A stretch of DNA of 64,000 bases from Crocinitomicaceae bacterium. GTDB taxonomy: Bacteria; Bacteroidota; Bacteroidia; Flavobacteriales_D; Crocinitomicaceae. Positions 1-64,000 of the stretch are shown one piece after another (position 1 is the stretch's first letter; each line of letters starts with the position of its first letter). The translations under genes were made by a program, and so were the position numbers. Location: assembly GCA_030833845.1 (NCBI GenBank), contig JAURGK010000005.1:1-64000 (forward strand), written 5' to 3'. Under the pieces are notes generated by a model. That model was given only the letters and a program-made list of their open reading frames with translations, was not told the origin of the DNA and did no database searches.

Positions 1-208
1 AGAAGCAATAGAAGTGGAAGGTATTACCATCAAAAACGGCGCATTTACTTATAGCATCTTGGAATGCTTAAAGCAAAATGAAGGCAAAGAACTCAAAGTG
101 AATGCTTTAAAACAATACGCAGAGAAACGCGTAGAGGAAATTACTGGCGGCAAACAAAAACCCACCTCCCGCCAAGAAACCATGGAGATTGATTGGGGGG
201 TGAATTAA
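1..208 (+). CDS. 3' end of a caspase-like (peptidase C14) protein, partial
   Basis: Only about the last 68 codons are inside the window; the frame is open to the left edge (first full codon at position 2), so the start is missing. Seen: a GAFTYSILECL segment, a helix rich in K and E, and a TGGKQKPTSR tail. Known: this is how the small-subunit half of caspase-like domains ends in Bacteroidota proteins that join a WD40-type propeller to a C14 domain. The next gene starts 19 nt downstream on the same strand and carries a full caspase-like domain, so the two are probably tandem paralogues in one transcript. The catalytic His and Cys would lie outside the window, so activity cannot be judged. Confidence 0.6.
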   Translation, partial: EAIEVEGITIKNGAFTYSILECLKQNEGKELKVNALKQYAEKRVEEITGGKQKPTSRQETMEIDWGVN

Positions 209-227
209 GGGCCGTAACTTACAACAA

Positions 228-3200
228 ATGAAACAACTTATATTCGCCATAATCATTTTATTCTCCTTTGGAGATATTTTCGCTCAAACTGAGCCACGCC
301 TGGTGGTGCCCGTAGGCCATACAAATCATTACAATGTAAATAAGCATCCATCATCGGATCCAAATTTTTTATTTACAACCGAAACCATCACCATCACTGG
401 AGCTAATCCTAAATCTATACTGCTAGTTTGGGATACTTGGTCCAAAAAAGAAGTATTTCGTATAGAAATTAATGGCAAAGATCAATTTGATCATTTGATT
501 TTTGAAGACCCCTCAACTCATACCTTACTTTTTGATGCAAAAGATGTTTTTATTCGGGTAAACTTCGAACACGATACTTTCGATACCCTTTCGAAACTTC
601 ATCACGGACATTTACACCATATTGACAATACTCCGTTATTTCTTATTGGCAATAAGGATTCTGTTGCTTTTTATGATTTGAATAAATTTCAATTTGTTGC
701 TGAATATCCCATAAATATATGGAATTTGGTAAAGTGGAGTACCAATGCAAATCAGTCTGGGTCATTTGACAACACAAGTGTTTTTCTTTTAAAATCAGAC
801 AAAGAATCGAGTCAAATTTTTGTTTATAACCCCAATCAAGTTGTACAATTGAGGCAAATAGAATTTGACTTTGGTGTCAAGAAGGTTTTTCTTATCAATG
901 AGCATAAAATTATTTTAGAAAAGGAGGAAGTCCAATCAGGTAGTGTGCCTAGATCTTTTTACCCTTATGATTTAAAATTTAATACTTTTCAAACGGCAAT
1001 CCCCTGTCATCAATATGCGATTAATGGGTTTGAACATCATTCAGATGGCGGGTTTATATCCTTTGGCAATGATAAACGTCTGCTTTTATGGGACAGCACT
1101 TTATCAATCACGAAGGAAATCAATGTTTTTAAAAGTTATCACCTTCCTTCTTTTACAAAGCTCGTTGATACTGAAGATGAACTTCTCTTTGAAGCGAGAA
1201 TAAAAAAAAATAAACCGAATCAATCGATTGATTCGCTAATACTGAAAGGAATTATTGAAAAACAAACTTTTCTGCTTACACATATCGATACAACTATTTG
1301 CGCACTTGATACTGTTGACTACAATCAAAACGAACTCGAGCAAGAATTGCAATATATCTACGGACTTGATAAGCCCTATGAATATTTGTCAAATAAAAAT
1401 AATCGTATTCAGCTTAGATCTGAAATTGATTCAAATTATTCTGAAATTTTAACTATAACAAGTGATTTTAAATTTAAAATTTCAAATATCAGGACTGATT
1501 CATTAAAGGAAAGTTATAATCTAATAGAATCATTCAATTCGAGTCAGTTTAATGAATTAAACGAAGCAAGCCAATTTGATTTTTTTGCAGAGTGCAAATC
1601 CTTGAGCACAGAATTCATAGATCCAGATTTTATTGATGATCTACAGGCTTCTTACTTTAAAGAAAAGAAGACCAATCTTAAAAACTGGGATGAGAATTGG
1701 CAGCTGAATTCCACATGTATTAGGCAAGATAGTACAAAGTTTGTGTTATATGATTCGCTTTTTTACCGTGGCAAACTGATACTTAATGATTCAACTTTTG
1801 ACCGGGATACGATTTATCAGCCTTCATCATTAGTGCCATTAGATAAATACATGTGTTTGATCAGGAAATTGAATGACGATACGCTTCAATTTACCTTATT
1901 AAAGAGTGGAAAAATACTAGATCAAGTAACTTTATTAGGTTTAGGAAGAATACCTTTTGATTCTAATAAACTCCTATTTACTTCAGCCTATGATATTCCA
2001 TGGGGGGAATACAATACAACATTTTCTGACTTTCCAATTCATGATTTAGAATCTTATTTTATATACTATCCTGGCCGGAGAATTCATTACCAAAATTACC
2101 GTGACGAAAAACAATCCTACGATGTCGAAATGAAAATCAAAGAACTCGTTGTATTGAATTCAAAGCTCAAGTTAGTAAGTGTTGATTCATTATTTAAAAC
2201 GGATTACCTCGAAAAGAAAACCGATAAATTCTTATTTAATACAACCAATGACCATCTTTTTTATGATTATAAAAATGTAAAAATGTGGTACAGCCCTGGG
2301 CTAAATTTTCATAAAATTGAGATGCAAAGAGAAAATCAACTTATTAAATTTTACATCTCAAAAACATCAAGTTATTTCAATTCATTGGACTGGATTTATT
2401 GGCAAACAACGTATAATAATTTACTATCGGCACATTTATTAAAATCGATTTCTCAAAATAACGAGCACAATGAATTTTATATTGATCAAGAACAAAAGGC
2501 AATCTTTCAAATATCCAATCAGAAATATGTTGGGAATAATATTGAAATCAACCCAAAGGAGGTGTTTCTTGGATGTTTTTTAGCCAAGAATTTACTTGTC
2601 GTATTGGACGAAGAAACAAATTTTTATCATGTTCGGGATTTCAATAATCAAGAGTTATTTTCATTTATTTTACTCGAAGATGGTCAGTATTTGTTCTTTG
2701 ACAAAGATTACCATTTTGATGGCCACCCCGCGGCAATTTCTCAATTGTATCTGACGTGCGGTTTAGAAGTGGTGGAACTCTCTCAAATCAAGGACGCCAT
2801 GTATGTACCAAATCTGGTGCAGCGCATCTTGAATGGTGAAGATTTGAATCACCTGCCTAAATTAAGCGATATTTCTATATGCGGGATTACCCCAAAGGTG
2901 GTGCCAATAAAGAATAAAAATGGGAAAGCAAGTTTTAAAATCACGCCACAAACTGGTGGAATAGGCGAGATTGAAATTCAAATTAATGGTGTATTGCGTG
3001 AAATAAAAAATCCTGCTGAATTAAAATTCCATCAGGGTTCATACCTACTGGAGGTTGATCCAAATTTAATTGAATCATTTAAAATTAATGGACAGTCAGC
3101 TCATATCAATGTTGTTGCCAAAACGAAAAATAATTTATTAGCCTCAAGAGGCGCAACTATTGAAGTAATTGATGAAGTGAGCAGCTACTTAAAGCCGTCG

Positions 3201-4358
3201 TTATATGCGCTCATGATTGGAATAGATAGTTATAAAGATCCGAGCCTAACACTTAATTACGCTGCAAAAGATGCCAACGACCTTCAGCAAGTATTGCAAT
3301 CATCGGCAATCCAATATTTCAATATTGATGATACAAACAGAGTATTCTTTTACAACCTTACAATAGATAAAAATAAGAATATTGGTACCACACAACTCAA
3401 AGGCGTAACTCCTGACAAAGGAAATATCATTAAAACTTTGGAATATATTTCGATGACGAGTAAGCCCGAGGATATCATTCTGCTCTTCTTTGCTGGCCAT
3501 GGAGAAATAATTGATAACAATCAATTACTATTGCTAACCGCTGAGGCAACCAAGGAGCAGCCAATAGGTATTAGGATGAAAGATTTATTGGACTATATGA
3601 ATAAAATTCCGGCTGGAAAACGTGTTCTAATTTTAGATGCTTGTCATTCAGGAGCTGCGATTAACGACCTAGATATGGCGATGTTTGCCGGGACGAGAGA
3701 TATTTCGGAGGCGGAGCGAGAATCCCGTAGATTAAAAGAACTTGATAAGTTGGCAAGTAAATCAGGATTTTCAATTTTAACCGCCTCTTCATCAAAGCAA
3801 AAAGCAATGGAATTACCTCAATATGAACATGGGCTCTTGACCTATTCGTTATTGAGTGCCATTGTGAATAATCCATATTCACTTAGTAATGATCGCGTTC
3901 TAGTTCTTGATAAATGGTTTATTGCAGCAGAAGAGGAAATGCAAAAAATCAGTTCTATTCAGAATGCTGAAAAATTTATTCCGGTTAGTTTTAATTTAGG
4001 GGTGGTAAATGATGAGGTGAAACAATATGTGCATATTGCTAAAACGCCAAGTATTTTCATTGAAAATGTGCTCAATATCAACGAGGTAACTGATGATTTA
4101 TTCATTAAAAATCAATTAATAAACATTTTTCAATCAAAAGAAAAAAAGTTAAAAAACTCATTTCTATATGTTGACTTAGCAGATGCTCTTAGGGTAAATA
4201 TTATTTATGAGCATACTGATTCTAAACTAAAATGCACAGTCAATCTACGGAATGGCCTAGATCTTAAAACATTTACTTATGAGAGCGAAATTCAAAAAAT
4301 CGATGAATTGCTTCAGATTATTTCCGACGATGTTATTAGGTCATTATTAATCAAGTAG
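228..4358 (+). CDS. secreted propeller-caspase (peptidase C14) protein
   Basis: A 1376-residue exported protein. Seen: a signal peptide over residues 1-20 ending in FAQ; a long beta-rich region (about 25-810) with one blade resembling a WD repeat near 275-292 (FGNDKRLLLWD); a linker (about 815-980) with the GxYLFFDKDYHFDG and LVQRILNGEDL motifs that commonly join propellers to caspase domains; and a caspase-like domain from about 990 (ALMIGIDSY). The His of FFAGHGE is about residue 1091 and the Cys of LDACHSG about 1139, so the His/Cys pair is intact. After about 1277 there is an extra C-terminal alpha/beta region that I do not recognise. No T9SS tail is visible. It follows the partial caspase-like gene by 19 nt and precedes two tandem secreted paralogues. 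The substrate is unknown. Confidence 0.8.
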   Translation: MKQLIFAIIILFSFGDIFAQTEPRLVVPVGHTNHYNVNKHPSSDPNFLFTTETITITGANPKSILLVWDTWSKKEVFRIEINGKDQFDHLIFEDPSTHTLLFDAKDVFIRVNFEHDTFDTLSKLHHGHLHHIDNTPLFLIGNKDSVAFYDLNKFQFVAEYPINIWNLVKWSTNANQSGSFDNTSVFLLKSDKESSQIFVYNPNQVVQLRQIEFDFGVKKVFLINEHKIILEKEEVQSGSVPRSFYPYDLKFNTFQTAIPCHQYAINGFEHHSDGGFISFGNDKRLLLWDSTLSITKEINVFKSYHLPSFTKLVDTEDELLFEARIKKNKPNQSIDSLILKGIIEKQTFLLTHIDTTICALDTVDYNQNELEQELQYIYGLDKPYEYLSNKNNRIQLRSEIDSNYSEILTITSDFKFKISNIRTDSLKESYNLIESFNSSQFNELNEASQFDFFAECKSLSTEFIDPDFIDDLQASYFKEKKTNLKNWDENWQLNSTCIRQDSTKFVLYDSLFYRGKLILNDSTFDRDTIYQPSSLVPLDKYMCLIRKLNDDTLQFTLLKSGKILDQVTLLGLGRIPFDSNKLLFTSAYDIPWGEYNTTFSDFPIHDLESYFIYYPGRRIHYQNYRDEKQSYDVEMKIKELVVLNSKLKLVSVDSLFKTDYLEKKTDKFLFNTTNDHLFYDYKNVKMWYSPGLNFHKIEMQRENQLIKFYISKTSSYFNSLDWIYWQTTYNNLLSAHLLKSISQNNEHNEFYIDQEQKAIFQISNQKYVGNNIEINPKEVFLGCFLAKNLLVVLDEETNFYHVRDFNNQELFSFILLEDGQYLFFDKDYHFDGHPAAISQLYLTCGLEVVELSQIKDAMYVPNLVQRILNGEDLNHLPKLSDISICGITPKVVPIKNKNGKASFKITPQTGGIGEIEIQINGVLREIKNPAELKFHQGSYLLEVDPNLIESFKINGQSAHINVVAKTKNNLLASRGATIEVIDEVSSYLKPSLYALMIGIDSYKDPSLTLNYAAKDANDLQQVLQSSAIQYFNIDDTNRVFFYNLTIDKNKNIGTTQLKGVTPDKGNIIKTLEYISMTSKPEDIILLFFAGHGEIIDNNQLLLLTAEATKEQPIGIRMKDLLDYMNKIPAGKRVLILDACHSGAAINDLDMAMFAGTRDISEAERESRRLKELDKLASKSGFSILTASSSKQKAMELPQYEHGLLTYSLLSAIVNNPYSLSNDRVLVLDKWFIAAEEEMQKISSIQNAEKFIPVSFNLGVVNDEVKQYVHIAKTPSIFIENVLNINEVTDDLFIKNQLINIFQSKEKKLKNSFLYVDLADALRVNIIYEHTDSKLKCTVNLRNGLDLKTFTYESEIQKIDELLQIISDDVIRSLLIK

Positions 4359-4407
4359 TTGTAATTATTAATCGAATGCCTTATATTTAAACAATATACT
4401 TACTCAA

Positions 4408-5826
4408 ATGAAATCTTTAGTTACTTTTTTCATCCTTTTCCAATTAAACTATATATGGTCTCAAAATCATTATTTGATTGAATATGATCGAATTTTAAAT
4501 TCAGAGAAATATTATAAACTTTCATACAACCATGGCACCTTTGAGCCTAGTGAGATAAAGAAGCCTATTATTAAAAAAGGTGACGTCATCAAATTTAGGC
4601 TTGTCAATGTCAATCCACTTGTCTTTCAGGTAAATATCCGAGATCCATTTGAACATGGACTAATAAGCCCGGGTGCGAAAACCTTATCAGGATTTGGAGG
4701 TATTCTTGAAAATCTGAACGGTGTGAATTATGAATTAGGTTCTCAATTAAGTGCTCTTGACTATTCTAAGCCTGATGCACCTGTATTTAGCCGGGGCGAA
4801 ACGCCATCTGAAGAATTGCAATTGCGAAACGAGGCCTTGCTTAAGTTAAATGAGTTCAATCAAGTATTGAAAGAATCTTTAGAAATGGCAAAGCAATATA
4901 CGACTACTTCTAATTTATTAAGTTCTACGTCACTAACAAAAGATGAAATTATTAGTGCATTAGATTCTATTGGGCAGCGAACTAATTATAAGGTGTATCA
5001 AGAAAATAGGACTTATCTGGATAAGGAAATTTTAAATATCCAACAAAATCCTTCATTGATTAATTCTGATTACCAGCTTATTGAGCGTTCTTATGAATTT
5101 TTAAAAAACGAATTGGATGCATCGGTACAGAGCCCGTTGCATTTTAATGACTTGCGAGAGCAATTGGCTGCCTCAGAATTCACAAAGGAATATGCTACAG
5201 TATTAGGATACAATTCGTCACCGTGGGCAAACGAAAAGTTTGATTTTTCTAGTGATTTGAGCTCTGTTGAATATAGTTTAGAATTTGTTGATATTGACGC
5301 TCAAATTTCTTCTGAAGATGAAGGTTACCAGGATGGGCTCTTACAAAGCCATACCATTGAATTGGCAGTTCAAACTCCTGGTGGTTTCAGTTGGTCTACC
5401 GGATTTGTTAATTTGATGGTTTCGAAAGGGTTCAATAATTATGAATTAAGAGAAATCAGTTTTGGAGACTCTGTACAAATTACTCAAAATGGTGCTGTCG
5501 TCAAATCAAGATTGGCACTCGCCACCAATCTAAATTATAATTTTTCATCGGCCAAAAATATCATTCCTCAATTAAATATGGGTATGGCCATCGGATTTGT
5601 TGGTGATGAAAATCCACTTAATATTTTGCTTGGTGGGGGGCTTAAATTTCGTCAATTTCCATTCTTAGGCTTAAGTGCTGGCCTTGCCTTTTGCCAAAAT
5701 CAGGTTTTAAATAATGGATATCATTTATATGATAACCTTGAAAATTCTAACACCCTGCTCTTCGATCAAGTTGTTCAGAGGGTTTATTCACCAGGGTATT
5801 ATTTTGGTATTAACATTACATTATAA
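4408..5826 (+). CDS. secreted protein with barrel-like C-terminus, first tandem paralogue
   Basis: I do not recognise a named family. Seen: a signal peptide over residues 1-19; an N-terminal domain with a YLIEYDR strand and a GDVIKFRLVNVNP motif (NVNP at 67-70); a helical middle rich in E, L and Q; and a last third with alternating hydrophobic strands and glycines (GLKFRQFPFLGLSAGLAF), ending FGINITL. The end looks like an outer-membrane beta-barrel, but it is short for a full barrel. The next gene has the same plan and matching motifs, so the pair arose by duplication. It lies 49 nt after the caspase-like gene and 8 nt before its paralogue, which suggests one operon. Function is unknown; an outer-membrane partner for the caspase-like protein is only a guess. 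Confidence 0.7.
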   Translation: MKSLVTFFILFQLNYIWSQNHYLIEYDRILNSEKYYKLSYNHGTFEPSEIKKPIIKKGDVIKFRLVNVNPLVFQVNIRDPFEHGLISPGAKTLSGFGGILENLNGVNYELGSQLSALDYSKPDAPVFSRGETPSEELQLRNEALLKLNEFNQVLKESLEMAKQYTTTSNLLSSTSLTKDEIISALDSIGQRTNYKVYQENRTYLDKEILNIQQNPSLINSDYQLIERSYEFLKNELDASVQSPLHFNDLREQLAASEFTKEYATVLGYNSSPWANEKFDFSSDLSSVEYSLEFVDIDAQISSEDEGYQDGLLQSHTIELAVQTPGGFSWSTGFVNLMVSKGFNNYELREISFGDSVQITQNGAVVKSRLALATNLNYNFSSAKNIIPQLNMGMAIGFVGDENPLNILLGGGLKFRQFPFLGLSAGLAFCQNQVLNNGYHLYDNLENSNTLLFDQVVQRVYSPGYYFGINITL

Positions 5827-5834
5827 TTGCGATT

Positions 5835-7262
5835 ATGAAAAAGTTTATATTATTCTCAATATTTTGTTGCTGTTCAATTTCAATTCTGTTCAGTCAGGTA
5901 AATTACCGGATTTCATATGATAAACTCTCTGATGAAGTAAGTTTCTACAAACAAAATTGGTTGAACGGGGACTTGGAAGAGGAGTCTGTCAAATCCATAC
6001 ATTTGAAGCAAAATGATATTGTCGTGTATGAGGTAGTAAACGTTAACCCATTTATTTTTTCTACTGAAATTTACATGAGTAAAACAGAGTTAACTGATCA
6101 AAACGCTTCGCCCATTGCCACCATTCTAAGCGGCTTTTCTGGTTTTGGAGGGCCTGCCCTACGATTGTTGACATCGATGGCATCTCGGCCACCAGAGCCA
6201 GTGTTTTCTTCAAGAGGTGAGCTAGATCTACAACAAGAGCAAAGACAAGAATTGGGAGCATCAATTAATACCGTATACAACGTAATGACTGAAATTTTGG
6301 ATAGTTATCGTACTTATGATCAAATGGTACAGGTTAAATTCAGCAAGAGTCTTACACAGGAGCAAATTTTAGAAAGACTTGATAGTTTGAATGAATATGC
6401 TGACTTTTCTCAAATTCAGAACAAATACGAACAGATGATTTCTGAGCTTGATAAAATAGAAATGCTACGAGATTCGATAACATTTCAAGAAGATGATGTT
6501 TTATTTGCAGATTATGAATTTATTATCGAGAAAGTTGAATCTTTTCAAGAAGCTTATATCGATGAGGATGGTAATATACTTACCGTTGATTTGAGTAATG
6601 ATATTTTTGATGTTCAAATTGAAGATTTCGCCTTGTCTCATACTTTTAAAGCCATAACAGAAAGTCGTTATGAGAAATATTCAAGCAATGAATTTTTTGT
6701 TGTTTTTAGTGAAATCAAAGGAGATGATCCAGAACTTTACCCTGTCGATTTCATTAAAAAAATAAGCATTCCAGTTGCACAACCAAAAGCGCCATATTGG
6801 GTATTAACCGTTCAAAATTTCACTCCCATCGGTGGGATGAATAGTTATAATATTCAGGTGGTTTATGAGGATTGGTTTTCTGGAGATTCATTGCTTGTCA
6901 ATCAAACAAAGCAATCAGGCGGTATGTTAACCTTTGGCACAATGTTGAGTTATGATTTTTTAAGTGAAAAACCTATCATGCCTTCTATGTTATTTGGGGC
7001 AGGAATTTCAGGGGTCAATAAAAACAAAGATCAATGGGCTTTGAGTTTGGCATTAGGTGCTGGCCTAAGTTTTCAAAAATTCCCTTATCTTTCTCTAAAT
7101 GGGGGTATTGGCCTTACACAAGATAAGGTTTTGAAGAGCGAATATTATTTGAACCGCGCATTTGCAGCACCTGAAGGTGCAAGCGAATATAATGGTTACG
7201 CTGACCTCTTTACAACAAAGTTTAGTCCTAGTGTCTTTTTTGGTGTAGGTATTCGTTTATAA
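5835..7262 (+). CDS. secreted protein with barrel-like C-terminus, second tandem paralogue
   Basis: This 475-residue protein has the same plan as the gene just upstream. Seen: a signal peptide over residues 1-20 (rich in F, C and S), an N-terminal VNYRISYDK strand, a NDIVVYEVVNVNP motif (NVNP at 69-72), a helical middle, and a C-terminal third with glycine-rich strands (LSLALGAGLSFQKFPYLSL) ending FFGVGIRL. The two proteins share order, spacing and end motifs but are clearly diverged, so the duplication is not recent. Only 8 nt separate the two genes. The downstream neighbour is convergent (PrsW), its stop only 3 nt away, so the operon ends here. No catalytic motif is visible. Confidence 0.7.
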   Translation: MKKFILFSIFCCCSISILFSQVNYRISYDKLSDEVSFYKQNWLNGDLEEESVKSIHLKQNDIVVYEVVNVNPFIFSTEIYMSKTELTDQNASPIATILSGFSGFGGPALRLLTSMASRPPEPVFSSRGELDLQQEQRQELGASINTVYNVMTEILDSYRTYDQMVQVKFSKSLTQEQILERLDSLNEYADFSQIQNKYEQMISELDKIEMLRDSITFQEDDVLFADYEFIIEKVESFQEAYIDEDGNILTVDLSNDIFDVQIEDFALSHTFKAITESRYEKYSSNEFFVVFSEIKGDDPELYPVDFIKKISIPVAQPKAPYWVLTVQNFTPIGGMNSYNIQVVYEDWFSGDSLLVNQTKQSGGMLTFGTMLSYDFLSEKPIMPSMLFGAGISGVNKNKDQWALSLALGAGLSFQKFPYLSLNGGIGLTQDKVLKSEYYLNRAFAAPEGASEYNGYADLFTTKFSPSVFFGVGIRL

Positions 7263-7265
7263 TTT

Positions 7266-7952
7266 TCAAATGATTTTATTCTTAAATGGAGAAGCATCAC
7301 GATGTATTTTGATTGCCTTGAAGGAAAAATAAATAGATAATCCAAAAACTATCAACCAATAAAGAATATACGCGTCATTTTTTTGAGCATTGAGTGCAAA
7401 AAAATCGTAGAGACCATGGGAGATTGCAGTGAGTGTTATTCCAATGATGCCGTAGATCTTTGAACCATGTAGTTTTTGCAAACCAAGAAAAAAACCAATC
7501 CAAACACCATCAGCGGCATGTCCGGGAACGGCGGTAAACATGCGTGCGATAGCCACGCTTGTTCCACCTTCGGCAACATAAAATATATTCTCAAGGGTGG
7601 CAAAGCCCATAGCAACCATAACCGAATAGGTAATACCATCAAAAGGCTCATTAAATGCATCCTTCTTATAGGCATAGTATCGAACAAAAATATACTTTGA
7701 AAATTCTTCCGAAAGTCCGGTGCCAATAATCATACTTAGTAATGCCCACCAGACAACTGGGCTCACCGGATTAAAGCCAAATGCTTCCCCAATTAAACTT
7801 AATATAACTGCAGGGATTGTAGAAAGCATTCCTAAAAAAAAGCTCTTAACAAGTAGCGCTTTGGGCTCTTTGTCAAATTTATCTTGCCAATAGATGTAAA
7901 TACAAATTGCAAGTCCAGGTGCGCAAGTAAGCAGCAGTAGAGAAAGATTCAT
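7266..7952 (-). CDS. PrsW-family intramembrane protease
   Basis: A 228-residue polytopic membrane protein of the PrsW type, glutamic intramembrane proteases related to the CAAX/APH-1 group. Seen: several hydrophobic segments and all the expected motifs: EEFSK (Glu82-Glu83), GFATLEN (Glu121), PGHAADG (His145) and a second SHGLYDF (His179). Known: PrsW of Bacillus subtilis cuts the anti-sigma factor RsiW at site 1, but most Bacteroidota members have no tested substrate. No anti-sigma gene is visible next to it, so the substrate is open. It is transcribed away from the SHOCT-like gene and towards the caspase/paralogue operon. Confidence 0.88.
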   Translation of the reverse strand: MNLSLLLLTCAPGLAICIYIYWQDKFDKEPKALLVKSFFLGMLSTIPAVILSLIGEAFGFNPVSPVVWWALLSMIIGTGLSEEFSKYIFVRYYAYKKDAFNEPFDGITYSVMVAMGFATLENIFYVAEGGTSVAIARMFTAVPGHAADGVWIGFFLGLQKLHGSKIYGIIGITLTAISHGLYDFFALNAQKNDAYILYWLIVFGLSIYFSFKAIKIHRDASPFKNKII

Positions 7953-7990
7953 ACGACTTAATTTTTACGAATTAATATTATTTATTTATT

Positions 7991-8021
7991 TAGATTCAAC
8001 AAGTTACAAACTTTGAATCTA
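7991..8021. repeat. inverted repeat between divergent genes, possible operator
   Basis: A 9-bp arm TAGATTCAA (7991-7999) is matched by TTGAATCTA (8013-8021) across a 13-nt spacer. It sits in the 126-nt AT-rich gap between the divergent prsW-like gene and the SHOCT-like gene, where an operator would be expected. It is too weak to be a terminator, and no clear TAnnTTTG box was found for either gene here. Confidence 0.3.
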
Positions 8022-8078
8022 TTATTTTGATGAATTAAATTTATTAATTAATTTTCTACAATATAATCTACAAATAAA

Positions 8079-9041
8079 ATGAACAACGAACGAAAGGAAG
8101 AATTAAAAAAAATGCTTGATTTAGGCGTTCTTTCTCAACAGGAATACGATAAGCTATCCAATGAATCCAAAACATCGAGTCCAAAACGCAAAAAGCTCTT
8201 TGTCCCGCTGTTGATTTTTATGCTCATTTCGCTAGGTGCCGGAGCATATTATTTTTTTTCTAAACCCAGTGTCGAAAGTTTGGCGATTGAATTTTCCAAG
8301 GAATATGTGCGTTATCAGTTAGAAAATAATACGGCCTACCTTAATAAGCTCTACGACGTGCAAGAGAAAATGAATAGTGGTGGTTATAAGTTTGCCTCGA
8401 GTATTGATTCAGAATTGAACGTACTCAATTTGCAGTATGTTGGCAATAGTTTGGACCCAACTATTGAAGCATCTTATGCGGACTTTGAAAGATCATTGCA
8501 AGATGCAGAATTGGAGTGGCCCAAGACAGACTCAGATGGAAAAAAATTCTGGTTTACTTATGAAGTTGCAATAAATAACGATACAGAATTAAAACAAACC
8601 ATGGATAAGATCAACAACCTTATCAAAGAAATTCAAGCTCAAAAAGAAAATATACAATTGACCTCTGCAGAAGACCTTGAAGTATTGAAAGAGAAGTCTT
8701 ATGGGCTCATGCGCACTATTTTCTCCAATTGGACAAATGAAACATTTGATCCCTTCATGTATTTTGCGCCCAGTGTGGAACGATTTTTTTCATACCAACA
8801 CCTTTCACCTGATCAAGTAATCAACACCGTGAATGAAACAGTAGAATTTTCCGTTACAAACTTTACACCAAATTTTGCATCTTTCGAACTCAAAGAAAAA
8901 AATAAAGAACATGAAATATGGGAGTATCAAGTTGAGGTGATCTATTATGATTATTATAGGGATACTTCAAAAAAAGTAAGAAAAAAACACAGGTTAATTC
9001 TTAACAATTCGGATAAAGTAATGGCTATTTATGATATTTAG
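8079..9041 (+). CDS. SHOCT-like domain membrane protein, function unknown
   Basis: A 320-residue protein. Seen: the first ~30 residues read ELKKMLDLGVLSQQEYDKL, the pattern of a SHOCT (short C-terminal) domain, here N-terminal; then a basic stretch, one transmembrane segment at about 43-62, and a hydrophilic domain of about 250 residues. With positive residues before the membrane segment, the large domain probably lies in the periplasm. Known: SHOCT segments are oligomerisation modules found beside membrane domains. No enzyme motif is visible. The gene stands alone between divergent prsW and the terminator at 9079-9110. Confidence 0.6.
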   Translation: MNNERKEELKKMLDLGVLSQQEYDKLSNESKTSSPKRKKLFVPLLIFMLISLGAGAYYFFSKPSVESLAIEFSKEYVRYQLENNTAYLNKLYDVQEKMNSGGYKFASSIDSELNVLNLQYVGNSLDPTIEASYADFERSLQDAELEWPKTDSDGKKFWFTYEVAINNDTELKQTMDKINNLIKEIQAQKENIQLTSAEDLEVLKEKSYGLMRTIFSNWTNETFDPFMYFAPSVERFFSYQHLSPDQVINTVNETVEFSVTNFTPNFASFELKEKNKEHEIWEYQVEVIYYDYYRDTSKKVRKKHRLILNNSDKVMAIYDI

Positions 9042-9078
9042 GCTTGATATGAATGTATAACCTACTGTAGTAGAAATA

Positions 9079-9110
9079 AAAAAAGGGATTTCATTTGAAA
9101 TCCCTTTTTT
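9079..9110 (+). terminator. rho-independent terminator after the SHOCT-like gene
   Basis: The perfect 8-bp stem GGGATTTC/GAAATCCC (9085-9092 with 9097-9104) closes an ATTT loop, is extended by A-T pairs, and ends in six T. The A run on the other side makes it usable from both strands. Confidence 0.85.
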
Positions 9111-9287
9111 GGTGGGCGAAAGGTCCGAAATATAGAACAAACTTCGTGAAGATATTGAGCGTATTGCGAATTCAACTTTGAATGTTAAATTGGAAGTATT
9201 GAAATTAAGATTTTGCTTCATATTATACTCGTTTTTTTGTTTTTGAAATCTTGATAACTTAGTAAATAGAAATTTTAAAAAAATGTT

Positions 9288-9950
9288 ATGAAAAATTTTG
9301 GTTTATTAGCCATATTAATCGGTTTTTCGTTCTGCCTTGAAGCACAAACAGTAAAAATTGGCACTCAAGTTTGGATGACGAAGAACCTCGATAAAATTGA
9401 ATTTAATAATGGAGATTTTCTTATTGAAGCTAAGAATAAAATGCAGTGGTTAAATGCAATTAAAAATCAAAAACCTGCATATTGTTATTTTAATTTTGAT
9501 CCAAAAAACGGAGATAAATTTGGATTAATTTATAATTGGTATGCAGTAATTGACCCCAGAGGAATAGCGCCAATAGGATTCCATGTACCTTCAAAAAATG
9601 AGTGGTCTGAATTGAAAGAATTTACAAATACGGGAGTTGAACAGTCTTTTAAGCCATTGAAATCGAGATTTGGCTGGAAAATGGGACAAAATGGGAATAA
9701 TCAATTTGGTTTTAATGCAAAACCAGTTGGATTTTTAGGCGGAGGCAATAATTTTTTTATCGATAAAGAAGAAACCTTCTGGTGGACATATGATGGAACG
9801 TATGATTCAAATAATTATCAAATATTCTTCATTGACTCACAACCTCATGTTGTAAGATTCACTGAAAAAGAAAACATGTTTTTAGATAATCAATTTTTAT
9901 ATAAATCCAATGTGGATTTCGGTATTTCGATTAGATGTATTAAAGATTGA
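9288..9950 (+). CDS. secreted FISUMP-domain protein
   Basis: A 220-residue protein with a signal peptide (about 1-19, ending EAQ) followed by one FISUMP domain (Fibrobacter succinogenes major paralogous domain). Seen: the signature order IGTQVWMTKNL, YNWYAV, IGFHVPSKNEW, a WWTYDGTYD segment in place of the usual WSST, and the closing GISIRCIKD. Known: these domains occur in large paralogous families of surface or secreted proteins in Fibrobacter and Bacteroidota; the biochemical role is not settled. There is no lipobox Cys at the signal peptide end. The gene is monocistronic and the tRNA lies convergent to it. Confidence 0.8.
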   Translation: MKNFGLLAILIGFSFCLEAQTVKIGTQVWMTKNLDKIEFNNGDFLIEAKNKMQWLNAIKNQKPAYCYFNFDPKNGDKFGLIYNWYAVIDPRGIAPIGFHVPSKNEWSELKEFTNTGVEQSFKPLKSRFGWKMGQNGNNQFGFNAKPVGFLGGGNNFFIDKEETFWWTYDGTYDSNNYQIFFIDSQPHVVRFTEKENMFLDNQFLYKSNVDFGISIRCIKD

Positions 9951-9983
9951 TTTTATATCGGAAAGCAAAGTGGTTGTATAAAT

Positions 9984-10010
9984 AAAAAAGCCTCAACAAC
10001 TTGAGGCTTT
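9984..10010 (-). terminator. terminator downstream of the tRNA gene
   Basis: The perfect 10-bp stem AAAGCCTCAA/TTGAGGCTTT (9987-9996 with 10001-10010) has a 4-nt loop. Read on the minus strand it ends in a run of T, so it stops the tRNA transcript a few bases past its 3' end. Confidence 0.8.
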
Positions 10011-10017
10011 AAAGTCG

Positions 10018-10091
10018 TGGTCCCACACGGGCTCGAACCGTGGACCCACAGATTATGAGTCTGTTGCTCTAACCAACTGAGCTATAGGACC
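10018..10091 (-). tRNA. tRNA with CAU anticodon (Met or Ile2)
   Basis: On the minus strand a full cloverleaf can be folded: acceptor GGTCCTA/TGGGACC (one G-T pair), D arm GCTC...GAGC, anticodon stem ACAGA/TCTGT with loop CTCATAA, and T arm CACGG-TTCGAGC-CCGTG. The body is 73 nt, followed by a discriminator A; CCA is not encoded. The anticodon is CAT, which serves elongator Met or, after lysidine modification, the AUA isoleucine tRNA. It lacks the initiator features, but Met and Ile2 cannot be told apart by eye. Confidence 0.93.
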
Positions 10092-10127
10092 GGGCTACCG
10101 AAACAGTATTTGCGGTAACAATGGCTG

Positions 10128-10135
10128 CAAATTTA
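10128..10135 (-). promoter_or_regulatory. -7 box (TAAATTTG) of the tRNA gene
   Basis: A perfect TAnnTTTG Bacteroidota -7 element, 36 nt upstream of the mature tRNA 5' end. No clear -33 TTTG at the usual spacing was seen. Confidence 0.55.
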
Positions 10136-10181
10136 AGCATTTCATGCAATATTTTCGTAACTTAGAAGGAAATCTCAATAC

Positions 10182-11147
10182 ATGAAACTAAATTTAATTC
10201 CATTCTTGCCTTTTATTGCCATTGTGGTCTTGTTGATCCGTGGTATTTTCTTTGTCGTTAAACAACAAACAGCCGCCATTATGGAGCGCTTTGGTAAATT
10301 TACCGCCGTGCGCCAGTCTGGTTTGCAAATGAAAATTCCGCTCATAGACAAGGTGGCTGGGCGCTTGAGTTTGAAAATTCAGCAGCTCGATGTAGTGGTT
10401 GAAACAAAAACCAAAGATGATGTTTTTGTAAAAATTAAAGTTTCGGTCCAATACAAAGTATTGATGGAAAAGGTATACGATGCCTTTTACAAGCTAGACT
10501 TTCCGCATGAGCAAATCACCTCTTATGTATTTGATGTGGTAAGGGCTGAAGTTCCAAAGCTTCGTCTTGACGACGTTTTTGAGCGCAAAGACGACATTGC
10601 TATAGCTGTAAAGTCAGAGCTCAATGAAGCAATGCTCGAATACGGCTACGACATCATTAAAACTTTGGTTACCGATATTGACCCTGACCAAGAAGTCAAG
10701 AATGCGATGAACCAAATCAACGCCTCTGAACGCAAGAAAATTGCCGCACAATACGAAGGTGATGCGCAGCGCATTTTAATCGTTGAGAAGGCCAAGGCCG
10801 AGGCTGAAAGCAAGCGCTTGCAGGGTCAAGGTATTGCAGATCAGCGCCGCGAAATTGCCAGAGGTTTGGAAGAATCTGTAGAGGTGCTCAATCGGGTAGG
10901 GATCAATTCTCAAGAAGCGTCTGCTTTGATTGTTGTGACGCAGCACTACGATACCCTTCAATCTATGGGGGCCCATACCAATTCAAATTTGATTCTTTTG
11001 CCCAACTCGCCACAGGCAGGCTCCGATATGCTCAATCAAATGATCACTTCATTTACAGCCTCAAATCAGGTAGGCGAGGCCATCAAGAGTGCCAATGCCA
11101 AGAAGGCAAAAGGGGTAGCTAAGCCGAAGGCTTCTGACGAAGAATAA
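10182..11147 (+). CDS. SPFH/Band 7 (stomatin-like) membrane protein
   Basis: A 321-residue protein of the prohibitin/stomatin superfamily. Seen: an N-terminal hydrophobic anchor (about 5-26), the SPFH start QTAAIMERFGKF, a KTKDDVFVKIKVSVQYKV strand pair split by a conserved basic segment, and then an alanine- and charge-rich coiled coil (about 175-240) with ASERKK and KAEAESKRLQGQG. The tail is KAKGVAKPKA. Known: such proteins form large membrane rings and scaffold lipid or protease domains. It is monocistronic, and its 3' end overlaps the convergent metallophosphoesterase gene by 29 nt. Confidence 0.9.
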   Translation: MKLNLIPFLPFIAIVVLLIRGIFFVVKQQTAAIMERFGKFTAVRQSGLQMKIPLIDKVAGRLSLKIQQLDVVVETKTKDDVFVKIKVSVQYKVLMEKVYDAFYKLDFPHEQITSYVFDVVRAEVPKLRLDDVFERKDDIAIAVKSELNEAMLEYGYDIIKTLVTDIDPDQEVKNAMNQINASERKKIAAQYEGDAQRILIVEKAKAEAESKRLQGQGIADQRREIARGLEESVEVLNRVGINSQEASALIVVTQHYDTLQSMGAHTNSNLILLPNSPQAGSDMLNQMITSFTASNQVGEAIKSANAKKAKGVAKPKASDEE

Positions 11148-12264
11148 GTTCGGTAATTTCTGGATAAATGCCCACGCGCCCAGGAAAACCTAGGTAGCCG
11201 AATCCTCTGTTGACATACAAATATTGTTTGCCCACTTGGTAGAGGCCTGCCCATTTGGGGTATACCAATGAAACGGGGCTCCACTTGATTCCAAAACGCT
11301 CGATGCCGAACTGCATGCCATGGGTATGGCCGCTCAGTGTAAGGTCGATATCTGTATGGATCACTTGCGCATCAAAGTGACTTGGGTCATGGCTGAGCAA
11401 GAGTTTGAAACCTGTGCCAGTTTTGGATAGAGTCTCTTCTAGTTTGCCGCTTTTTCTGAACCTGCGACCACCCCAGTTTTCTACGCCCAACAACCAAAAA
11501 CCTGGCTCGAGTTCAACAGACTCATTTAAAAGTGGTGTCCAACCAATGAGTTGGTGCATGCGTATGAGCTCTTGCAAGTTGGCAGTTTTATCATGGTCGT
11601 ATTCCCACTGCACGTAATCGCCGTAGTCGTGGTTGCCCAAAATGCTGTATTTGCCTTTCTTGACCTCAATTTGTGAAAATAGAGTCTCCCAACCTCTGAA
11701 CTCTTGTGCCTTGTTATTGACTAAATCTCCGGTAAACAGCAAATAATCGGCCCCGCACGCATTGATCATATCAATGGCTTTTTGCACCTTTTGTGTTTTG
11801 TTGAAAAAACTACCCACATGGGCATCGGAGATTTGAATGAGCTTTACTCCATCCATTGATTTGGGAAGATTCGAAAAAGCGAGCTCTACTGTGCGAATTT
11901 TCCAAGACCAACGGCCGCGGAAGATGCCATGCAATATGGCTAAAAAATTAAGGGCAGCTATGGCAAAGCCAATGTTTCTGGCCAAGACAGATCCTAAAGA
12001 AAGAAATACCAACCCAGGAATCAAGAAGAACATCGTCGGGACGCCAAGTGCAATAAAAAAGCCAAAGATTGAAAAACCTAATTTGTAGTTATCTCGCAAC
12101 TGTGCGCGGCGAAAACCCCAAATAAAAAGCCCAATACTGCCGAGCATGCCTAGCAAGTGTAATAGGCCAAATATGCCTAGGTAAACATTGGGAATACTCC
12201 AAATGGCGAGTAAAAAAATCCATTCAGATGCAATGAGCAACAGGAGAAAAAGTAAGAAGAGCAT
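11119..12264 (-). CDS. membrane-anchored metallophosphoesterase (YaeI-like)
   Basis: A 381-residue protein with about three or four N-terminal membrane segments (1-110), then a calcineurin-like phosphoesterase domain. Seen: the metal-binding series ISDAHVG, FTGDLVN, LGNHDYGDY, LSHDPSHF and SGHTHGMQFG, all intact. Known: relatives such as YaeI and YkuE act on lipid-linked phosphates at the membrane; the exact substrate of this group is not known. It starts 7 nt after the truncated-looking KDPG aldolase gene on the same strand, so they are probably co-transcribed. Its end overlaps the SPFH gene by 29 nt. Confidence 0.9.
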   Translation of the reverse strand: MLFLLFLLLLIASEWIFLLAIWSIPNVYLGIFGLLHLLGMLGSIGLFIWGFRRAQLRDNYKLGFSIFGFFIALGVPTMFFLIPGLVFLSLGSVLARNIGFAIAALNFLAILHGIFRGRWSWKIRTVELAFSNLPKSMDGVKLIQISDAHVGSFFNKTQKVQKAIDMINACGADYLLFTGDLVNNKAQEFRGWETLFSQIEVKKGKYSILGNHDYGDYVQWEYDHDKTANLQELIRMHQLIGWTPLLNESVELEPGFWLLGVENWGGRRFRKSGKLEETLSKTGTGFKLLLSHDPSHFDAQVIHTDIDLTLSGHTHGMQFGIERFGIKWSPVSLVYPKWAGLYQVGKQYLYVNRGFGYLGFPGRVGIYPEITELILRQKPSA

Positions 12265-12271
12265 AATTTGA

Positions 12272-12829
12272 TTACATCCAGGAACCGCCTACCGAAATGA
12301 TATTTGCAAGTGCCAAATATTCAGGATAGGTAGCTTCGGTAATACCTCCCGTGGGGCAAAATTTGATATGTGGAAAAACTTGCCCATAGGCTTTTAAAGC
12401 ATCAAGGCCGCCAAAAAGGTTGGCAGGAAAGAATTTAAAAGTATCATAGCCCAATTGAATGCCTTCGATAATTTCACTTGGCGTGGCTACTCCTGGAATA
12501 AAGGCAATGTTGCTATTCTCAAAATGCGGTGCAAGGATGGAATTGAGCCCCGGGCTTACCATAAAATCAATCCCCAATTCAATGGCTTTTTGGATTTGCT
12601 CCACCTTAACCACTGTACCCATGCCAATGGCGCAACGATCTCCGTAATTTTTTTTCGCTAGTGCTATGCAGTCGTAGGCCGCAGGCGTACGCAATGTGAT
12701 TTCAATGCAAAAAATACCGCGTGCAATCAGCGCATCCATTTTAGGCACTACCTCGTCGGTATGATGAAAAGTAACGACGGGAATAGTGGGGTGTTTTGCT
12801 AAGACTTCGCGGATATTGTTTTGGGCCAT
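12272..12829 (-). CDS. eda: KDPG / 4-hydroxy-2-oxoglutarate aldolase, short C-terminus
   Basis: A class I aldolase that splits 2-keto-3-deoxy-6-phosphogluconate into pyruvate and glyceraldehyde 3-phosphate. Seen: PVVTFH strand 1, IEITLRTPAA with the active-site Glu, GMGTVVK, SPGLNS, PGVATPSE, FKFFPAN with the Schiff-base Lys, and FCPTGGI. The start chosen is the ATG at 12829 (MAQNN), which gives 185 residues; an in-frame ATG at 12847 would add six. The protein stops directly after VGGSWM, while family members usually run about 20-25 residues further and add a last helix. No frame carries the missing piece downstream. It follows bshC on the same strand. Confidence 0.88.
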   Translation of the reverse strand: MAQNNIREVLAKHPTIPVVTFHHTDEVVPKMDALIARGIFCIEITLRTPAAYDCIALAKKNYGDRCAIGMGTVVKVEQIQKAIELGIDFMVSPGLNSILAPHFENSNIAFIPGVATPSEIIEGIQLGYDTFKFFPANLFGGLDALKAYGQVFPHIKFCPTGGITEATYPEYLALANIISVGGSWM

Positions 12830-12865
12830 TTTGTCAATTTGACACAAAGGTCGTTATTTTTTGAT

Positions 12866-14317
12866 TTAAGAGACTACAAACCATTGTTTTTCTTCACAGT
12901 AGGGGTCGAGTTGGCAATAGATTTGCTCAATGCGGGAAGTAAGCTGCCCATCGGGGCAGAAATTTAAGATATTTAAACTTCGCTCTTGAAGTTGGCCTTT
13001 AGGTTGTATTTTTTCTGACAGCTGATCAATTTGCTTGAGGGCTTTGTCATATTTGGCTTTGCGCGCCTTTTCGAAACGCTGTTCAAGTACAACGAGCTGT
13101 TTTTGAATACGCGTCAGTTCGGCCTCAACCATTCTTGTTTCTTGTGGTAATTGTTCGGTAGCAATTTTTTTAAAAGAAGACTTGTAGCCGCTCCAAAATT
13201 CATCCAATTGACTATAATTCGGAACTTGATCGCCAACTTGTTGGAGGTAGCGATCCTTTAATGCAGCTTTATCAGAAAGAAAATCGTTCTTTTCAAAACC
13301 TAAATTCTTAATGAGTTCTTGATCTCTATTTTGTAGTAAGATGCCTCCAGCGCGCTTTAGGGTCAGAGGATAGGGAAGTTGCAGGACCTCAAAAGCCAAG
13401 GGCAATTGCTGCCAGTAGGCAATTTCGCTTGGCCCTCCAATGTAGGCCAAATTAGGTAATATCCATTCTTGATAAAGCGGACGCAATACCACATTTGGCG
13501 AAAGTTGTGCGCTATTTTCTTTATTGAAGTCCAATGGATGGTTTTTCTCAATCCTTTCTCTTTTTTGACGGTCTATAAAAAAAAGATTCGACGCTTTACT
13601 TTCTATCGGAGTACTGAGCCCTTTTTCTTTGAGTTCATTTGTTTGTTTTATAACCGCTTCATGGATATCATTTGTATGTAAATCTTTCTCCCATATGGAC
13701 CAAGCACTTTCTTTTAGTTGCGGGTTGTCTGCGTCTATGATGATCAGCCCATAAGCCGAGAAGAGTTCGTTGACAAATTCAAAAAAGCCCTTTGCGTACG
13801 GAGCTGTTTTTAATTTTTCCAATATGCGGTGAATCTCACTGTCAGGTTGGTTTTGAAATTTTTGGCGCAATTCAGCTAATAATGGTGCTAAATCTGAGGT
13901 ATCGAATCTCCCAACTGCACCTTTTTGTTCGCTCTCCCAAGTCCATTTTTGTCCAAAAAGTAAAAAACTTCTGATTTCTTCAAAATCGTGGTCTTCAGAA
14001 GCCATCCAGTAGACCGGTACGAAATGTTGATTCACAAAAGCCCTATTAAGCTCTTCACTCAATTTGATAACGTGTAGGATTTTGTATATGAAATACAGAG
14101 GCCCCGTCATCAGGCAGAGTTGGTGCCCGGTGGTTACCGTAAAGGTATTGGCTTTGGAAAGCTTCAAGAGGTTATCGGCTACGTTTTGATTGGGTTGGAT
14201 GTCTTGATATTGCACTGCCAAAGCATCAGTGAGTACTTCTCTACTAAGCGAGGAAAAGTGTTTTGCTTTGAGCTGAATCTGCTGCTCAAATTGAGCTAAA
14301 AGTGCGGCGTCTATCAT
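12866..14317 (-). CDS. bshC: bacillithiol synthase BshC, short N-terminus
   Basis: The putative cysteine-adding enzyme, last step of bacillithiol synthesis (Cys joined to GlcN-malate). Seen: TVTTGHQLCLMTGPLYFIYK (about 57-76), PVYWMASEDHDFEE, YIGGPSEIAYW, and a coiled coil near 390-435, all typical. It is 483 residues, whereas relatives are about 530; what is missing is the first ~40 residues that include a conserved YFSSL-type segment. The ATG at 14317 overlaps the stop of the upstream mutase gene (TAATG), and no better start exists upstream, because that frame lies inside the intact mutase gene. BshA and BshB are not in the window. Confidence 0.9.
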   Translation of the reverse strand: MIDAALLAQFEQQIQLKAKHFSSLSREVLTDALAVQYQDIQPNQNVADNLLKLSKANTFTVTTGHQLCLMTGPLYFIYKILHVIKLSEELNRAFVNQHFVPVYWMASEDHDFEEIRSFLLFGQKWTWESEQKGAVGRFDTSDLAPLLAELRQKFQNQPDSEIHRILEKLKTAPYAKGFFEFVNELFSAYGLIIIDADNPQLKESAWSIWEKDLHTNDIHEAVIKQTNELKEKGLSTPIESKASNLFFIDRQKRERIEKNHPLDFNKENSAQLSPNVVLRPLYQEWILPNLAYIGGPSEIAYWQQLPLAFEVLQLPYPLTLKRAGGILLQNRDQELIKNLGFEKNDFLSDKAALKDRYLQQVGDQVPNYSQLDEFWSGYKSSFKKIATEQLPQETRMVEAELTRIQKQLVVLEQRFEKARKAKYDKALKQIDQLSEKIQPKGQLQERSLNILNFCPDGQLTSRIEQIYCQLDPYCEEKQWFVVS

Positions 14318-17300
14318 TACATGTTGCGTCTGTACTGCCCACCCACTTCAAAGAGGGCATCTGTAATTTGGCCCAAAGAGGCCACCTTACATGTTTCCAT
14401 GAGTTGCTCAAAAATATTTCGATTCTGAATGGCGGCATCCTGTACCTTGAGTATGCCTTCAGTTGCTGCTTTTTGCTGGCTTTGGTGAAGGTTTTGAAGC
14501 ATTTGAATTTGGTACCTTTTTTCGTCTTCAGTGGCGCGAATCACCTCCTTGGGTAAGATCGTAGGCGACCCTTTGGAACTTAAAAATGTATTGACGCCAA
14601 TGATTGGGAACTCACCGGTGTGCTTGAGAGTTTCGTAATACAAGGACTCCTCTTGGATTTTTGATCTTTGATACATCGTTTCCATCGCTCCCAAGACTCC
14701 ACCGCGTTCAGTAATGCGGTCAAATTCAGTAAGTACTGCCTCTTCGACTAAATCGGTAAGCTCTTCAATGATAAAGGCACCTTGTAGAGGGTTTTCATTT
14801 TTAGCTAAGCCCAACTCTCGGTTGATGATCAACTGAATAGCCATCGCGCGGCGAACTGATTCTTCGGTAGGTGTGGTAATGGCCTCATCGTAGGCGTTGG
14901 TGTGTAGTGAATTGCAGTTGTCGTAGATCGCGTAAAGCGCTTGAAGGGTAGTGCGAATGTCATTGAAGTCAATCTCTTGAGCGTGCAAGGATCGGCCAGA
15001 GGTTTGGATGTGGTACTTGAGCATCTGAGCGCGCGCATTCGCACCATATTTTTTAGCCAATGCTTTGGCCCAAATTCGGCGAGCCACGCGGCCAATGACA
15101 GCATATTCTGGATCGATACCATTAGAAAAGAAAAACGAAAGGTTTGGCCCAAATTCGTTGATGTCCATGCCTCGGCTCAGGTAGTACTCGACATAGGTAA
15201 AGCCGTTGGCGAGGGTAAAGGCAAGTTGTGTGATCGGGTTGGCACCGGCCTCAGCAATGTGATATCCAGAAATGGATACCGAATAAAAATTGCGCACACC
15301 ATTGGCAATGAAATATTCTTGTACATCGCCCATTAGTCGCAAAGCAAATTCTGTGGAGAAGATGCAAGTATTTTGTGCTTGGTCTTCCTTGAGGATATCT
15401 GCTTGTACGGTGCCGCGTACCTGCTTGAGGGTATCGGCCTTAATTTGCATATAGACGTCTGCAGGCAAAACTTGGTCTCCGGTTACCCCCAAGAGCATCA
15501 GGCCTAGGCCGTCATTGCCTTCTGGTAGTTCGCCTTGGTAGGAGGGCCTTGTGGTTCCTTTTTCTTTATATATCGCGGTAATTTTTGCTTCAACCTCCTG
15601 CTCAAGCCCGTTGGCTTTGATGTATTTTTCGCAATTCTGATCAATGGCCGCATTCATAAAATAAGCCAAGAGCATTGGTGCGGGCCCATTGATTGTCATT
15701 GAAACAGAGGTAGCCGGATGGCTTAAGTCAAATCCTGAATATAGTTTTTTGGCATCGTCAAGGCAGCAAATTGACACGCCTGAATTTCCAATTTTTCCAT
15801 ATATATCTGGGCGTACATCAGGGTCATTGCCATAAAGCGTTACGGAATCAAAAGCCGTAGACAAGCGCTTGGCTGGCATACCGAGCGAAACATAGTGAAA
15901 ACGCTTGTTGGTACGCTCTGGGCCGCCTTCGCCTGCAAACATACGCGTTGGGTCTTCGCCTTCGCGTTTGAAAGGAAATAGGCCGGCGGTATAGGGGAAT
16001 TCTCCTGGAACATTTTCTTGTAAAGACCAACGCAAAATGTCACCCCAACTGGTGTATTTAGGTGTGGAAACCTTTGGAATTTGCAGATGAGAAAGTGACT
16101 CCGTATGAGTTTGAATGCTCAGTACCTTGTCTCTGACCTTAAATTCATAAGTTGCTTGCTTGTAAGCTTGTTTTTTAGCTTCCCAATTTTGTAGGATTTC
16201 CCAATTTTTAGGATCAAAATTGAGTTTTTCATTTTCAAAAGCCTCTTGCAAAGCCTTGATCAGGCGATCTTTATCATCTAAAGTCGATGCCTTTAATGTT
16301 TCCATGGATACATTGTAACCATAGAGTCTTTGGGCTACCGCTACTTGCTGATCAACCCACTTGTCATAGGCGCGGTTGTTTTCTGAAATTTCAGACAGGT
16401 AACGGGTGCGCTCCGGTGGAATGACATAAATTTTCTCAGACATCTCACGGGTAATGGCAAAAGTAGAATTCAAGTCTCCACCTGTTTTTTGAACAATGCG
16501 GTCCATGATCACCTTATAGAGTGAATTCATGCCTGGGTCATTGAATTGTGAGGCAATGGTGCCATATACCGGCATGTCGTCAACGGGGCTATCCCAAAGA
16601 TTGTGATTGCGTTGGTATTGTTTGCGCACATCGCGAAGTGCATCTAGGGCGCCGCGTTTGTCAAATTTATTGAGTGCGATTACATCTGCAAAATCGAGCA
16701 TATCGATTTTCTCCAATTGGGTGGCCGCACCATATTCAGGGGTCATGACATACAAGGAGACATCAGAGTGGTCCAAGATTTCGGTGTCAGATTGCCCAAT
16801 TCCTGAGGTTTCAAGAATGATCAAGTCATATTTTGCTGCTTTGAGGATAGAAAGTGCCTCTGCAACGTGCTTTGAAAGTGCTAAGTTTGATTGCCTGGTA
16901 GCCAAAGAGCGCATGTAAACCCTTGGGTTTTTGATCGAATTCATACGGATTCGGTCGCCAAGGAGGGCACCTCCTGTTTTTCTTTTAGAAGGGTCTACCG
17001 ATACAACGGCGAGGTTATGGTCTGGAAAATCTATTAAGAACCTGCGTACGAGCTCATCGACCAAAGAAGATTTACCCGCGCCACCCGTACCTGTGATGCC
17101 AAGGACTGGAATATTATTTTTTTCACCTGCATTTCGAAGCGCTGACAATAACGCGGCATTTTCTTCTGGAAAATTTTCTGCTGCACTGATGCAATGAGCC
17201 AGGTAAGGTGCGCTTTTTTGTTCTATTGCAGATAAAATATCTGTGGTGCTTTGTTGTCTTGGTGAGCCAACAGCAAAATCACATTTTTCAATCAAATCGT

Positions 17301-17709
17301 TGATCATGCCCTGAAGACCCATAGAGCGGCCATCGTCAGGGTGGTAAATGCGCGTTATTCCATAGGCCTGTAATTCTTCAATTTCTGAAGGCAAAATGGT
17401 GCCGCCCCCACCGCCGAAAATTTTAATTTGTGGGGCGCCTTTTTCTTGCAAAAGGTCGTGCATGTACTTGAAATATTCCATGTGCCCACCTTGGTACGAG
17501 GTCATGGCGATAGCCTGTGCATCTTCTTGAATGGCACAATTGACCACCTCTTCTACAGAGCGGTCATGGCCAAGATGTATCACTTCGCAGCCTGTTGCTT
17601 GAATGATTCGGCGCATGATATTGATCGCCGCATCGTGCCCATCAAAAAGGGCAGCAGCAGTGACTATACGAATTTTATGTTGTGGGATGTAAGGTTGAAC
17701 CTGTTCCAT
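14317..17709 (-). CDS. icmF: fused isobutyryl-CoA mutase IcmF
   Basis: A coenzyme-B12-dependent acyl-CoA mutase of 1130 residues that rearranges isobutyryl-CoA and n-butyryl-CoA. Seen in order: a B12-binding domain (about 10-145, [12 protein letters not shown] with the cobalt His, then FGGGGGTI); a MeaB/ArgK-like GTPase chaperone domain (P-loop GTGGAGKSS near 205, ALNKFDK); and a mutase barrel (about 570-1110, [32 protein letters not shown]-like). At the substrate carboxylate site it reads QAQNT where methylmalonyl-CoA mutases read RNT, which favours isobutyryl-CoA over methylmalonyl-CoA. It ends normally at GGQYRRNM. It leads the run icmF-bshC-eda-phosphoesterase. Confidence 0.92.
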
Positions 17710-17726
17710 AGATTTTGATTGATGGG

Positions 17727-17734
17727 CAAATTTA
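17727..17734 (-). promoter_or_regulatory. -7 box (TAAATTTG) of icmF
   Basis: A perfect TAnnTTTG match ending 17 nt before the icmF ATG, in the 42-nt gap to the YkgJ-like gene. The gap is too short to hold a cobalamin riboswitch. Confidence 0.6.
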
Positions 17735-17751
17735 GCTTTTTTTCGGCAACT

Positions 17752-18246
17752 TTAGGAATGGAGTATTTTCTCTACAATGCTTGCAACGGCAGGGCAAATG
17801 AGTGTATTTTGGGCTGTGAGGTCCATGATTTGATACATGTGTTTACGGTCGGTATGCGGGTATTCACGGCAAGCCAACGGGCGGTCATCGTAGACCGCGC
17901 AGGTATTGTCGGAGCGTAAATTAAAACAAGGCGAGGTTTTCAGAACATAATCGCCATCTTCGTCTTGGCGAAGATATTGGGCAACCAACTGACTTTCTTT
18001 GAGCCGCAATGCCTTTGCCATTCGCCTAATGTCTGGTTGTCGAAATATGGGGCTTGTGGTTTTGCAACAGTTAGCACACTTTAAGCAATCTCTTGAAGCA
18101 AATTCTTTTTGGTGTGCCTGATGAAAGCGTAAGTCCAAGTCTTTGGGTTTTTGTTTGTTCCATTTTTTGAGTTGTTGTACATTGACCTTGAAGTTGGTTT
18201 TGGCCAAGCTCAAGATTTCTATATCCTGCTTTGAAATCTCGCCCAT
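17752..18246 (-). CDS. YkgJ-family cysteine cluster protein
   Basis: A 164-residue protein of the YkgJ (UPF0153) family, proposed to hold a zinc or iron-sulfur site. Seen: the full cysteine set in CLKCANCCKTTSP, SPCFNL, TCAVYDDRPLACREYPH and LICPAV. The start used is the ATG at 18246 (MGEISKQ); an earlier in-frame ATG at 18279 would add 11 residues but would run across the promoter of the divergent gene, so the later start is preferred. The role is not known; it may co-transcribe with icmF, but a -7 box sits between them. Confidence 0.85.
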   Translation of the reverse strand: MGEISKQDIEILSLAKTNFKVNVQQLKKWNKQKPKDLDLRFHQAHQKEFASRDCLKCANCCKTTSPIFRQPDIRRMAKALRLKESQLVAQYLRQDEDGDYVLKTSPCFNLRSDNTCAVYDDRPLACREYPHTDRKHMYQIMDLTAQNTLICPAVASIVEKILHS

Positions 18247-18254
18247 AGATGTTG

Positions 18255-18262
18255 TAACTTTA
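18255..18262 (+). promoter_or_regulatory. near -7 box (TAACTTTA) of the 75-aa gene
   Basis: Seven of the eight positions are as expected (last G is A). It ends 18 nt before the ATG at 18281 and lies between two divergent genes. Confidence 0.4.
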
Positions 18263-18280
18263 CACGAAGATACAATCAAT

Positions 18281-18508
18281 ATGGAATTTCCTCAATTCAG
18301 AAAATTAGCAAACGGCAAATCTTTATACCAGATTCTTGCACGTGATCACTTTATTGAATTGCAACTGGTTGGTACGAGATGGTTCAAATATGAATTCAAA
18401 GTAAGCCAATTTCCTGATTTATTACGCATTGAGGAAATGCTTCAAAACCAAGCATTATTTCTTAGCATCACTGCCAATGAATTTCAGTTGGTTGTTGAGC
18501 AGCTCTAA
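18281..18508 (+). CDS. small conserved protein, function unknown
   Basis: A 75-residue cytoplasmic protein starting MEFPQFRKLANGKSLYQI. An in-frame ATG at 18143 would give 121 residues, but that extension overlaps the divergent YkgJ-like gene and is low complexity, so the ATG at 18281 is used. Short proteins with this FRK..NGKS.Y start occur across Bacteroidota; from memory they have no assigned function. No signal peptide or membrane segment is present. It is followed after 32 nt by an SDR gene on the same strand. Confidence 0.65.
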   Translation: MEFPQFRKLANGKSLYQILARDHFIELQLVGTRWFKYEFKVSQFPDLLRIEEMLQNQALFLSITANEFQLVVEQL

Positions 18509-18540
18509 ACAAATTATATACTTGAATCGTTGAGAGGAAC

Positions 18541-19314
18541 ATGAAAAACACAGCACTTATTACCGGAGCATCTTCTGGAATCGGAAAGGAATTGGCACGC
18601 ATTCATGCCTCCAAAGGCAGAGATTTGATCTTGGTAGCCAGAAGAATAGAATTACTTCATGGTTTAAAAGAGGAGCTCACTCAAAAATACCGGGTGCAAG
18701 TAGAGGTCATTGCCAAAGACTTGAGTGTGGTAGGTGCTTCACAAGCCCTTTATGATGAAGTCATTCAAAACGGATGGCAAGTAGACTACTTGTTTAATAA
18801 TGCAGGATTTGGAGGAAAAGGCGCCTTTTTAGAGCGTGAACTAGAACAAGATACCGAAATGGTAAGATTGAATGTCATGGCGCTACTCAAGCTCACTCAT
18901 TTATTCGGCAAGGACATGAAGCAAAGGGCCAAAGGAAAAATATTACAAACCGCAAGTACGGCAGGATTCCTTCCTGGTCCTTATCAAAATACTTATTTTG
19001 CTACCAAGGCTTTTGTAGTTTCGCATACCCAAGGTTTGGCCCATGAACTCAAAGGCAGTGGCGTAACAGTTACCGCGCTTTGCCCAGGGCCTGTCCAAAC
19101 GGAATTTGCACAAGTTGCAGGCTTTGGTTCATCAAAAATGTTCGAAGGTGCTGCGAGTGCTTACAAAACGGCTTTGATCGGTTATAATGCCATGGAAAAA
19201 GGGAAGGTGATTTGCATTACAGAGTTACAATTCTCGTTTCTAATCAAATGCTTAAGGCCTTTTCTTCCTACGAGCCTTACTGCAGGTATCATTGCCAAAA
19301 TGCAGCAATCTTAA
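18541..19314 (+). CDS. short-chain dehydrogenase/reductase
   Basis: A classical SDR of 257 residues. Seen: the NAD(P) motif TGASSGIG (9-15), the NNAG motif (86-89), Ser139 in TASTAG, and the Tyr152-x-x-x-Lys156 pair in YFATK, so the active site is complete. ARR after strand 2 (33-35) suggests NADP preference. The tail has a hydrophobic, basic segment typical of the DltE/SDR39U-like cluster that reduces unknown keto substrates. The closest match of this layout is the YqjQ/DltE-like group; the substrate cannot be read from sequence. It lies just upstream of tatA, which has its own -7 box. Confidence 0.9.
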   Translation: MKNTALITGASSGIGKELARIHASKGRDLILVARRIELLHGLKEELTQKYRVQVEVIAKDLSVVGASQALYDEVIQNGWQVDYLFNNAGFGGKGAFLERELEQDTEMVRLNVMALLKLTHLFGKDMKQRAKGKILQTASTAGFLPGPYQNTYFATKAFVVSHTQGLAHELKGSGVTVTALCPGPVQTEFAQVAGFGSSKMFEGAASAYKTALIGYNAMEKGKVICITELQFSFLIKCLRPFLPTSLTAGIIAKMQQS

Positions 19315-19326
19315 ATGATTTCTTTG

Positions 19327-19334
19327 TAATTTTG
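19327..19334 (+). promoter_or_regulatory. -7 box (TAATTTTG) of tatA, 4 nt from the ATG
   Basis: A perfect TAnnTTTG match followed by only four bases before the tatA ATG at 19339. If it is used, the message would start at or within a base or two of the start codon. Confidence 0.55.
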
Positions 19335-19338
19335 CTTC

Positions 19339-19737
19339 ATGCAACCCATTGCACTGTTTTTAAATGACGTCGCAGGTTCAGAAATTGTCCTGATTATTTT
19401 GGTAGTGCTCATGTTTTTTGGCTCCAAAAGTATACCGGGAATTGCCAAAACTTTGGGGCAAGCTTTGTATCAGATCCGCAACGCTTCCAATGATCTTCAG
19501 CAAGAAATTCGCCGTTCTGGTCAGGAAATGAAAGCCGATTTGAATATCAAGGACATTCTTAAAGAGACCGAAGAAAGTCTAACAGGCCCCATTGAGCAAA
19601 TTACTACAGATATCAATCATACGGTCCATTATGGATCCATGCCAAAACAGGTCAAGCAACAAGTAACGGCCGGCAACCCTGTTGAGGAGGTTTCAGATAA
19701 TGCTCCTGACCAAAACCAATCAAATCCCACCTCATGA
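19339..19737 (+). CDS. tatA: twin-arginine translocase subunit TatA/TatE
   Basis: The pore-forming subunit of the Tat pathway, which exports folded proteins. Seen: one N-terminal membrane helix (about 14-30), the [15 protein letters not shown] hinge and amphipathic helix with the conserved Phe-Gly and Pro, then a charged tail to residue 132. The order and length fit TatA; no tatC or tatB is in the window. The glycosylasparaginase at 57353 carries a Tat-type signal and is a plausible cargo. The stop overlaps the purE start by 4 nt (ATGA). Confidence 0.9.
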
Positions 19738-20210
19738 CAAAAGTAGGCATCATCATGGGCAGCAAATCAGACTGGCCCATCATGCAAGAAGCACAATCCA
19801 TCTTAGAATCATTTGGTGTCAATGTGGAAGCAGAAGTTGTTTCAGCGCACCGTACACCAGAAAAAATGGTCGCTTACGCCAAAGCAGCCGCGGGGCGAGG
19901 CATCAAGGTAATTATTGCTGGTGCAGGCGGTGCAGCGCATTTGCCAGGCATGACCGCTTCAATGACCACACTTCCGGTGATTGGTGTACCAATCAAATCT
20001 TCCAATTCTATCGACGGTTGGGATTCTATACTTTCCATTCTTCAAATGCCCAATGGTATTCCGGTAGCAACAGTTGCTCTGAATGGTGCCAAAAACGCTG
20101 GAATACTAGCCGCAAGGATATTAGCTGCATTCGATACTGATTTGCAAGCCAAACTTGATGCTTATATGGCTCAAATGGCTAAGCAGGTCAATGAAGCAAA
20201 GCTTTCTTAA
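19734..20210 (+). CDS. purE: N5-carboxyaminoimidazole ribonucleotide mutase PurE
   Basis: Purine synthesis: moves the carboxyl group from N5-CAIR to C4, giving CAIR. Seen: the GSKSDWP motif near the start, the SAHRTP motif, [11 protein letters not shown] and GVPIKS, all features of class I PurE; 158 residues is normal. It is translationally coupled to tatA by a 4-nt ATGA overlap. Its end overlaps the convergent exo-muramidase gene by 4 nt. PurK is not in the window; PurL is encoded at 29184. Confidence 0.96.
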
Positions 20211-21523
20211 TCGTAGAGTAAATATTTACTTCTTATTTGGGCAAAGCCCTCTAATCCCGGCTGCCATGTACTTCTAATTTCTTTGGCAGACCAGCCTTTT
20301 TCTATTTGATCTGCCAAGGATGCAGTTCCAGCGAGTCGGTTAAAAAACGAAGGTTGATCAATGAATTTAATGGAGTCTGTGAGCAGTTCTTTGGCGCGTA
20401 TGAGATAGCTCAAATCTATTTGGTATGCTCTTTTAAAAGTACGAGGCGTTAAGTTAAAGCCTTGACATAAAACATTGAAATGTTTGGGATTGCTCGCGCC
20501 ATTGGTGGCAATGGGCATGAATTGAAAGTCTTGTTGAGGGAACTGTGGGTGCCCATAGACTTCAAAAGGATGGTCTGTGCCTCGACCAACGCTCACAGTG
20601 GTTGCCTCAAATAAGCAAAGACTCGGATATAGTGAAACAGCCGCTTGGGTGCGCAGGTTAGGCGATGGAGCTATCGGTAAATTGTAGTGGTATTTATGCT
20701 TGTAATTCAAGCATGAGATTACCCATAAATTGCACTGCATTTGATTATTAAGCCACCCTTCACCATTGATCATTTGTGCGTATTCTCCAACCGTCATGCC
20801 ATAGACTATAGGAACAGGGTGCATTCCAACAAATGATTTATAAGAGGGCTCTAAAATTGGGCCGTCAATGTAATGACCATTTGGATTAGGGCGGTCCAGT
20901 ACAAGAAGTTTTTTATTGTTTTCTGCACAGGCTTCCATCACATAATGCAAGGTAGAGATATAGGTGTAAAATCGCACACCAACATCTTGGATGTCATAGA
21001 TCACAATGTCCACATCTTGCATCTGATCAAGGCTTGGTTTTTTGTTTGAACCGTATAGTGAGATCAGCGGCAAGCCTGTCTTTGCGTCAGTACTGTGATT
21101 AACGTGCTGGCCCGCATCTACATCACCCCTAAAGCCGTGCTCAGGGGCGAAAACTTTAATGACATTGATTTGCAAGGCCAATAGGGTGTCAACGAGATGC
21201 ACCCCATTGATCATAGAGGTTTGGTTGGCCACCACCGCTATGCGTTTATTTCGCAATGAATCAATATACAGTGAGGTGCGCTCAATTCCTAATATTGGAC
21301 TTGTAACTGCTGAACTTTGATTATGTTCGGTATTTTTGGGCACTGCTTTAGCAGCCAATGCGTTTTTATGAAATGTAGGAAATTGAGTAGCGTAGAAATA
21401 GTGCTGATTGTACGCTAAAAGTCCAAATGCGATGAGCAAAATGTGGAGCAGCACAGCAGAAGCCAAAAGCTTTGTGTATTTTTGGTTTTGCAAATCAGCT
21501 CTTTTGAATTTGGAACGCTTCAT
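20207..21523 (-). CDS. namZ: DUF1343 / NamZ-type exo-beta-N-acetylmuramidase
   Basis: A glycoside hydrolase of family GH171, which releases MurNAc from the non-reducing end of peptidoglycan fragments in wall recycling. Seen: a signal-anchor segment (about 19-39), then [19 protein letters not shown] with the conserved Glu-His, [36 protein letters not shown] and [11 protein letters not shown]. The 438-residue length matches family members with an N-terminal anchor. The ATG at 21523 overlaps the 5' end of the divergent permease gene by about 20 nt. The protein should face the periplasm. Confidence 0.88.
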
Positions 21524-23162
21524 ATCATCTCGGTTAATCCGTCAAAAACACCTGGGTTTAACAGGGTCAAGGCCGGTGCTTCGCATTGCGGTGGTTAGTA
21601 TTGCTTTGGCTATTATTGTCAATATACTAACCTTGGCCATAGTGCGGGGCTTTCAACAACAAGTTAAAGCTAAAATTAATGGTTTTAATGCTCCGCTTTT
21701 CATTTCAAAAGCAGGATCTTCACATATTTTTGAAGCTGAGCCTTTTGATCGGCGCATTCCCTTTATTTCTGAAATAAGTCAAATAGCTGGCATACAAGGT
21801 GTTCAGGCAGTTGGGTTTAAGCCAGTTTTGCTTCAATCAAAGCACTTTACTGATACGATAAATTTAAATCGAGGTGCAGATTCTATCGTGCAAAGGCAAG
21901 AGCTTATGGGGCTGATGCTCAAAGGCGTAGACAGCACCTATGATTGGTCTTTTATTTCTGAAAATTTAAAGAAGGGGCGCTTGATAAATAAAAACAATTT
22001 AAATGAAGTAATGCTTTCAATAAGTGTTGCTAAAAAATTGAATATCAAGTTAAATGATGAGATTTCTGCATTTCATATCAAACAAAAACCACTATTAAAG
22101 AAATTAAAAGTGGTAGGTTTGTTTGATACTGGTTTTTCTGAGTACGATCAGAAATTAATATTTGGTCATCTTCAATTGGTGCAGCATTTGAGTGATTACG
22201 GCACGCGTGTTTCGCTGCGCCCTGAGCTCAATGGAAAATCGCAATTTGTAATTTCAGTTGATGTAGAAGGCGATGCTTCAAACCTCTTATTTGACTGGGG
22301 GCTAGGTAGGGATATTTATACGGCTCACAAATTCAATGTGCTCTATGACACAACGCTGAAAGTCCATGCCTATAGATTTGATCCTAGCACGGCAAAAACA
22401 GTGCTCATAGATAGCGCCTCAATTCAAATAAATGCACCCGAGGTGTTGACTTATAATGATTTGAAACTAGAAAATGGTTCGCCAATCTGTTTGGTAGACG
22501 GAGTCAATGAACAGGTCTATGCGACCACCAAAGGGCCCTTAAAATTTAAATGCATCGATGGTATAGGAACGGCCAAGCATTTTGTTTCGGGTTTTGAGGT
22601 AACGATTACGGATTTTGATGCGCTTCAACGAATGGAGCAGGAAGTAAAGAATGTGGTAGAAATGCGTCCGGTAAATCAGCATCTATTGCAAGTAACAAGC
22701 ATAAAAAATACAGAGGCGGATTTGTTCGCATGGCTTAATTTTATTGATTTTAACTTATTGATTATCATATTTTTAATGATAGTTATTGGAATAATTAATA
22801 TAGGTTCTGCGATGCTCGTAATTATTGTTGTGCGGACCTCTTTTGTAGGCTTGCTTAAAACACTGGGCGCCAACAATCAAGCGGTGCGCCGTATTTTTTT
22901 ATACCAAGCGGCATATCTACTTTTGCGCGGCTTGTTGATAGGAAATGTCATCGCTCTTTTATTTTGTGTGCTTCAGGACCGTTTCGGCCTTATTGAGCTC
23001 AATGCTGAAGTATATTATTTGAGTGCTGTTCCGATTTCGCTCAATATTTGGAATATCTTGTTTGTCAATGCCATGACTTTTGTTATTTGTATGCTCGCCT
23101 TGTTATTACCTAGCAGAGTAGTGGCACGTATTTCACCCTTAAAAGCCATTCAATTCAAATGA
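21504..23162 (+). CDS. FtsX-like permease (lipoprotein-release or ABC type)
   Basis: A membrane protein of the LolC/LolE/MacB-type permease group: an N-terminal transmembrane helix, a large periplasmic domain, and three C-terminal helices (from about residue 425). Seen: RPVLRIAVVSIALAIIVNIL, the INIGSAMLVIIVVRTS segment and FKTLGA-like LLKTLGANNQ that sits at the ATPase interface. The ATP-binding partner is not adjacent. No ATG is available: upstream ATGs run through the divergent namZ gene, so a TTG start at 21504 (552 residues) is the best fit; TTG at 21510 is an alternative. It is followed by an Smr gene with a 4-nt overlap. Confidence 0.8.
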   Translation: MNLERFISSRLIRQKHLGLTGSRPVLRIAVVSIALAIIVNILTLAIVRGFQQQVKAKINGFNAPLFISKAGSSHIFEAEPFDRRIPFISEISQIAGIQGVQAVGFKPVLLQSKHFTDTINLNRGADSIVQRQELMGLMLKGVDSTYDWSFISENLKKGRLINKNNLNEVMLSISVAKKLNIKLNDEISAFHIKQKPLLKKLKVVGLFDTGFSEYDQKLIFGHLQLVQHLSDYGTRVSLRPELNGKSQFVISVDVEGDASNLLFDWGLGRDIYTAHKFNVLYDTTLKVHAYRFDPSTAKTVLIDSASIQINAPEVLTYNDLKLENGSPICLVDGVNEQVYATTKGPLKFKCIDGIGTAKHFVSGFEVTITDFDALQRMEQEVKNVVEMRPVNQHLLQVTSIKNTEADLFAWLNFIDFNLLIIIFLMIVIGIINIGSAMLVIIVVRTSFVGLLKTLGANNQAVRRIFLYQAAYLLLRGLLIGNVIALLFCVLQDRFGLIELNAEVYYLSAVPISLNIWNILFVNAMTFVICMLALLLPSRVVARISPLKAIQFK

Positions 23163-23677
23163 CTTGGCAAAAAGGTCAAGAGGTAAGTTTACTCAAAGAA
23201 ACTGGCGTATTTGTCATTATTTCAATTGAGAAAGATTATTTGCTCCTTGAAGATGAATTTGGCTTTGAATTGAGGGTGCTGCATGCTGAGGCGGTCCTAC
23301 GGCGCCCCATTCCTCTTCGCGATTTTCAAAGTAAAGATGAAAAACCGACTAAACCTACGCCTCAACTACCAAAGGATAAAAGTTTGCCCTCTATTGATTT
23401 GCATGCCGAAATGCTTGGTCTTCCTCAAGGCATGCAAGCTCATTCCATTTTATTGGCGCAGCTCCGGGCTTTCAAAAACTTTTGCAATGAGCAATACCGT
23501 CATCAACAGAATAAATTCGAAGTGGTACACGGTGCCGGTGAAGGGGTCTTGAAGGGAGAAATCCGTCAGTTGGTTCTGGCAAAAAAGGGTATCCAAATGC
23601 ATGATGGCACTTGGAGCAACGGTCGTGTAGGTGCTTCGCGCATTGAAATTACTTTACATCAATTTGAGCCATTCTGA
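23159..23677 (+). CDS. Smr-domain protein
   Basis: A 172-residue cytoplasmic protein with an N-terminal beta segment (about 1-60, KGQEVSLLKETGVFVI) and a C-terminal Smr (MutS2-related) domain. Seen: SIDLHAEMLG with the catalytic-type DLH and a VVHGAGEGVLKGEI motif (HGxGxGxL), both typical of Smr nucleases. Known: this layout occurs in Bacteroidota proteins annotated DUF2027/Smr. Its start overlaps the permease stop by 4 nt and its end overlaps the convergent secreted hydrolase by 19 nt. Confidence 0.8.
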   Translation: MTWQKGQEVSLLKETGVFVIISIEKDYLLLEDEFGFELRVLHAEAVLRRPIPLRDFQSKDEKPTKPTPQLPKDKSLPSIDLHAEMLGLPQGMQAHSILLAQLRAFKNFCNEQYRHQQNKFEVVHGAGEGVLKGEIRQLVLAKKGIQMHDGTWSNGRVGASRIEITLHQFEPF

Positions 23678-25335
23678 TGCTTGCCTAGGTAACCTGGCTG
23701 CTGTGCCAAAATTTCGAATACCCAGTCGTAGTAACCTATGTAATGAGATTTAAGGTAACCCATGCGGTTTGCTAAATTTTTTGGAAATCCGATATGTTGA
23801 CTAGCTTTCAAACCAAGAATGCGCCACTGTGGTGCAACCCCATCTTGTTGGCATGGTGCGTGTCTTTGCGGCCCATATAATTTGGTGCCGTATTGATAGA
23901 CCTCTTGCCACCATTGCGCAGCGAAATACATCCCTTTAGGGTTTTCAGGAGCAAAGGCCCAATAGCAGGCCAATTGAATTTTTCCACGTAGTATGCTTGT
24001 CATCCCCATCAAATAAGCGTGCCCCATGCTATGGCTCACCACATAAAGGGTATCGTTATGGGTCAAGTTTCCATCTCGGCTCAATTCTTGCAATAAGTTT
24101 CTTCCCGCTTGCTTGCCAGCCATATAGCGTTTCTTGAATCCTTGGTAGTTTGGAGCGGTAGCTAGTAGGTTGTAAGTGCGCACATTTTGTTGATTGGCAA
24201 CCTTTGTTGTTGCGCAATGGTGTGGGCCTTTACAAGGAGGGGGGTATAGGGCAGCAGTGCTGACAAATTTGATCAAGGAGCCATGGTTGGAAGTGCTGAC
24301 ACTGTGATGTCCATCTGCAAAGAGAATTTCATCGGGTGAAATCCTGTTTGCAACTTCATCCAAAAAACGCTCTTTTGGCCAATAGGAGAATTGATCATAG
24401 TTGTAAATCAGGTTTTTACTTCGGGGCTTTTCTAGGCCTTTGCTATTGATCTCTTCAAAGGCCCGCTCTGGATCCGAACTCGTGGAAACAGGACGGTAGC
24501 CATTGACAAACAAAAGAATTCTTTTGGCTTTTTCTTTACTCAACTCATAAGGTATGAGCTGCTTGTTTTTAATTTGAAAATAAAGAGCACTGTCTTTTTT
24601 GGCGCTTGATTGATCGTGGATAACAACGAGTTGGGTTGGAGCCTTGCGTTTCTTTGATTCGCCACTGAATTTTAAATAGCGCTTATCGTACAGATAAGAG
24701 AGGGAGCCATTTTGATTTTTTTTAAAGTGCATCACAGGCAAGGTCCTGATAGAAAACCACCGTCCATCTCTTTTACGGTAGGATTGAAAGCGCAGACGAG
24801 TAGTTTCTATCGGGTCAAAATAGGTGCGATCTGAAAATTTTGACTGTAGTTGGATGGAAGAATAATTTTTAAAATCGTCAAGTTCAAGATTACGAAAATG
24901 AAACTTTGTATTGTACAACTCAATGGCCCAAATGGTGGCCCAATTGCCTGCAATTACAGCGGCCCACAGCATAAGTTTTAAAAATCTAAAAGACCAGCGC
25001 TTAAAAAAGCGACTTTCTCTCATGCGACGATTGATTTTTCTAAACGTAAGGATTTGAAGCAATAGCGTCAAGGCCAAGGCTACAAAATGCAATATCGTCC
25101 AATGAATACCAAATCGATTGAATCGAATTTTAAAAAAAGGATTATTGGGTTCTTTGTATTGAAAGAATTGATTGCGCTGCTCTAAGATCTCAATACCAAA
25201 GTTTTCTTTCTGAGCATCAATGATTTGGCCCTTAGAATTTTCTTGCCAAGCTAAGTGTTGAACTCTGCCATTATTTGCATAGGCTGGAGCGCAAATGACA
25301 TAAAAAAGTAATATCAGTTGAAAGAATCGTTGCAC
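23659..25335 (-). CDS. secreted alpha/beta hydrolase-like protein, function unknown
   Basis: A 558-residue exported protein. The start used is the GTG at 25335, which gives a clean signal peptide (MQRFFQLILLFYVICAPAY) and lies 1 nt after the ferredoxin stop; longer in-frame starts lie inside the ferredoxin gene. Seen: two membrane segments (about 77-98 and 119-141); then ILLFVNGYRPV, the nucleophile motif VVSHSMGHAY (Ser in an SxSxG-like elbow), and YWAFAPENP. This resembles esterases of the alpha/beta hydrolase group, but the substrate is unknown. It should follow the ferredoxin in one transcript. Confidence 0.65.
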   Translation of the reverse strand: MQRFFQLILLFYVICAPAYANNGRVQHLAWQENSKGQIIDAQKENFGIEILEQRNQFFQYKEPNNPFFKIRFNRFGIHWTILHFVALALTLLLQILTFRKINRRMRESRFFKRWSFRFLKLMLWAAVIAGNWATIWAIELYNTKFHFRNLELDDFKNYSSIQLQSKFSDRTYFDPIETTRLRFQSYRKRDGRWFSIRTLPVMHFKKNQNGSLSYLYDKRYLKFSGESKKRKAPTQLVVIHDQSSAKKDSALYFQIKNKQLIPYELSKEKAKRILLFVNGYRPVSTSSDPERAFEEINSKGLEKPRSKNLIYNYDQFSYWPKERFLDEVANRISPDEILFADGHHSVSTSNHGSLIKFVSTAALYPPPCKGPHHCATTKVANQQNVRTYNLLATAPNYQGFKKRYMAGKQAGRNLLQELSRDGNLTHNDTLYVVSHSMGHAYLMGMTSILRGKIQLACYWAFAPENPKGMYFAAQWWQEVYQYGTKLYGPQRHAPCQQDGVAPQWRILGLKASQHIGFPKNLANRMGYLKSHYIGYYDWVFEILAQQPGYLGKHQNGSN

Positions 25336-25336
25336 A

Positions 25337-25684
25337 TTAGAGGTGCATGAAGTTCTTTTTGGCGAGCAATTCATCTTCAGATTCGCGGTAGTCGGGGTCG
25401 TCAACGCAGCAATCTACAGGGCAAACAGCAGCACATTGGGGCTCGTCATGAAATCCAACACACTCTGTGCATTTCTCATGTGCAATGTAATATACATCCA
25501 TGTTCACGGGCTCGTGAGCATGGGATGCTTCTATTTGGTCGCCATCGAGTGTTTCAATGAGGCCTTTGAGTGAAGTGCCATCAGCAAACTTCCATTCGGC
25601 TCCGCCTTCATAAATGGCATTATTCGGACATTCGGGCTCGCAAGCGCCACAATTAATGCATTCGTCGGTGATCATAATAGCCAT
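25337..25684 (-). CDS. 4Fe-4S ferredoxin (two clusters)
   Basis: A 115-residue ferredoxin of the YfhL/Allochromatium type. Seen: CINCGACEPECP near the N-terminus for one cluster, and CTECVGFHDEPQCAAVCPVDCC for the second, with the characteristic insertion between the first two Cys groups; the end is an acidic tail (DPDYRESEDELL). The start is the ATG at 25684 (MAIMITDEC); longer frames lack any family match. Its -7 box lies 17 nt upstream. It faces the LuxC-like reductase divergently and is followed 1 nt downstream by the secreted hydrolase. Confidence 0.92.
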   Translation of the reverse strand: MAIMITDECINCGACEPECPNNAIYEGGAEWKFADGTSLKGLIETLDGDQIEASHAHEPVNMDVYYIAHEKCTECVGFHDEPQCAAVCPVDCCVDDPDYRESEDELLAKKNFMHL

Positions 25685-25701
25685 AAGAGCAAATTTTAGT
25701 G

Positions 25702-25709
25702 CAAATATA
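25702..25709 (-). promoter_or_regulatory. -7 box (TATATTTG) of the ferredoxin gene
   Basis: A perfect TAnnTTTG match 17 nt before the ATG at 25684, in the gap shared with the divergent reductase gene. Confidence 0.6.
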
Positions 25710-25763
25710 ACAACGACTGAGCGAAACTTTTGTGCGCCGTCAAACAAAAAATATTTAAAAGTG

Positions 25764-25771
25764 TACTTTTG
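25764..25771 (+). promoter_or_regulatory. -7 box (TACTTTTG) of the LuxC-like gene, 4 nt from the ATG
   Basis: A perfect TAnnTTTG match with only CAGC between it and the ATG at 25776. A leaderless message would follow. Confidence 0.55.
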
Positions 25772-25775
25772 CAGC

Positions 25776-26825
25776 ATGGAAAGGAGCCAAATCACCCAAA
25801 GTTTTGCTTTACTTGGATCAGTCATCAATGCATTAGTACAAGACAAGGAGCGTCCAATGATTTGCCCAACAGATCACTGGGATGCTCTTCATTTACTCAT
25901 TGAAAAAGAGCAACATTACAATGGGTGGTTCACCAAAGATTCAATCAAAAATGCATTTGAAGAAATTTCCTCTTGGCTAGAGCTTGAGAAAATCGAAGCG
26001 TGGGTTGCGTCCTATGTTTACGCACCTCAACCAAAAACGGTCGCTATCATCATGCCAGGGAATTTACCTCTAGTGGGGTTTCATGATTTTCTTTGTGTGC
26101 TCTGCTCTGGCAATAAAGCATTGATCAAACTCAGCAGCGAAGACGCTCGTTTGCTGCCGGCTTTGGTCGAGATATTATTACATTTCGAACCCGCGCTTGG
26201 GTCTAGAATTGAATTTGTCAATGGGAAATTACAAGGTTTTGAAGCAGTAATAGCTACAGGATCTGATAATTCAATGCTTCATTTTAAAGAATATTTTGCT
26301 GCCTACCCAAGTATCATGCGGGGCCATCGCACCTCGGTTGCTGTCTTGAGTGGAAAGGAGACGGATCAGGAACTCTTTGCCTTAGGGCAAGATATTTTTC
26401 AATATTTTGGCCGTGGTTGCCGCAACGTGACACATTTACTAATCAGCGCCGATTTTGAATTGGATCGGTTTTTTGAGGCGATTGTCCCGTATGGCGATAT
26501 CATTCACCACAAGAAGTATGGCAATAATTACGACTACAACAAGGCCATACACTTGATGAATCAAGTTCCTATATTGGATAATAATTTTGTGTTGCTCAAG
26601 GAAAGCAAAGATTTGAATTCCCCTTTGGGTATGCTTCATTATCATCGCTATCAAAATCAAGAGCAACTCAATGCCTTTTTATCTGAACACCAATCCCATA
26701 TACAATGTATCGTTGGCGAGGGTTTTTTGGCATTTGGCTCGGCCCAATGCCCGACGCTCAATGATTATGCTGATGAGATTGACACCATGTATTTTCTTGG
26801 TAACTTTGCCGCATGTCTCTCTTAG
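25776..26825 (+). CDS. LuxC-like acyl-CoA reductase
   Basis: A 349-residue protein of the aldehyde-dehydrogenase-like LuxC family, which reduces acyl-CoA (or acyl thioesters) to aldehydes with NADPH. Seen: IIMPGNLPLVGFHD (cofactor region), IKLSSEDARLLPAL and GRGCRNVTHL carrying the expected catalytic Cys. The start is the ATG at 25776 (MERSQITQ); an earlier in-frame ATG is on antisense ferredoxin sequence. It is in a non-luminous context: no luxAB, luxD or luxE nearby. It is transcribed away from the ferredoxin and is followed 8 nt later by map. Confidence 0.82.
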   Translation: MERSQITQSFALLGSVINALVQDKERPMICPTDHWDALHLLIEKEQHYNGWFTKDSIKNAFEEISSWLELEKIEAWVASYVYAPQPKTVAIIMPGNLPLVGFHDFLCVLCSGNKALIKLSSEDARLLPALVEILLHFEPALGSRIEFVNGKLQGFEAVIATGSDNSMLHFKEYFAAYPSIMRGHRTSVAVLSGKETDQELFALGQDIFQYFGRGCRNVTHLLISADFELDRFFEAIVPYGDIIHHKKYGNNYDYNKAIHLMNQVPILDNNFVLLKESKDLNSPLGMLHYHRYQNQEQLNAFLSEHQSHIQCIVGEGFLAFGSAQCPTLNDYADEIDTMYFLGNFAACLS

Positions 26826-26833
26826 AAAAATTC

Positions 26834-27607
26834 ATGATTCGATATAAAACCCCACAAGAAATTGAAATCATGCGCCAAGCAGCGCAAATTGTAAGCCGTA
26901 CCCTTGGTTTGGTTGCTCAACATATGAAGCCCGGCGTTACCCCTCGTTTTTTGGATCAATTGGCAGAAGACTATATCCGTAGCCAAAATGCCATTCCTGG
27001 TTTCAAAGGCCTTTATGGCTGCCCAAGTACGCTTTTGATTTCTGTCAATGAGCAGGTTGTTCACGGTTTGCCAACCGATACACCCATTCAAGACGGCGAT
27101 ATTGTCTCGGTTGATTGCGGGTCTTTGTTTAAAGGCTATTATGGTGATCATGCCTACACTTTTGAGGTGGGAGAGGTGAGCGCGGCTAAAAAAGAACTCT
27201 GCAAGGTCACCAAAGAGTGTTTGTATTTAGGTATTGAGCAGGCCACCACTGCCAACCGCATTGAAGACATCGGATTTGCCATTCAGCAACACGCCGAGGC
27301 GCATGGCTATGGTGTAGTTCGAGATCTTGTTGGTCACGGCCTAGGGAAAGAACTGCACGAAGAGCCTCAAGTGCCCAACTATGGGCGCCGTGGTCGAGGA
27401 AAAAAAATCCAAAACGGACTTACCATTGCCATTGAACCTATGATCAATATGGGGACCGAAAAAGTCGAAACCCTTGAAGACAAATGGACTATCGTTACCG
27501 CAGACCGCCAGCCAAGCGCACATTTCGAGCACAATATTGCTGTTGTGGATGGCCAACCTGTTATCTTGTCAACCTTTGATTACATCTATGAGGCTTTAGG
27601 GTTGTAG
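26834..27607 (+). CDS. map: type I methionine aminopeptidase
   Basis: Removes the initiator Met from new proteins. Seen: CGSLFKGYYGDHAYTF with the first metal-binding Asp pair, GHGLGKELHEEP and IEPMINMG, together with the conserved YGCPSTLLISVNEQVVHG. The start used is the ATG at 26834 (MIRYKTPQEIE), which fits the family N-terminus; an ATG at 26813 inside the upstream gene would add seven residues. 257 residues is normal. The terminator at 27654-27681 follows. Confidence 0.95.
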   Translation: MIRYKTPQEIEIMRQAAQIVSRTLGLVAQHMKPGVTPRFLDQLAEDYIRSQNAIPGFKGLYGCPSTLLISVNEQVVHGLPTDTPIQDGDIVSVDCGSLFKGYYGDHAYTFEVGEVSAAKKELCKVTKECLYLGIEQATTANRIEDIGFAIQQHAEAHGYGVVRDLVGHGLGKELHEEPQVPNYGRRGRGKKIQNGLTIAIEPMINMGTEKVETLEDKWTIVTADRQPSAHFEHNIAVVDGQPVILSTFDYIYEALGL

Positions 27608-27653
27608 GACACAAGATTAACGAATTGCATTTTCAAATAAAATTGTATCCATA

Positions 27654-27681
27654 AAAAAAGCGCCTCAAAGGCGCTTTTTTT
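27654..27681. terminator. bidirectional terminator between map and lpdA
   Basis: A stem of AAAAAAGCGCC/GGCGCTTTTTT around a TCAAA loop, with A and T runs on both sides, sits between two convergent genes, so it can serve both strands. Confidence 0.85.
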
Positions 27682-27699
27682 ACATAATAGATTTTGATC

Positions 27700-29091
27700 T
27701 TACAAGTGGATCACTTCACCGTAGGCTGCGGCAGCGGCTTCCATGATGGCTTCAGACATCGTAGGGTGCGGATGCACGGTGCGGATGAGTTCTTCTCCAG
27801 TGGTTTCTAATTTGCGCACTGCGACAAGTTCTGCAACCATTTCAGTGACGTTGGCGCCAATCATATGACCACCTAGCAATTCGCCATATTTGGCGTCAAA
27901 AATAAGTTTAACAAATCCGTCTTTGGCACCTGCTGCGCTTGCTTTTCCAGATGCAGAGAATGGGAACTTACCAACTTTGATTTCATAACCAGCCTCCTTT
28001 GCTGCTTTTTCAGTCATGCCAACAGAAGCAACTTCAGGTGAGCAATAAGTACAACCTGGAATATTGCCATAGTTGAGGGGCTCTGGGTGGTGTCCGGCAA
28101 TTTTTTCTACACAAATGATACCTTCTGCCGATGCAACGTGCGCTAGGGCAGGGCCTGGCACTACATCTCCAATGGCATAATAACCAGGAAGATTAGTTTG
28201 GTAATAATCATTGACTAAGATTCGACCCTTATCCACGACTATTCCCAAATCTTCTAAACCAATGTTTTCGATGTTGGTAGTCACGCCAGCTGCAGAAAGT
28301 ACTACATCGCATTCAATTTTTTCTTCGCCCTTGGCAGTTTTGATGCTTACCACACAGCCTTTGCCGCTGGTGTCAACACTTTCTACCGATGCGTTAGTGA
28401 GGATATTGATACCTGCTTTTTTGAAAGATTTTTCAAGTTGTTTTGAAACATCTTCATCTTCTACAGGAACAATGTTTGGCATATATTCTACGATAGTTAC
28501 TTCTGTGCCAATGGCATTGTAGAAGTAAGCGAACTCAACTCCAATGGCACCAGAACCTACCACAACCAATTTCTTGGGTTGTGTAGGGAGTGTCATGGCT
28601 TGGCGGTATCCAATGATTTTAGTACCATCTTGAGGCAAGTTAGGTAGCTCTCTTGAGCGAGCGCCAGTGGCAATGATGACACCTTTGGCTGCTGTGTAGG
28701 TCGTTTTGCTACCGCTTTCGTCAGTAACTTCAACGGATTTTCCTGCCTTGAGCACACCATTACCTTTGATGACATCAATTTTGTTCTTTTTCATCAAGAA
28801 CTGTATGCCGTTAGACATGCCATTGGCAACATCGCGGCTGCGCTTGATGATAGCGTCGAAATCTGCGCTGCTCTCTTTTACGGTAATTCCGTAGTCAGCA
28901 GCGTGCTGCAAATATTCATATACATTGGCACTTTTTAAAAGTGCTTTGGTAGGGATACAGCCCCAATTAAGGCAAATCCCACCCAGTGATTCTCTTTCTA
29001 CAATGGCAGTCTTGAGGCCTAACTGCGAGGCGCGAATTGCGGTAACATACCCTCCTGGGCCGCTGCCCACAACAATGATGTCGTAACTCAT
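27700..29091 (-). CDS. lpdA: dihydrolipoyl dehydrogenase
   Basis: The E3 subunit of pyruvate and 2-oxoglutarate dehydrogenase complexes; reoxidises lipoamide with FAD and NAD+. Seen: GSGPGGYVTAIRAS (FAD), the redox disulfide GGICLNWGCIPTK, VVGSGAIGVEF (NAD), and the ending HPHPTMSEAI with the catalytic His-Glu pair. 463 residues is standard. A -7 box lies 19 nt before the ATG. No E1 or E2 genes are nearby, so it is transcribed alone. It ends at the bidirectional terminator shared with map. Confidence 0.96.
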   Translation of the reverse strand: MSYDIIVVGSGPGGYVTAIRASQLGLKTAIVERESLGGICLNWGCIPTKALLKSANVYEYLQHAADYGITVKESSADFDAIIKRSRDVANGMSNGIQFLMKKNKIDVIKGNGVLKAGKSVEVTDESGSKTTYTAAKGVIIATGARSRELPNLPQDGTKIIGYRQAMTLPTQPKKLVVVGSGAIGVEFAYFYNAIGTEVTIVEYMPNIVPVEDEDVSKQLEKSFKKAGINILTNASVESVDTSGKGCVVSIKTAKGEEKIECDVVLSAAGVTTNIENIGLEDLGIVVDKGRILVNDYYQTNLPGYYAIGDVVPGPALAHVASAEGIICVEKIAGHHPEPLNYGNIPGCTYCSPEVASVGMTEKAAKEAGYEIKVGKFPFSASGKASAAGAKDGFVKLIFDAKYGELLGGHMIGANVTEMVAELVAVRKLETTGEELIRTVHPHPTMSEAIMEAAAAAYGEVIHL

Positions 29092-29110
29092 TTTTAGATT
29101 GTTTTAGTGA

Positions 29111-29118
29111 CAAATTTA
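29111..29118 (-). promoter_or_regulatory. -7 box (TAAATTTG) of lpdA
   Basis: A perfect TAnnTTTG match 19 nt before the lpdA ATG. Confidence 0.6.
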
Positions 29119-29154
29119 AGGCGAAAAATTGAAAGATGCTATCTGATTAATCGT

Positions 29155-29162
29155 TACTTTTG
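29155..29162 (+). promoter_or_regulatory. -7 box (TACTTTTG) of purL
   Basis: A perfect TAnnTTTG match 21 nt before the purL ATG. A TTG at 29129-29131, 23 nt upstream, may be a weak -33. Confidence 0.6.
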
Positions 29163-29183
29163 TTCCTGAATCCTCAATAGACT

Positions 29184-31421
29184 ATGGAAACCAATCACCA
29201 AAAAGAAGCCACACTACAACAAGCCATTGATTTAGGCCTCCGTGCCGATGAATTTGAACAAGTTAAAGAAATACTTGGTCGCACCCCAAATTTTACTGAA
29301 ACCGCTGTATACTCCGTCATGTGGAGTGAACACTGCTCTTATAAGAATTCCATCCTTTGGCTCAAGACGCTACCCAAAGATGGGCCGCATATGTTGGTTA
29401 AAGCCGGTGAAGAAAATGCTGGCTTAGTCGATATAGGTGATGGCCTAGGATGTGTTTTTAAAATTGAATCACACAATCATCCAAGTGCTCTTGAACCATA
29501 CCAAGGTGCTGCAACCGGAGTTGGCGGCATCAATCGCGATATCTTCACTATGGGCGCACGCCCTGTTGCTCAACTCAACTCATTGCGTTTTGGCAACATT
29601 GAAGAAGCCCGAACCAAATGGTTGGTTAAGGGAGTAACCAAGGGTATCGGTGACTACGGAAATGCATTTGGCATTCCAATCGTTGGTGGCGAGGTTTTCT
29701 TCGATGAATCATACAATACCAATCCGCTGGTCAATGCTTTTTCGGCTGGTATCATCGATACCAAAAAAATAATTTCGGCTACAGCTAAGGGCCCCGGCAA
29801 TCCGGTGTTTATTGTAGGTTCTGCAACAGGTAAAGACGGTATTGCCGGAGCTGCATTTGCTTCCAAAGATATTACCGAAGACTCAGCCAATGATTTGCCT
29901 TCAGTTCAAGTAGGAGATCCATTCATGGAAAAATTATTGCTCGAGGCCACCATGGAACTCGCCCAAACTGACGCCATTGTTGGTATGCAAGACATGGGTG
30001 CAGCAGGAATTACCTGCTCTACTTGTGAAATGAGTGCGGCTGGCAAGGTCGGAATGGAAATATTCTTAGACCGTGTACCAACGCGTCAAGCAAACATGTT
30101 GCCTTATGAGATTTTATTATCTGAATCTCAGGAGCGCATGTTGGTAGTAGTGCAAAAAGGAAAGGAAAGTATCGTTAAAGATATTTTTGACAAATGGGAC
30201 TTGCACGCCGAAGAAATTGGTCATGTAACTGATACGGGCCGCATCCGTTACTACATGGACGGCGAACTCGTTGGCGATGTGCCAGCCGAGTCATTGGTTC
30301 TAGGTGGCGGTGCCCCACAATATAAAAGAGAATATGTTGAACCTGCTTACTACCAGCAGTTCAAAAAATTCAATATTTCTCAAGTGGCTGAGCCAACGGA
30401 TCTAAAAGCCGTGGCTGATACCATGCTCTCTTTGCCTAATATTGCCTCCAAGCGTTGGGTATACGAACAATATGACTCAATGGTCGGGACCAGAAACATG
30501 ACCACCAATCGCCCTTCTGATGCAGGGATTGTGCACATCAAAGGTACCCATAAGGCTCTTGCCATGACCGTAGATTGCAATTCGAGGTATGTCAATGCAG
30601 ATCCACAAATAGGTACCATGATTGCCGTAAGTGAAGCTGCTCGTAATATCACCTGTGCAGGTGGCCAGCCAAGTGCAATTACCAATTGTCTCAATTTCGG
30701 AAACCCTTACAATCCAGAGTCTTATTGGCAATTTGTTGGCGCCATAAAGGGCATGTCTGCAGCTTGTTTGAAGTTTGAAACACCTGTAACTGGCGGGAAT
30801 GTTTCGTTCTACAACCAAACCGTAATGAATGGCAAAGAAGTTCCAGTATTCCCGACGCCAACCATTGGAATGATAGGCATCGTCGAAGACAAGGAAAAAA
30901 TCATGACCCTAGACTTCAAACAGAAAGGGGACCTCATCTTTTTAATAGGATCCTATACCGAAGACATTGCTTCTTCTGAATATTTGGCTTCATATCACGG
31001 CATCAAAGCCTCGCCGGCTCCTTATTTTGATTTAGATGCGGAGTATCAAATGCATCAGGCTGTAAAAGGCCTTATTGCTGAAGGCTTGGTAAATGCAGTT
31101 CACGATGTTGCCGATGGTGGCTTATACGTTACTTTAGTTGAAATGTCTATGCCTCGTGAACTTGGCTTTGATATTGTTAGTGACGCGGATATTCGTCTTG
31201 ACGCTTTCTTATTTGGAGAAGGCCAAGGAAGAGTGGTTGTGAGTGTCACAGAAGAACAAGAAGAGGCCTTTGTAGAATATATGGTTGCAAGTGGCGTGAA
31301 TATGACCCTTTTGGGTCATGTAACCAAAGGTAAGCTCCAGATAGATGAGGAGCATTTCGGTTTCATTACTGAGGCCAAGGCCATTTTTGACAATGCACTA
31401 GGTGCTCATTTAGAAAAATAA
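29184..31421 (+). CDS. purL: phosphoribosylformylglycinamidine synthase subunit PurL (small type)
   Basis: Purine synthesis: converts FGAR to FGAM with ATP and ammonia. Seen: [10 protein letters not shown] near residue 48, [56 protein letters not shown] and the second-half motif [12 protein letters not shown], in correct order; 745 residues is the small-PurL length, which needs PurQ and PurS partners, not present in the window. It heads the run purL-DUF4290-murA-thioredoxin with 1-3 nt gaps or overlaps. Confidence 0.96.
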
Positions 31422-31424
31422 CTC

Positions 31425-32072
31425 ATGGAATACAATACCACTCGTGGCCATCTGATTTTGCCTGAATACGGTCGAAACGTACAAAATATGATTGCCCATG
31501 CCATGGAAATTGCAGATCGAAAAGAGCGCAACCGTGCGGCTCAAGCCATCATTGAAGTCATGGGGCAGCTCAATCCACACTTGCGCGATGTTGAAGATTA
31601 CCGCCACAAACTCTGGACACATCTATTCGTGATGTCCGACTTCCAACTGGACGTAGATTCCCCTTATGATAGGCCAAAACAAGAGGTGCTCAATGAAAAG
31701 CCTCAACAAATGCAGTATCCTTCAAGCAAAATACGCTACGGACATTATGGTAAATATACCCAGTCCATTTTAGAAGCATCCAAGGAGGTAAGTGTTCCAG
31801 AAGAAAAGGAGTACCTCAAAACCACCATGGCCAATTTCATGAAAAAGCAATTTTTAGCCTACAACAACGATACGGTAGAAAATCATGTCATCGCACAACA
31901 ACTTAAAGAGTTGTCTAAAGGGGAGCTTATATTGGAAAATCCCGATGAACTTGTCAATACCAACACGCTCTTGAAAACCATGGGTATTGGTCAAAATCAG
32001 TTCAAGAATCAGCGCCAGAACAAGCAAAAAAATAATAAATACAAAAAGAAAAAATTCATAAAAAAGGTATAA
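31425..32072 (+). CDS. DUF4290 protein, function unknown
   Basis: A 215-residue cytoplasmic protein with the DUF4290 pattern: EYNTTRGHLILPEYGRN, HAMEIADRKERNRAAQAII, DVEDYRHKLWTHL and HYGKYTQSILEAS. The last ~40 residues are very basic and rich in N, Q and K, which suggests nucleic acid or ribosome contact (inference). Known: the family is found in Bacteroidota, often just upstream of murA, as here. It sits 3 nt after purL and 1 nt before murA. Confidence 0.85.
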   Translation: MEYNTTRGHLILPEYGRNVQNMIAHAMEIADRKERNRAAQAIIEVMGQLNPHLRDVEDYRHKLWTHLFVMSDFQLDVDSPYDRPKQEVLNEKPQQMQYPSSKIRYGHYGKYTQSILEASKEVSVPEEKEYLKTTMANFMKKQFLAYNNDTVENHVIAQQLKELSKGELILENPDELVNTNTLLKTMGIGQNQFKNQRQNKQKNNKYKKKKFIKKV

Positions 32073-32073
32073 T

Positions 32074-33381
32074 ATGGCTTCTTTTGAAATTTACGGCGGA
32101 AAGCCACTAAAAGGTGAAATTATCCCGCAAGGTGCCAAAAACGAAGCTTTACAAGTACTTTGTGCGCCCTTACTAACCTCAGAGAAGGTCACCATTTCAA
32201 ATATTCCAGACATTGTAGATGTCAATAAACTGATCGCCTTGCTTCAAACCATGGGCGTCAAGGTAGAAAAGGTAGAAAAAGGAACCTATATTTTTCAAGC
32301 CAAGGAAATTGACATGGCTTACCTTGAAACCGAAGATTTTAAAAAGCGAGCTTCTTCCTTAAGAGGTTCGATTATGATTGTTGGCCCCTTGCTCGCACGC
32401 TACGGAAGAGGCTTTATTCCAAAACCAGGTGGAGATAAAATTGGTCGCCGCAGATTAGACACCCATTTTGAAGGCTTTGCACTTTTGGGTGCTAAATTCA
32501 ATTATGATGCTGGTGAGCACTTCTATGCTGTAGAGGCCCAAAAGCTTCAGGGCACCTATATCCATCTTGATGAAGCCTCTGTAACCGGAACGGCAAATAT
32601 TTTGATGGCTGCAGTCTTGGCTGAAGGCGAAACGACTTTCTACAATGCAGCTTGCGAACCTTATATTCAGCAGCTATGTAAGATGCTCAACGCCATGGGC
32701 GCCCAAATCACGGGAATAGGTTCCAATAAACTTTACATCAAAGGGGTCAAAAAACTTGGTGGCTGTTATCACCGCATTCTGCCCGATATGATTGAAATTG
32801 GGAGTTTTATTGGCCTTGCAGCCATGACTCAATCTGAAATCACTATCAAAGATGTCTCATGGGATAACCTAGGTATCATTCCTAATGTTTTTCGTCGATT
32901 GGGGATCAAATTGGAGCGTAGGGGTGATGATATCTTTATTCCGGCCCAAGAAAAATACGAAATCGAGACCTTCATAGATGGATCTATTATGACGATATAT
33001 GATGCGCCGTGGCCTGGTTTCACACCAGATTTACTTTCGATCATTTTAGTAGTAGCCACCCAGGCGAAAGGATCTGTTTTAATTCATCAAAAAATGTTTG
33101 AATCACGCTTATTTTTCGTGGATAAACTCATCGATATGGGCGCTCAAATCATTCTTTGTGATCCGCATCGCGCCACCGTCATCGGGCTTAATAGAGAGCA
33201 TGACCTCAAAGGAATAGAAATGACATCGCCTGATATTCGCGCCGGTGTGTCTCTATTGATTGCAGCACTTTCTGCCAAAGGTAAAAGTGTAATTCATAAC
33301 ATTGAGCAAATTGACCGTGGCTACCAGGATATTGAAATTAGACTCAATAACATTGGAGCCGATATCAGACGTATTGGATGA
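32074..33381 (+). CDS. murA: UDP-GlcNAc 1-carboxyvinyltransferase MurA with Asp at the fosfomycin site
   Basis: First step of peptidoglycan precursor synthesis: adds phosphoenolpyruvate to UDP-GlcNAc. Seen: Lys22-Asn23 in AKNEA, RGSIMIVGPLLARYG, and PGGDKIGRRRLDTHFEG. E. coli MurA has the fosfomycin-reactive Cys115 at the position that is Asp121 here. Known: Cys-to-Asp at this site gives natural fosfomycin resistance in mycobacterial, chlamydial and Borrelia MurA. DIRAGVSLLIAAL near the C-terminus is normal. 435 residues is full length. The stop overlaps the next gene by 4 nt. Confidence 0.95.
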   Translation: MASFEIYGGKPLKGEIIPQGAKNEALQVLCAPLLTSEKVTISNIPDIVDVNKLIALLQTMGVKVEKVEKGTYIFQAKEIDMAYLETEDFKKRASSLRGSIMIVGPLLARYGRGFIPKPGGDKIGRRRLDTHFEGFALLGAKFNYDAGEHFYAVEAQKLQGTYIHLDEASVTGTANILMAAVLAEGETTFYNAACEPYIQQLCKMLNAMGAQITGIGSNKLYIKGVKKLGGCYHRILPDMIEIGSFIGLAAMTQSEITIKDVSWDNLGIIPNVFRRLGIKLERRGDDIFIPAQEKYEIETFIDGSIMTIYDAPWPGFTPDLLSIILVVATQAKGSVLIHQKMFESRLFFVDKLIDMGAQIILCDPHRATVIGLNREHDLKGIEMTSPDIRAGVSLLIAALSAKGKSVIHNIEQIDRGYQDIEIRLNNIGADIRRIG

Positions 33382-33899
33382 AAAAGTCAGGTCTTCTCTT
33401 TATCGCATTCTTAGCAGTATTTGCCTGCTATGCCTTATGCAGTAAGCAAAGCCAACCGAGCATTCCTGCCGATGCAGCTGCGCCTGAAATTGCCCTAGCT
33501 TCTCCAAAAGGTAAGATTTTGAAACTTTCTTCCCTTCGTGGTAAAATGGTGCTCGTTGATTTTTGGGCTTCCTGGTGTGGTCCGTGTAGAAAAGAAAGTC
33601 CCAATGTGGTAGAAGCCTATTCAAAATACCACAACAAAACTTTTAAAAATGCCAAAGGCTTTGAAGTTTTTAGCGTGAGTCTGGACAGAGACCTCGCTGC
33701 CTGGAAACAAGCCATAGCCTTGGATCATCTTTCATGGAAATACCATGTGCTAGATGACAAGGGGATTGCTGCGGCAAATTATCAGGTGGCCACTATTCCC
33801 AATGCTTTTTTAATTGATGGCAATGGTGAGATTGTGGCAAGTGGTAATGAATTACGCGGGCTCAATTTGCATATTACCCTCGATAAATTTTTGCAGTAA
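33378..33899 (+). CDS. exported TlpA/ResA-like thioredoxin
   Basis: A 173-residue periplasmic thiol-disulfide oxidoreductase. Seen: a signal peptide with LAVFACYALC at the end, whose Cys17 could be a lipobox though the fit is loose; then a thioredoxin fold with DFWASWCGPCR (Cys67 and Cys70) and the cis-Pro segment ATIPNAFLID. Known: such AhpC-TSA/TlpA proteins reduce cytochrome c or other exported disulfides. It overlaps murA by 4 nt (ATGA) and ends the operon; the next gene is convergent with a 5-nt gap. Confidence 0.9.
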   Translation: MKKSGLLFIAFLAVFACYALCSKQSQPSIPADAAAPEIALASPKGKILKLSSLRGKMVLVDFWASWCGPCRKESPNVVEAYSKYHNKTFKNAKGFEVFSVSLDRDLAAWKQAIALDHLSWKYHVLDDKGIAAANYQVATIPNAFLIDGNGEIVASGNELRGLNLHITLDKFLQ

Positions 33900-33904
33900 A
33901 GCAA

Positions 33905-34768
33905 TTAAATTCTTTCTAAGACGTAAGTTATGAGCTCATTCATGGCTTCGTCAATGCCTTTCGAAAATTCTTCCAATGGCCGATTGGCTACACCAAGGCA
34001 AATACTGATACATTGATGCCCAAGCTCTGCGCCAAGTGCAAAAATAGCCGAACTTTCCATTTCAAAATTGACAATACGATGACCTTCAAATTCAAAGGCG
34101 CCCAGGTCATGATGAATTTGAGGCATGAGGCTCGGAAGCCTTAAGGATCGGCCTTGAGGGCCATAAAATCCAGAACTTGTGATTGTAATGCCTTTGGTTA
34201 CCTTTTTTGAATCAAGCCGTTCGAGCATGCTTGTACTTGCTGCACTCAAGTAAGGTGAAACTCCTTTTGGAAAGGACACTTGCATTAAAATTTCGCCAAG
34301 TAGGTTTGTTTCCTCTTCACTGAATTGGATGGGATAAAAATGTGCAATATTATCTAATCCCAAAGCATGGGTAGATAAGATAAAAGAATGCAAGGGCAAA
34401 GATGCTTGTAGCATTCCGCAGGTGCCAATGCGCACGATATCAAGTGAAGTTTTTTGAATTTTTTCGCGGCGTTGTTCTAAATCTATATTAGCGAGGGCAT
34501 CGAGTTCTGCCAAGCAGATGTCAATATTATCAGTTCCGATACCTGTAGACAATACCGTGATCCGTTTGGCTTTATAAGTTCCGGTATGGCTCACAAATTC
34601 TCGGTGTTGGTGCTTACTTTCTATGCTATCAAAATATTTGGAAATCTTCCCAACTCGATCCTGATCGCCAACCAGGATTACTTTTTGAGCCAAATCTTTG
34701 GGGTGCATCCCCAGATGATATACTGCCCCATGGGCATTTAATACGAGTTCGGTAGGAGGAAAGTGCAT
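33905..34768 (-). CDS. nucleoside phosphorylase (uridine phosphorylase-like)
   Basis: A 287-residue enzyme of the PNP/UDP superfamily, which splits nucleosides with phosphate. Seen: VILVGDQDRVGKIS near the start, STGIGTDNIDICLAE, VRIGTCGMLQ, FEMESSAIFALG with the active-site Met-Glu pair, and CLGVANRP. Of the subfamilies the pattern is nearest to uridine phosphorylase, but pyrimidine or purine use cannot be fixed by eye. The start used is the ATG at 34768 (MHFPPTEL); an ATG at 34795 overlaps the upstream DUF4197 gene by 14 nt. It lies 13 nt after DUF4197. Confidence 0.85.
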   Translation of the reverse strand: MHFPPTELVLNAHGAVYHLGMHPKDLAQKVILVGDQDRVGKISKYFDSIESKHQHREFVSHTGTYKAKRITVLSTGIGTDNIDICLAELDALANIDLEQRREKIQKTSLDIVRIGTCGMLQASLPLHSFILSTHALGLDNIAHFYPIQFSEEETNLLGEILMQVSFPKGVSPYLSAASTSMLERLDSKKVTKGITITSSGFYGPQGRSLRLPSLMPQIHHDLGAFEFEGHRIVNFEMESSAIFALGAELGHQCISICLGVANRPLEEFSKGIDEAMNELITYVLERI

Positions 34769-34781
34769 TGGCAACAATACG

Positions 34782-35516
34782 TTAAATAGAACCAAAAACC
34801 TTGGCTAATAATTCCGTAACACGATCGGCGGGGTTCAGTCGAATCTTATCTTCTTCCTTGGCAATTAAAATAAAGAGGCCTTCAATAGATCGCTGAGTAA
34901 TGTAATCGTCCAAATCAGGATTGATTTTCTGACCACCTGAAAGGGTCATCGCGGTATTGTACTTATTGATGATAGGCGTCCAGTAAGCCGTCAGGTTTAC
35001 CTTTGAAGTTGCTTCCTTAACGCGCGGCAGAAAGGCGGTATAAAGTTGTGTGCTCGTCTGATTTTTAAGGTAAGTCGTAGCGGCACCATTGCCCCCTTTA
35101 AGAATACCAAACCCATCTTGAATACTCATATTGCGAATTGCATCAGAAAAAATGGGCAGTGCCTCTTTTACCGCCTCTTCAGCGGCTCGGTTGAGCGTGG
35201 TTTCAAACTTCTCTACTTGAGAAGTCATGCCAAGTTGTAGTGCTTTTTCTTTTACTTGAAGCGCATCTGGTGGAAAAGGCAGTCTAATTTGTGGGTTTCC
35301 TAGAAAACCATCTAAGATCGCACTCTTTTCTACAGCATTTTTGATCCCAATTTGCAAGGCTTCTTTGAGGCCTGATATCACTTCTTCATTACTTAAACTA
35401 GGAGCCGAAGGCGTCGAAGAAGTAGTTAAAGGTCCGGCAAGGGTCAGGAGCTCTTGTGATAACTTAGAGCATTGGGCAATAAAAAATGCAATTAGACCGA
35501 CGAAAAGAAACTTCAT
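34782..35516 (-). CDS. DUF4197 exported lipoprotein-like protein
   Basis: A 244-residue protein. Seen: an N-terminal export segment ending FFIAQCSK, which looks like a lipobox with Cys16; then LSNEEVISGLKEALQIGIKNAV, NPQIRLPFPPDA and LNRAAEEAVKEALPIF, the hallmarks of DUF4197. Known: the family is widespread in Proteobacteria and Bacteroidota and unassigned. It is convergent to nothing nearby; the T9SS protein precedes it on the same strand with a 2-nt gap. Confidence 0.87.
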   Translation of the reverse strand: MKFLFVGLIAFFIAQCSKLSQELLTLAGPLTTSSTPSAPSLSNEEVISGLKEALQIGIKNAVEKSAILDGFLGNPQIRLPFPPDALQVKEKALQLGMTSQVEKFETTLNRAAEEAVKEALPIFSDAIRNMSIQDGFGILKGGNGAATTYLKNQTSTQLYTAFLPRVKEATSKVNLTAYWTPIINKYNTAMTLSGGQKINPDLDDYITQRSIEGLFILIAKEEDKIRLNPADRVTELLAKVFGSI

Positions 35517-35518
35517 AC

Positions 35519-38251
35519 TTAACGTATTACATGAATCATGCCAGTTCTGATTGTTTTGCCATCGGTGTCTTTGTCTTTATACCATGCTTTCCAAGAGTAG
35601 GTGCCAGGTTGTACCTTAACACCGTTGTAATATCCGTCCCAGTAGCCTTTGGTGTCATAGGTTTCCCAGATAACTTCTCCCCAGCGGTTGTAGACTTCTA
35701 AATGGAAATTCTCGTAATCGATGCCTTCCACATAGAAAGACCAAACCTGATTGTGTTCATCGTCGTCTGGTGTAAATGCTGTTGGAGCATAGAAAATCAC
35801 GTCGGCTACGACTTCAATATTGATTGTTATCGAATCCGAACAGCCGTCAACGGTAGTAACTTTTAGTTCAATCGGGTAGGTACCCATTACCCCTTCAGGG
35901 TAGGATATCAAGGCACTTGAACCTGTACTTATAATATTATTGGCTCCAGGAGAAGACCAAGCGTATTGGGCAATATTACCTGTGGAAATGTCATTGGTCT
36001 GTACTGTGGTTTCAAACCAGGTAACAGGATTTTTGGAAATGGTAAAATTGGCAATTGGGTTGTCAGTTACAATGATATGATTGTCAAAATAACCATTGTA
36101 AATACACCCATAAATCGAGGTAATGGTCACATTTAAATCATAGGTGCCTGGTTGAATTATGGTGTGATAGAGGTCGTCTTGGTTGGGGAGTGTATAGGAA
36201 TCTCCGTTGGAAAATAAATATTGCGTCGTTGCAATTTCTTGACCATTGATAGAGTTGTTATGATGTTGGAAGTCTCCTGGCGTACAAATTTGATTGTCAA
36301 CAGCCGTTATTACTGGAATAATTTCATCTGGGAATATGATGGTCATACATTCGGTAACCGTAGGTGAGCCACAAGCTTCACTGAGTGTAACGCAATACAC
36401 CGTTCCGGAATTGATTGGGTCTACATTGAAGGTGGCTCCATTTCCGATTGCGATGCCATTTTCAGTCCAAGAGAAGTTATATGTACTTGAACCGCCAGCA
36501 CCAATGGCGCTCAGGTCAATGTTGGCCTCTGAACAAATCATGGTATCTGCAGTCAAGAAGGTAATGTCTAGGGGTTGCGGTTGATTGATCGTCAAAGAAA
36601 TGGTTTGAACACAACCATTGGCGTCAGTTACCGTGCAGGTATGAAGGCCTGCGCCTAGATCCAAAGCGGTGGCTGATAAGGAAGCAGAATTATTCCACGT
36701 GTAGCTGTATGGAGCAGTACCTTGGGTGACATCAATGGTTGCTTGGCCATTAGCGATGGTATAACAATCCGCATCAACAACATTGATAGGATTTAAAATC
36801 ATAGCAGGTACTTCAGCAATGGTCACATAAATGGTATCGGAACATCCTGTGGTATTGGATGCATAGCACCAATAATTACCTGCACTGAGCCCCGTGGCAG
36901 TTGCGGTGTTTTGTCCGTTGCTCCACTGATAAGTAATGGTACCAGTGGCCGGGGTAACTACAGCAGTTGCTGATCCGTCTGTACCTCCGGGGCAAGAGAC
37001 AAGCGTTGTATTTGCCGTGAAAGAAGCTGGGGTGTCTCCAACGACTGCAGTGGCAGTTGACGAACAGCCATTGCCATCGATTTGCGTCACTGTATAGGTG
37101 CCAGCAAATAAATTGATAGCAGGGTTGCCGACAATGGCACCAGGATTCCATGTGTAGGTGCATGGCGCAGGAGAGCCTACACCGGGCGTGGCAGTGGCGC
37201 TACCAACCCCTTGTGTACAGACATCAGGCAGCACGCTGGTTGTTACCGACGGAGTTGAGCGTGTAATCCAGGTAGTGTCTTGGGTGATAGACCCAATACT
37301 TGTGCCGCACGCGGCTCCTGAAAGAAAATAACCGGTAGTGCCTGGGGGCACAATATTAACATTTAAAGTACCATTGTTGTATGGAAAAGTTTGCCCGTTG
37401 GTATTTGCCCAAACGAAATTGCTTCCTGGGCTATTGACCATAATGTAGGGAATCTGAGACATGGTATAAGAGGCTGTGTTGGATGGCGAGGTGGGTAAGA
37501 AACGACGTCCATCTTGATTGGCACCCCAAACCGTATTGTTCCTGCCTGGTGTAATGTGTGCGGTAGGCATTGGCATGTTGTTTTCGGAACCTTGAATGGC
37601 TAGACCACTGTTCCAACCCGCACAGATGGGTTTGTTTCCAATGTGCAATTCGAAGATATTGGATGTCTCGTACAAAACAATGGACATATAATTGCATTGC
37701 GAAGTACAACTAAACATCATGATGTTTTTGTAGAGCACCACAAACTTGCGGTTAGGAGCCGTTCCAAGTGTTTGGTATTGTATTTGCCCGCCTAAGGATG
37801 GATTGATATCTTGATAGGTGAGCATAATGCTGTTTTTAGCTGCTGCAAATCCGGCATTTGGCAATTGACCTACTCCGGTAAGTGCCCAAGGGCAGTATCC
37901 TCCTGCATTTGATAAATTAAACGAGATTAATCCATTGGATCCAATCACACATTGTGTGTAGGTATTGCCATAAAAACTGAATGAAAATCCAATATTGACA
38001 ACTCCAGACCAAGAATCGTCAGTAAGCGACACGTTCGTTGGTGCATTCAAATACAATCCGGCGGCAGTTCCGGGGGTGGTTCCAGAATTGCAATTGTTAA
38101 TGATGACTGCTTGCCCAGGACACACCGTAGTATCTTCGCCCAAACACAATGTAACTGGGCCCTGTGAGTGGGCAAGGCCCGCAAAAAATAGTAACACAAA
38201 CAATGCCATTGGCTTTGTAAACGTATGTAAGAAAGTATGCTTTGTACTCAT
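35519..38251 (-). CDS. T9SS type B secreted surface protein (gliding-motility C-terminal domain)
   Basis: A 910-residue protein secreted by the type IX system. The start used is the ATG at 38251 (MSTKHTF), which opens a signal peptide ending in HSQ; a longer frame from 38380 has no signal. Seen in order: a Cys-rich start (CLGEDTTVCPGQ); a region with YGNTYTQCVIGSNGLISF; several SprB-type repeats (PGGTDGSATAVV, NGQNTATATGLSAG, YTWNNSASLSATALDLGAG); a PKD-like part; and the C-terminal CHU_C/gliding-associated domain (APTAFTPDDDEHN, VYNRWGEVIWE, YDGYYNG-like, PGTYSWKAWYKD). Known: this C-terminal domain is the type B T9SS signal that anchors or releases adhesins. The ligand is unknown. Confidence 0.92.
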   Translation of the reverse strand: MSTKHTFLHTFTKPMALFVLLFFAGLAHSQGPVTLCLGEDTTVCPGQAVIINNCNSGTTPGTAAGLYLNAPTNVSLTDDSWSGVVNIGFSFSFYGNTYTQCVIGSNGLISFNLSNAGGYCPWALTGVGQLPNAGFAAAKNSIMLTYQDINPSLGGQIQYQTLGTAPNRKFVVLYKNIMMFSCTSQCNYMSIVLYETSNIFELHIGNKPICAGWNSGLAIQGSENNMPMPTAHITPGRNNTVWGANQDGRRFLPTSPSNTASYTMSQIPYIMVNSPGSNFVWANTNGQTFPYNNGTLNVNIVPPGTTGYFLSGAACGTSIGSITQDTTWITRSTPSVTTSVLPDVCTQGVGSATATPGVGSPAPCTYTWNPGAIVGNPAINLFAGTYTVTQIDGNGCSSTATAVVGDTPASFTANTTLVSCPGGTDGSATAVVTPATGTITYQWSNGQNTATATGLSAGNYWCYASNTTGCSDTIYVTIAEVPAMILNPINVVDADCYTIANGQATIDVTQGTAPYSYTWNNSASLSATALDLGAGLHTCTVTDANGCVQTISLTINQPQPLDITFLTADTMICSEANIDLSAIGAGGSSTYNFSWTENGIAIGNGATFNVDPINSGTVYCVTLSEACGSPTVTECMTIIFPDEIIPVITAVDNQICTPGDFQHHNNSINGQEIATTQYLFSNGDSYTLPNQDDLYHTIIQPGTYDLNVTITSIYGCIYNGYFDNHIIVTDNPIANFTISKNPVTWFETTVQTNDISTGNIAQYAWSSPGANNIISTGSSALISYPEGVMGTYPIELKVTTVDGCSDSITINIEVVADVIFYAPTAFTPDDDEHNQVWSFYVEGIDYENFHLEVYNRWGEVIWETYDTKGYWDGYYNGVKVQPGTYSWKAWYKDKDTDGKTIRTGMIHVIR

Positions 38252-38385
38252 TATATTTGTAGTTCGTTTTCTCGGTCTATTGCTAAACGTATAGCGACAG
38301 TTTAAGGTTGCTTTTATAGACGTAAAATTAATTACTTTTTTAGTTCTTGTCAAGGTGTTTATCTTGTATGAAATAAACACGCATA

Positions 38386-38408
38386 ATTAGTGTCAAAATG
38401 ACACTAAT
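38386..38408. promoter_or_regulatory. perfect 10-bp inverted repeat, likely operator
   Basis: Arm ATTAGTGTCA is matched exactly by TGACACTAAT across a 3-nt AAA spacer. It lies in the 236-nt gap between the divergent T9SS and gdhA genes, 41 nt upstream of the gdhA -7 box. A dyad of this size and spacing is what a dimeric repressor or activator would bind. It lacks a T run, so it is not a terminator. Confidence 0.6.
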
Positions 38409-38418
38409 AAATTGTTGA

Positions 38419-39843
<1,425 letters not shown>

Positions 39844-39860
39844 AATATCAATTTCTAATT

Positions 39861-39893
39861 AAAGGCCTTTCTATGAGAAGGGCCTTTTTTATT
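39861..39893 (+). terminator. terminator after gdhA
   Basis: A 12-bp stem (39861-39872 with 39876-39887; one G-T pair) closes a 3-nt ATG loop and runs into T. Confidence 0.85.
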
Positions 39894-39897
39894 TTTG
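39890..39897 (+). promoter_or_regulatory. -7 box (TATTTTTG) 3 nt from the next ATG
   Basis: A perfect TAnnTTTG match that overlaps the terminator T run; only TAC separates it from the ATG at 39901. It may be chance, because the T run helps make it. Confidence 0.35.
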
Positions 39898-39900
39898 TAC

Positions 39901-40398
39901 ATGCGCCATTGTTTGTATCTGATCATTTTCATTTTTTTGCAGTCACATCAGCTTTTTAGCCAGTATTCCATTGCTTTAGGCGGCGCCATTCACCGTTATG
40001 ATCAAGTTATTGCCATCAAAGGAATGCGAGCATATTCAACTGTAAATCTTGGATTGGATCTTGGCTTAGGTGTGGAGCGCAGTCTGCAGGGGGCATTGGC
40101 GCCACAATTTGCCGCCTTTTTACAGATTCCATTACTTGCTCAATCTGATCAAAAAGCATCCGCGCTCTTTGGATTTTTAAGGTATCAATTTGATTTTCAG
40201 CAATCGGCAATTTTAGATACTTATCATGGGTTTTACCCTGGTTTGGGTTGCGCCCTGGGCAAGAATAAACAATTAGCATTCCAATTTTCTGTGGGTCTTG
40301 TATTGGAAAAAATATATGGCGCAGGATCAGCAGTACCTCAGGGCATTTACTTTTTGAATCCACAATTGCAATGTATGTATCAACTCTGGAAAAAGTAG
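39901..40398 (+). CDS. small exported protein, function unknown
   Basis: A 165-residue protein that I do not recognise. Seen: a signal peptide over about residues 1-21 (ends LFSQ) and then a series of short hydrophobic strands with glycine (YSIALGGAIH, VNLGLDLGLGV, FYPGLGCALG, LAFQFSVGLVL), as in small 8-strand outer-membrane barrels; it ends CMYQLWKK rather than in a Phe. The start is the ATG at 39901; an earlier in-frame ATG at 39895 adds two residues. It is followed 1 nt later by the GDPD lipoprotein gene, which suggests co-transcription. Confidence 0.6.
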   Translation: MRHCLYLIIFIFLQSHQLFSQYSIALGGAIHRYDQVIAIKGMRAYSTVNLGLDLGLGVERSLQGALAPQFAAFLQIPLLAQSDQKASALFGFLRYQFDFQQSAILDTYHGFYPGLGCALGKNKQLAFQFSVGLVLEKIYGAGSAVPQGIYFLNPQLQCMYQLWKK

Positions 40399-40399
40399 C

Positions 40400-41215
40400 G
40401 TGAGAAATTTGAATCTATCTATAATAAAATCTTTTGTTCTTTATGCGCTTATCATGAGTGGCTTCATCTCTTGTAATAAGCAAGAAAGTTATCCAGAAGT
40501 CAAGGTTTTTGGTCATGCGGGTATGGGGATGGACATAGGGATGAGTGTTTTTCACGACAATTCCCTTGAGGCCATCCAATTGGCTTTGTCTTTGCCTGGC
40601 ATAGATGGTGTTGAGGTGGATGTGCGGATGAGCGCCGATGGCACACTTTGGTTGTATCATGAAAATCTATTGGAAACACACACAGATGGTGTAGGCTGTA
40701 TTTTTGAATCCACAGATCAGGTGCTTTCAAAAGTCAGATACAAAACATTGCATAAGGAAAATTTGGCTCGGCTCGAACAAGTTTTACCATTTCTTGGAAG
40801 CCATACGCTTATTTTAGATCTAAAGCACTGGAATAGCTGCACTAGTGGATACGTAGATATGCAGCGCTTTAAGCAGGCTATTGATGCCATTGATCAAAAA
40901 TATAGGGCACAACTTATTTTAGACTCATCTAATCCGAATTGGATGGCCGACTTGGTCGAAGATTACAAAGTAGTGTTTTCTACAACGAGTTTTGAGGAAG
41001 GATTGTTGCAATTAGAAAAAGTACCTCAAATCAGTGGCCTGATGCTGCGTAGTCAGGATATTTCTTCACAACAAATAGAACAACTAAAAAATCTGGGTAA
41101 GGAGTGTTTTTTGTTTGAGATGCGTTCTAGTAAAAAACAAAGGGCAACACTTCAAAAGCTGCCCTATGCGATTTTAGCAGATGATCCACGTGGTGCGCTG
41201 GTCATCAGAGATTGA
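40400..41215 (+). CDS. GDPD-family phosphodiesterase lipoprotein
   Basis: A 271-residue lipoprotein of the glycerophosphodiester phosphodiesterase fold. Seen: GTG start at 40400, 1 nt after the preceding stop; signal peptide with lipobox FISC (Cys25); HAGMG in place of the usual HRG; FHDNSLEAI for the usual ENT; GVEVDVRMSADGTLWLYHE with the metal Glu-Asp and the HE pair; and a central KHWNSC segment. The general plan holds but several catalytic neighbours deviate from consensus, so substrate may differ. Its stop abuts the convergent gcvT stop with no gap. Confidence 0.75.
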   Translation: MRNLNLSIIKSFVLYALIMSGFISCNKQESYPEVKVFGHAGMGMDIGMSVFHDNSLEAIQLALSLPGIDGVEVDVRMSADGTLWLYHENLLETHTDGVGCIFESTDQVLSKVRYKTLHKENLARLEQVLPFLGSHTLILDLKHWNSCTSGYVDMQRFKQAIDAIDQKYRAQLILDSSNPNWMADLVEDYKVVFSTTSFEEGLLQLEKVPQISGLMLRSQDISSQQIEQLKNLGKECFLFEMRSSKKQRATLQKLPYAILADDPRGALVIRD

Positions 41216-42298
41216 TTATTTTTTGTAGAAAGGTAGCTTCACCACCTTGGCCTTGATACCTTTGTCGCGTATCGAAATAAAAATTTCTGTGTCAAGTGCA
41301 GCATGATCGATCTGCACATACCCCAAACCTATTCCTATTTTTAAGCTCGGTGACATTGTTCCGGAGGTTACTTTTCCAATTTGATGTCCTGCCTGATCTA
41401 CAATTGGGTAGTCGTGGCGAGGAATACCGCGATCTAACATTTCAAAGGCAATGAGTTTGCGTGTTAAGCCCGTTTCTTTTTGGTTTTTAAGAAAATCAGC
41501 ATCGATAAAATCCTTGGTGAATTTCGTGATCCAGCCTAAGCCAGCTTCTAGCGGAGAGCTATTGTCATCGATGTCGTTTCCATAGAGACAGAATCCCATT
41601 TCAAGTCTGAGAGTGTCTCTTGCAGCCAAACCTATAGGTTTGATTTTGAAGCTTTCCCCTGCTTGAAAAACAGCATTCCAAAGTTTTTCGGCATGCTCGT
41701 TCTTTACATATACTTCGAACCCACCAGAGCCGGTGTAACCGGTTGCCGATACCATCACGTTCTCAATACCGGCAAATGTGCCGTATTGAAAAGTGTAGTA
41801 GGTCATGTTGCTTAAATCAATGTCTGTGAGGCTCTGCATGGCTTTTGCTGCCATGGGGCCTTGAATGGCAAGCAAGGAGTATTGATCCGAAAGGTTTTGC
41901 ATTTCCACTCCCAAATCGTTGTGGCTAACTATCCAATCCCAATCCTTTTCAATATTGGAGGCATTTACCACAATAAAGTAGGTTTCTGCGTCAACGCGGT
42001 AAATGATCAAATCGTCAATGATGCCTCCTTTACCGTTGGGCATGCAGCTGTATTGAGCTTTGCCGTCAAAAAGTAAGGCTGCGTCGTTGGTACAAACTTT
42101 TTGAATTAGGGCTAGTGCTTGTGGTCCTTTAAGTAAAAACTCACCCATATGAGATACATCAAAAACACCAACGCCTGTGCGCACAGTTTCGTGTTCAGCG
42201 TTGACGCCTTCGTATTGAACGGGCATATTGTATCCGGCGAAAGGCACCATTTTAGCGCCAAGAGCTTCGTGTAGATGGGTAAGGGCAGTATTTTTCAT
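41216..42298 (-). CDS. gcvT: aminomethyltransferase (glycine cleavage T-protein)
   Basis: The T-protein of the glycine cleavage system, which releases ammonia and loads the methylene group onto tetrahydrofolate. Seen: [41 protein letters not shown] with the tetrahydrofolate-site Asp, [14 protein letters not shown], and [13 protein letters not shown]. The start chosen is the ATG at 42298 (MKNTALT), 1 nt after the efp stop; an ATG at 42313 lies inside efp. 360 residues is normal. The other gcv genes are elsewhere. Confidence 0.95.
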
Positions 42299-42299
42299 C

Positions 42300-42866
42300 T
42301 TATCCTTTGACACGTTCTACGTACACACCTGTTCGCGTATCAATTTTGATTACCTCGCCATTGTCAATAAACAATGGTACCCTAACCTCTGCTCCTGTCG
42401 CAATAGTGGCAGGTTTCATTGAGTTGGTGGCTGTATCACCTTTCACTCCCGGTTCAGTATAAGTTACTTCAGATATGATGTACATCGGTAGTTCTACCAC
42501 AAGAGGCATTTCTTCTTCGGCATGATAGAGAATATTAACAGTCATACCCTCTTGCAAAAATCCTGGTTTTTCAACCATCTTCAATGGAATTTCAACTTGT
42601 TCAAAAGTTTCATTATTCATGAAGATATACCCCTCCGCTTCTTGGTAAAGGTATTGATATTCACGATTTTCAATACGTACAGGCTCAATTTTATGACCTG
42701 CAGAAAAGGTGTGATCAAGAACCTTTCCGGATTCAATTTGACGCATTTTAGTGCGCACAAATGCCGGTCCCTTTCCAGGTTTGACGTGTTGAAATTCAAT
42801 AATTTGAAAAAGTTTTTCGTTGTGCTTAATGCACAATCCGTTTCGGATATCTGCAGTAGTTGCCAT
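42300..42866 (-). CDS. efp: translation elongation factor P
   Basis: EF-P helps ribosomes pass polyproline stretches. Seen: a KOW-like first domain with the loop PGKGPAFVR, whose Lys32 is the tip residue; then [17 protein letters not shown] and the OB-domain end [21 protein letters not shown]-like segment, ending [11 protein letters not shown]. 188 residues is normal. It precedes gcvT on the same strand with a 1-nt gap. A -7 box sits 21 nt upstream of the ATG. Confidence 0.96.
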
Positions 42867-42887
42867 AATTCTGAATCAATTTGTGCG

Positions 42888-42895
42888 CAAATATA
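42888..42895 (-). promoter_or_regulatory. -7 box (TATATTTG) of efp
   Basis: A perfect TAnnTTTG match 21 nt before the efp ATG. Confidence 0.6.
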
Positions 42896-42972
42896 GCCGA
42901 AATCCTATTGTTATCAACACATTTAGTTTATAATTTCTCTAGGCACTGTGTGTCGTGAGGCGCTAGGTTTGT

Positions 42973-42980
42973 TATTTTTG
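42973..42980 (+). promoter_or_regulatory. -7 box (TATTTTTG) of parE
   Basis: A perfect TAnnTTTG match 25 nt before the parE ATG at 43006. Confidence 0.6.
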
Positions 42981-43005
42981 TTTGTTCCAAAATTTTTTGT
43001 GCTAC

Positions 43006-44898
43006 ATGGCTGAAAATCAATATACCGAAGACAATATCCGTTCCTTAGATTGGAAGGAACACATCCGTTTGCGTCCAGGAATGTACATTGGAAAGCTTGG
43101 CGATGGTGCTGCGGCCGATGACGGCATCTACATATTGGTCAAAGAGGTCGTTGACAACTGCATAGATGAATTTGTCATGGGCAACGGAAAGAAGGTTGAC
43201 ATCAAAGTCAAGGATGGCAAGGTAGAAATTAGAGATTACGGCCGTGGGATTCCGCTAGGCAAAGTCGTGGAGGTCGTATCTAAGATGAATACCGGCGGAA
43301 AATACGACTCAAAAGCTTTCAAAAAATCTGTCGGATTGAATGGGGTAGGGACAAAAGCAGTCAATGCGCTATCTTCATTATTTACCGTGTATGCAGTGCG
43401 CGATGGGGAGAAGAAAACAGCGGTATTTGAACGCGGCGAACTCTTATCTGAAACGCCCATTGAAAAGACTGACGAAGCAAACGGTACTTTTGTAAGTTTT
43501 ATCCCCGATGATAGCATCTTTAAAAAGTATGCCTTCAAAACGGCCTACTTGGATAAAATGATGTGGAACTATTGTTACCTCAACCGTGGGCTCTCCATCT
43601 ATTTTAACGGTGAAAAATACAATTCTAAGGATGGGCTCAAGGATTTGCTTGAAAACAACATGGATGGCGATCCACTTTATCCGATCATCCATCTCGAGGA
43701 CGAAGACATTGAGGTGGCCTTTACTCATGGCCGCACTTATGGCGAAGATTACTACTCTTTTGTCAATGGCCAACATACCACCCAAGGAGGCACACATCAA
43801 AGTGCATTTCGCGAATCTGTAGCTAAAGTTATCCGCGATTTTTACAATAAAAACTATGAAGCCTCAGACATCAGGCAGTCTATTGTTGCGGCGGTTGCTG
43901 TCAAAGTCATTGAGCCTGTATTTGAATCCCAGACCAAAACCAAATTGGGTTCTCAAGAGATTGAACCAGGGGGCAAATCGATGCGCGCTTTTGTGAATGA
44001 TTTTCTCAAAGATAAACTCGATAATTTTCTCCATAAAAACCCCGAGGTTGCCGAAATCATTGAAAAGAAAATTAAGCAGTCAGAGCGCGAACGCAAAGAT
44101 TTGGCCGGCATACGCAAGTTGGCCCGAGACCGCTCCAAAAAGGCGAGTTTGCACAACAAAAAACTGCGCGACTGCCGTACGCACCTCACGGATTTAAAAG
44201 ATGAGCGTCGTGAAGATACAACGCTCTTTATCACCGAAGGAGATTCGGCCAGTGGATCCATTACCAAGTCAAGGGATGTCAATACACAAGCTGTCTTTTC
44301 TTTGCGTGGAAAACCACTGAATTGTTACGGCCTGACCAAAAAGGTGGTTTATGAAAACGAAGAGTTCAATCTCATTCAAGCCGCTCTTGACATCGAAGAA
44401 GACATGGACAATTTGCGCTACAATAGAATTGTCATTGCTACCGATGCCGATGTAGATGGCATGCACATCCGTATGCTATTGCTCACTTTCTTTTTGCAGT
44501 TTTTTCCCGACTTAGTGAAAAGAAACCATGTTTATGTACTACAAACGCCATTGTTTAGGGTTCGAAATAAAAAGAAGACTATTTATTGCTATTCTGAAGA
44601 TGAGCGTAGGGCAGCTATGCTTGAATTGGGAAAAAATCCTGAGATCACTCGCTTCAAAGGGCTAGGCGAGATTTCCCCTGATGAATTTATCCATTTTATC
44701 GGCGAAGACATACGCCTTGAGCCGGTAATACTCACCAAAGATGCGTCCATAGACTCTATTTTATCCTATTTCATGGGTAAAAACACACCTGAAAGGCAAG
44801 ACTTTATTATCGACAACTTACGTGTAGAGAAGGATTTGCCAGAGGAAATGAGCGCAGCCAATCAAGAAGAAACATCCACCACTGAACTCGCATCCTAA
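43006..44898 (+). CDS. parE: topoisomerase IV subunit B
   Basis: The ATPase subunit of a type IIA topoisomerase that unlinks daughter chromosomes. Seen: [21 protein letters not shown] and DYGRGIPLG (ATP site), NTGGKYD and [14 protein letters not shown], the Toprim motifs TEGDSASGS and [12 protein letters not shown], and RFKGLGEI. The start is the ATG at 43006 (MAENQYTE), giving 630 residues; an upstream ATG at 42982 runs just after the -7 box. It is followed 2 nt later by the subunit A gene, which is the usual parE-parC pairing in this phylum. Confidence 0.93.
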
Positions 44899-44900
44899 AC

Positions 44901-47603
44901 ATGGCAGAAGACGAATTTGAAGACCAACAATTAGAAGGACAGGAGCACAACCCCTTTGAAAAACAACATCTTGACGACAAGATCGTTCCGCTCAATGGGC
45001 TATATCAGAATTGGTTCTTGGATTATGCAAGCTATGTTATTCTAGAACGTGCCGTACCGAGTTTATACGATGGGCTCAAGCCTGTGCAACGTCGTATTTT
45101 GCATTCCATGCGTGAAATGGAAGATGGTCGTTACAATAAAGTAGCGAATATCATTGGTAATACCATGAAGTATCACCCGCATGGCGATGCGTCCATCGGA
45201 GATGCCTTAGTGCAAATTGGACAAAAGGACTTGCTTGTTGACTGTCAGGGAAACTGGGGCAATACCTTAACTGGAGACGGTGCTGCGGCTCCGCGCTACA
45301 TTGAAGCCAGGTTATCAAAATTTGCCTTGCATGTTGCCTTTAATCCAAAGACTACCAATTGGTTGGCTTCTTATGACGGCCGAAACAAGGAGCCACAGCA
45401 ATTGCCTATGAAATTTCCTTTGCTTTTGGCACAAGGAGCGGAAGGCATTGCCGTTGGTATGGCCTGTAAATTTTTGCCGCACAATTTTATTGAGCTCATC
45501 GATCAATCGATCAATCACCTTAGGGGTAAAAAAGTGGAGATTTTACCAGATTTCCCCAATGGTGGAATGGCTGATTTTTCTGGCTACAACGATGGTTTAA
45601 GAGGGGGACGGGTGCGCATTCGTGCTAAAATTAGAAAGGTTGACAACAAAACCCTCATTATCAATGAGATACCCTATGGCACCACCACCACTTCACTCAT
45701 TGAATCTGTTATAAAAGCCAATGACAAGGGAAAGATTAAGATTAAAAAAATAGAAGACAATACCTCTTCAGAAGCTGAAATTATTGTTCACTTAGCCCCA
45801 GGGGTGTCTCCGGATAAAACCATTGATGCGCTCTATGCCTTTACTGATTGTGAAGTTTCTGTATCTCCAAATTCTTCGATCATTGATGGTGAAAAACCCC
45901 GCTTTCTTGGTGTTTCGGAAATTCTAAAAATCAACACCGATCATACTGCTGCACTGCTCAAACTCGAACTAGAGATCAAACTCGATGAACTTGAACGACA
46001 GTGGCATTTCTCTACTTTAGAGAAGCTTTTCATCAACAATGAAATGTACATTGATTTCAAGCTCTACAGTGATCGCGAAACTCTTTATGCCTATTTGTAC
46101 GATAGGTTCAAACCTTTTAAGAAGCAACTCTTAAGAGAAATTCAAGACGAAGACCTGCACAAACTCACGCAGATTCCAATGATTCGCATTACGCGTTTCG
46201 ATGCCGATAAGGCAGATGAAGCACTCTTAAAAATTGAAGAAGAAATTCAACAAGTGAAGCATCACTTGGCCAATCTAGTGGAGTTTGCTATTGAATATTA
46301 CAAGGATCTCAAAAAACGTTTTGGGGCGGGTCGAGAGCGCAAAACCGAAATCAAAACTTTTGATACCATATCGGCAACCAAAGTAATTATTGCCAACCGT
46401 AAACTTTATGTAGACTACGAAGAAGGATTTATAGGATACGGGCTTAAAAAAAATGAAGCCATTTGTGATTGTTCGGAAATTGACGACGTCATTTGTTTTT
46501 TCTCGAGTGGAAAAATGATGGTCACAAAGATTGCCGATAAAAAATTCATTGGCAAAGGGCTCATATACGCCAATGTTTGGAAGAAGGGTGACACACGCAC
46601 CATTTACCACCTTATCTATCAAGATGGAACAGGTGGAGCCACCATGATGAAGCGATTCTATGTGAATTCTATTACCCGCGACACCGAATACGACCTCACT
46701 AAAGGCACCAAAGGCACCAAAATGCTTTACTTCAGTGTGCATCCGAACGGAGAACGCGAGGTGGTCAGTGTGATGCTCAGACCGCGTCCGCACCTCAAGC
46801 GCTTAAGATTCGATATTGATTTGGGTGCTTTGCTGATCAAAGGCCGCAATTCGGCAGGCAATCGAGTGACCAAAGAGATCATCCAGAAAATTGTTCAAAA
46901 AGAGGTAGGTGGTTCTACACTTGCGGCGCGTAAAATTTGGTACGATACCGTGGTGGGTAGGCTCAATGATGAAGGCCGAGGAAAGTTTTTAGGATCGTTC
47001 AAAGGGGATGATAAAATTCTGACCTTATACAAAAATGGCGATTATCGTTTGAGCAGTTTTGATTTGGCTACCCATTTCGATGAAGACATGATGCACATTG
47101 AAAAATGGATCCCCGACAGACCAATTTCGGCTGTTTACTATGATGCTGAGAAAGAATTGCATTACGTCAAACGCTTCGTTTGTGAGGTGACCCAAGACAA
47201 AAGAGTTGGTTTCATTTCAGAAGCTCCAGGCTCTTATCTGGATTTGGTATCAACAGCATACAGGCCCGAGGCGAGAATTATTTTCAATAAGTTACTCAAA
47301 GAAACCAAGAATCTTCCAGACCAAGTTTTGAACCTTGCAGATCTCATTGAAGTCAAAGGCATGAAGGCCCAGGGCAATCAAATGACCAAACTCAAAGTCA
47401 AAGAAATTATCCTCACACATCCCATCGACGAAAGCCCTGAACCTTGGCCCAATTTAGTTCAAGATGATGCCACCATTTCCGATGAGGCCGCAGTGGATGA
47501 TGCACAGCTAACAACCATGGAATGGGATCTTTCTAAAAATGACGAAGGCAATCCGGATCAAATTCCACTTTTTGATACCGATACCGATACCGATACCCAG
47601 TAA
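44901..47603 (+). CDS. parC: topoisomerase IV subunit A
   Basis: The DNA-cleaving subunit of 900 residues. Seen: an acidic N-terminal extension, DYASYVILERAVPSLYDGLKP, MKYHPHGDASIGDALVQIGQ, and the active-site Tyr133 in APRYIEARLS; the C-terminal region has beta-pinwheel strands (GFIGYGLKKNE, RTIYHLIYQD). At the quinolone-determining position, E. coli GyrA Ser83, this protein has Ala97, and Asp101 takes the place of GyrA Asp87. It ends in four Asp-Thr pairs encoded by GATACC hexamers. It is the partner of parE, 2 nt downstream. Confidence 0.93.
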   Translation: MAEDEFEDQQLEGQEHNPFEKQHLDDKIVPLNGLYQNWFLDYASYVILERAVPSLYDGLKPVQRRILHSMREMEDGRYNKVANIIGNTMKYHPHGDASIGDALVQIGQKDLLVDCQGNWGNTLTGDGAAAPRYIEARLSKFALHVAFNPKTTNWLASYDGRNKEPQQLPMKFPLLLAQGAEGIAVGMACKFLPHNFIELIDQSINHLRGKKVEILPDFPNGGMADFSGYNDGLRGGRVRIRAKIRKVDNKTLIINEIPYGTTTTSLIESVIKANDKGKIKIKKIEDNTSSEAEIIVHLAPGVSPDKTIDALYAFTDCEVSVSPNSSIIDGEKPRFLGVSEILKINTDHTAALLKLELEIKLDELERQWHFSTLEKLFINNEMYIDFKLYSDRETLYAYLYDRFKPFKKQLLREIQDEDLHKLTQIPMIRITRFDADKADEALLKIEEEIQQVKHHLANLVEFAIEYYKDLKKRFGAGRERKTEIKTFDTISATKVIIANRKLYVDYEEGFIGYGLKKNEAICDCSEIDDVICFFSSGKMMVTKIADKKFIGKGLIYANVWKKGDTRTIYHLIYQDGTGGATMMKRFYVNSITRDTEYDLTKGTKGTKMLYFSVHPNGEREVVSVMLRPRPHLKRLRFDIDLGALLIKGRNSAGNRVTKEIIQKIVQKEVGGSTLAARKIWYDTVVGRLNDEGRGKFLGSFKGDDKILTLYKNGDYRLSSFDLATHFDEDMMHIEKWIPDRPISAVYYDAEKELHYVKRFVCEVTQDKRVGFISEAPGSYLDLVSTAYRPEARIIFNKLLKETKNLPDQVLNLADLIEVKGMKAQGNQMTKLKVKEIILTHPIDESPEPWPNLVQDDATISDEAAVDDAQLTTMEWDLSKNDEGNPDQIPLFDTDTDTDTQ
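47574..47597 (+). repeat. (GATACC)4 hexamer tandem repeat at the parC 3' end
   Basis: Four perfect in-frame copies coding Asp-Thr pairs just before the final Gln and stop. Slippage would change length by two residues without shifting frame, so it could vary between strains. Confidence 0.8.
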
Positions 47604-47655
47604 TAGGGGTCGAAATAAATGAGCAAGATCATTTTTTTTCACCTTAGGCTTTGCT

Positions 47656-47663
47656 TATTTTTG
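47656..47663 (+). promoter_or_regulatory. -7 box (TATTTTTG) of the membrane protein gene
   Basis: A perfect TAnnTTTG match 21 nt before the ATG at 47685. Confidence 0.55.
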
Positions 47664-47684
47664 TAAGAAACAAAACAGAGACAA

Positions 47685-49052
47685 ATGAAATTGCTCAAAG
47701 AAGATCGAATCAATTACCTCAACATCGGCCTAATGCTCATTACAGCAGTATTGGCTTATTATTTCCCATTTGAGACCTTTCTTTTGGCCTACGCTTATTT
47801 AGGCCCTTTGCATTACCTCACTGAAATTAGCTGGTTGCACGATAGACAGTACTATGCCAAGGGAAAATGGGATAACATAGCACTTTGGATTGTCGGTATT
47901 TTACTATCCTATGCGGCTTTTGCCAAGGATTTTGGTTTTAGTAAAGATGTGTATGATTATTTCGTAGAAATGAACCTCTTTGATAAACTCTTGGTTTTTG
48001 CGCTGTTTGCTTCTGTTCTTTTTGCGCTGGTAAAAAATCTTTGGATCAAATTAGGAGCTATTTTCTTACTTTATTTATTTGTAGGTGGCTGGCTGAGTCC
48101 AGAGCGTGCTTTGGCCAACTCAGAAAGCACGACGATTTTCGCGCTTACTGCACTCATCCCGACATTGATCCATGTTTATGTATTTACGGGGTTGTTTATG
48201 CTCTATGGCGCACTGAAAACACGCAGTAAGTCTGGACTTTGGCAAATAGTTGGCTTTGTATTGGTTCCGCTTGTTTTAGTTTTTAGTTTACCTGTTGACA
48301 CCCAGAAAGGATTCTTGTCAAACTACGGTAAAAACGCCTATTATGCCAAGGGAGATGGTTTTTACAATACCAATTACCTCATTTTGGATCATTTCGATCT
48401 AATCAAAGAACAAAAATTAACAAATAAAGAATATTTAGAAATCATCACTAAAGACGGTAACAAGGATTACTTTCTTAGAAATAAACTCATTGATTCGGCT
48501 GCATTTTTGGCCCATACGGACTCTATCTCAAAAATTGCTGAGCGTTCATTTGTTATCAAGCCGATGCCAATCAATAAGGCAAATCTTGCTCCAGAGTTTC
48601 AATTCGATCATTTGTTGTATTTTTTCGATACCTCGAGTAGGTATATCTCTAGTATCAATGAATACCGTTTTGAGCCTTTGCCAAAAAAAATCTTAAAGTC
48701 CCGCTCTAAAAAAGAGATCGATGCCTTGATATATTTTTCTGAATTTGGGATCATGCTCATGCGTTTTATCGCCTTTGCCTACCTCTATCATTATTTGAAT
48801 TGGTTTTCTAAAACTGAAGTAATTCGTTGGCACAAGGTTCCTAAAGTGAGATTCATTATAGTTATAGTTGTGTGGCTGGCTTCATCAGCCTTCTACGCTT
48901 ATGACTATTCCTTGGGCCTTAGTTTGTTATTTTTCTTGAGTTTTTCTCACGTACTGCTCGAGTTTCCACTCAATATTGTTTCCATAGTTGGTATTGGAAC
49001 GGAGTCCTTATCAATTTTTAAAAATGGTTTTAAAAAACCAGTAAAGTCTTAA
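47685..49052 (+). CDS. polytopic membrane protein, function unknown
   Basis: A 455-residue protein that I do not recognise. Seen: about seven membrane segments in the first 205 residues, a soluble loop of about 140 residues (205-345), and three more segments near 350-435. The conserved-looking pieces are a GPLHYLTEISWLHDRQYY motif after the second helix, rich in His and aromatic residues, and a SFSHVLLEFPLNIVSI near the C-terminus. His-rich membrane ends of this kind occur in integral-membrane oxygenases and desaturases such as the Brp/Blh group, but the match is weak. It lies downstream of its own -7 box and 14 nt before the DUF2891 gene. Confidence 0.6.
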   Translation: MKLLKEDRINYLNIGLMLITAVLAYYFPFETFLLAYAYLGPLHYLTEISWLHDRQYYAKGKWDNIALWIVGILLSYAAFAKDFGFSKDVYDYFVEMNLFDKLLVFALFASVLFALVKNLWIKLGAIFLLYLFVGGWLSPERALANSESTTIFALTALIPTLIHVYVFTGLFMLYGALKTRSKSGLWQIVGFVLVPLVLVFSLPVDTQKGFLSNYGKNAYYAKGDGFYNTNYLILDHFDLIKEQKLTNKEYLEIITKDGNKDYFLRNKLIDSAAFLAHTDSISKIAERSFVIKPMPINKANLAPEFQFDHLLYFFDTSSRYISSINEYRFEPLPKKILKSRSKKEIDALIYFSEFGIMLMRFIAFAYLYHYLNWFSKTEVIRWHKVPKVRFIIVIVVWLASSAFYAYDYSLGLSLLFFLSFSHVLLEFPLNIVSIVGIGTESLSIFKNGFKKPVKS

Positions 49053-49066
49053 ACTAAAACCCTCCT

Positions 49067-50182
49067 ATGCTAAAATTTTATTCTGTACTTGGCGCTATTT
49101 TCAGTGCAACAATGTGCTTCGCTCAATTGGTGAGTTTTACCCAAGATGGGCGGTATACGCTTTCAAGTGAGGGAGCCTCTTACTTTGCCAACCTTTCTTT
49201 GGATTGTACTACCAAACCAGCACCGCATTACTACTATAACGTGTTAAGACAGCCCGGAGACACCAAAACACCCACTGATATTTGGCCTGCATTTTATGGT
49301 TGTTATGATTGGCACAGCGCCGTACACAACCATTGGGCTTTAATAAAATTGCTCAAAACTTTTCCAGATATCCAAGAGGCGGCTGCCATACGCGCTAAAC
49401 TAGAGGAGAGTTTTAGTGAAGAAAACATCCTACAAGAAGTGCGGTATTTTGAAAATAACCGCGAACAATTCGTTTTTGAATTCCCTTATGGTCAAGGTTG
49501 GTTGCTCAAAGTAGCCGATGAATTGGCGCGTTGGAATGATGTTGATGCCGCTCGTTGGCTCCAAAATTTAGGCCCACTGCACCGTTTATGTGCTGCCGTG
49601 GCGCAAGTTGTTTGGAAAGATGTAAAGGAGGTGAAGCTATCTGGTTCCCATGATGCAACTTCCCTAAATTTATCCTTTGCCATAGACTACGCGCGCACCT
49701 TCGGTGACGAAGACTTGCTCAAAGTAACCCTAAAAGCGAGCAAACGATATTTTGGTAAAATGACCGCGGCACCACTCCGGCGAGAACCTTTTGACTACGA
49801 CTTCATGTCAGCGTCCTTATTAGTGACGGATTTAATGCGCAAGGTATACACCCAAGATGAATACCTCAAGTGGGTAAAAGGTTTTGCACCAGGTTTATTT
49901 AATGCCGAAAGTGCTATCAAGGATTTGCATATCAAGCGCAGTGAAAAGCACGATGGCTATGAATCTCATTGGGATGGCTACCATCTGAACCGCATTTGGT
50001 GTCTGAATGGCATGCTCAAATCATTGCCTCAAGATTACCTAAACCCAGCCACCAAAGAAGTATGGGTAAAAAGTATGAACGACATGTGGGATTACGCTCA
50101 AGAAAGCATCGGCAAAGGAAATTATGACATAGACCATTGGCTGTCGTCTTTCTCGGTCTTTGCATTAATTGGCTACGAGTAG
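49067..50182 (+). CDS. DUF2891 exported protein
   Basis: A 371-residue protein with a signal peptide (about 1-19, ending CFAQ). Seen: IWPAFYGCYDWHSAVHNHWAL, EFPYGQGWLLKVADEL, LSGSHDATSLNLSFAIDYAR and DGYESHWDGYHLNRIWCL, the hallmark order of DUF2891. Known: the fold is an (alpha/alpha) toroid resembling glycoside hydrolases and epimerases that act on sugars; no activity is established. Its position after the unknown membrane protein with a 14-nt gap suggests co-transcription. Its 3' end overlaps the convergent cmk gene by 18 nt. Confidence 0.85.
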   Translation: MLKFYSVLGAIFSATMCFAQLVSFTQDGRYTLSSEGASYFANLSLDCTTKPAPHYYYNVLRQPGDTKTPTDIWPAFYGCYDWHSAVHNHWALIKLLKTFPDIQEAAAIRAKLEESFSEENILQEVRYFENNREQFVFEFPYGQGWLLKVADELARWNDVDAARWLQNLGPLHRLCAAVAQVVWKDVKEVKLSGSHDATSLNLSFAIDYARTFGDEDLLKVTLKASKRYFGKMTAAPLRREPFDYDFMSASLLVTDLMRKVYTQDEYLKWVKGFAPGLFNAESAIKDLHIKRSEKHDGYESHWDGYHLNRIWCLNGMLKSLPQDYLNPATKEVWVKSMNDMWDYAQESIGKGNYDIDHWLSSFSVFALIGYE

Positions 50183-50845
50183 CGCTACTGCCTCAAGCGC
50201 CCACTGCAATTGTTCTTCACGACTTAGTTCTGTGGTGTCAAGTACTATGGCATCAGATGCTTGCTTGAGAGGGCTTTCTGCTCTTGTGCTATCTAGCTGA
50301 TCTCTCTGAAGTAGGTTCTTTTTGACATCGTCCTGGGCAATTTGCTCTCCTTTTGCTTGTAATTCTGCAAGTCTTCGGGCTGTTCGTACTTCTGTACTTG
50401 CCGTTACAAATATTTTAAGTTCTGCATTGGGAAACACGACTGTACCAATGTCTCGGCCGTCCATCACAATACCACCGCTTTTACCCATGGCTTGTTGGAG
50501 CGCCACAAGTTTGTTTCGAACACTTTTAATAGTAGCCACCTGAGAAACTATATTAGCCACTCGAGGGGTGCGAATAGCATCGGTGATATTTTGACCGTTT
50601 AAAAAGATGAGTTGTGAGGCCTTGATTTCTAAATGGATCTTGTCAAGATGGTTTTCTAATTGTTCAATGTTGACCACATTATCTTCCGTGATGAGGTGAT
50701 TTTGCAAGCAAAAATAAGCAACGGCGCGATACATCGCGCCGGAGTCAATGAAGGTATAATTGAGTGCTGAGGCAAGCGCTTTTGCCAAAGTGCTTTTGCC
50801 ACAAGCGGCATGGCCATCAATTGCTATGGTTATTTTTTTTGGCAT
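50165..50845 (-). CDS. cmk: cytidylate kinase
   Basis: Phosphorylates CMP and dCMP with ATP. Seen: the P-loop IAIDGHAACGKST, DSGAMYRAVAYF, MDGRDIGTVVFP and the lid-like RTARRLAEL segment; 226 residues is the normal length. The ATG at 50845 overlaps the stop of the upstream GAPDH gene by one base (TAATG), so the two are probably translationally coupled. The 3' end overlaps the convergent DUF2891 gene by 18 nt. DQLDSTRAESPLK near the end is the standard substrate-site segment. Confidence 0.95.
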   Translation of the reverse strand: MPKKITIAIDGHAACGKSTLAKALASALNYTFIDSGAMYRAVAYFCLQNHLITEDNVVNIEQLENHLDKIHLEIKASQLIFLNGQNITDAIRTPRVANIVSQVATIKSVRNKLVALQQAMGKSGGIVMDGRDIGTVVFPNAELKIFVTASTEVRTARRLAELQAKGEQIAQDDVKKNLLQRDQLDSTRAESPLKQASDAIVLDTTELSREEQLQWALEAVALLVAN

Positions 50846-52290
50846 TAATAGTATATTGCTCTGCGTACTTGGGTAATGTATTTAGCCATACGGATCACTT
50901 GCTTGGTGTAACCAAATTCGTTGTCGTACCAAGCGTAGAGCACCACATTTTTGCCATCCAATGAAACGATACTGGCATTGGAGTCAAAAACACTACAACA
51001 GGTATTGCCAATGATATCCGAAGACACCAATTCTGGGTCGTAGGAATAGAAAATTTGGTTTACCAAATCCCCATGTAATGCAGCATCCTTGATGACGGCA
51101 TTGATTTGCTCAAGAGTGACTGTTTTTTCCAGTTCCAAACTTAAAATGGCCAAAGAACCATTGGGTGTAGGTACCCTCACGGCATTGGCAGTAAGTTTGT
51201 CTTTTAATTCTGGGATAACTTTCGTTACTGCAGATCCAGCACCTGTGGAGGTGATTACCATATTGACCGCAGCAGAGCGCCCTCTACGCGGTTTTTTATG
51301 CATGTTGTCAAGAAGATTTTGGTCATTGGTGTAGGCATGCACTGTTTCAATATGCCCTTTTACTACTCCAAAATGATCATTGACCACCTTTAAAATGGGC
51401 GAAATGGCATTGGTGGTGCATGATGCAGCTGAAAAAATATTTTCATTGACCACATCGAGGGTGTGCTGATTGATTCCATAAACGACGTTTGGAATTTCCT
51501 TGCCAGGAGCTGTGAGTAGTACTTTGGCCACTCCTTTTGCTTTGAGATGCCTTGCAAGACTTTCACGGTTGGTGAAGGCACCAGTATTGTCGATGATGAG
51601 TGCATTTTGAATGCCATATGCCGTGTAATCAATGTCTTCGGGGTTAGCAGCGTCAATCATATGAACGATCTGACCATTGATCAAAAGACGTTTTTTAGCA
51701 AGGTCCTCAATCACTGAGCCTTTGAATGCGCCATGTACGGAATCATTACGCAAGAGTGAAGCCCGCTTGATGATGTCTGCATCTGAAGCGCCGCGTGTGA
51801 CAATGGCACGAAGTCGCAATTGCTGGCCTTTTCCTGCTTGCTTGATCAATTCACGAGCAGCTAAACGGCCGATACGACCAAAGCCATACAATACCACATC
51901 TCGCGGTTCAATGGCTGCAGGAATTTGAAGGCTTCCGAGTTTTTCCATTAAAAAACGCGCCATTCCATTTTGTTGTGTCTGTCCATTGAGCCATTCACTT
52001 GCCAAAAGGCCAATGTCTAATTTTGAGGCTGGAACATCTAAACTAGCTAAGATTTCTGCCAGTGCGGCAGTGGTGAATACGTCAATGGGTTTGTTGACCA
52101 CATTTCTAGCATATTCATGCAAATTCAAAATTTCAGAGATAGTGATGTCTGTAAGGTGGTTTCTAAATAGGACCAACTCGATACCCTTATCGTAAAGTAA
52201 TTCACCTACTTTACTTTGTAATTTGACTGCTGCTCGTTCGCGTTCAATATGCAAATTGAGCTCTTTTTCATAACCTTCTTTGGTTTCCAT
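50845..52290 (-). CDS. gap: glyceraldehyde-3-phosphate dehydrogenase, long form
   Basis: An about 481-residue GAPDH. Seen: an N-terminal extension of about 140 residues not found in typical 335-residue GAPDH, then VVLYGFGRIGRLAAREL (NAD), the catalytic SAASCTTNAI, HAYTNDQNLLD, RRGRSAAVNMVIT and WYDNEFGYT. Known: this long form occurs in Bacteroidota beside the standard form and is thought to differ in role. The start used is the ATG at 52290 (METKEGYE); an ATG at 52317 adds nine residues. It is coupled to cmk by a TAATG overlap. Confidence 0.92.
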   Translation of the reverse strand: METKEGYEKELNLHIERERAAVKLQSKVGELLYDKGIELVLFRNHLTDITISEILNLHEYARNVVNKPIDVFTTAALAEILASLDVPASKLDIGLLASEWLNGQTQQNGMARFLMEKLGSLQIPAAIEPRDVVLYGFGRIGRLAARELIKQAGKGQQLRLRAIVTRGASDADIIKRASLLRNDSVHGAFKGSVIEDLAKKRLLINGQIVHMIDAANPEDIDYTAYGIQNALIIDNTGAFTNRESLARHLKAKGVAKVLLTAPGKEIPNVVYGINQHTLDVVNENIFSAASCTTNAISPILKVVNDHFGVVKGHIETVHAYTNDQNLLDNMHKKPRRGRSAAVNMVITSTGAGSAVTKVIPELKDKLTANAVRVPTPNGSLAILSLELEKTVTLEQINAVIKDAALHGDLVNQIFYSYDPELVSSDIIGNTCCSVFDSNASIVSLDGKNVVLYAWYDNEFGYTKQVIRMAKYITQVRRAIYY

Positions 52291-52323
52291 GTTGTTGATT
52301 GATGTTGATGATTGCAAATATCA

Positions 52324-52355
52324 CAAAAAAAAGGCTACCCAAGTTGAGTAGCCTT
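52324..52355 (-). terminator. terminator after rpoD
   Basis: An 8-bp stem AAGGCTAC/GTAGCCTT around a 9-nt loop; on the minus strand it is followed by a T run. It separates rpoD from gap. Confidence 0.8.
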
Positions 52356-52362
52356 CAATGAT

Positions 52363-53229
52363 TTAGCCAAGATAAGACTTCAAGAGCTTATTTCGAGAGG
52401 TGTGTCGGAGTCGGCGGATTGCTTTCTCTTTGATTTGTCTCACACGCTCGCGGGTGAGGTTGAATTTGGCTCCAATTTCTTCAAGGGTGAGTCCATGGTT
52501 CATGCCAATTCCAAAAAACAGGCGAATAATTTCGCGTTCTTTGTCTGTAAGTGTGCTCAGTGAGCGCTCGATTTCTTTTTGTAAAGACTCGGCCATGAGA
52601 TGGTGGTCAGTACGTGGAGAATCTTGGTTGGCCATGACATCCATGAGCGTTCCGCCATCGTCATTAGTTGTAAGTGGCGCATCCATAGATACGTGGCGCC
52701 CCGAAACGTTCAAACTTTCTTTGATTTTATCTTCAGGAACTTCTAGGGCTTCGGCAAGTTCTTCTGCACTCGGCGGACGCTCAAACTCTTGTTCAAGTCG
52801 AGAAAATGCTTTGTTGATTTTATTCAACGAACCTACCTGATTGAGGGGCAGACGAACAATTCGCGCTTGCTCTGCCAATGCTTGAAGGATAGACTGACGA
52901 ATCCACCACACGGCATAGGAAATGAATTTAAAACCGCGTGTTTCATCGAATTTTTGTGCTGCTTTAATTAGGCCTAAATTACCTTCATTGATGAGGTCGG
53001 GTAGGGTAAGCCCTTGGTTTTGATATTGTTTGGCAACAGAAACCACAAAGCGCAAATTTGCTCTCGTTAGCTTTTCTAAGGCTTTTTGATCGCCGGCTTT
53101 AATTCGGCGAGCTAATTCTACTTCTTCCTCTGCTGTAATGAGTTCTTCACGACCAATGTCTTGGAGGTATTTATCCAGAGATTGACTCTCTCTGTTTGTA
53201 ATCGATTTGGTTATTTTTAATTGTCTCAT
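52363..53229 (-). CDS. rpoD: primary sigma factor RpoD/SigA
   Basis: The housekeeping sigma factor, 288 residues. Seen: region 1.2 ([17 protein letters not shown]), region 2 ([47 protein letters not shown]), region 3, and region 4 with the HTH ending [17 protein letters not shown]. Region 1.1 is absent. Known: this short form is the Bacteroidota primary sigma, which recognises -33 TTTG and -7 TAnnTTTG; the -7 boxes across this window fit it. It is transcribed alone and ends at a terminator. Confidence 0.96.
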
Positions 53230-53393
53230 GCGCGAATTTGTGCTGAATAAAACGGAATTATTTAGATTTCTTGGTATTGAAGCAAAGTAACGCCGAAAAT
53301 CAGGGATAAAAAAATTTGAACAGTCCTTTTTTTATTGAGTTATTAACGAGTTCTTAACTTTTTTCAACGACCTTATCTTCTGCTTCTAGATCC

Positions 53394-54866
53394 TTATAAA
53401 CCAAAGCCTCGATAGTCTTTTTTACCTGATTCATCCATGATTTCTAATAAGATACCTCGATTGACACCACTCAATTTTTGAGTAAGTTCCTCAACGGTTT
53501 CAATGGGTTCGTTATTGACCTTAGTGATGATTGTTCCCTCTCCAAGACCAATGGATTTGAGTTTGCCTGTAGTGATGCTTTTGATCTTCACGCCATAAGA
53601 GATGTTGAGCTCTTTTTTCTCTTTATCGGTGAGCTCAATAAAGGTGGCGCCCAGTGCATTATTTTTACTTATTTCTTCTTTGGTAAGTAGCTGGGTGTCT
53701 CCATCCTGATTGCGCAAAACTAACTCTTTTGTGATGATATCACCATCCTTCTGACGCACACTGATACTCACTTTGTCGCCTGGGCGTCTTTTACCTATTT
53801 CTTCTTGCAGTGCAGCAACGGAATTTACTTCTTTGCTACCGATTTTTAAAATCACATCTCCATCCTTGAGCCCAGCTTTGTCTGCTGAACCTCCTTCGAT
53901 GATTTTAGCTATGTATACACCTTTTAGGTCGGGGAGTTTATTTTTCTCTTTGATTTCTTGACTCACATCTGAAATTTGAACACCGAGATAGCCGCGTTGT
54001 ACTATTCCAAAATCGATCAAATCACGCATTACTTTATCAACTAAATTTACCGGTACGGCAAACGAATAACCTGCATATGAGCCCGTTTGCGAGGCAATTG
54101 CTGTATTGATGCCAATGAGTTCACCGCGTGTATTAACAAGTGCTCCACCGCTATTACCTGGATTGACTGCAGCATCTGTTTGTATGAAAGATTCTATTGG
54201 CACCACATCCTTTGAACTTCTTTCGGAAAGCAGGTTGATATTGCGTGCTTTGGCTGATACAATACCTGCTGTAACGGTAGAGGTCAGGTTAAAGGGATTG
54301 CCAACTGCCAATACCCATTCACCAATTTTAAGATCATCGGAGTTGCCTATGGGTATAGCTGGAAAATTTTCACCCTCTATTTTAAGAACAGCAATGTCCG
54401 TTGATGGATCGGCACCCACCACTTTGGCATCGTATTTTGAATTGTCGTTGAGAATTACTTGGATTTCACTTGCGTTCTCAATCACATGGTTGTTGGTAAC
54501 AATATAGCCTTGTGAAGAGACGATCACTCCGGATCCAGCCCCCGAACCGTATTGTTTGAATTCGCGACCCCCGGCCCCTGGACCGTAGAAAAATTCTTGA
54601 AACGGATCTCGTTGAAAGGTAGTCTGTACGACTTTGGTTGTAATGTGAACCACTGAATGCACTGTGTTTTCTGCAGCGCTCGTAAAATCCAAGCCTTGAG
54701 GTACATTTTGAAAATCTACCTGCTGAACATGAGCGCGCCTATTTCCGTCAATGACTTGGTCTGAGAGGTTGCCACTATGGTGCTGTATAATGACATAAGT
54801 AGCCAAAGGAAGGGTACCGCCTAGAATACCCAAGCCGAATAATTTGAGTGTACTGGTAAGTGTCAT
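53394..54866 (-). CDS. htrA: Do-family periplasmic serine protease (HtrA/DegP)
   Basis: Envelope quality control: degrades misfolded exported proteins. Seen: an N-terminal hydrophobic anchor (about 8-27), then the protease domain with the triad His127 (VTNNHVIE), Asp157 (PSTDIAVLK) and Ser239 (PGNSGGALV), followed by two PDZ domains (about 285-385 and 410-485). 490 residues fits a two-PDZ DegP/DegQ. The 163-nt gap to rpoD holds nothing else that I can name apart from AT-rich sequence and a rough TAnTTTG near 53282-53289. It lies divergent from dapF with a 119-nt gap. Confidence 0.95.
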   Translation of the reverse strand: MTLTSTLKLFGLGILGGTLPLATYVIIQHHSGNLSDQVIDGNRRAHVQQVDFQNVPQGLDFTSAAENTVHSVVHITTKVVQTTFQRDPFQEFFYGPGAGGREFKQYGSGAGSGVIVSSQGYIVTNNHVIENASEIQVILNDNSKYDAKVVGADPSTDIAVLKIEGENFPAIPIGNSDDLKIGEWVLAVGNPFNLTSTVTAGIVSAKARNINLLSERSSKDVVPIESFIQTDAAVNPGNSGGALVNTRGELIGINTAIASQTGSYAGYSFAVPVNLVDKVMRDLIDFGIVQRGYLGVQISDVSQEIKEKNKLPDLKGVYIAKIIEGGSADKAGLKDGDVILKIGSKEVNSVAALQEEIGKRRPGDKVSISVRQKDGDIITKELVLRNQDGDTQLLTKEEISKNNALGATFIELTDKEKKELNISYGVKIKSITTGKLKSIGLGEGTIITKVNNEPIETVEELTQKLSGVNRGILLEIMDESGKKDYRGFGL

Positions 54867-54967
54867 GATGTCAGTTTTAAATTCTTATTGGGGATAACGC
54901 AAATAGTGTTCCAAAAATTGTATTGAATTTGTTAAATTTTATTAAAACAACCTAACGCGAATTGGCT

Positions 54968-54975
54968 TATTTTTG
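54968..54975 (+). promoter_or_regulatory. -7 box (TATTTTTG) of dapF
   Basis: A perfect TAnnTTTG match 10 nt before the dapF ATG at 54986. Confidence 0.6.
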
Positions 54976-54985
54976 TTCATACGTA

Positions 54986-55765
54986 ATGACAATAGAATTC
55001 TACAAATATCAAGGTACCGGCAATGATTTTATCATGCTAGACAACACCTCTGGGCAACATGACAATTTGTCAATTGAAGAGATTCAAAAAATGTGCGACC
55101 GAAAATTTGGCATTGGCGCCGACGGGCTTATCCGCATTGATCAGCATGCCCAAGTGGATTTTCAAATGACCTATTACAATGCGGATGGCACGCAATCTTT
55201 TTGTGGCAATGGCGCACGTTGTGCGGTAGCTTTCGCAGGTTTTTTGGGCCTCTTAAAATCAGCTCAAACAGAATTTATTGCCATCGACGGCAAACATCAA
55301 GCCTGGTTATGCCAAGAGGAAGTGAAATTGAAAATGGCCGATGTTTTGCCAATAAAGGTTTTGGACGCAGCCTTTGAGCTTCATACTGGATCTCCTCATT
55401 ATGTAATATTGGATGACAATCATCAAAGCGATCATGTCTTGGCCCTAGGCCGTGAAATACGCTATAGTCCGAGCTACAAAACACAAGGTATCAATGTCAA
55501 TTTACTTTCAGTGGGTCAAAACAGTATTCGAGTAGCCACCTACGAGCGTGGAGTAGAAAATGAGACCCTGTCTTGTGGGACTGGTGTGACTGCTGCCGCA
55601 TTGGTGGTAGCCCAACTTCAAAAAATACCTCAGGGATCACTTGACATTCAAACTAAAGGAGGGCAACTCAAAGTGCAGTGGCAGCAGCGTGCCGATGGCT
55701 CCTATACAGAGGTCTATTTGATTGGACCTGCGATTAGTGTATACAAAGGAAACTATTTGCTATGA
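54986..55765 (+). CDS. dapF: diaminopimelate epimerase
   Basis: Turns LL-diaminopimelate into the meso form for lysine and peptidoglycan. Seen: the start MTIEFYKYQGTGNDF, the two catalytic Cys in SFCGNGARCA (Cys73) and ETLSCGTGVTA (Cys197), and MTYYNADGT. The start is the ATG at 54986, giving 259 residues; an upstream ATG at 54962 precedes the -7 box. It leads a plus-strand run: the next gene starts within its stop (ATGA). Confidence 0.96.
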   Translation: MTIEFYKYQGTGNDFIMLDNTSGQHDNLSIEEIQKMCDRKFGIGADGLIRIDQHAQVDFQMTYYNADGTQSFCGNGARCAVAFAGFLGLLKSAQTEFIAIDGKHQAWLCQEEVKLKMADVLPIKVLDAAFELHTGSPHYVILDDNHQSDHVLALGREIRYSPSYKTQGINVNLLSVGQNSIRVATYERGVENETLSCGTGVTAAALVVAQLQKIPQGSLDIQTKGGQLKVQWQQRADGSYTEVYLIGPAISVYKGNYLL

Positions 55766-56292
55766 GCTTGATAGGTCAAAAAATTGCATTACGCGCAGTC
55801 GAAAAAGACGATGCCAGTACGATATTTTTATGGGAAAACAATCCGGCCAATTGGAAAGTTTCCAATACAGAATTACCCTTTTCTTTGTATGACATTCTTC
55901 AATTGATAGAACAGCAATCTGATATTCGAAAATCTGGTCAAATGCGTTTGGTAATTGAATCCTTACCAGCAAAAAGGCCTGTGGGGGTGATTGATCTTTA
56001 TGACATCAATTTCAAGCATGGTTACGCCGCCGTTGGCATCCTCATTGCAACGGATGCAGATAAAGGAAAGGGTTTTGCCAGTGAAGCTCTGTCACTATTT
56101 AGCCGATACTGTGCTGACATATTAGAATTACGCAATTTGTATTGCCAAATTCATCATGACAATTCGCCTAGCATTGCCCTTTTTGAAAAGGCGGGTTTTG
56201 AACATGTTGGCACACGTAAAAATTGGTTGCGCTACAAAAATCAATATTTTGATGAATTAACTTTTCAATTATGTCTAAAAAGCAGCAAATAG
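55762..56292 (+). CDS. GNAT-family N-acetyltransferase
   Basis: A 176-residue acetyltransferase of the GNAT fold, nearest to the RimJ/RimL/SpeG group. Seen: IALRAVEKDDASTIFLWENN, then the acetyl-CoA loop region ATDADKGKGFASEAL (motif A, Q/RxxGxG/A variant) and the C-terminal LRNLYCQIHHDNSPSIALFEKAGFEHVG. The substrate is not predictable. It overlaps dapF by 4 nt and mltG by 22 nt, so translation is coupled in both directions. Confidence 0.88.
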   Translation: MSLIGQKIALRAVEKDDASTIFLWENNPANWKVSNTELPFSLYDILQLIEQQSDIRKSGQMRLVIESLPAKRPVGVIDLYDINFKHGYAAVGILIATDADKGKGFASEALSLFSRYCADILELRNLYCQIHHDNSPSIALFEKAGFEHVGTRKNWLRYKNQYFDELTFQLCLKSSK

Positions 56293-57344
56293 TTTTGTTA
56301 ATTGGCGTTCTGCTCATTGGCATTTCATTACTACTTTATCCTAAGTTGAGATATTTTTATGCGGCTATTCAGAAATCGAGCAATTCAACTGAAGTGGTGG
56401 TATTCCTGTCTAGCAAAACACAAGATTTAAATGTCAAAAGCATTGCAAAAATGCTTGAAAATAAAGGCGTGATTTCAAATCTTGAATTATTTGAATTGGT
56501 CGGCACAGAAAAAAAAATGGCCTCTGACCAAATTGCAACAGGTAAATACATTATAGCACCGGGAACTGCTTACCGTCATATCTGGAATGGATTCAAAAAA
56601 AACAACCAAGGAAATGGCAATGCAGAACAGACAGTGAGTGTCAGTTTTGAAAATTGCCGCACTATTTACCAATTGGCAGCTAAAATTCAAAATCAATTAG
56701 ATTTAGACAGTTCAGCACTCATCACTTACCTACAGAATGGGCAAACCTTATCTAGGCTAGGTTTTACCTTGGAGCAAGTGCCAGCACTTTTCATCCCCAA
56801 TACCTATGAACTCTACTGGGATCAAACTCCTGCTCAATTTGTGGCTCATATGGCCGATGAATTTAAAAATTTCTGGAGCCCACGGCGCATGCGTCAATTG
56901 CAAAAAATTGGTTTGAATGCACCTTCAGAGGCAGTAACTTTAGCAAGTATAGTTTATTCAGAGCAATCTAGGATTTCTAAAGAATGGCCAGTCATTGCAG
57001 GGCTCTATCTCAATCGATTAAGGCAAAATATTAAACTGCAATCGGATCCTACGTTTAAATTTTGTTGGGGGGATGAACTGCGAGGTGTACAAAGATTGTT
57101 GTATGTGCACAGAGATATAGATTGCCCCTACAATACATATAAAATAAAAGGTTTGCCACCGGGCCCAATTTATTTTCCTCCACCAGCGGTGGTAGATGCC
57201 GTATTGAATCCAGATCAAAATAATTATATCTTTATGTGTGCTAAGCCTGATCATTCAAAAACACACAATTTTACTGATTCGGGTCAGCAACATAGTAAAA
57301 ATGCCAAAGCCTTTCAACAATGGTTGGCGGCAGGTCAACCCTAG
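56271..57344 (+). CDS. mltG: endolytic murein transglycosylase MltG-like
   Basis: Cuts nascent glycan strands at the inner membrane and so sets strand length. Seen: an N-terminal membrane anchor (about 7-23), LysM-like N-terminal region, then FIPNTYELYW, VTLASIVYSEQSR, LYLNRLRQNIKLQSDPT and the ending PYNTYKIKGLPPGPI. In E. coli the catalytic region reads IVEKET; here it reads IVYSEQ, so the first Glu is Tyr and the second Glu is kept. Whether this is a phylum pattern cannot be judged here. It overlaps the GNAT gene by 22 nt and is followed 8 nt later by the glycosylasparaginase. Confidence 0.88.
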   Translation: MSKKQQIVLLIGVLLIGISLLLYPKLRYFYAAIQKSSNSTEVVVFLSSKTQDLNVKSIAKMLENKGVISNLELFELVGTEKKMASDQIATGKYIIAPGTAYRHIWNGFKKNNQGNGNAEQTVSVSFENCRTIYQLAAKIQNQLDLDSSALITYLQNGQTLSRLGFTLEQVPALFIPNTYELYWDQTPAQFVAHMADEFKNFWSPRRMRQLQKIGLNAPSEAVTLASIVYSEQSRISKEWPVIAGLYLNRLRQNIKLQSDPTFKFCWGDELRGVQRLLYVHRDIDCPYNTYKIKGLPPGPIYFPPPAVVDAVLNPDQNNYIFMCAKPDHSKTHNFTDSGQQHSKNAKAFQQWLAAGQP

Positions 57345-57352
57345 TTTTATCA

Positions 57353-58348
57353 ATGAAAAGAAGACAATTTATTCGTTTTGGCGCTGCCTTGGGCGCCTTA
57401 AGTGTAGTCAAACCTGGGCAAGCAAGTACTGTACTAAGTCAATCATACCAAGGCAAGGCTGCAGGCCCCATCGTATTATCTACATGGAATCATGGGCTTG
57501 CTGCCAATGAAGGCGCTTGGAAAGTGCTGCAAAATGGTGGATCGGCCCTTGACGCGGTTCAAAATGGGGTAATGGTAACTGAAGCAGATTTGAGTAACCG
57601 CAGTGTTGGTGTGGGTGGAAGGCCGGACCGCGATGGCCACGTTACCCTTGATGCTTGCATCATGAGTGGGGATTCTCGCTGTGGATCTGTCGCATTTTTA
57701 GAAGGAATAGCTCATCCAATTAGTGTTGCACGTGCCGTTATGGAACGCACGCAGCATGTCATGCTCGTTGGTGACGGAGCGCGCCAGTTTGCCTTAGAAC
57801 AAGGTTTTGAAACGGCCAAAATGCCCATCGACGAAGTGAAGAAAGACTACCAAGAATGGCGCAAGATGAACAAAGATTTGTTTAAGAAACCTGAGATCAA
57901 TCATGAAAATCACGATACCATTGGTATGATTGCCATGGATGCAGATGGAAAGCTTGCTGGTGCTTGTACCACAAGTGGCTGGGCATACAAGATGCATGGA
58001 CGTGTAGGTGATTCTCCGATCATTGGCGCAGGTTTGTTTGTTGATGACCAAGTAGGTGCTGCTACGGCAACTGGTCTTGGAGAGGCTATTATTCGAGTTG
58101 CAGGAAGCCATACTGTTGTGGAATTGATGCGTCATGGCTATAGTCCTTTTGAGGCGTGCAAAGAGGCTTGTATGCGCATTATTACCAAACATTCTGATTT
58201 CGATCTAAAAGGTTTGCAATGCGGATTTATTGCCTTAGACAAGGACGGCAATTATGGGGCATATTCAATTTATAATGGTTTTAATTTTGCTTTGCGCACT
58301 TCACAGAGCGAGGCCTTGATCGATGCTAAATTTGACAGAGGTTGGTAA
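57353..58348 (+). CDS. N4-(beta-N-acetylglucosaminyl)-L-asparaginase, Tat-exported
   Basis: An Ntn hydrolase that splits the GlcNAc-Asn bond left from N-glycoprotein breakdown. Seen: the start MKRRQFIRFGAALG with a Tat-type twin Arg motif; STWNHGLAANEGAW; the autocleavage and nucleophile motif HDTIGMIAMD with Thr189; and GDSPIIGAGLFVDD. The order fits glycosylasparaginase better than isoaspartyl aminopeptidase because of the HDTIGM sequence. 331 residues with the start at 57353; an upstream in-frame ATG at 57320 lies inside mltG. The mature alpha and beta chains should form at Thr189. The next gene, a beta-mannosidase, starts 1 nt after its stop. Confidence 0.88.
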   Translation: MKRRQFIRFGAALGALSVVKPGQASTVLSQSYQGKAAGPIVLSTWNHGLAANEGAWKVLQNGGSALDAVQNGVMVTEADLSNRSVGVGGRPDRDGHVTLDACIMSGDSRCGSVAFLEGIAHPISVARAVMERTQHVMLVGDGARQFALEQGFETAKMPIDEVKKDYQEWRKMNKDLFKKPEINHENHDTIGMIAMDADGKLAGACTTSGWAYKMHGRVGDSPIIGAGLFVDDQVGAATATGLGEAIIRVAGSHTVVELMRHGYSPFEACKEACMRIITKHSDFDLKGLQCGFIALDKDGNYGAYSIYNGFNFALRTSQSEALIDAKFDRGW

Positions 58349-58349
58349 G

Positions 58350-60803
58350 ATGCGTCTTGTAAGCTTTCTCTTCATATTCGTTATTATTTTTTCTTCGAGT
58401 GCACAAAAAGTACTCCAATGGGAAGTGTATCATCCTATAAAAGAAGTATGGATGCCATTTGGTGAAGCGGGCTCTGTTCAAGAATATCTTTGGCATGCCA
58501 ATGAATTACCGGATCCGTTCTATGGAGACAACGAAAAGAGTTACCAATGGATAGAGGATGTTGAATGGAATTTCCGCTCACGCTTTTTCTTGAATGAGGA
58601 CTTTTACAAGGCCAAACAACTTGTATTAGATATTCCGAACCTCGATACCTATGCCCAAATTTATATCAACGGCAAATTGCTTGCCAAAACGGATAATTTC
58701 TTTTTAAAATATCGTTTCAAATTAGAAGTATCTGAGCTCAATTGTGGTTACAATACGATTGAAATCCATTTGACTCCTCCGCTTGTTTACCATCAATATA
58801 CATTGCTCTCGAACACTTTTCAATATCCGGCCCCAAATGACGTATCAGTGCAAAAAGTGGCGCCTCTTACTAGAAAACCACAATACCATTTCGGTTGGGA
58901 TTGGGCCCCTCGGATCAATACCATAGGTTTTGCCTATCCAATTTCAATCGATGTAGCACCTCAAATAAAGGTCGAGAACGCCTTTGTAAATACTCTTGAT
59001 ATAAGTGAATATAACGATGCACATTTGAGGCTACATTTTGAACTCAGTAGTGTAGAAACATCATTATATTGTAAGAGCAAATATTTCGGAAATTTTCAAG
59101 TATTAAATTCGATAGCTACCAGCATCGATACGGTTATTTCTAATGCCAAACTTTGGTGGCCTTCGGGCCAGGGTGAGCAGTTTTTGTATGTGGATACCTT
59201 GCGTTTTTATGATACCAATGGAAAATTTCTTCTGCAATATCCTTATTCGTTCGGTATGCGCAAAGTTGAGCTGCTTCAACAAAAAGATGAGTGGGGTACG
59301 TCCTTTGCCTTCAAAATCAATGGTCGACCAATCTTTGCAAAAGGAGCCAATCTTATCCCTCCAGGAATCTTTGCAGGTCAAAGGCTAGATAGTGCCTATG
59401 TGGCATTGGTGCCACAGATGCAAGCTGCTCATTTCAATATGGTGCGAATTTGGGGTGGGGGAATGTATGCACCAGAGGCATTCATGAATGCATGCGACAA
59501 GGCGGGAATCATGGTATGGCATGATTTCATGTTTGCTTGTGCGATGTATCCGGCCGATAATGCATTTTTGAATCTCGTTGCAAAGGAAGCCCATCAGCAG
59601 GTTTCGAGGTTAGCGGCGCATCCATCTTTGGTATATTTCAATGGTAATAACGAAGTAGATGTGGCTTGGCATAACTGGGGTTTTCAATCTCAATATAAAT
59701 TAGATAGTGACGCTCAACAAGAAATCGAAAGTGCGTATCAAAAATTATTTCATCAACTTTTGCCATTGACCATAAAAAATGTAACGGACAATTCAATACC
59801 TTACGTGCATACCTCACCTTTGAGTAATTGGGGTAAGGATGCCTATTTCAATTATGGAACCATGCATTATTGGGGTGTATGGCATGGTAAAGACCCAATC
59901 ACAGACTTTGCTACAAAAATTGGGCGTTTCAATGCAGAATATGGTTTTCAAAGTTTTCCACAACCCAGTACAATTAGGTGTTTTGCACCGATGGAAGATT
60001 GCCATTTGGATTCAAAGGTCATGAAAAATCATCAAAAATCATATGTCGGAAATGGGATGATAGAAAAGCATGCCAAGCAGTTGTATGGCAAGGCCCAGAG
60101 TTTTGATCAGTTCATCTATTTTTCACAGCTGACACAACGCAAGGCTGTGAGTATGGCTATCAGTGGCCACAGGGCAGATGCTCCGCGTTGTATGGGGACA
60201 TTATATTGGCAACTCAATGATTGTTGGCCAGCGCCAACTTGGTCTAGTTTGGATGATCAACTCAATTGGAAGGCCTTGCAATATGCAGTCAAACAAGATT
60301 ACAGGCCAATTGCCGTGCTCGAGCAATTTACAAAAGATGGTCATTACCTGATACTAACCAATGATCTGCCTTTGGATACGCTAGTCACTATTCAGATGGA
60401 ATTTTATGACCTCAATGGAGGTTTAAAAGATGTGCAACGCAGAACTTACCCACTCACTACCAATACCACTCAAGTACTTACGGCTTTGTCTGCAGATTTC
60501 CAGGGATTTGTAAAGGTGGTATTGGATGAAAATTACGAGCGCCTTTTTTCCTTTGCTGCAAAGAGAAAAACTCCTGACATTACCTTTGATTTAAAAATTA
60601 TCAATATTGATACAACTCTGAAAAGAGGCGCAATTTATATTGAAAACAATGCGCCCTTGATAGATTTATGGTTGTATTCCCCATTGCAAGGTCTGCATTT
60701 TGACGACAATTTCTCAACGCTTTTGCCAGGAAAGCATCAACTGAATTTCACCTATCAAGATCACCTGCCTTTAAAAGAAGAATTACGTTATTTGTTGCGC
60801 TGA
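58350..60803 (+). CDS. GH2 beta-mannosidase-like exported glycosidase
   Basis: An 817-residue glycoside hydrolase family 2 enzyme of the beta-mannosidase kind. The start is the ATG at 58350, which opens a signal peptide ([17 protein letters not shown]). Seen: a sugar-binding N-terminal domain ([15 protein letters not shown]), the GWDWAPR motif, [29 protein letters not shown], the acid/base Glu in FNGNNEVD and the nucleophile Glu in [10 protein letters not shown]. Mannosidases of this group cut Man-beta-1,4-GlcNAc in N-glycan cores. Together with the upstream glycosylasparaginase (1-nt gap) it suggests glycoprotein breakdown. Its end overlaps the DUF2256 gene by 16 nt. Confidence 0.88.
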
Positions 60804-60931
60804 GACTTACATCTTTCAGAGCAGTATTTCACCTCTTCCCAATGCCTTTCCCATTTTTTACGCCAATTGAAGGGCCGTCCACAGCCCTGGCAAATTTTAG
60901 ATGGTAAATGTTGCTTCTTCACTCCTTTCAT
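60788..60931 (-). CDS. DUF2256 mini zinc-ribbon protein (47 aa)
   Basis: A short gene on the minus strand, 47 residues. Seen: [12 protein letters not shown], then [14 protein letters not shown] (Cys14, Cys17), and KYCSERCK (Cys37, Cys41), a four-Cys zinc ribbon with the DUF2256 pattern of CxxC, RKKW and CSxxC. The role is unknown; relatives often sit beside photolyase/cryptochrome genes. It lies tail-to-tail over the last 16 nt of the GH2 gene and head-to-head with the DUF2805 gene (40 nt). Confidence 0.82.
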
Positions 60932-60971
60932 TGCTTTGAAAACAAATTAATTCTTCTCTTGTTTTGATAAT

Positions 60972-61250
60972 ATGACAGAAAATTTATCTGAACAAGATAT
61001 TGATCGCATCATAGAAATGGCCTGGGAAGATCGCACACCTTTTGATGCCATCTTATTGCAATTTGGCCTTAAAGAAGCAGAAGTCATCAAACTCATGCGT
61101 GCGGAACTAAAACCGAGCTCTTGGCGCCTGTGGCGCGCAAGAGTGCAGGGTAGGGCCACCAAACACAATGCCCTTCGCGGCTTCGAGGTGGGAAGACACA
61201 AATGTACCATGCAACGTCAAATAACGGGCAATAAGATATCCAAGCGTTAA
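60972..61250 (+). CDS. DUF2805 / TIGR03643 family protein
   Basis: A 92-residue protein of the family DUF2805 (TIGR03643). Seen: IDRIIEMAWEDRTPFDAI, LQFGLKEAEVIKLMR, and LKPSSWRLWRARVQGRATKH, which form a helix-turn-helix-like start and a basic DNA-binding-like end. The tail past residue 70 has two extra basic stretches. Known: this family often co-occurs with DUF2256 and light-responsive flavoproteins in marine bacteria; function unknown. Here it is divergent from DUF2256 across a 40-nt gap. Confidence 0.88.
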   Translation: MTENLSEQDIDRIIEMAWEDRTPFDAILLQFGLKEAEVIKLMRAELKPSSWRLWRARVQGRATKHNALRGFEVGRHKCTMQRQITGNKISKR

Positions 61251-61265
61251 ACCATGCGAATTGAT

Positions 61266-61273
61266 TAATTTTG
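61266..61273 (+). promoter_or_regulatory. -7 box (TAATTTTG) of the TonB-dependent receptor gene
   Basis: A perfect TAnnTTTG match. It ends 9 nt before an ATG at 61283 and 42 nt before the ATG at 61316, so it favours the later start with a normal leader. Confidence 0.5.
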
Positions 61274-61315
61274 CAGTGTTTTATGGAAAAATCTGTTTCC
61301 ACCCATCAATTAGCT

Positions 61316-63313
61316 ATGATACAAATTTCTCACATTCATTTTCACAAATTAGTAGGCTTTCTCTTTTTATTGTGCACTACTTTTATTTCAAATGCTCAAA
61401 ACCCTAGCTCTGATACAGTTCAAATCCCAAGAGAGTCTGTAATCAGTTGTACCATTCCACCTATGCCACGCATAATAGATTACCAACCTATTGAACTTGT
61501 GGCGGGGCGTTTTTTTGCCAACTATCGATACCGCATGCAAAGTATTGATCGCATAAATTCCAAGGATTTGAATTTATTGCCAGCGAGAAGTGTTTCGGAT
61601 GCCCTTAGCTATGCTGCAGGAGTTGATGTCAGGCAGCGTGGAATCTCAGGTACACAAGCAGATATAGGCATTCGAGGAGGGAATTTTGAACAAAGTTTGA
61701 TCGTGGTGAATGGTTTTAAAATGACCGACCCTCAAACGGGGCATCATGCGGCAAATTTGCCTATACCCCTGATTGCAGTTTCGGATATTCAGGTATTTAA
61801 GAGCCCCACGGTACTACAATTTGGTCAGAGTGCGCTTACAGGGGCAGTTCATCTAGGGGCCTACAACAACGAATTGTTTCAGATCAAGGCACAAACCTAC
61901 GGGGGTAGTTTCAATAGTTTTGGCGGCCAAGCACTGCTGAAGAATAAAATCAAGAAATACCAACAGCTCCTGGCGCTAGCTCATGACCAATCTGCAGGCC
62001 ACTGGGAAAATTCTGATTTTCAGAATTACCAATTGTTTTACACCTCTGCCCATCCATTGGGTGAGAGTGAAAAAAACAGGCTCAGTTACCTTGGTGCTTT
62101 TACGAGCCGAGATTTTGGCGCCAATGGTTTTTATTCCAATAAATTCCCAGAGCAGTGGGAAAAGACTCAAATGGCGATGGTAGGAATCAAGCACAATTAC
62201 AACACAACTTCCAAAAAATATGATCCTGTCTACAATTGGTTGCGCATACAACAGCAAGTGATGTATAGAAGCCATGCCGATGAGTTTAGATTAAAGCGCT
62301 TTGACCCGTCGTTCTATACCAATACACATCAGTCCACGGTTTTGAGTTATGAATTCAACATAACCTTGGGGCTTGGTGTACACGAACTCGTCTGGGGCGC
62401 AGAACAACGTTTCGAGCAGCTTTTAAGCAGTAATTTGGGCCAAAGAGAAAGACAGTATCAAAGTACCTTTGTACAAGCCAAAGGAAAGCTAGATGGCTTT
62501 CAATATGCAGCTGGCTTACTATTGTTTTCCTATGATTGGGCCAACCCTCAAATGATGCCATCCATACAATTGGGTAAAGAACTCACCTACAGCCAATTTG
62601 TATTTTTAAATTATAGCCGAGGCAACCGTGTGCCAAGCTGGACCGAAATGTATTATACAGACCCTTCTAATGTTGGCAATCCCAACCTACTGCCTGAATT
62701 TTCACACGCAGCCGAAGTCGGGTATCGCTTTTTGCCAACGGTCTACAATAGCAAAAGGTATTTCTTGAATGCTAGCGCCGCACTTTTTTACCGCCAACAT
62801 ACCAATATGATTGATTGGGTGAGAGATGCCTCAGCGATTTCTCCGAATCCAAACCCCTGGATGCCAGTTAATATAGCGAGTGTGGCTTTTAGCGGATTAG
62901 AAACTCAGTTTCAATATACCTTGAAAAAAAGTAGCCAATGGGGATTGAACAATTTGAAAGTCAACTATACGTATATCAATGCGAGGCATAATTTTACAAG
63001 CGAGCAAGAATCTCGCTATGCCATCACTAGCTTGCGCCATCAGCTCAATGGGCAAATTCTAATAGATTTAGGAAGTAAAATCAAGTTGAATATTACTGAG
63101 CGTTTGGTACAACGCATAGAGCAAGAATTGTATCAGGTGTTGGACCTTAAACTAATTGTACCAATCAATAATGTGAATGCTTTTGCAGAGGTCAACAACC
63201 TGACCAATACCCAATACGTTGAGGCAGGCTTTGTCCAAATGCCAGGCCGTTGGTTCAAATTAGGACTCACCTTTGATTTAAAAAAAGATACAGGCTTAAT
63301 TGTTTATCCCTAA
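61316..63313 (+). CDS. TonB-dependent outer-membrane receptor
   Basis: An outer-membrane importer of 665 residues if started at the ATG at 61316 (signal peptide over about 1-28, ending SNAQ). A start at 61283 adds 11 residues without a better signal. Seen: the plug domain with SVSDALSYAAGVDVRQRG, ADIGIRGGNFEQSLIVVNG, DIQVFKSPTVLQFG and ALTGAVHLGAYN, then a 22-strand barrel region (about 190-650) ending MPGRWFKLGLTFDL. There is no carboxypeptidase-like N-terminal repeat. The BtuB-like plug suggests a small chelate ligand, but the substrate is unknown. A SusD partner is not adjacent. Confidence 0.87.
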   Translation: MIQISHIHFHKLVGFLFLLCTTFISNAQNPSSDTVQIPRESVISCTIPPMPRIIDYQPIELVAGRFFANYRYRMQSIDRINSKDLNLLPARSVSDALSYAAGVDVRQRGISGTQADIGIRGGNFEQSLIVVNGFKMTDPQTGHHAANLPIPLIAVSDIQVFKSPTVLQFGQSALTGAVHLGAYNNELFQIKAQTYGGSFNSFGGQALLKNKIKKYQQLLALAHDQSAGHWENSDFQNYQLFYTSAHPLGESEKNRLSYLGAFTSRDFGANGFYSNKFPEQWEKTQMAMVGIKHNYNTTSKKYDPVYNWLRIQQQVMYRSHADEFRLKRFDPSFYTNTHQSTVLSYEFNITLGLGVHELVWGAEQRFEQLLSSNLGQRERQYQSTFVQAKGKLDGFQYAAGLLLFSYDWANPQMMPSIQLGKELTYSQFVFLNYSRGNRVPSWTEMYYTDPSNVGNPNLLPEFSHAAEVGYRFLPTVYNSKRYFLNASAALFYRQHTNMIDWVRDASAISPNPNPWMPVNIASVAFSGLETQFQYTLKKSSQWGLNNLKVNYTYINARHNFTSEQESRYAITSLRHQLNGQILIDLGSKIKLNITERLVQRIEQELYQVLDLKLIVPINNVNAFAEVNNLTNTQYVEAGFVQMPGRWFKLGLTFDLKKDTGLIVYP

Positions 63314-63328
63314 GGATGTTTGGACTAA

Positions 63329-64000
63329 CTAGCTAATCGTATAGCCCAATTTGGATCGTGTACGCTTGAGCACCTTGGCTGCCACTTCTTTTGCTTTTGA
63401 GGCTCCAATAGAAAGTGCGGCATCGATTTGTGAAGGGTTGTCCATGAGTTCTTGAAATTTAGTTCTTTGCACAGCAAATTTTTCAAGTATCAACTCATAA
63501 AGGGCTTGTTTGGCATGCCCGTAGCCATAGTTTCCACCTATATAATTAGCACGCATTGCATCAGTTTGTGCGTCATCTGCAAGCAATTTGTATAGGGCGA
63601 AGGTATGGCAAGTGTCGGGGTTTTTTGGTTCTTCTAGAGGAGTGCTATCAGAAACGATAGACATGATTTGTTTGCGCAAGAGTTTTTCCGGCAGAAAGAT
63701 ATCGATGTAGTTATTTCTTGACTTGCTCATTTTTTGCCCATCTGTACCGGGTATAAGCATGGTGTCTGATTGAATTTGTTCTTCTGGAAGTACAAAAGTA
63801 TCTCCAAAGGCCAAATTAAAACGGTTTGCTACATCGCGAGCCATTTCGATATGCTGCTTTTGATCTTTACCAACCGGGACAATCTCTGCATCATAGAGCA
63901 AAATATCGGCTGCCATTAGAATTGGGTAGGTAAATAATCCTGCATTCACATCGTCGAGGCGGTCGGCCTTGTCTTTGAATGAATGCGCCAAGGTGAGGCG
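63329..64000 (-). CDS. trpS: tryptophanyl-tRNA synthetase, partial (3' part)
   Basis: Attaches Trp to its tRNA. About 223 residues of the C-terminal two thirds are in the window; the frame stays open to the right edge (RLTLAHSFKDK), so the start lies outside. Seen: TYPILMAADILLYDAEIVPVG, the KMSKS signature in TDGQKMSKSRNN, and the anticodon-side helices ending LKRTRSKLGYTIS. It is convergent to the TonB receptor with a 15-nt gap. Confidence 0.95.
   Translation of the reverse strand, partial: RLTLAHSFKDKADRLDDVNAGLFTYPILMAADILLYDAEIVPVGKDQKQHIEMARDVANRFNLAFGDTFVLPEEQIQSDTMLIPGTDGQKMSKSRNNYIDIFLPEKLLRKQIMSIVSDSTPLEEPKNPDTCHTFALYKLLADDAQTDAMRANYIGGNYGYGHAKQALYELILEKFAVQRTKFQELMDNPSQIDAALSIGASKAKEVAAKVLKRTRSKLGYTIS

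What the first reader, a model, noticed from the sequence alone, without database searches (positions are those of the whole stretch)
1..4358. Tandem exported caspase-like genes
Two adjacent genes end or run in caspase-like (C14) domains. The complete one has an intact His1091/Cys1139 pair, a signal peptide and a propeller-type front part, so it should work outside the cytoplasm. Bacteroidota caspase-like proteins are mostly uncharacterised, and an exported one directly followed by two paired secreted paralogues looks like a system rather than a lone enzyme.
Basis: partly seen in the sequence, partly recalled or inferred. Interest (0 to 1): 0.6.

Follow-up and report, generated by a model that had tools for sequence, protein, structure and literature searches.

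The report
Exported caspases with swappable propeller fronts
An aquatic Bacteroidota genome carries side-by-side exported caspase-like proteases; in relatives the protease half stays almost unchanged while the front half is swapped, beside a conserved pair of barrel-like proteins, which looks like a recognition system working in the cell envelope.

Summary
Window 228-4358 encodes a 1376-aa protein with a signal peptide and a caspase domain whose His1091/Cys1139 are invariant in the five sequences aligned; its model matches metacaspase-4 and MALT1 (Z 17.6, 16.5). Window 1-208 is the tail of a second caspase subtype, cut by the contig edge. The two downstream paralogues (BARa, BARb) recur as an ordered pair in another genus. 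In 9 of 9 genomes with a strong BAR hit, a cysteine-peptidase gene lies directly beside a BAR.

New is the layout. In four copies of one genome and one of another, the caspase half is 91-98% identical while 9 of 10 pairs of fronts align only at 28-37%; the change-over takes 10-30 codons. In a sister species DNA is 93% identical for 260 bp up to the end of the signal peptide, then similarity stops. That species' WD40 repeats vary mainly at five columns.

Best reading (function inferred, not shown): an envelope recognition repertoire with constant protease effectors and exchangeable sensors. WD40-caspases and tandem caspases are known; I did not find this exported layout described.

The parts
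1..208 (+). C-terminal 68 aa of an upstream caspase of a second subtype ('type 2', DACNSG in relatives); rest lost at the contig edge
   Evidence: frame 2 open to a stop; blastn 96% (G023), 87% (G007), 84% (G009), 83% (G418), about 80% (G029), 69-72% (G410)
63..322 (+). 260-bp block shared at 93% nt with sister species G023 (end of type-2 caspase, 19-bp gap, signal peptide to 'EPRL'), after which DNA similarity stops
   Evidence: blastn of window 1-9200 against L049, 5023 bp
228..4358 (+). complete caspase-like protein with signal peptide, 1376 aa ('type 1')
228..284 (+). signal peptide (19 aa, by eye), Gln next
   Evidence: sequence; Q-rule PMC5837995 (start of abstract in listing)
285..2699 (+). 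variable front, probably a diverged beta-propeller; no relative found beyond weak or short pieces
2700..3989 (+). constant region (aa 825 to about 1254): sheet domain (Ig-like in a modest model) then caspase domain
3204..3953 (+). caspase (C14) domain, aa 993-1242 by local profile (Pfam 993-1216)
3498..3500 (+). codon of catalytic His1091
3642..3644 (+). codon of catalytic Cys1139 (DACHSG)
4408..5826 (+). BARa: signal peptide, small beta domain, helical region, C-terminal strands resembling an outer-membrane barrel
   Evidence: (low confidence)
5835..7262 (+). BARb: paralogue of BARa, same layout by alignment
7266..7952 (-). PrsW-family intramembrane protease beside BARb; a 67% identical homologue adjoins the caspase in G009 and a paralogue adjoins the second caspase locus of this genome

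Best explanation
An envelope-located recognition-and-proteolysis system. Shown: the caspases carry export signals and join a variable, often propeller-type front to a conserved, intact caspase; caspase halves recur almost unchanged behind unrelated fronts in copies of one genome and in another species; a conserved pair of barrel-like proteins and other cysteine peptidases with export signals (N-terminal C14, TPR-CHAT, papain-type C1) cluster with them. Inferred: the front binds a foreign or altered-self ligand in the periplasm; this activates the caspase, which cuts one or more envelope targets; BAR proteins hold the protease at the outer membrane or are its substrate; recombination between conserved caspase/signal-peptide blocks swaps fronts, giving each strain a different sensor set.
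For: Constant region 91-98% aa, dN 0.01-0.04, dS 0.44-0.71 in all 10 pairs of 4 G029 copies plus G009, while their fronts align at 28-37% in 9 of those 10 pairs. An RND transporter is only 76% identical between G029 and G009 with saturated synonymous sites, so the constant half was probably exchanged or converted more recently. Change-over within about 10-30 codons. Same pattern in type 2: the first 44 residues of the constant region are identical in the 6 proteins compared, from 4 genomes, against 1 residue before it. G023 carries a different front and caspase behind a 93% identical 260-bp block. Six G023 WD40 repeats: 85% mean identity, five variable columns of 42 with pN 0.49 and pS 0.15, the rest pN 0.025 and pS 0.097 (columns chosen because they vary; a degenerate seventh repeat left out). 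A C14 or CHAT gene beside or within two genes of a BAR in 9 of 9 strong genomes. Intact dyad and caspase fold.
Against: No function was assayed and no trigger or substrate is known. The window's own constant region is only 58-62% identical to the others, so it shows no recent exchange itself, and its front has no tandem repeats and one sub-threshold WD40 match. One pair of type-2 genes in two species shares its front too (82% over 893 aa), and one G029 pair has related fronts (61%). A more distant type-2 copy in G410 (L132) lacks the identical block, and a type-2 copy in G009 (C105) is broken by a stop. With the seventh repeat, the G023 contrast shrinks to 0.47/0.28 against 0.12/0.22; the TPR repeats of G418 show pN 0.12 below pS 0.42. 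Distribution is patchy: strong type-1-like matches (E below 1e-14) in 7 of 86 genus genomes, one partial and two of them only about a third identical to the window. BAR model confidence is low (pLDDT 46.7). Almost all the genomes are drafts, with these genes often at contig ends.
Confidence: 0.42

Rival explanations
1. Nutritional or housekeeping extracytoplasmic proteases: propellers dock different substrates and the cluster is a protein-degradation locus anchored by BAR proteins.
For: Several different cysteine peptidases with export signals sit together (C14, C1, CHAT); aquatic Flavobacteriales degrade polymers (general knowledge).
Against: No transporter or peptide-uptake family among the Pfam hits of the cluster genes scanned (not every neighbour was scanned); C14 and CHAT enzymes are usually specific, regulatory proteases (general knowledge); variation confined to a few repeat columns fits recognition better (G023 only).
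Confidence: 0.18
2. Envelope stress or developmental signalling: the caspase and PrsW form a proteolytic relay that releases a regulator, as PrsW does in Bacillus (recalled).
For: PrsW directly adjoins the caspase in G009 and at the second caspase locus of G000, ends the window cluster beside BARb, and lies one gene from a TPR-CHAT gene in G410: 4 of 6 PrsW hits.
Against: 9 of 14 genomes searched had no PrsW match, several of them incomplete; that of G007 has no C14, CHAT, C1 or BAR hit in 12 kb around it, and that of G418 lies about 200 kb from the cluster. Signalling alone does not explain front swapping.
Confidence: 0.17
3. Secreted weapon: the caspases act on neighbouring cells or prey, with propellers aiming them.
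For: Export signal; variable targeting-like fronts.
Against: No type IX sorting domain in the caspase; no delivery or immunity gene was recognised beside it, though none was searched for specifically.
Confidence: 0.12
4. Assembly artefact: chimeric contigs join different fronts to a repeated caspase.
For: Many copies stop at contig ends; draft genomes.
Against: Three copies lie in series on one contig with intact frames; constant regions differ at about 3-18% of bases per 60-codon block; a type-2 junction with its front recurs in two independent genomes.
Confidence: 0.05

Closest known systems
Bacterial WD40-caspase (metacaspase / orthocaspase, Pfam PF00656) proteins
   Same: WD40 plus caspase domain, His/Cys dyad; WD40 is the commonest added domain (73 of 671) and multi-metacaspase operons occur in Bacteroidetes (PMC3501461, passages)
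   Different: Here with export signals, near-constant protease and swapped front, and a BAR pair; no such description in the passages read
Fungal NACHT-WD receptors (HET-D/E/R type)
   Same: WD repeats with high internal identity and hypervariable positions joined to other domains in a gene family (PMC4986451, passages)
   Different: Intracellular receptors with a NACHT domain; here an export signal, a caspase and no NTPase match. The repeat pattern is seen in G023, not in the window
Caspase-containing bacterial conflict systems (ternary / EACC1 / DGR-diversified)
   Same: Caspase or CHAT effectors with diversified sensors (PMC7159879, PMC8195603, PMC10907252, passages)
   Different: Built round NTPases, adapters or reverse transcriptases, some membrane-associated or with secreted parts; none of those partners matched in the six window genes scanned
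Caspase/CHAT-gasdermin defence (recalled, not looked up)
   Same: Clan-CD protease beside a possible membrane protein
   Different: BAR resembles an outer-membrane barrel, no gasdermin match

Membership tests
Peptidase C14 (caspase/metacaspase) | Profile match over curated cut-off | tested here: met
   54.8 bits against 21.4
Peptidase C14 (caspase/metacaspase) | Catalytic His and Cys | tested here: met
   His1091, Cys1139 invariant in 5 of 5 rows
Peptidase C14 (caspase/metacaspase) | Caspase fold | tested here: met
   Z 17.6 to metacaspase-4, 16.5 to MALT1; model pLDDT 55.7 overall, residues 201-485 matched
Peptidase C14 (caspase/metacaspase) | Proteolytic activity and P1 preference | not testable with these tools
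   needs an assay
EACC1-associated caspase (NF047832) | Score over NCBIfam cut-off | tested here: not met
   78.1 bits against 140
Type IX secretion cargo | C-terminal sorting domain | tested here: not met
   no such NCBIfam hit at E 0.1 for the caspase or BARs
NLR / STAND receptor | NACHT or NB-ARC NTPase in the protein | tested here: not met
   only C14 and a weak WD40 found at E up to 1
NLR / STAND receptor (fungal HNWD-like) | Internally conserved WD repeats with hypervariable positions | tested here: inconclusive
   present in sister species G023, no tandem repeat in the window copy
Gasdermin-protease system | Gasdermin gene beside the protease | tested here: not met
   no Pfam or PADLOC hit for BARa/BARb
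Outer-membrane 8-stranded barrel proteins (for BAR) | Confident barrel fold | tested here: inconclusive
   the top 14 Foldseek matches are all outer-membrane barrels, 12 of a kind I recall as 8-stranded (others FadL and a Legionella porin), but best E 1.5e-3 and pLDDT 46.7

The most novel reading that the evidence does not exclude
A periplasmic counterpart of inflammasome-type immunity: exported caspases with a recombining repertoire of propeller receptors sense a foreign molecule and cut BAR proteins, whose outer-membrane barrels then open or are released, killing the infected cell or destroying the invader at the envelope.
Probability: 0.12. Interest if true: 0.88.

Novelty: new variant of a known kind. 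Interest (0 to 1): 0.66.

Why it matters
The bacterial caspases described in the conflict-system papers I saw are largely tied to NTPases or adapters. A set with export signals, a constant protease and recombining recognition fronts would extend the variable-receptor/constant-effector principle to the bacterial envelope, and gives a testable set (caspase, BARa, BARb, PrsW) for the open question of what exported Bacteroidota caspases do.

Tried and rejected
Considered and rejected: EACC1-type caspase (below cut-off); type IX cargo. A look for close plasmid-borne copies gave 37 records, all under 60% identity; the top-ranked covers 96% of the query at 28%. BAR against PDB sequences gave E-values of 0.08 or worse, mostly coiled coils. 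The step between constant and variable halves was not seen in other families of the order: for G038, G045 and G046 I took 12 of 18 WD-C14 places (4 per genome; only stretches of 773-999 aa held, so fronts are partial); pairs within a genome are about 22-43% identical and several alignments run on into the front without a step. Distant BAR-like hits (13 genomes, E 1.7e-10 to 9e-4): 2 (G396, G377) have a C14 and a C1 gene in the cluster; G226 has a C1 gene two genes away; the other 10 showed no C14, CHAT, C1 or PrsW hit in the stretch fetched.

Literature: no description of this layout in the listings (titles and starts of abstracts, capped lists) or in passages of PMC3501461, PMC7159879, PMC8195603, PMC4986451, PMC10907252. 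Most subscription papers and preprints are not in that library.

Weak points of method: gene tables come from a simple ORF caller with local profiles, signal peptides were judged by eye; the variable columns were selected because they vary; the BAR tree includes partial rows and one long, oddly composed row.

Full report
What is there. The window is the first 64 kb of contig C34 (100,088 bp) of a 2.14-Mb draft genome. BAR-bearing relatives named by one collection scan are five Flavobacteriales MAG records, two of them labelled Crocinitomicaceae and one Lishizhenia. Base 1 lies inside a gene: frame 2 of 1-208 is the last 68 residues of a caspase-like protein. After 19 bp comes the complete 1376-aa caspase (228-4358), then two paralogues with signal peptides, 4408-5826 and 5835-7262, and a PrsW-family protease on the other strand. 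The complete protein has a signal peptide with Gln after the likely cut; the 22 other module proteins printed look alike by eye (Q-rule: PMC5837995, start of abstract seen). Catalytic His1091 and Cys1139 are invariant in the five sequences aligned. The predicted model, modest overall (pLDDT 55.7), matches solved metacaspase-4, MALT1 and caspase-7 over residues 201-485 of the piece folded.

Two subtypes of caspase. The upstream fragment belongs to a 'type 2' with DACNSG at the active Cys, seen up to a contig edge in G418 (L086:16586-19387). The complete window gene is 'type 1'. The type-1-like genes of G012 and G023 form a further branch: 56% identical to each other and 32-34% to the window in this half.

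Constant protease, changing front. In G029 three type-1 genes lie in series on one contig (L041) and a fourth lies on a 4.3-kb contig (L043), cut by its end; the other end of that contig holds the C-terminal end of the same or a further copy. Among those four and the single copy of G009, the region from window aa 825 on is 91-98% identical (10 of 10 pairs; dN 0.01-0.04; dS 0.44-0.71; the four pairs with the cut copy rest on 278 codons). The fronts of 9 of those 10 pairs align at 28-37%, close to what forced alignment gives for the other, plainly diverged fronts (25-31%); one pair (A3-B1) is 61%. For that one alignable pair dN/dS is 0.28/0.83 in the front and 0.03/0.44 in the constant region. 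The change-over is about 10-30 codons wide in the pairs with unrelated fronts. As a baseline, an RND transporter is 76% identical between G009 and G029 with pS 0.80, so the caspase half looks much younger than the species split; this is one gene as baseline. The window's own constant region is 58-62% identical to those of G029, G009 and G033 (6 of 6 pairs) with saturated synonymous sites, so it shares the layout but shows no recent exchange.

Type 2 behaves alike: the first 44 residues of its constant region are identical in the six proteins compared, from four genomes, with one shared residue before it. Their fronts differ, except that G029:C45 and G007:C35 share the whole front (82% over 893 aa); the G029 one also carries MORN repeats. 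A more distant type-2 copy in G410 (L132) lacks the identical block, and a copy in G009 (C105) is broken by a stop.

Sister species. G023 (transporter 92% identical to G000, pS 0.76) begins its contig in the same type-2 end. Window 63-322 and L049 1-260 are 93% identical in DNA, through the intergenic gap and signal peptide; beyond that only three matches of 18-26 bp were found between window 1-9200 and the 5.0 kb held of G023. G023's gene then has a different propeller and a caspase only 32% identical to the window's, and no BAR hit. Its propeller holds 6.2 copies of a 126-bp unit at 92%; six repeats vary with three or more residues at five of 42 columns (16, 18, 39, 40, 42), pN 0.49 against pS 0.15, and elsewhere pN 0.025 against pS 0.097. 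With a seventh, degenerate repeat nine columns qualify and the contrast is 0.47/0.28 against 0.12/0.22. The columns were picked because they vary, so this is descriptive. The pattern resembles the WD repeats of fungal HET-type receptors (PMC4986451, passages). TPR-CHAT of G418 has 11.1 copies of a 126-bp unit at 80%, but the seven repeats compared show pN 0.12 below pS 0.42, so no such sign there.

The BAR pair and the cluster. A profile of the paralogues found strong relatives (E below 1e-30) in 9 genomes over three searches: 399 order, 240 family and 395 phylum genomes, overlapping and partly sampled sets. In 9 of 9 an immediate neighbour of a BAR encodes a cysteine peptidase: C14 with the domain N-terminal (G007, G418, G012, G243, G410, G409), TPR-CHAT (G029), propeller-caspase (G000) or papain-type C1 (G159, and again G409), and in all 9 a C14 or CHAT gene lies within two genes of a BAR. 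Six of these genomes hold 2 to 9 C14 plus CHAT matches each, so chance adjacency would be of the order of 1% or less each (my estimate). BARa and BARb of the window group with the first and second BAR of the tandem pair in G409, another genus, each at 100/99 support, so the order of the pair is old. Of 13 weaker, partial BAR-like genomes, 2 (G396, G377) have a C14 and a C1 gene in the cluster, G226 a C1 gene two genes away, and 10 none in the stretch fetched.

PrsW is a looser associate: 6 hits in 5 of 14 genomes, of which 4 lie in a caspase or CHAT cluster (G000 twice, G009, G410) and 2 do not (G007, G418). In the window it adjoins BARb, three genes from the caspase.

BAR structure is uncertain. 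The model has pLDDT 46.7; parts of its C-terminal strands are the most confident, and the top Foldseek matches are OmpA-, AlkL-, NspA- and Ail-type barrels at E 1.5e-3 or worse. If right, the front of BAR faces the periplasm, where the caspase would meet it (inference from OmpA-type topology).

Mechanism. Shown: export signals (by eye), intact dyads, constant/variable layout, conserved neighbourhood. Inferred: ligand binding by the front, activation, cutting of an envelope target, BAR as anchor or substrate, recombination in the repeated caspase block as the source of new fronts. I put about 0.42 on the recognition-system reading as a whole and 0.12 on BAR as an executioner.

Compared with what is known. 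WD40 is the commonest extra domain of prokaryotic metacaspases, and multi-metacaspase operons were reported in Bacteroidetes in 2012, with no localisation information for 529 of 671 (PMC3501461, passages). Known caspase conflict systems with diversified sensors are built round NTPases, adapters or reverse transcriptases (PMC7159879, PMC8195603, PMC10907252, passages). The window protein is a C14 peptidase by each sequence and fold test run, but by the tests in the table not an EACC1 caspase, type IX cargo, NLR or gasdermin partner. In three genomes of other families of the order, propeller-caspase paralogues show no such step (partial fronts), so the layout may be special to this group. Type-1-like strong matches occur in 7 of 86 genus genomes (E below 1e-14; 18 of 86 at E 0.001). 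Hence: new variant of a known kind.

Noticed in passing
L055 7135-12645 (G000:C25 43134-48644): A second peptidase cluster in the same genome: PrsW paralogue, N-terminal-C14 protein, papain-type C1 with DUF1036, then a protein cut by the contig end that resembles the front of TPR-CHAT proteins.
   Followed up: partly
L089 4130-4503 (G410:C53): A shortened C1 gene is followed at once by a 97-bp stretch 81% identical to the type-2 caspase end of the window (window 107-203), as if left by recombination.
   Followed up: no
L077 1053-7893 and L084 712-7709: In G159 and G287, from different families, BAR or BAR-like genes lie near what looks like the same Hsp70-like cassette (proteins beginning MRNKIDYGIDLGTTNSAIA and others; by eye).
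   Followed up: no
L052 6921-8285 (G002:C10): A short caspase without an obvious signal peptide next to a small protein beginning MSKTHNLFISHSWNYSD (TIR-like by eye); matches of the same length in G035 and G341.
   Followed up: no
L078 7245-11033 (G226:C4): C1-type peptidase, patatin-like protein and a distant BAR-like protein in a row, followed by restriction-modification-like genes (by eye).
   Followed up: no
L044 9372-12211 and L050 15952-18674: Type-2 caspase fronts 82% alike in two species; the first has MORN repeats by Pfam, the second looks the same by eye.
   Followed up: partly
window 1, and contig ends of G007, G009, G023, G029, G033, G410, G418: Caspase constant regions often coincide with contig ends, as expected of multi-copy repeats; true copy numbers may be higher than assembled.
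   Followed up: partly
window 9288-9950: Fib_succ_major-domain protein (E 1.6e-34), unrelated to the cluster as far as seen.
   Followed up: no
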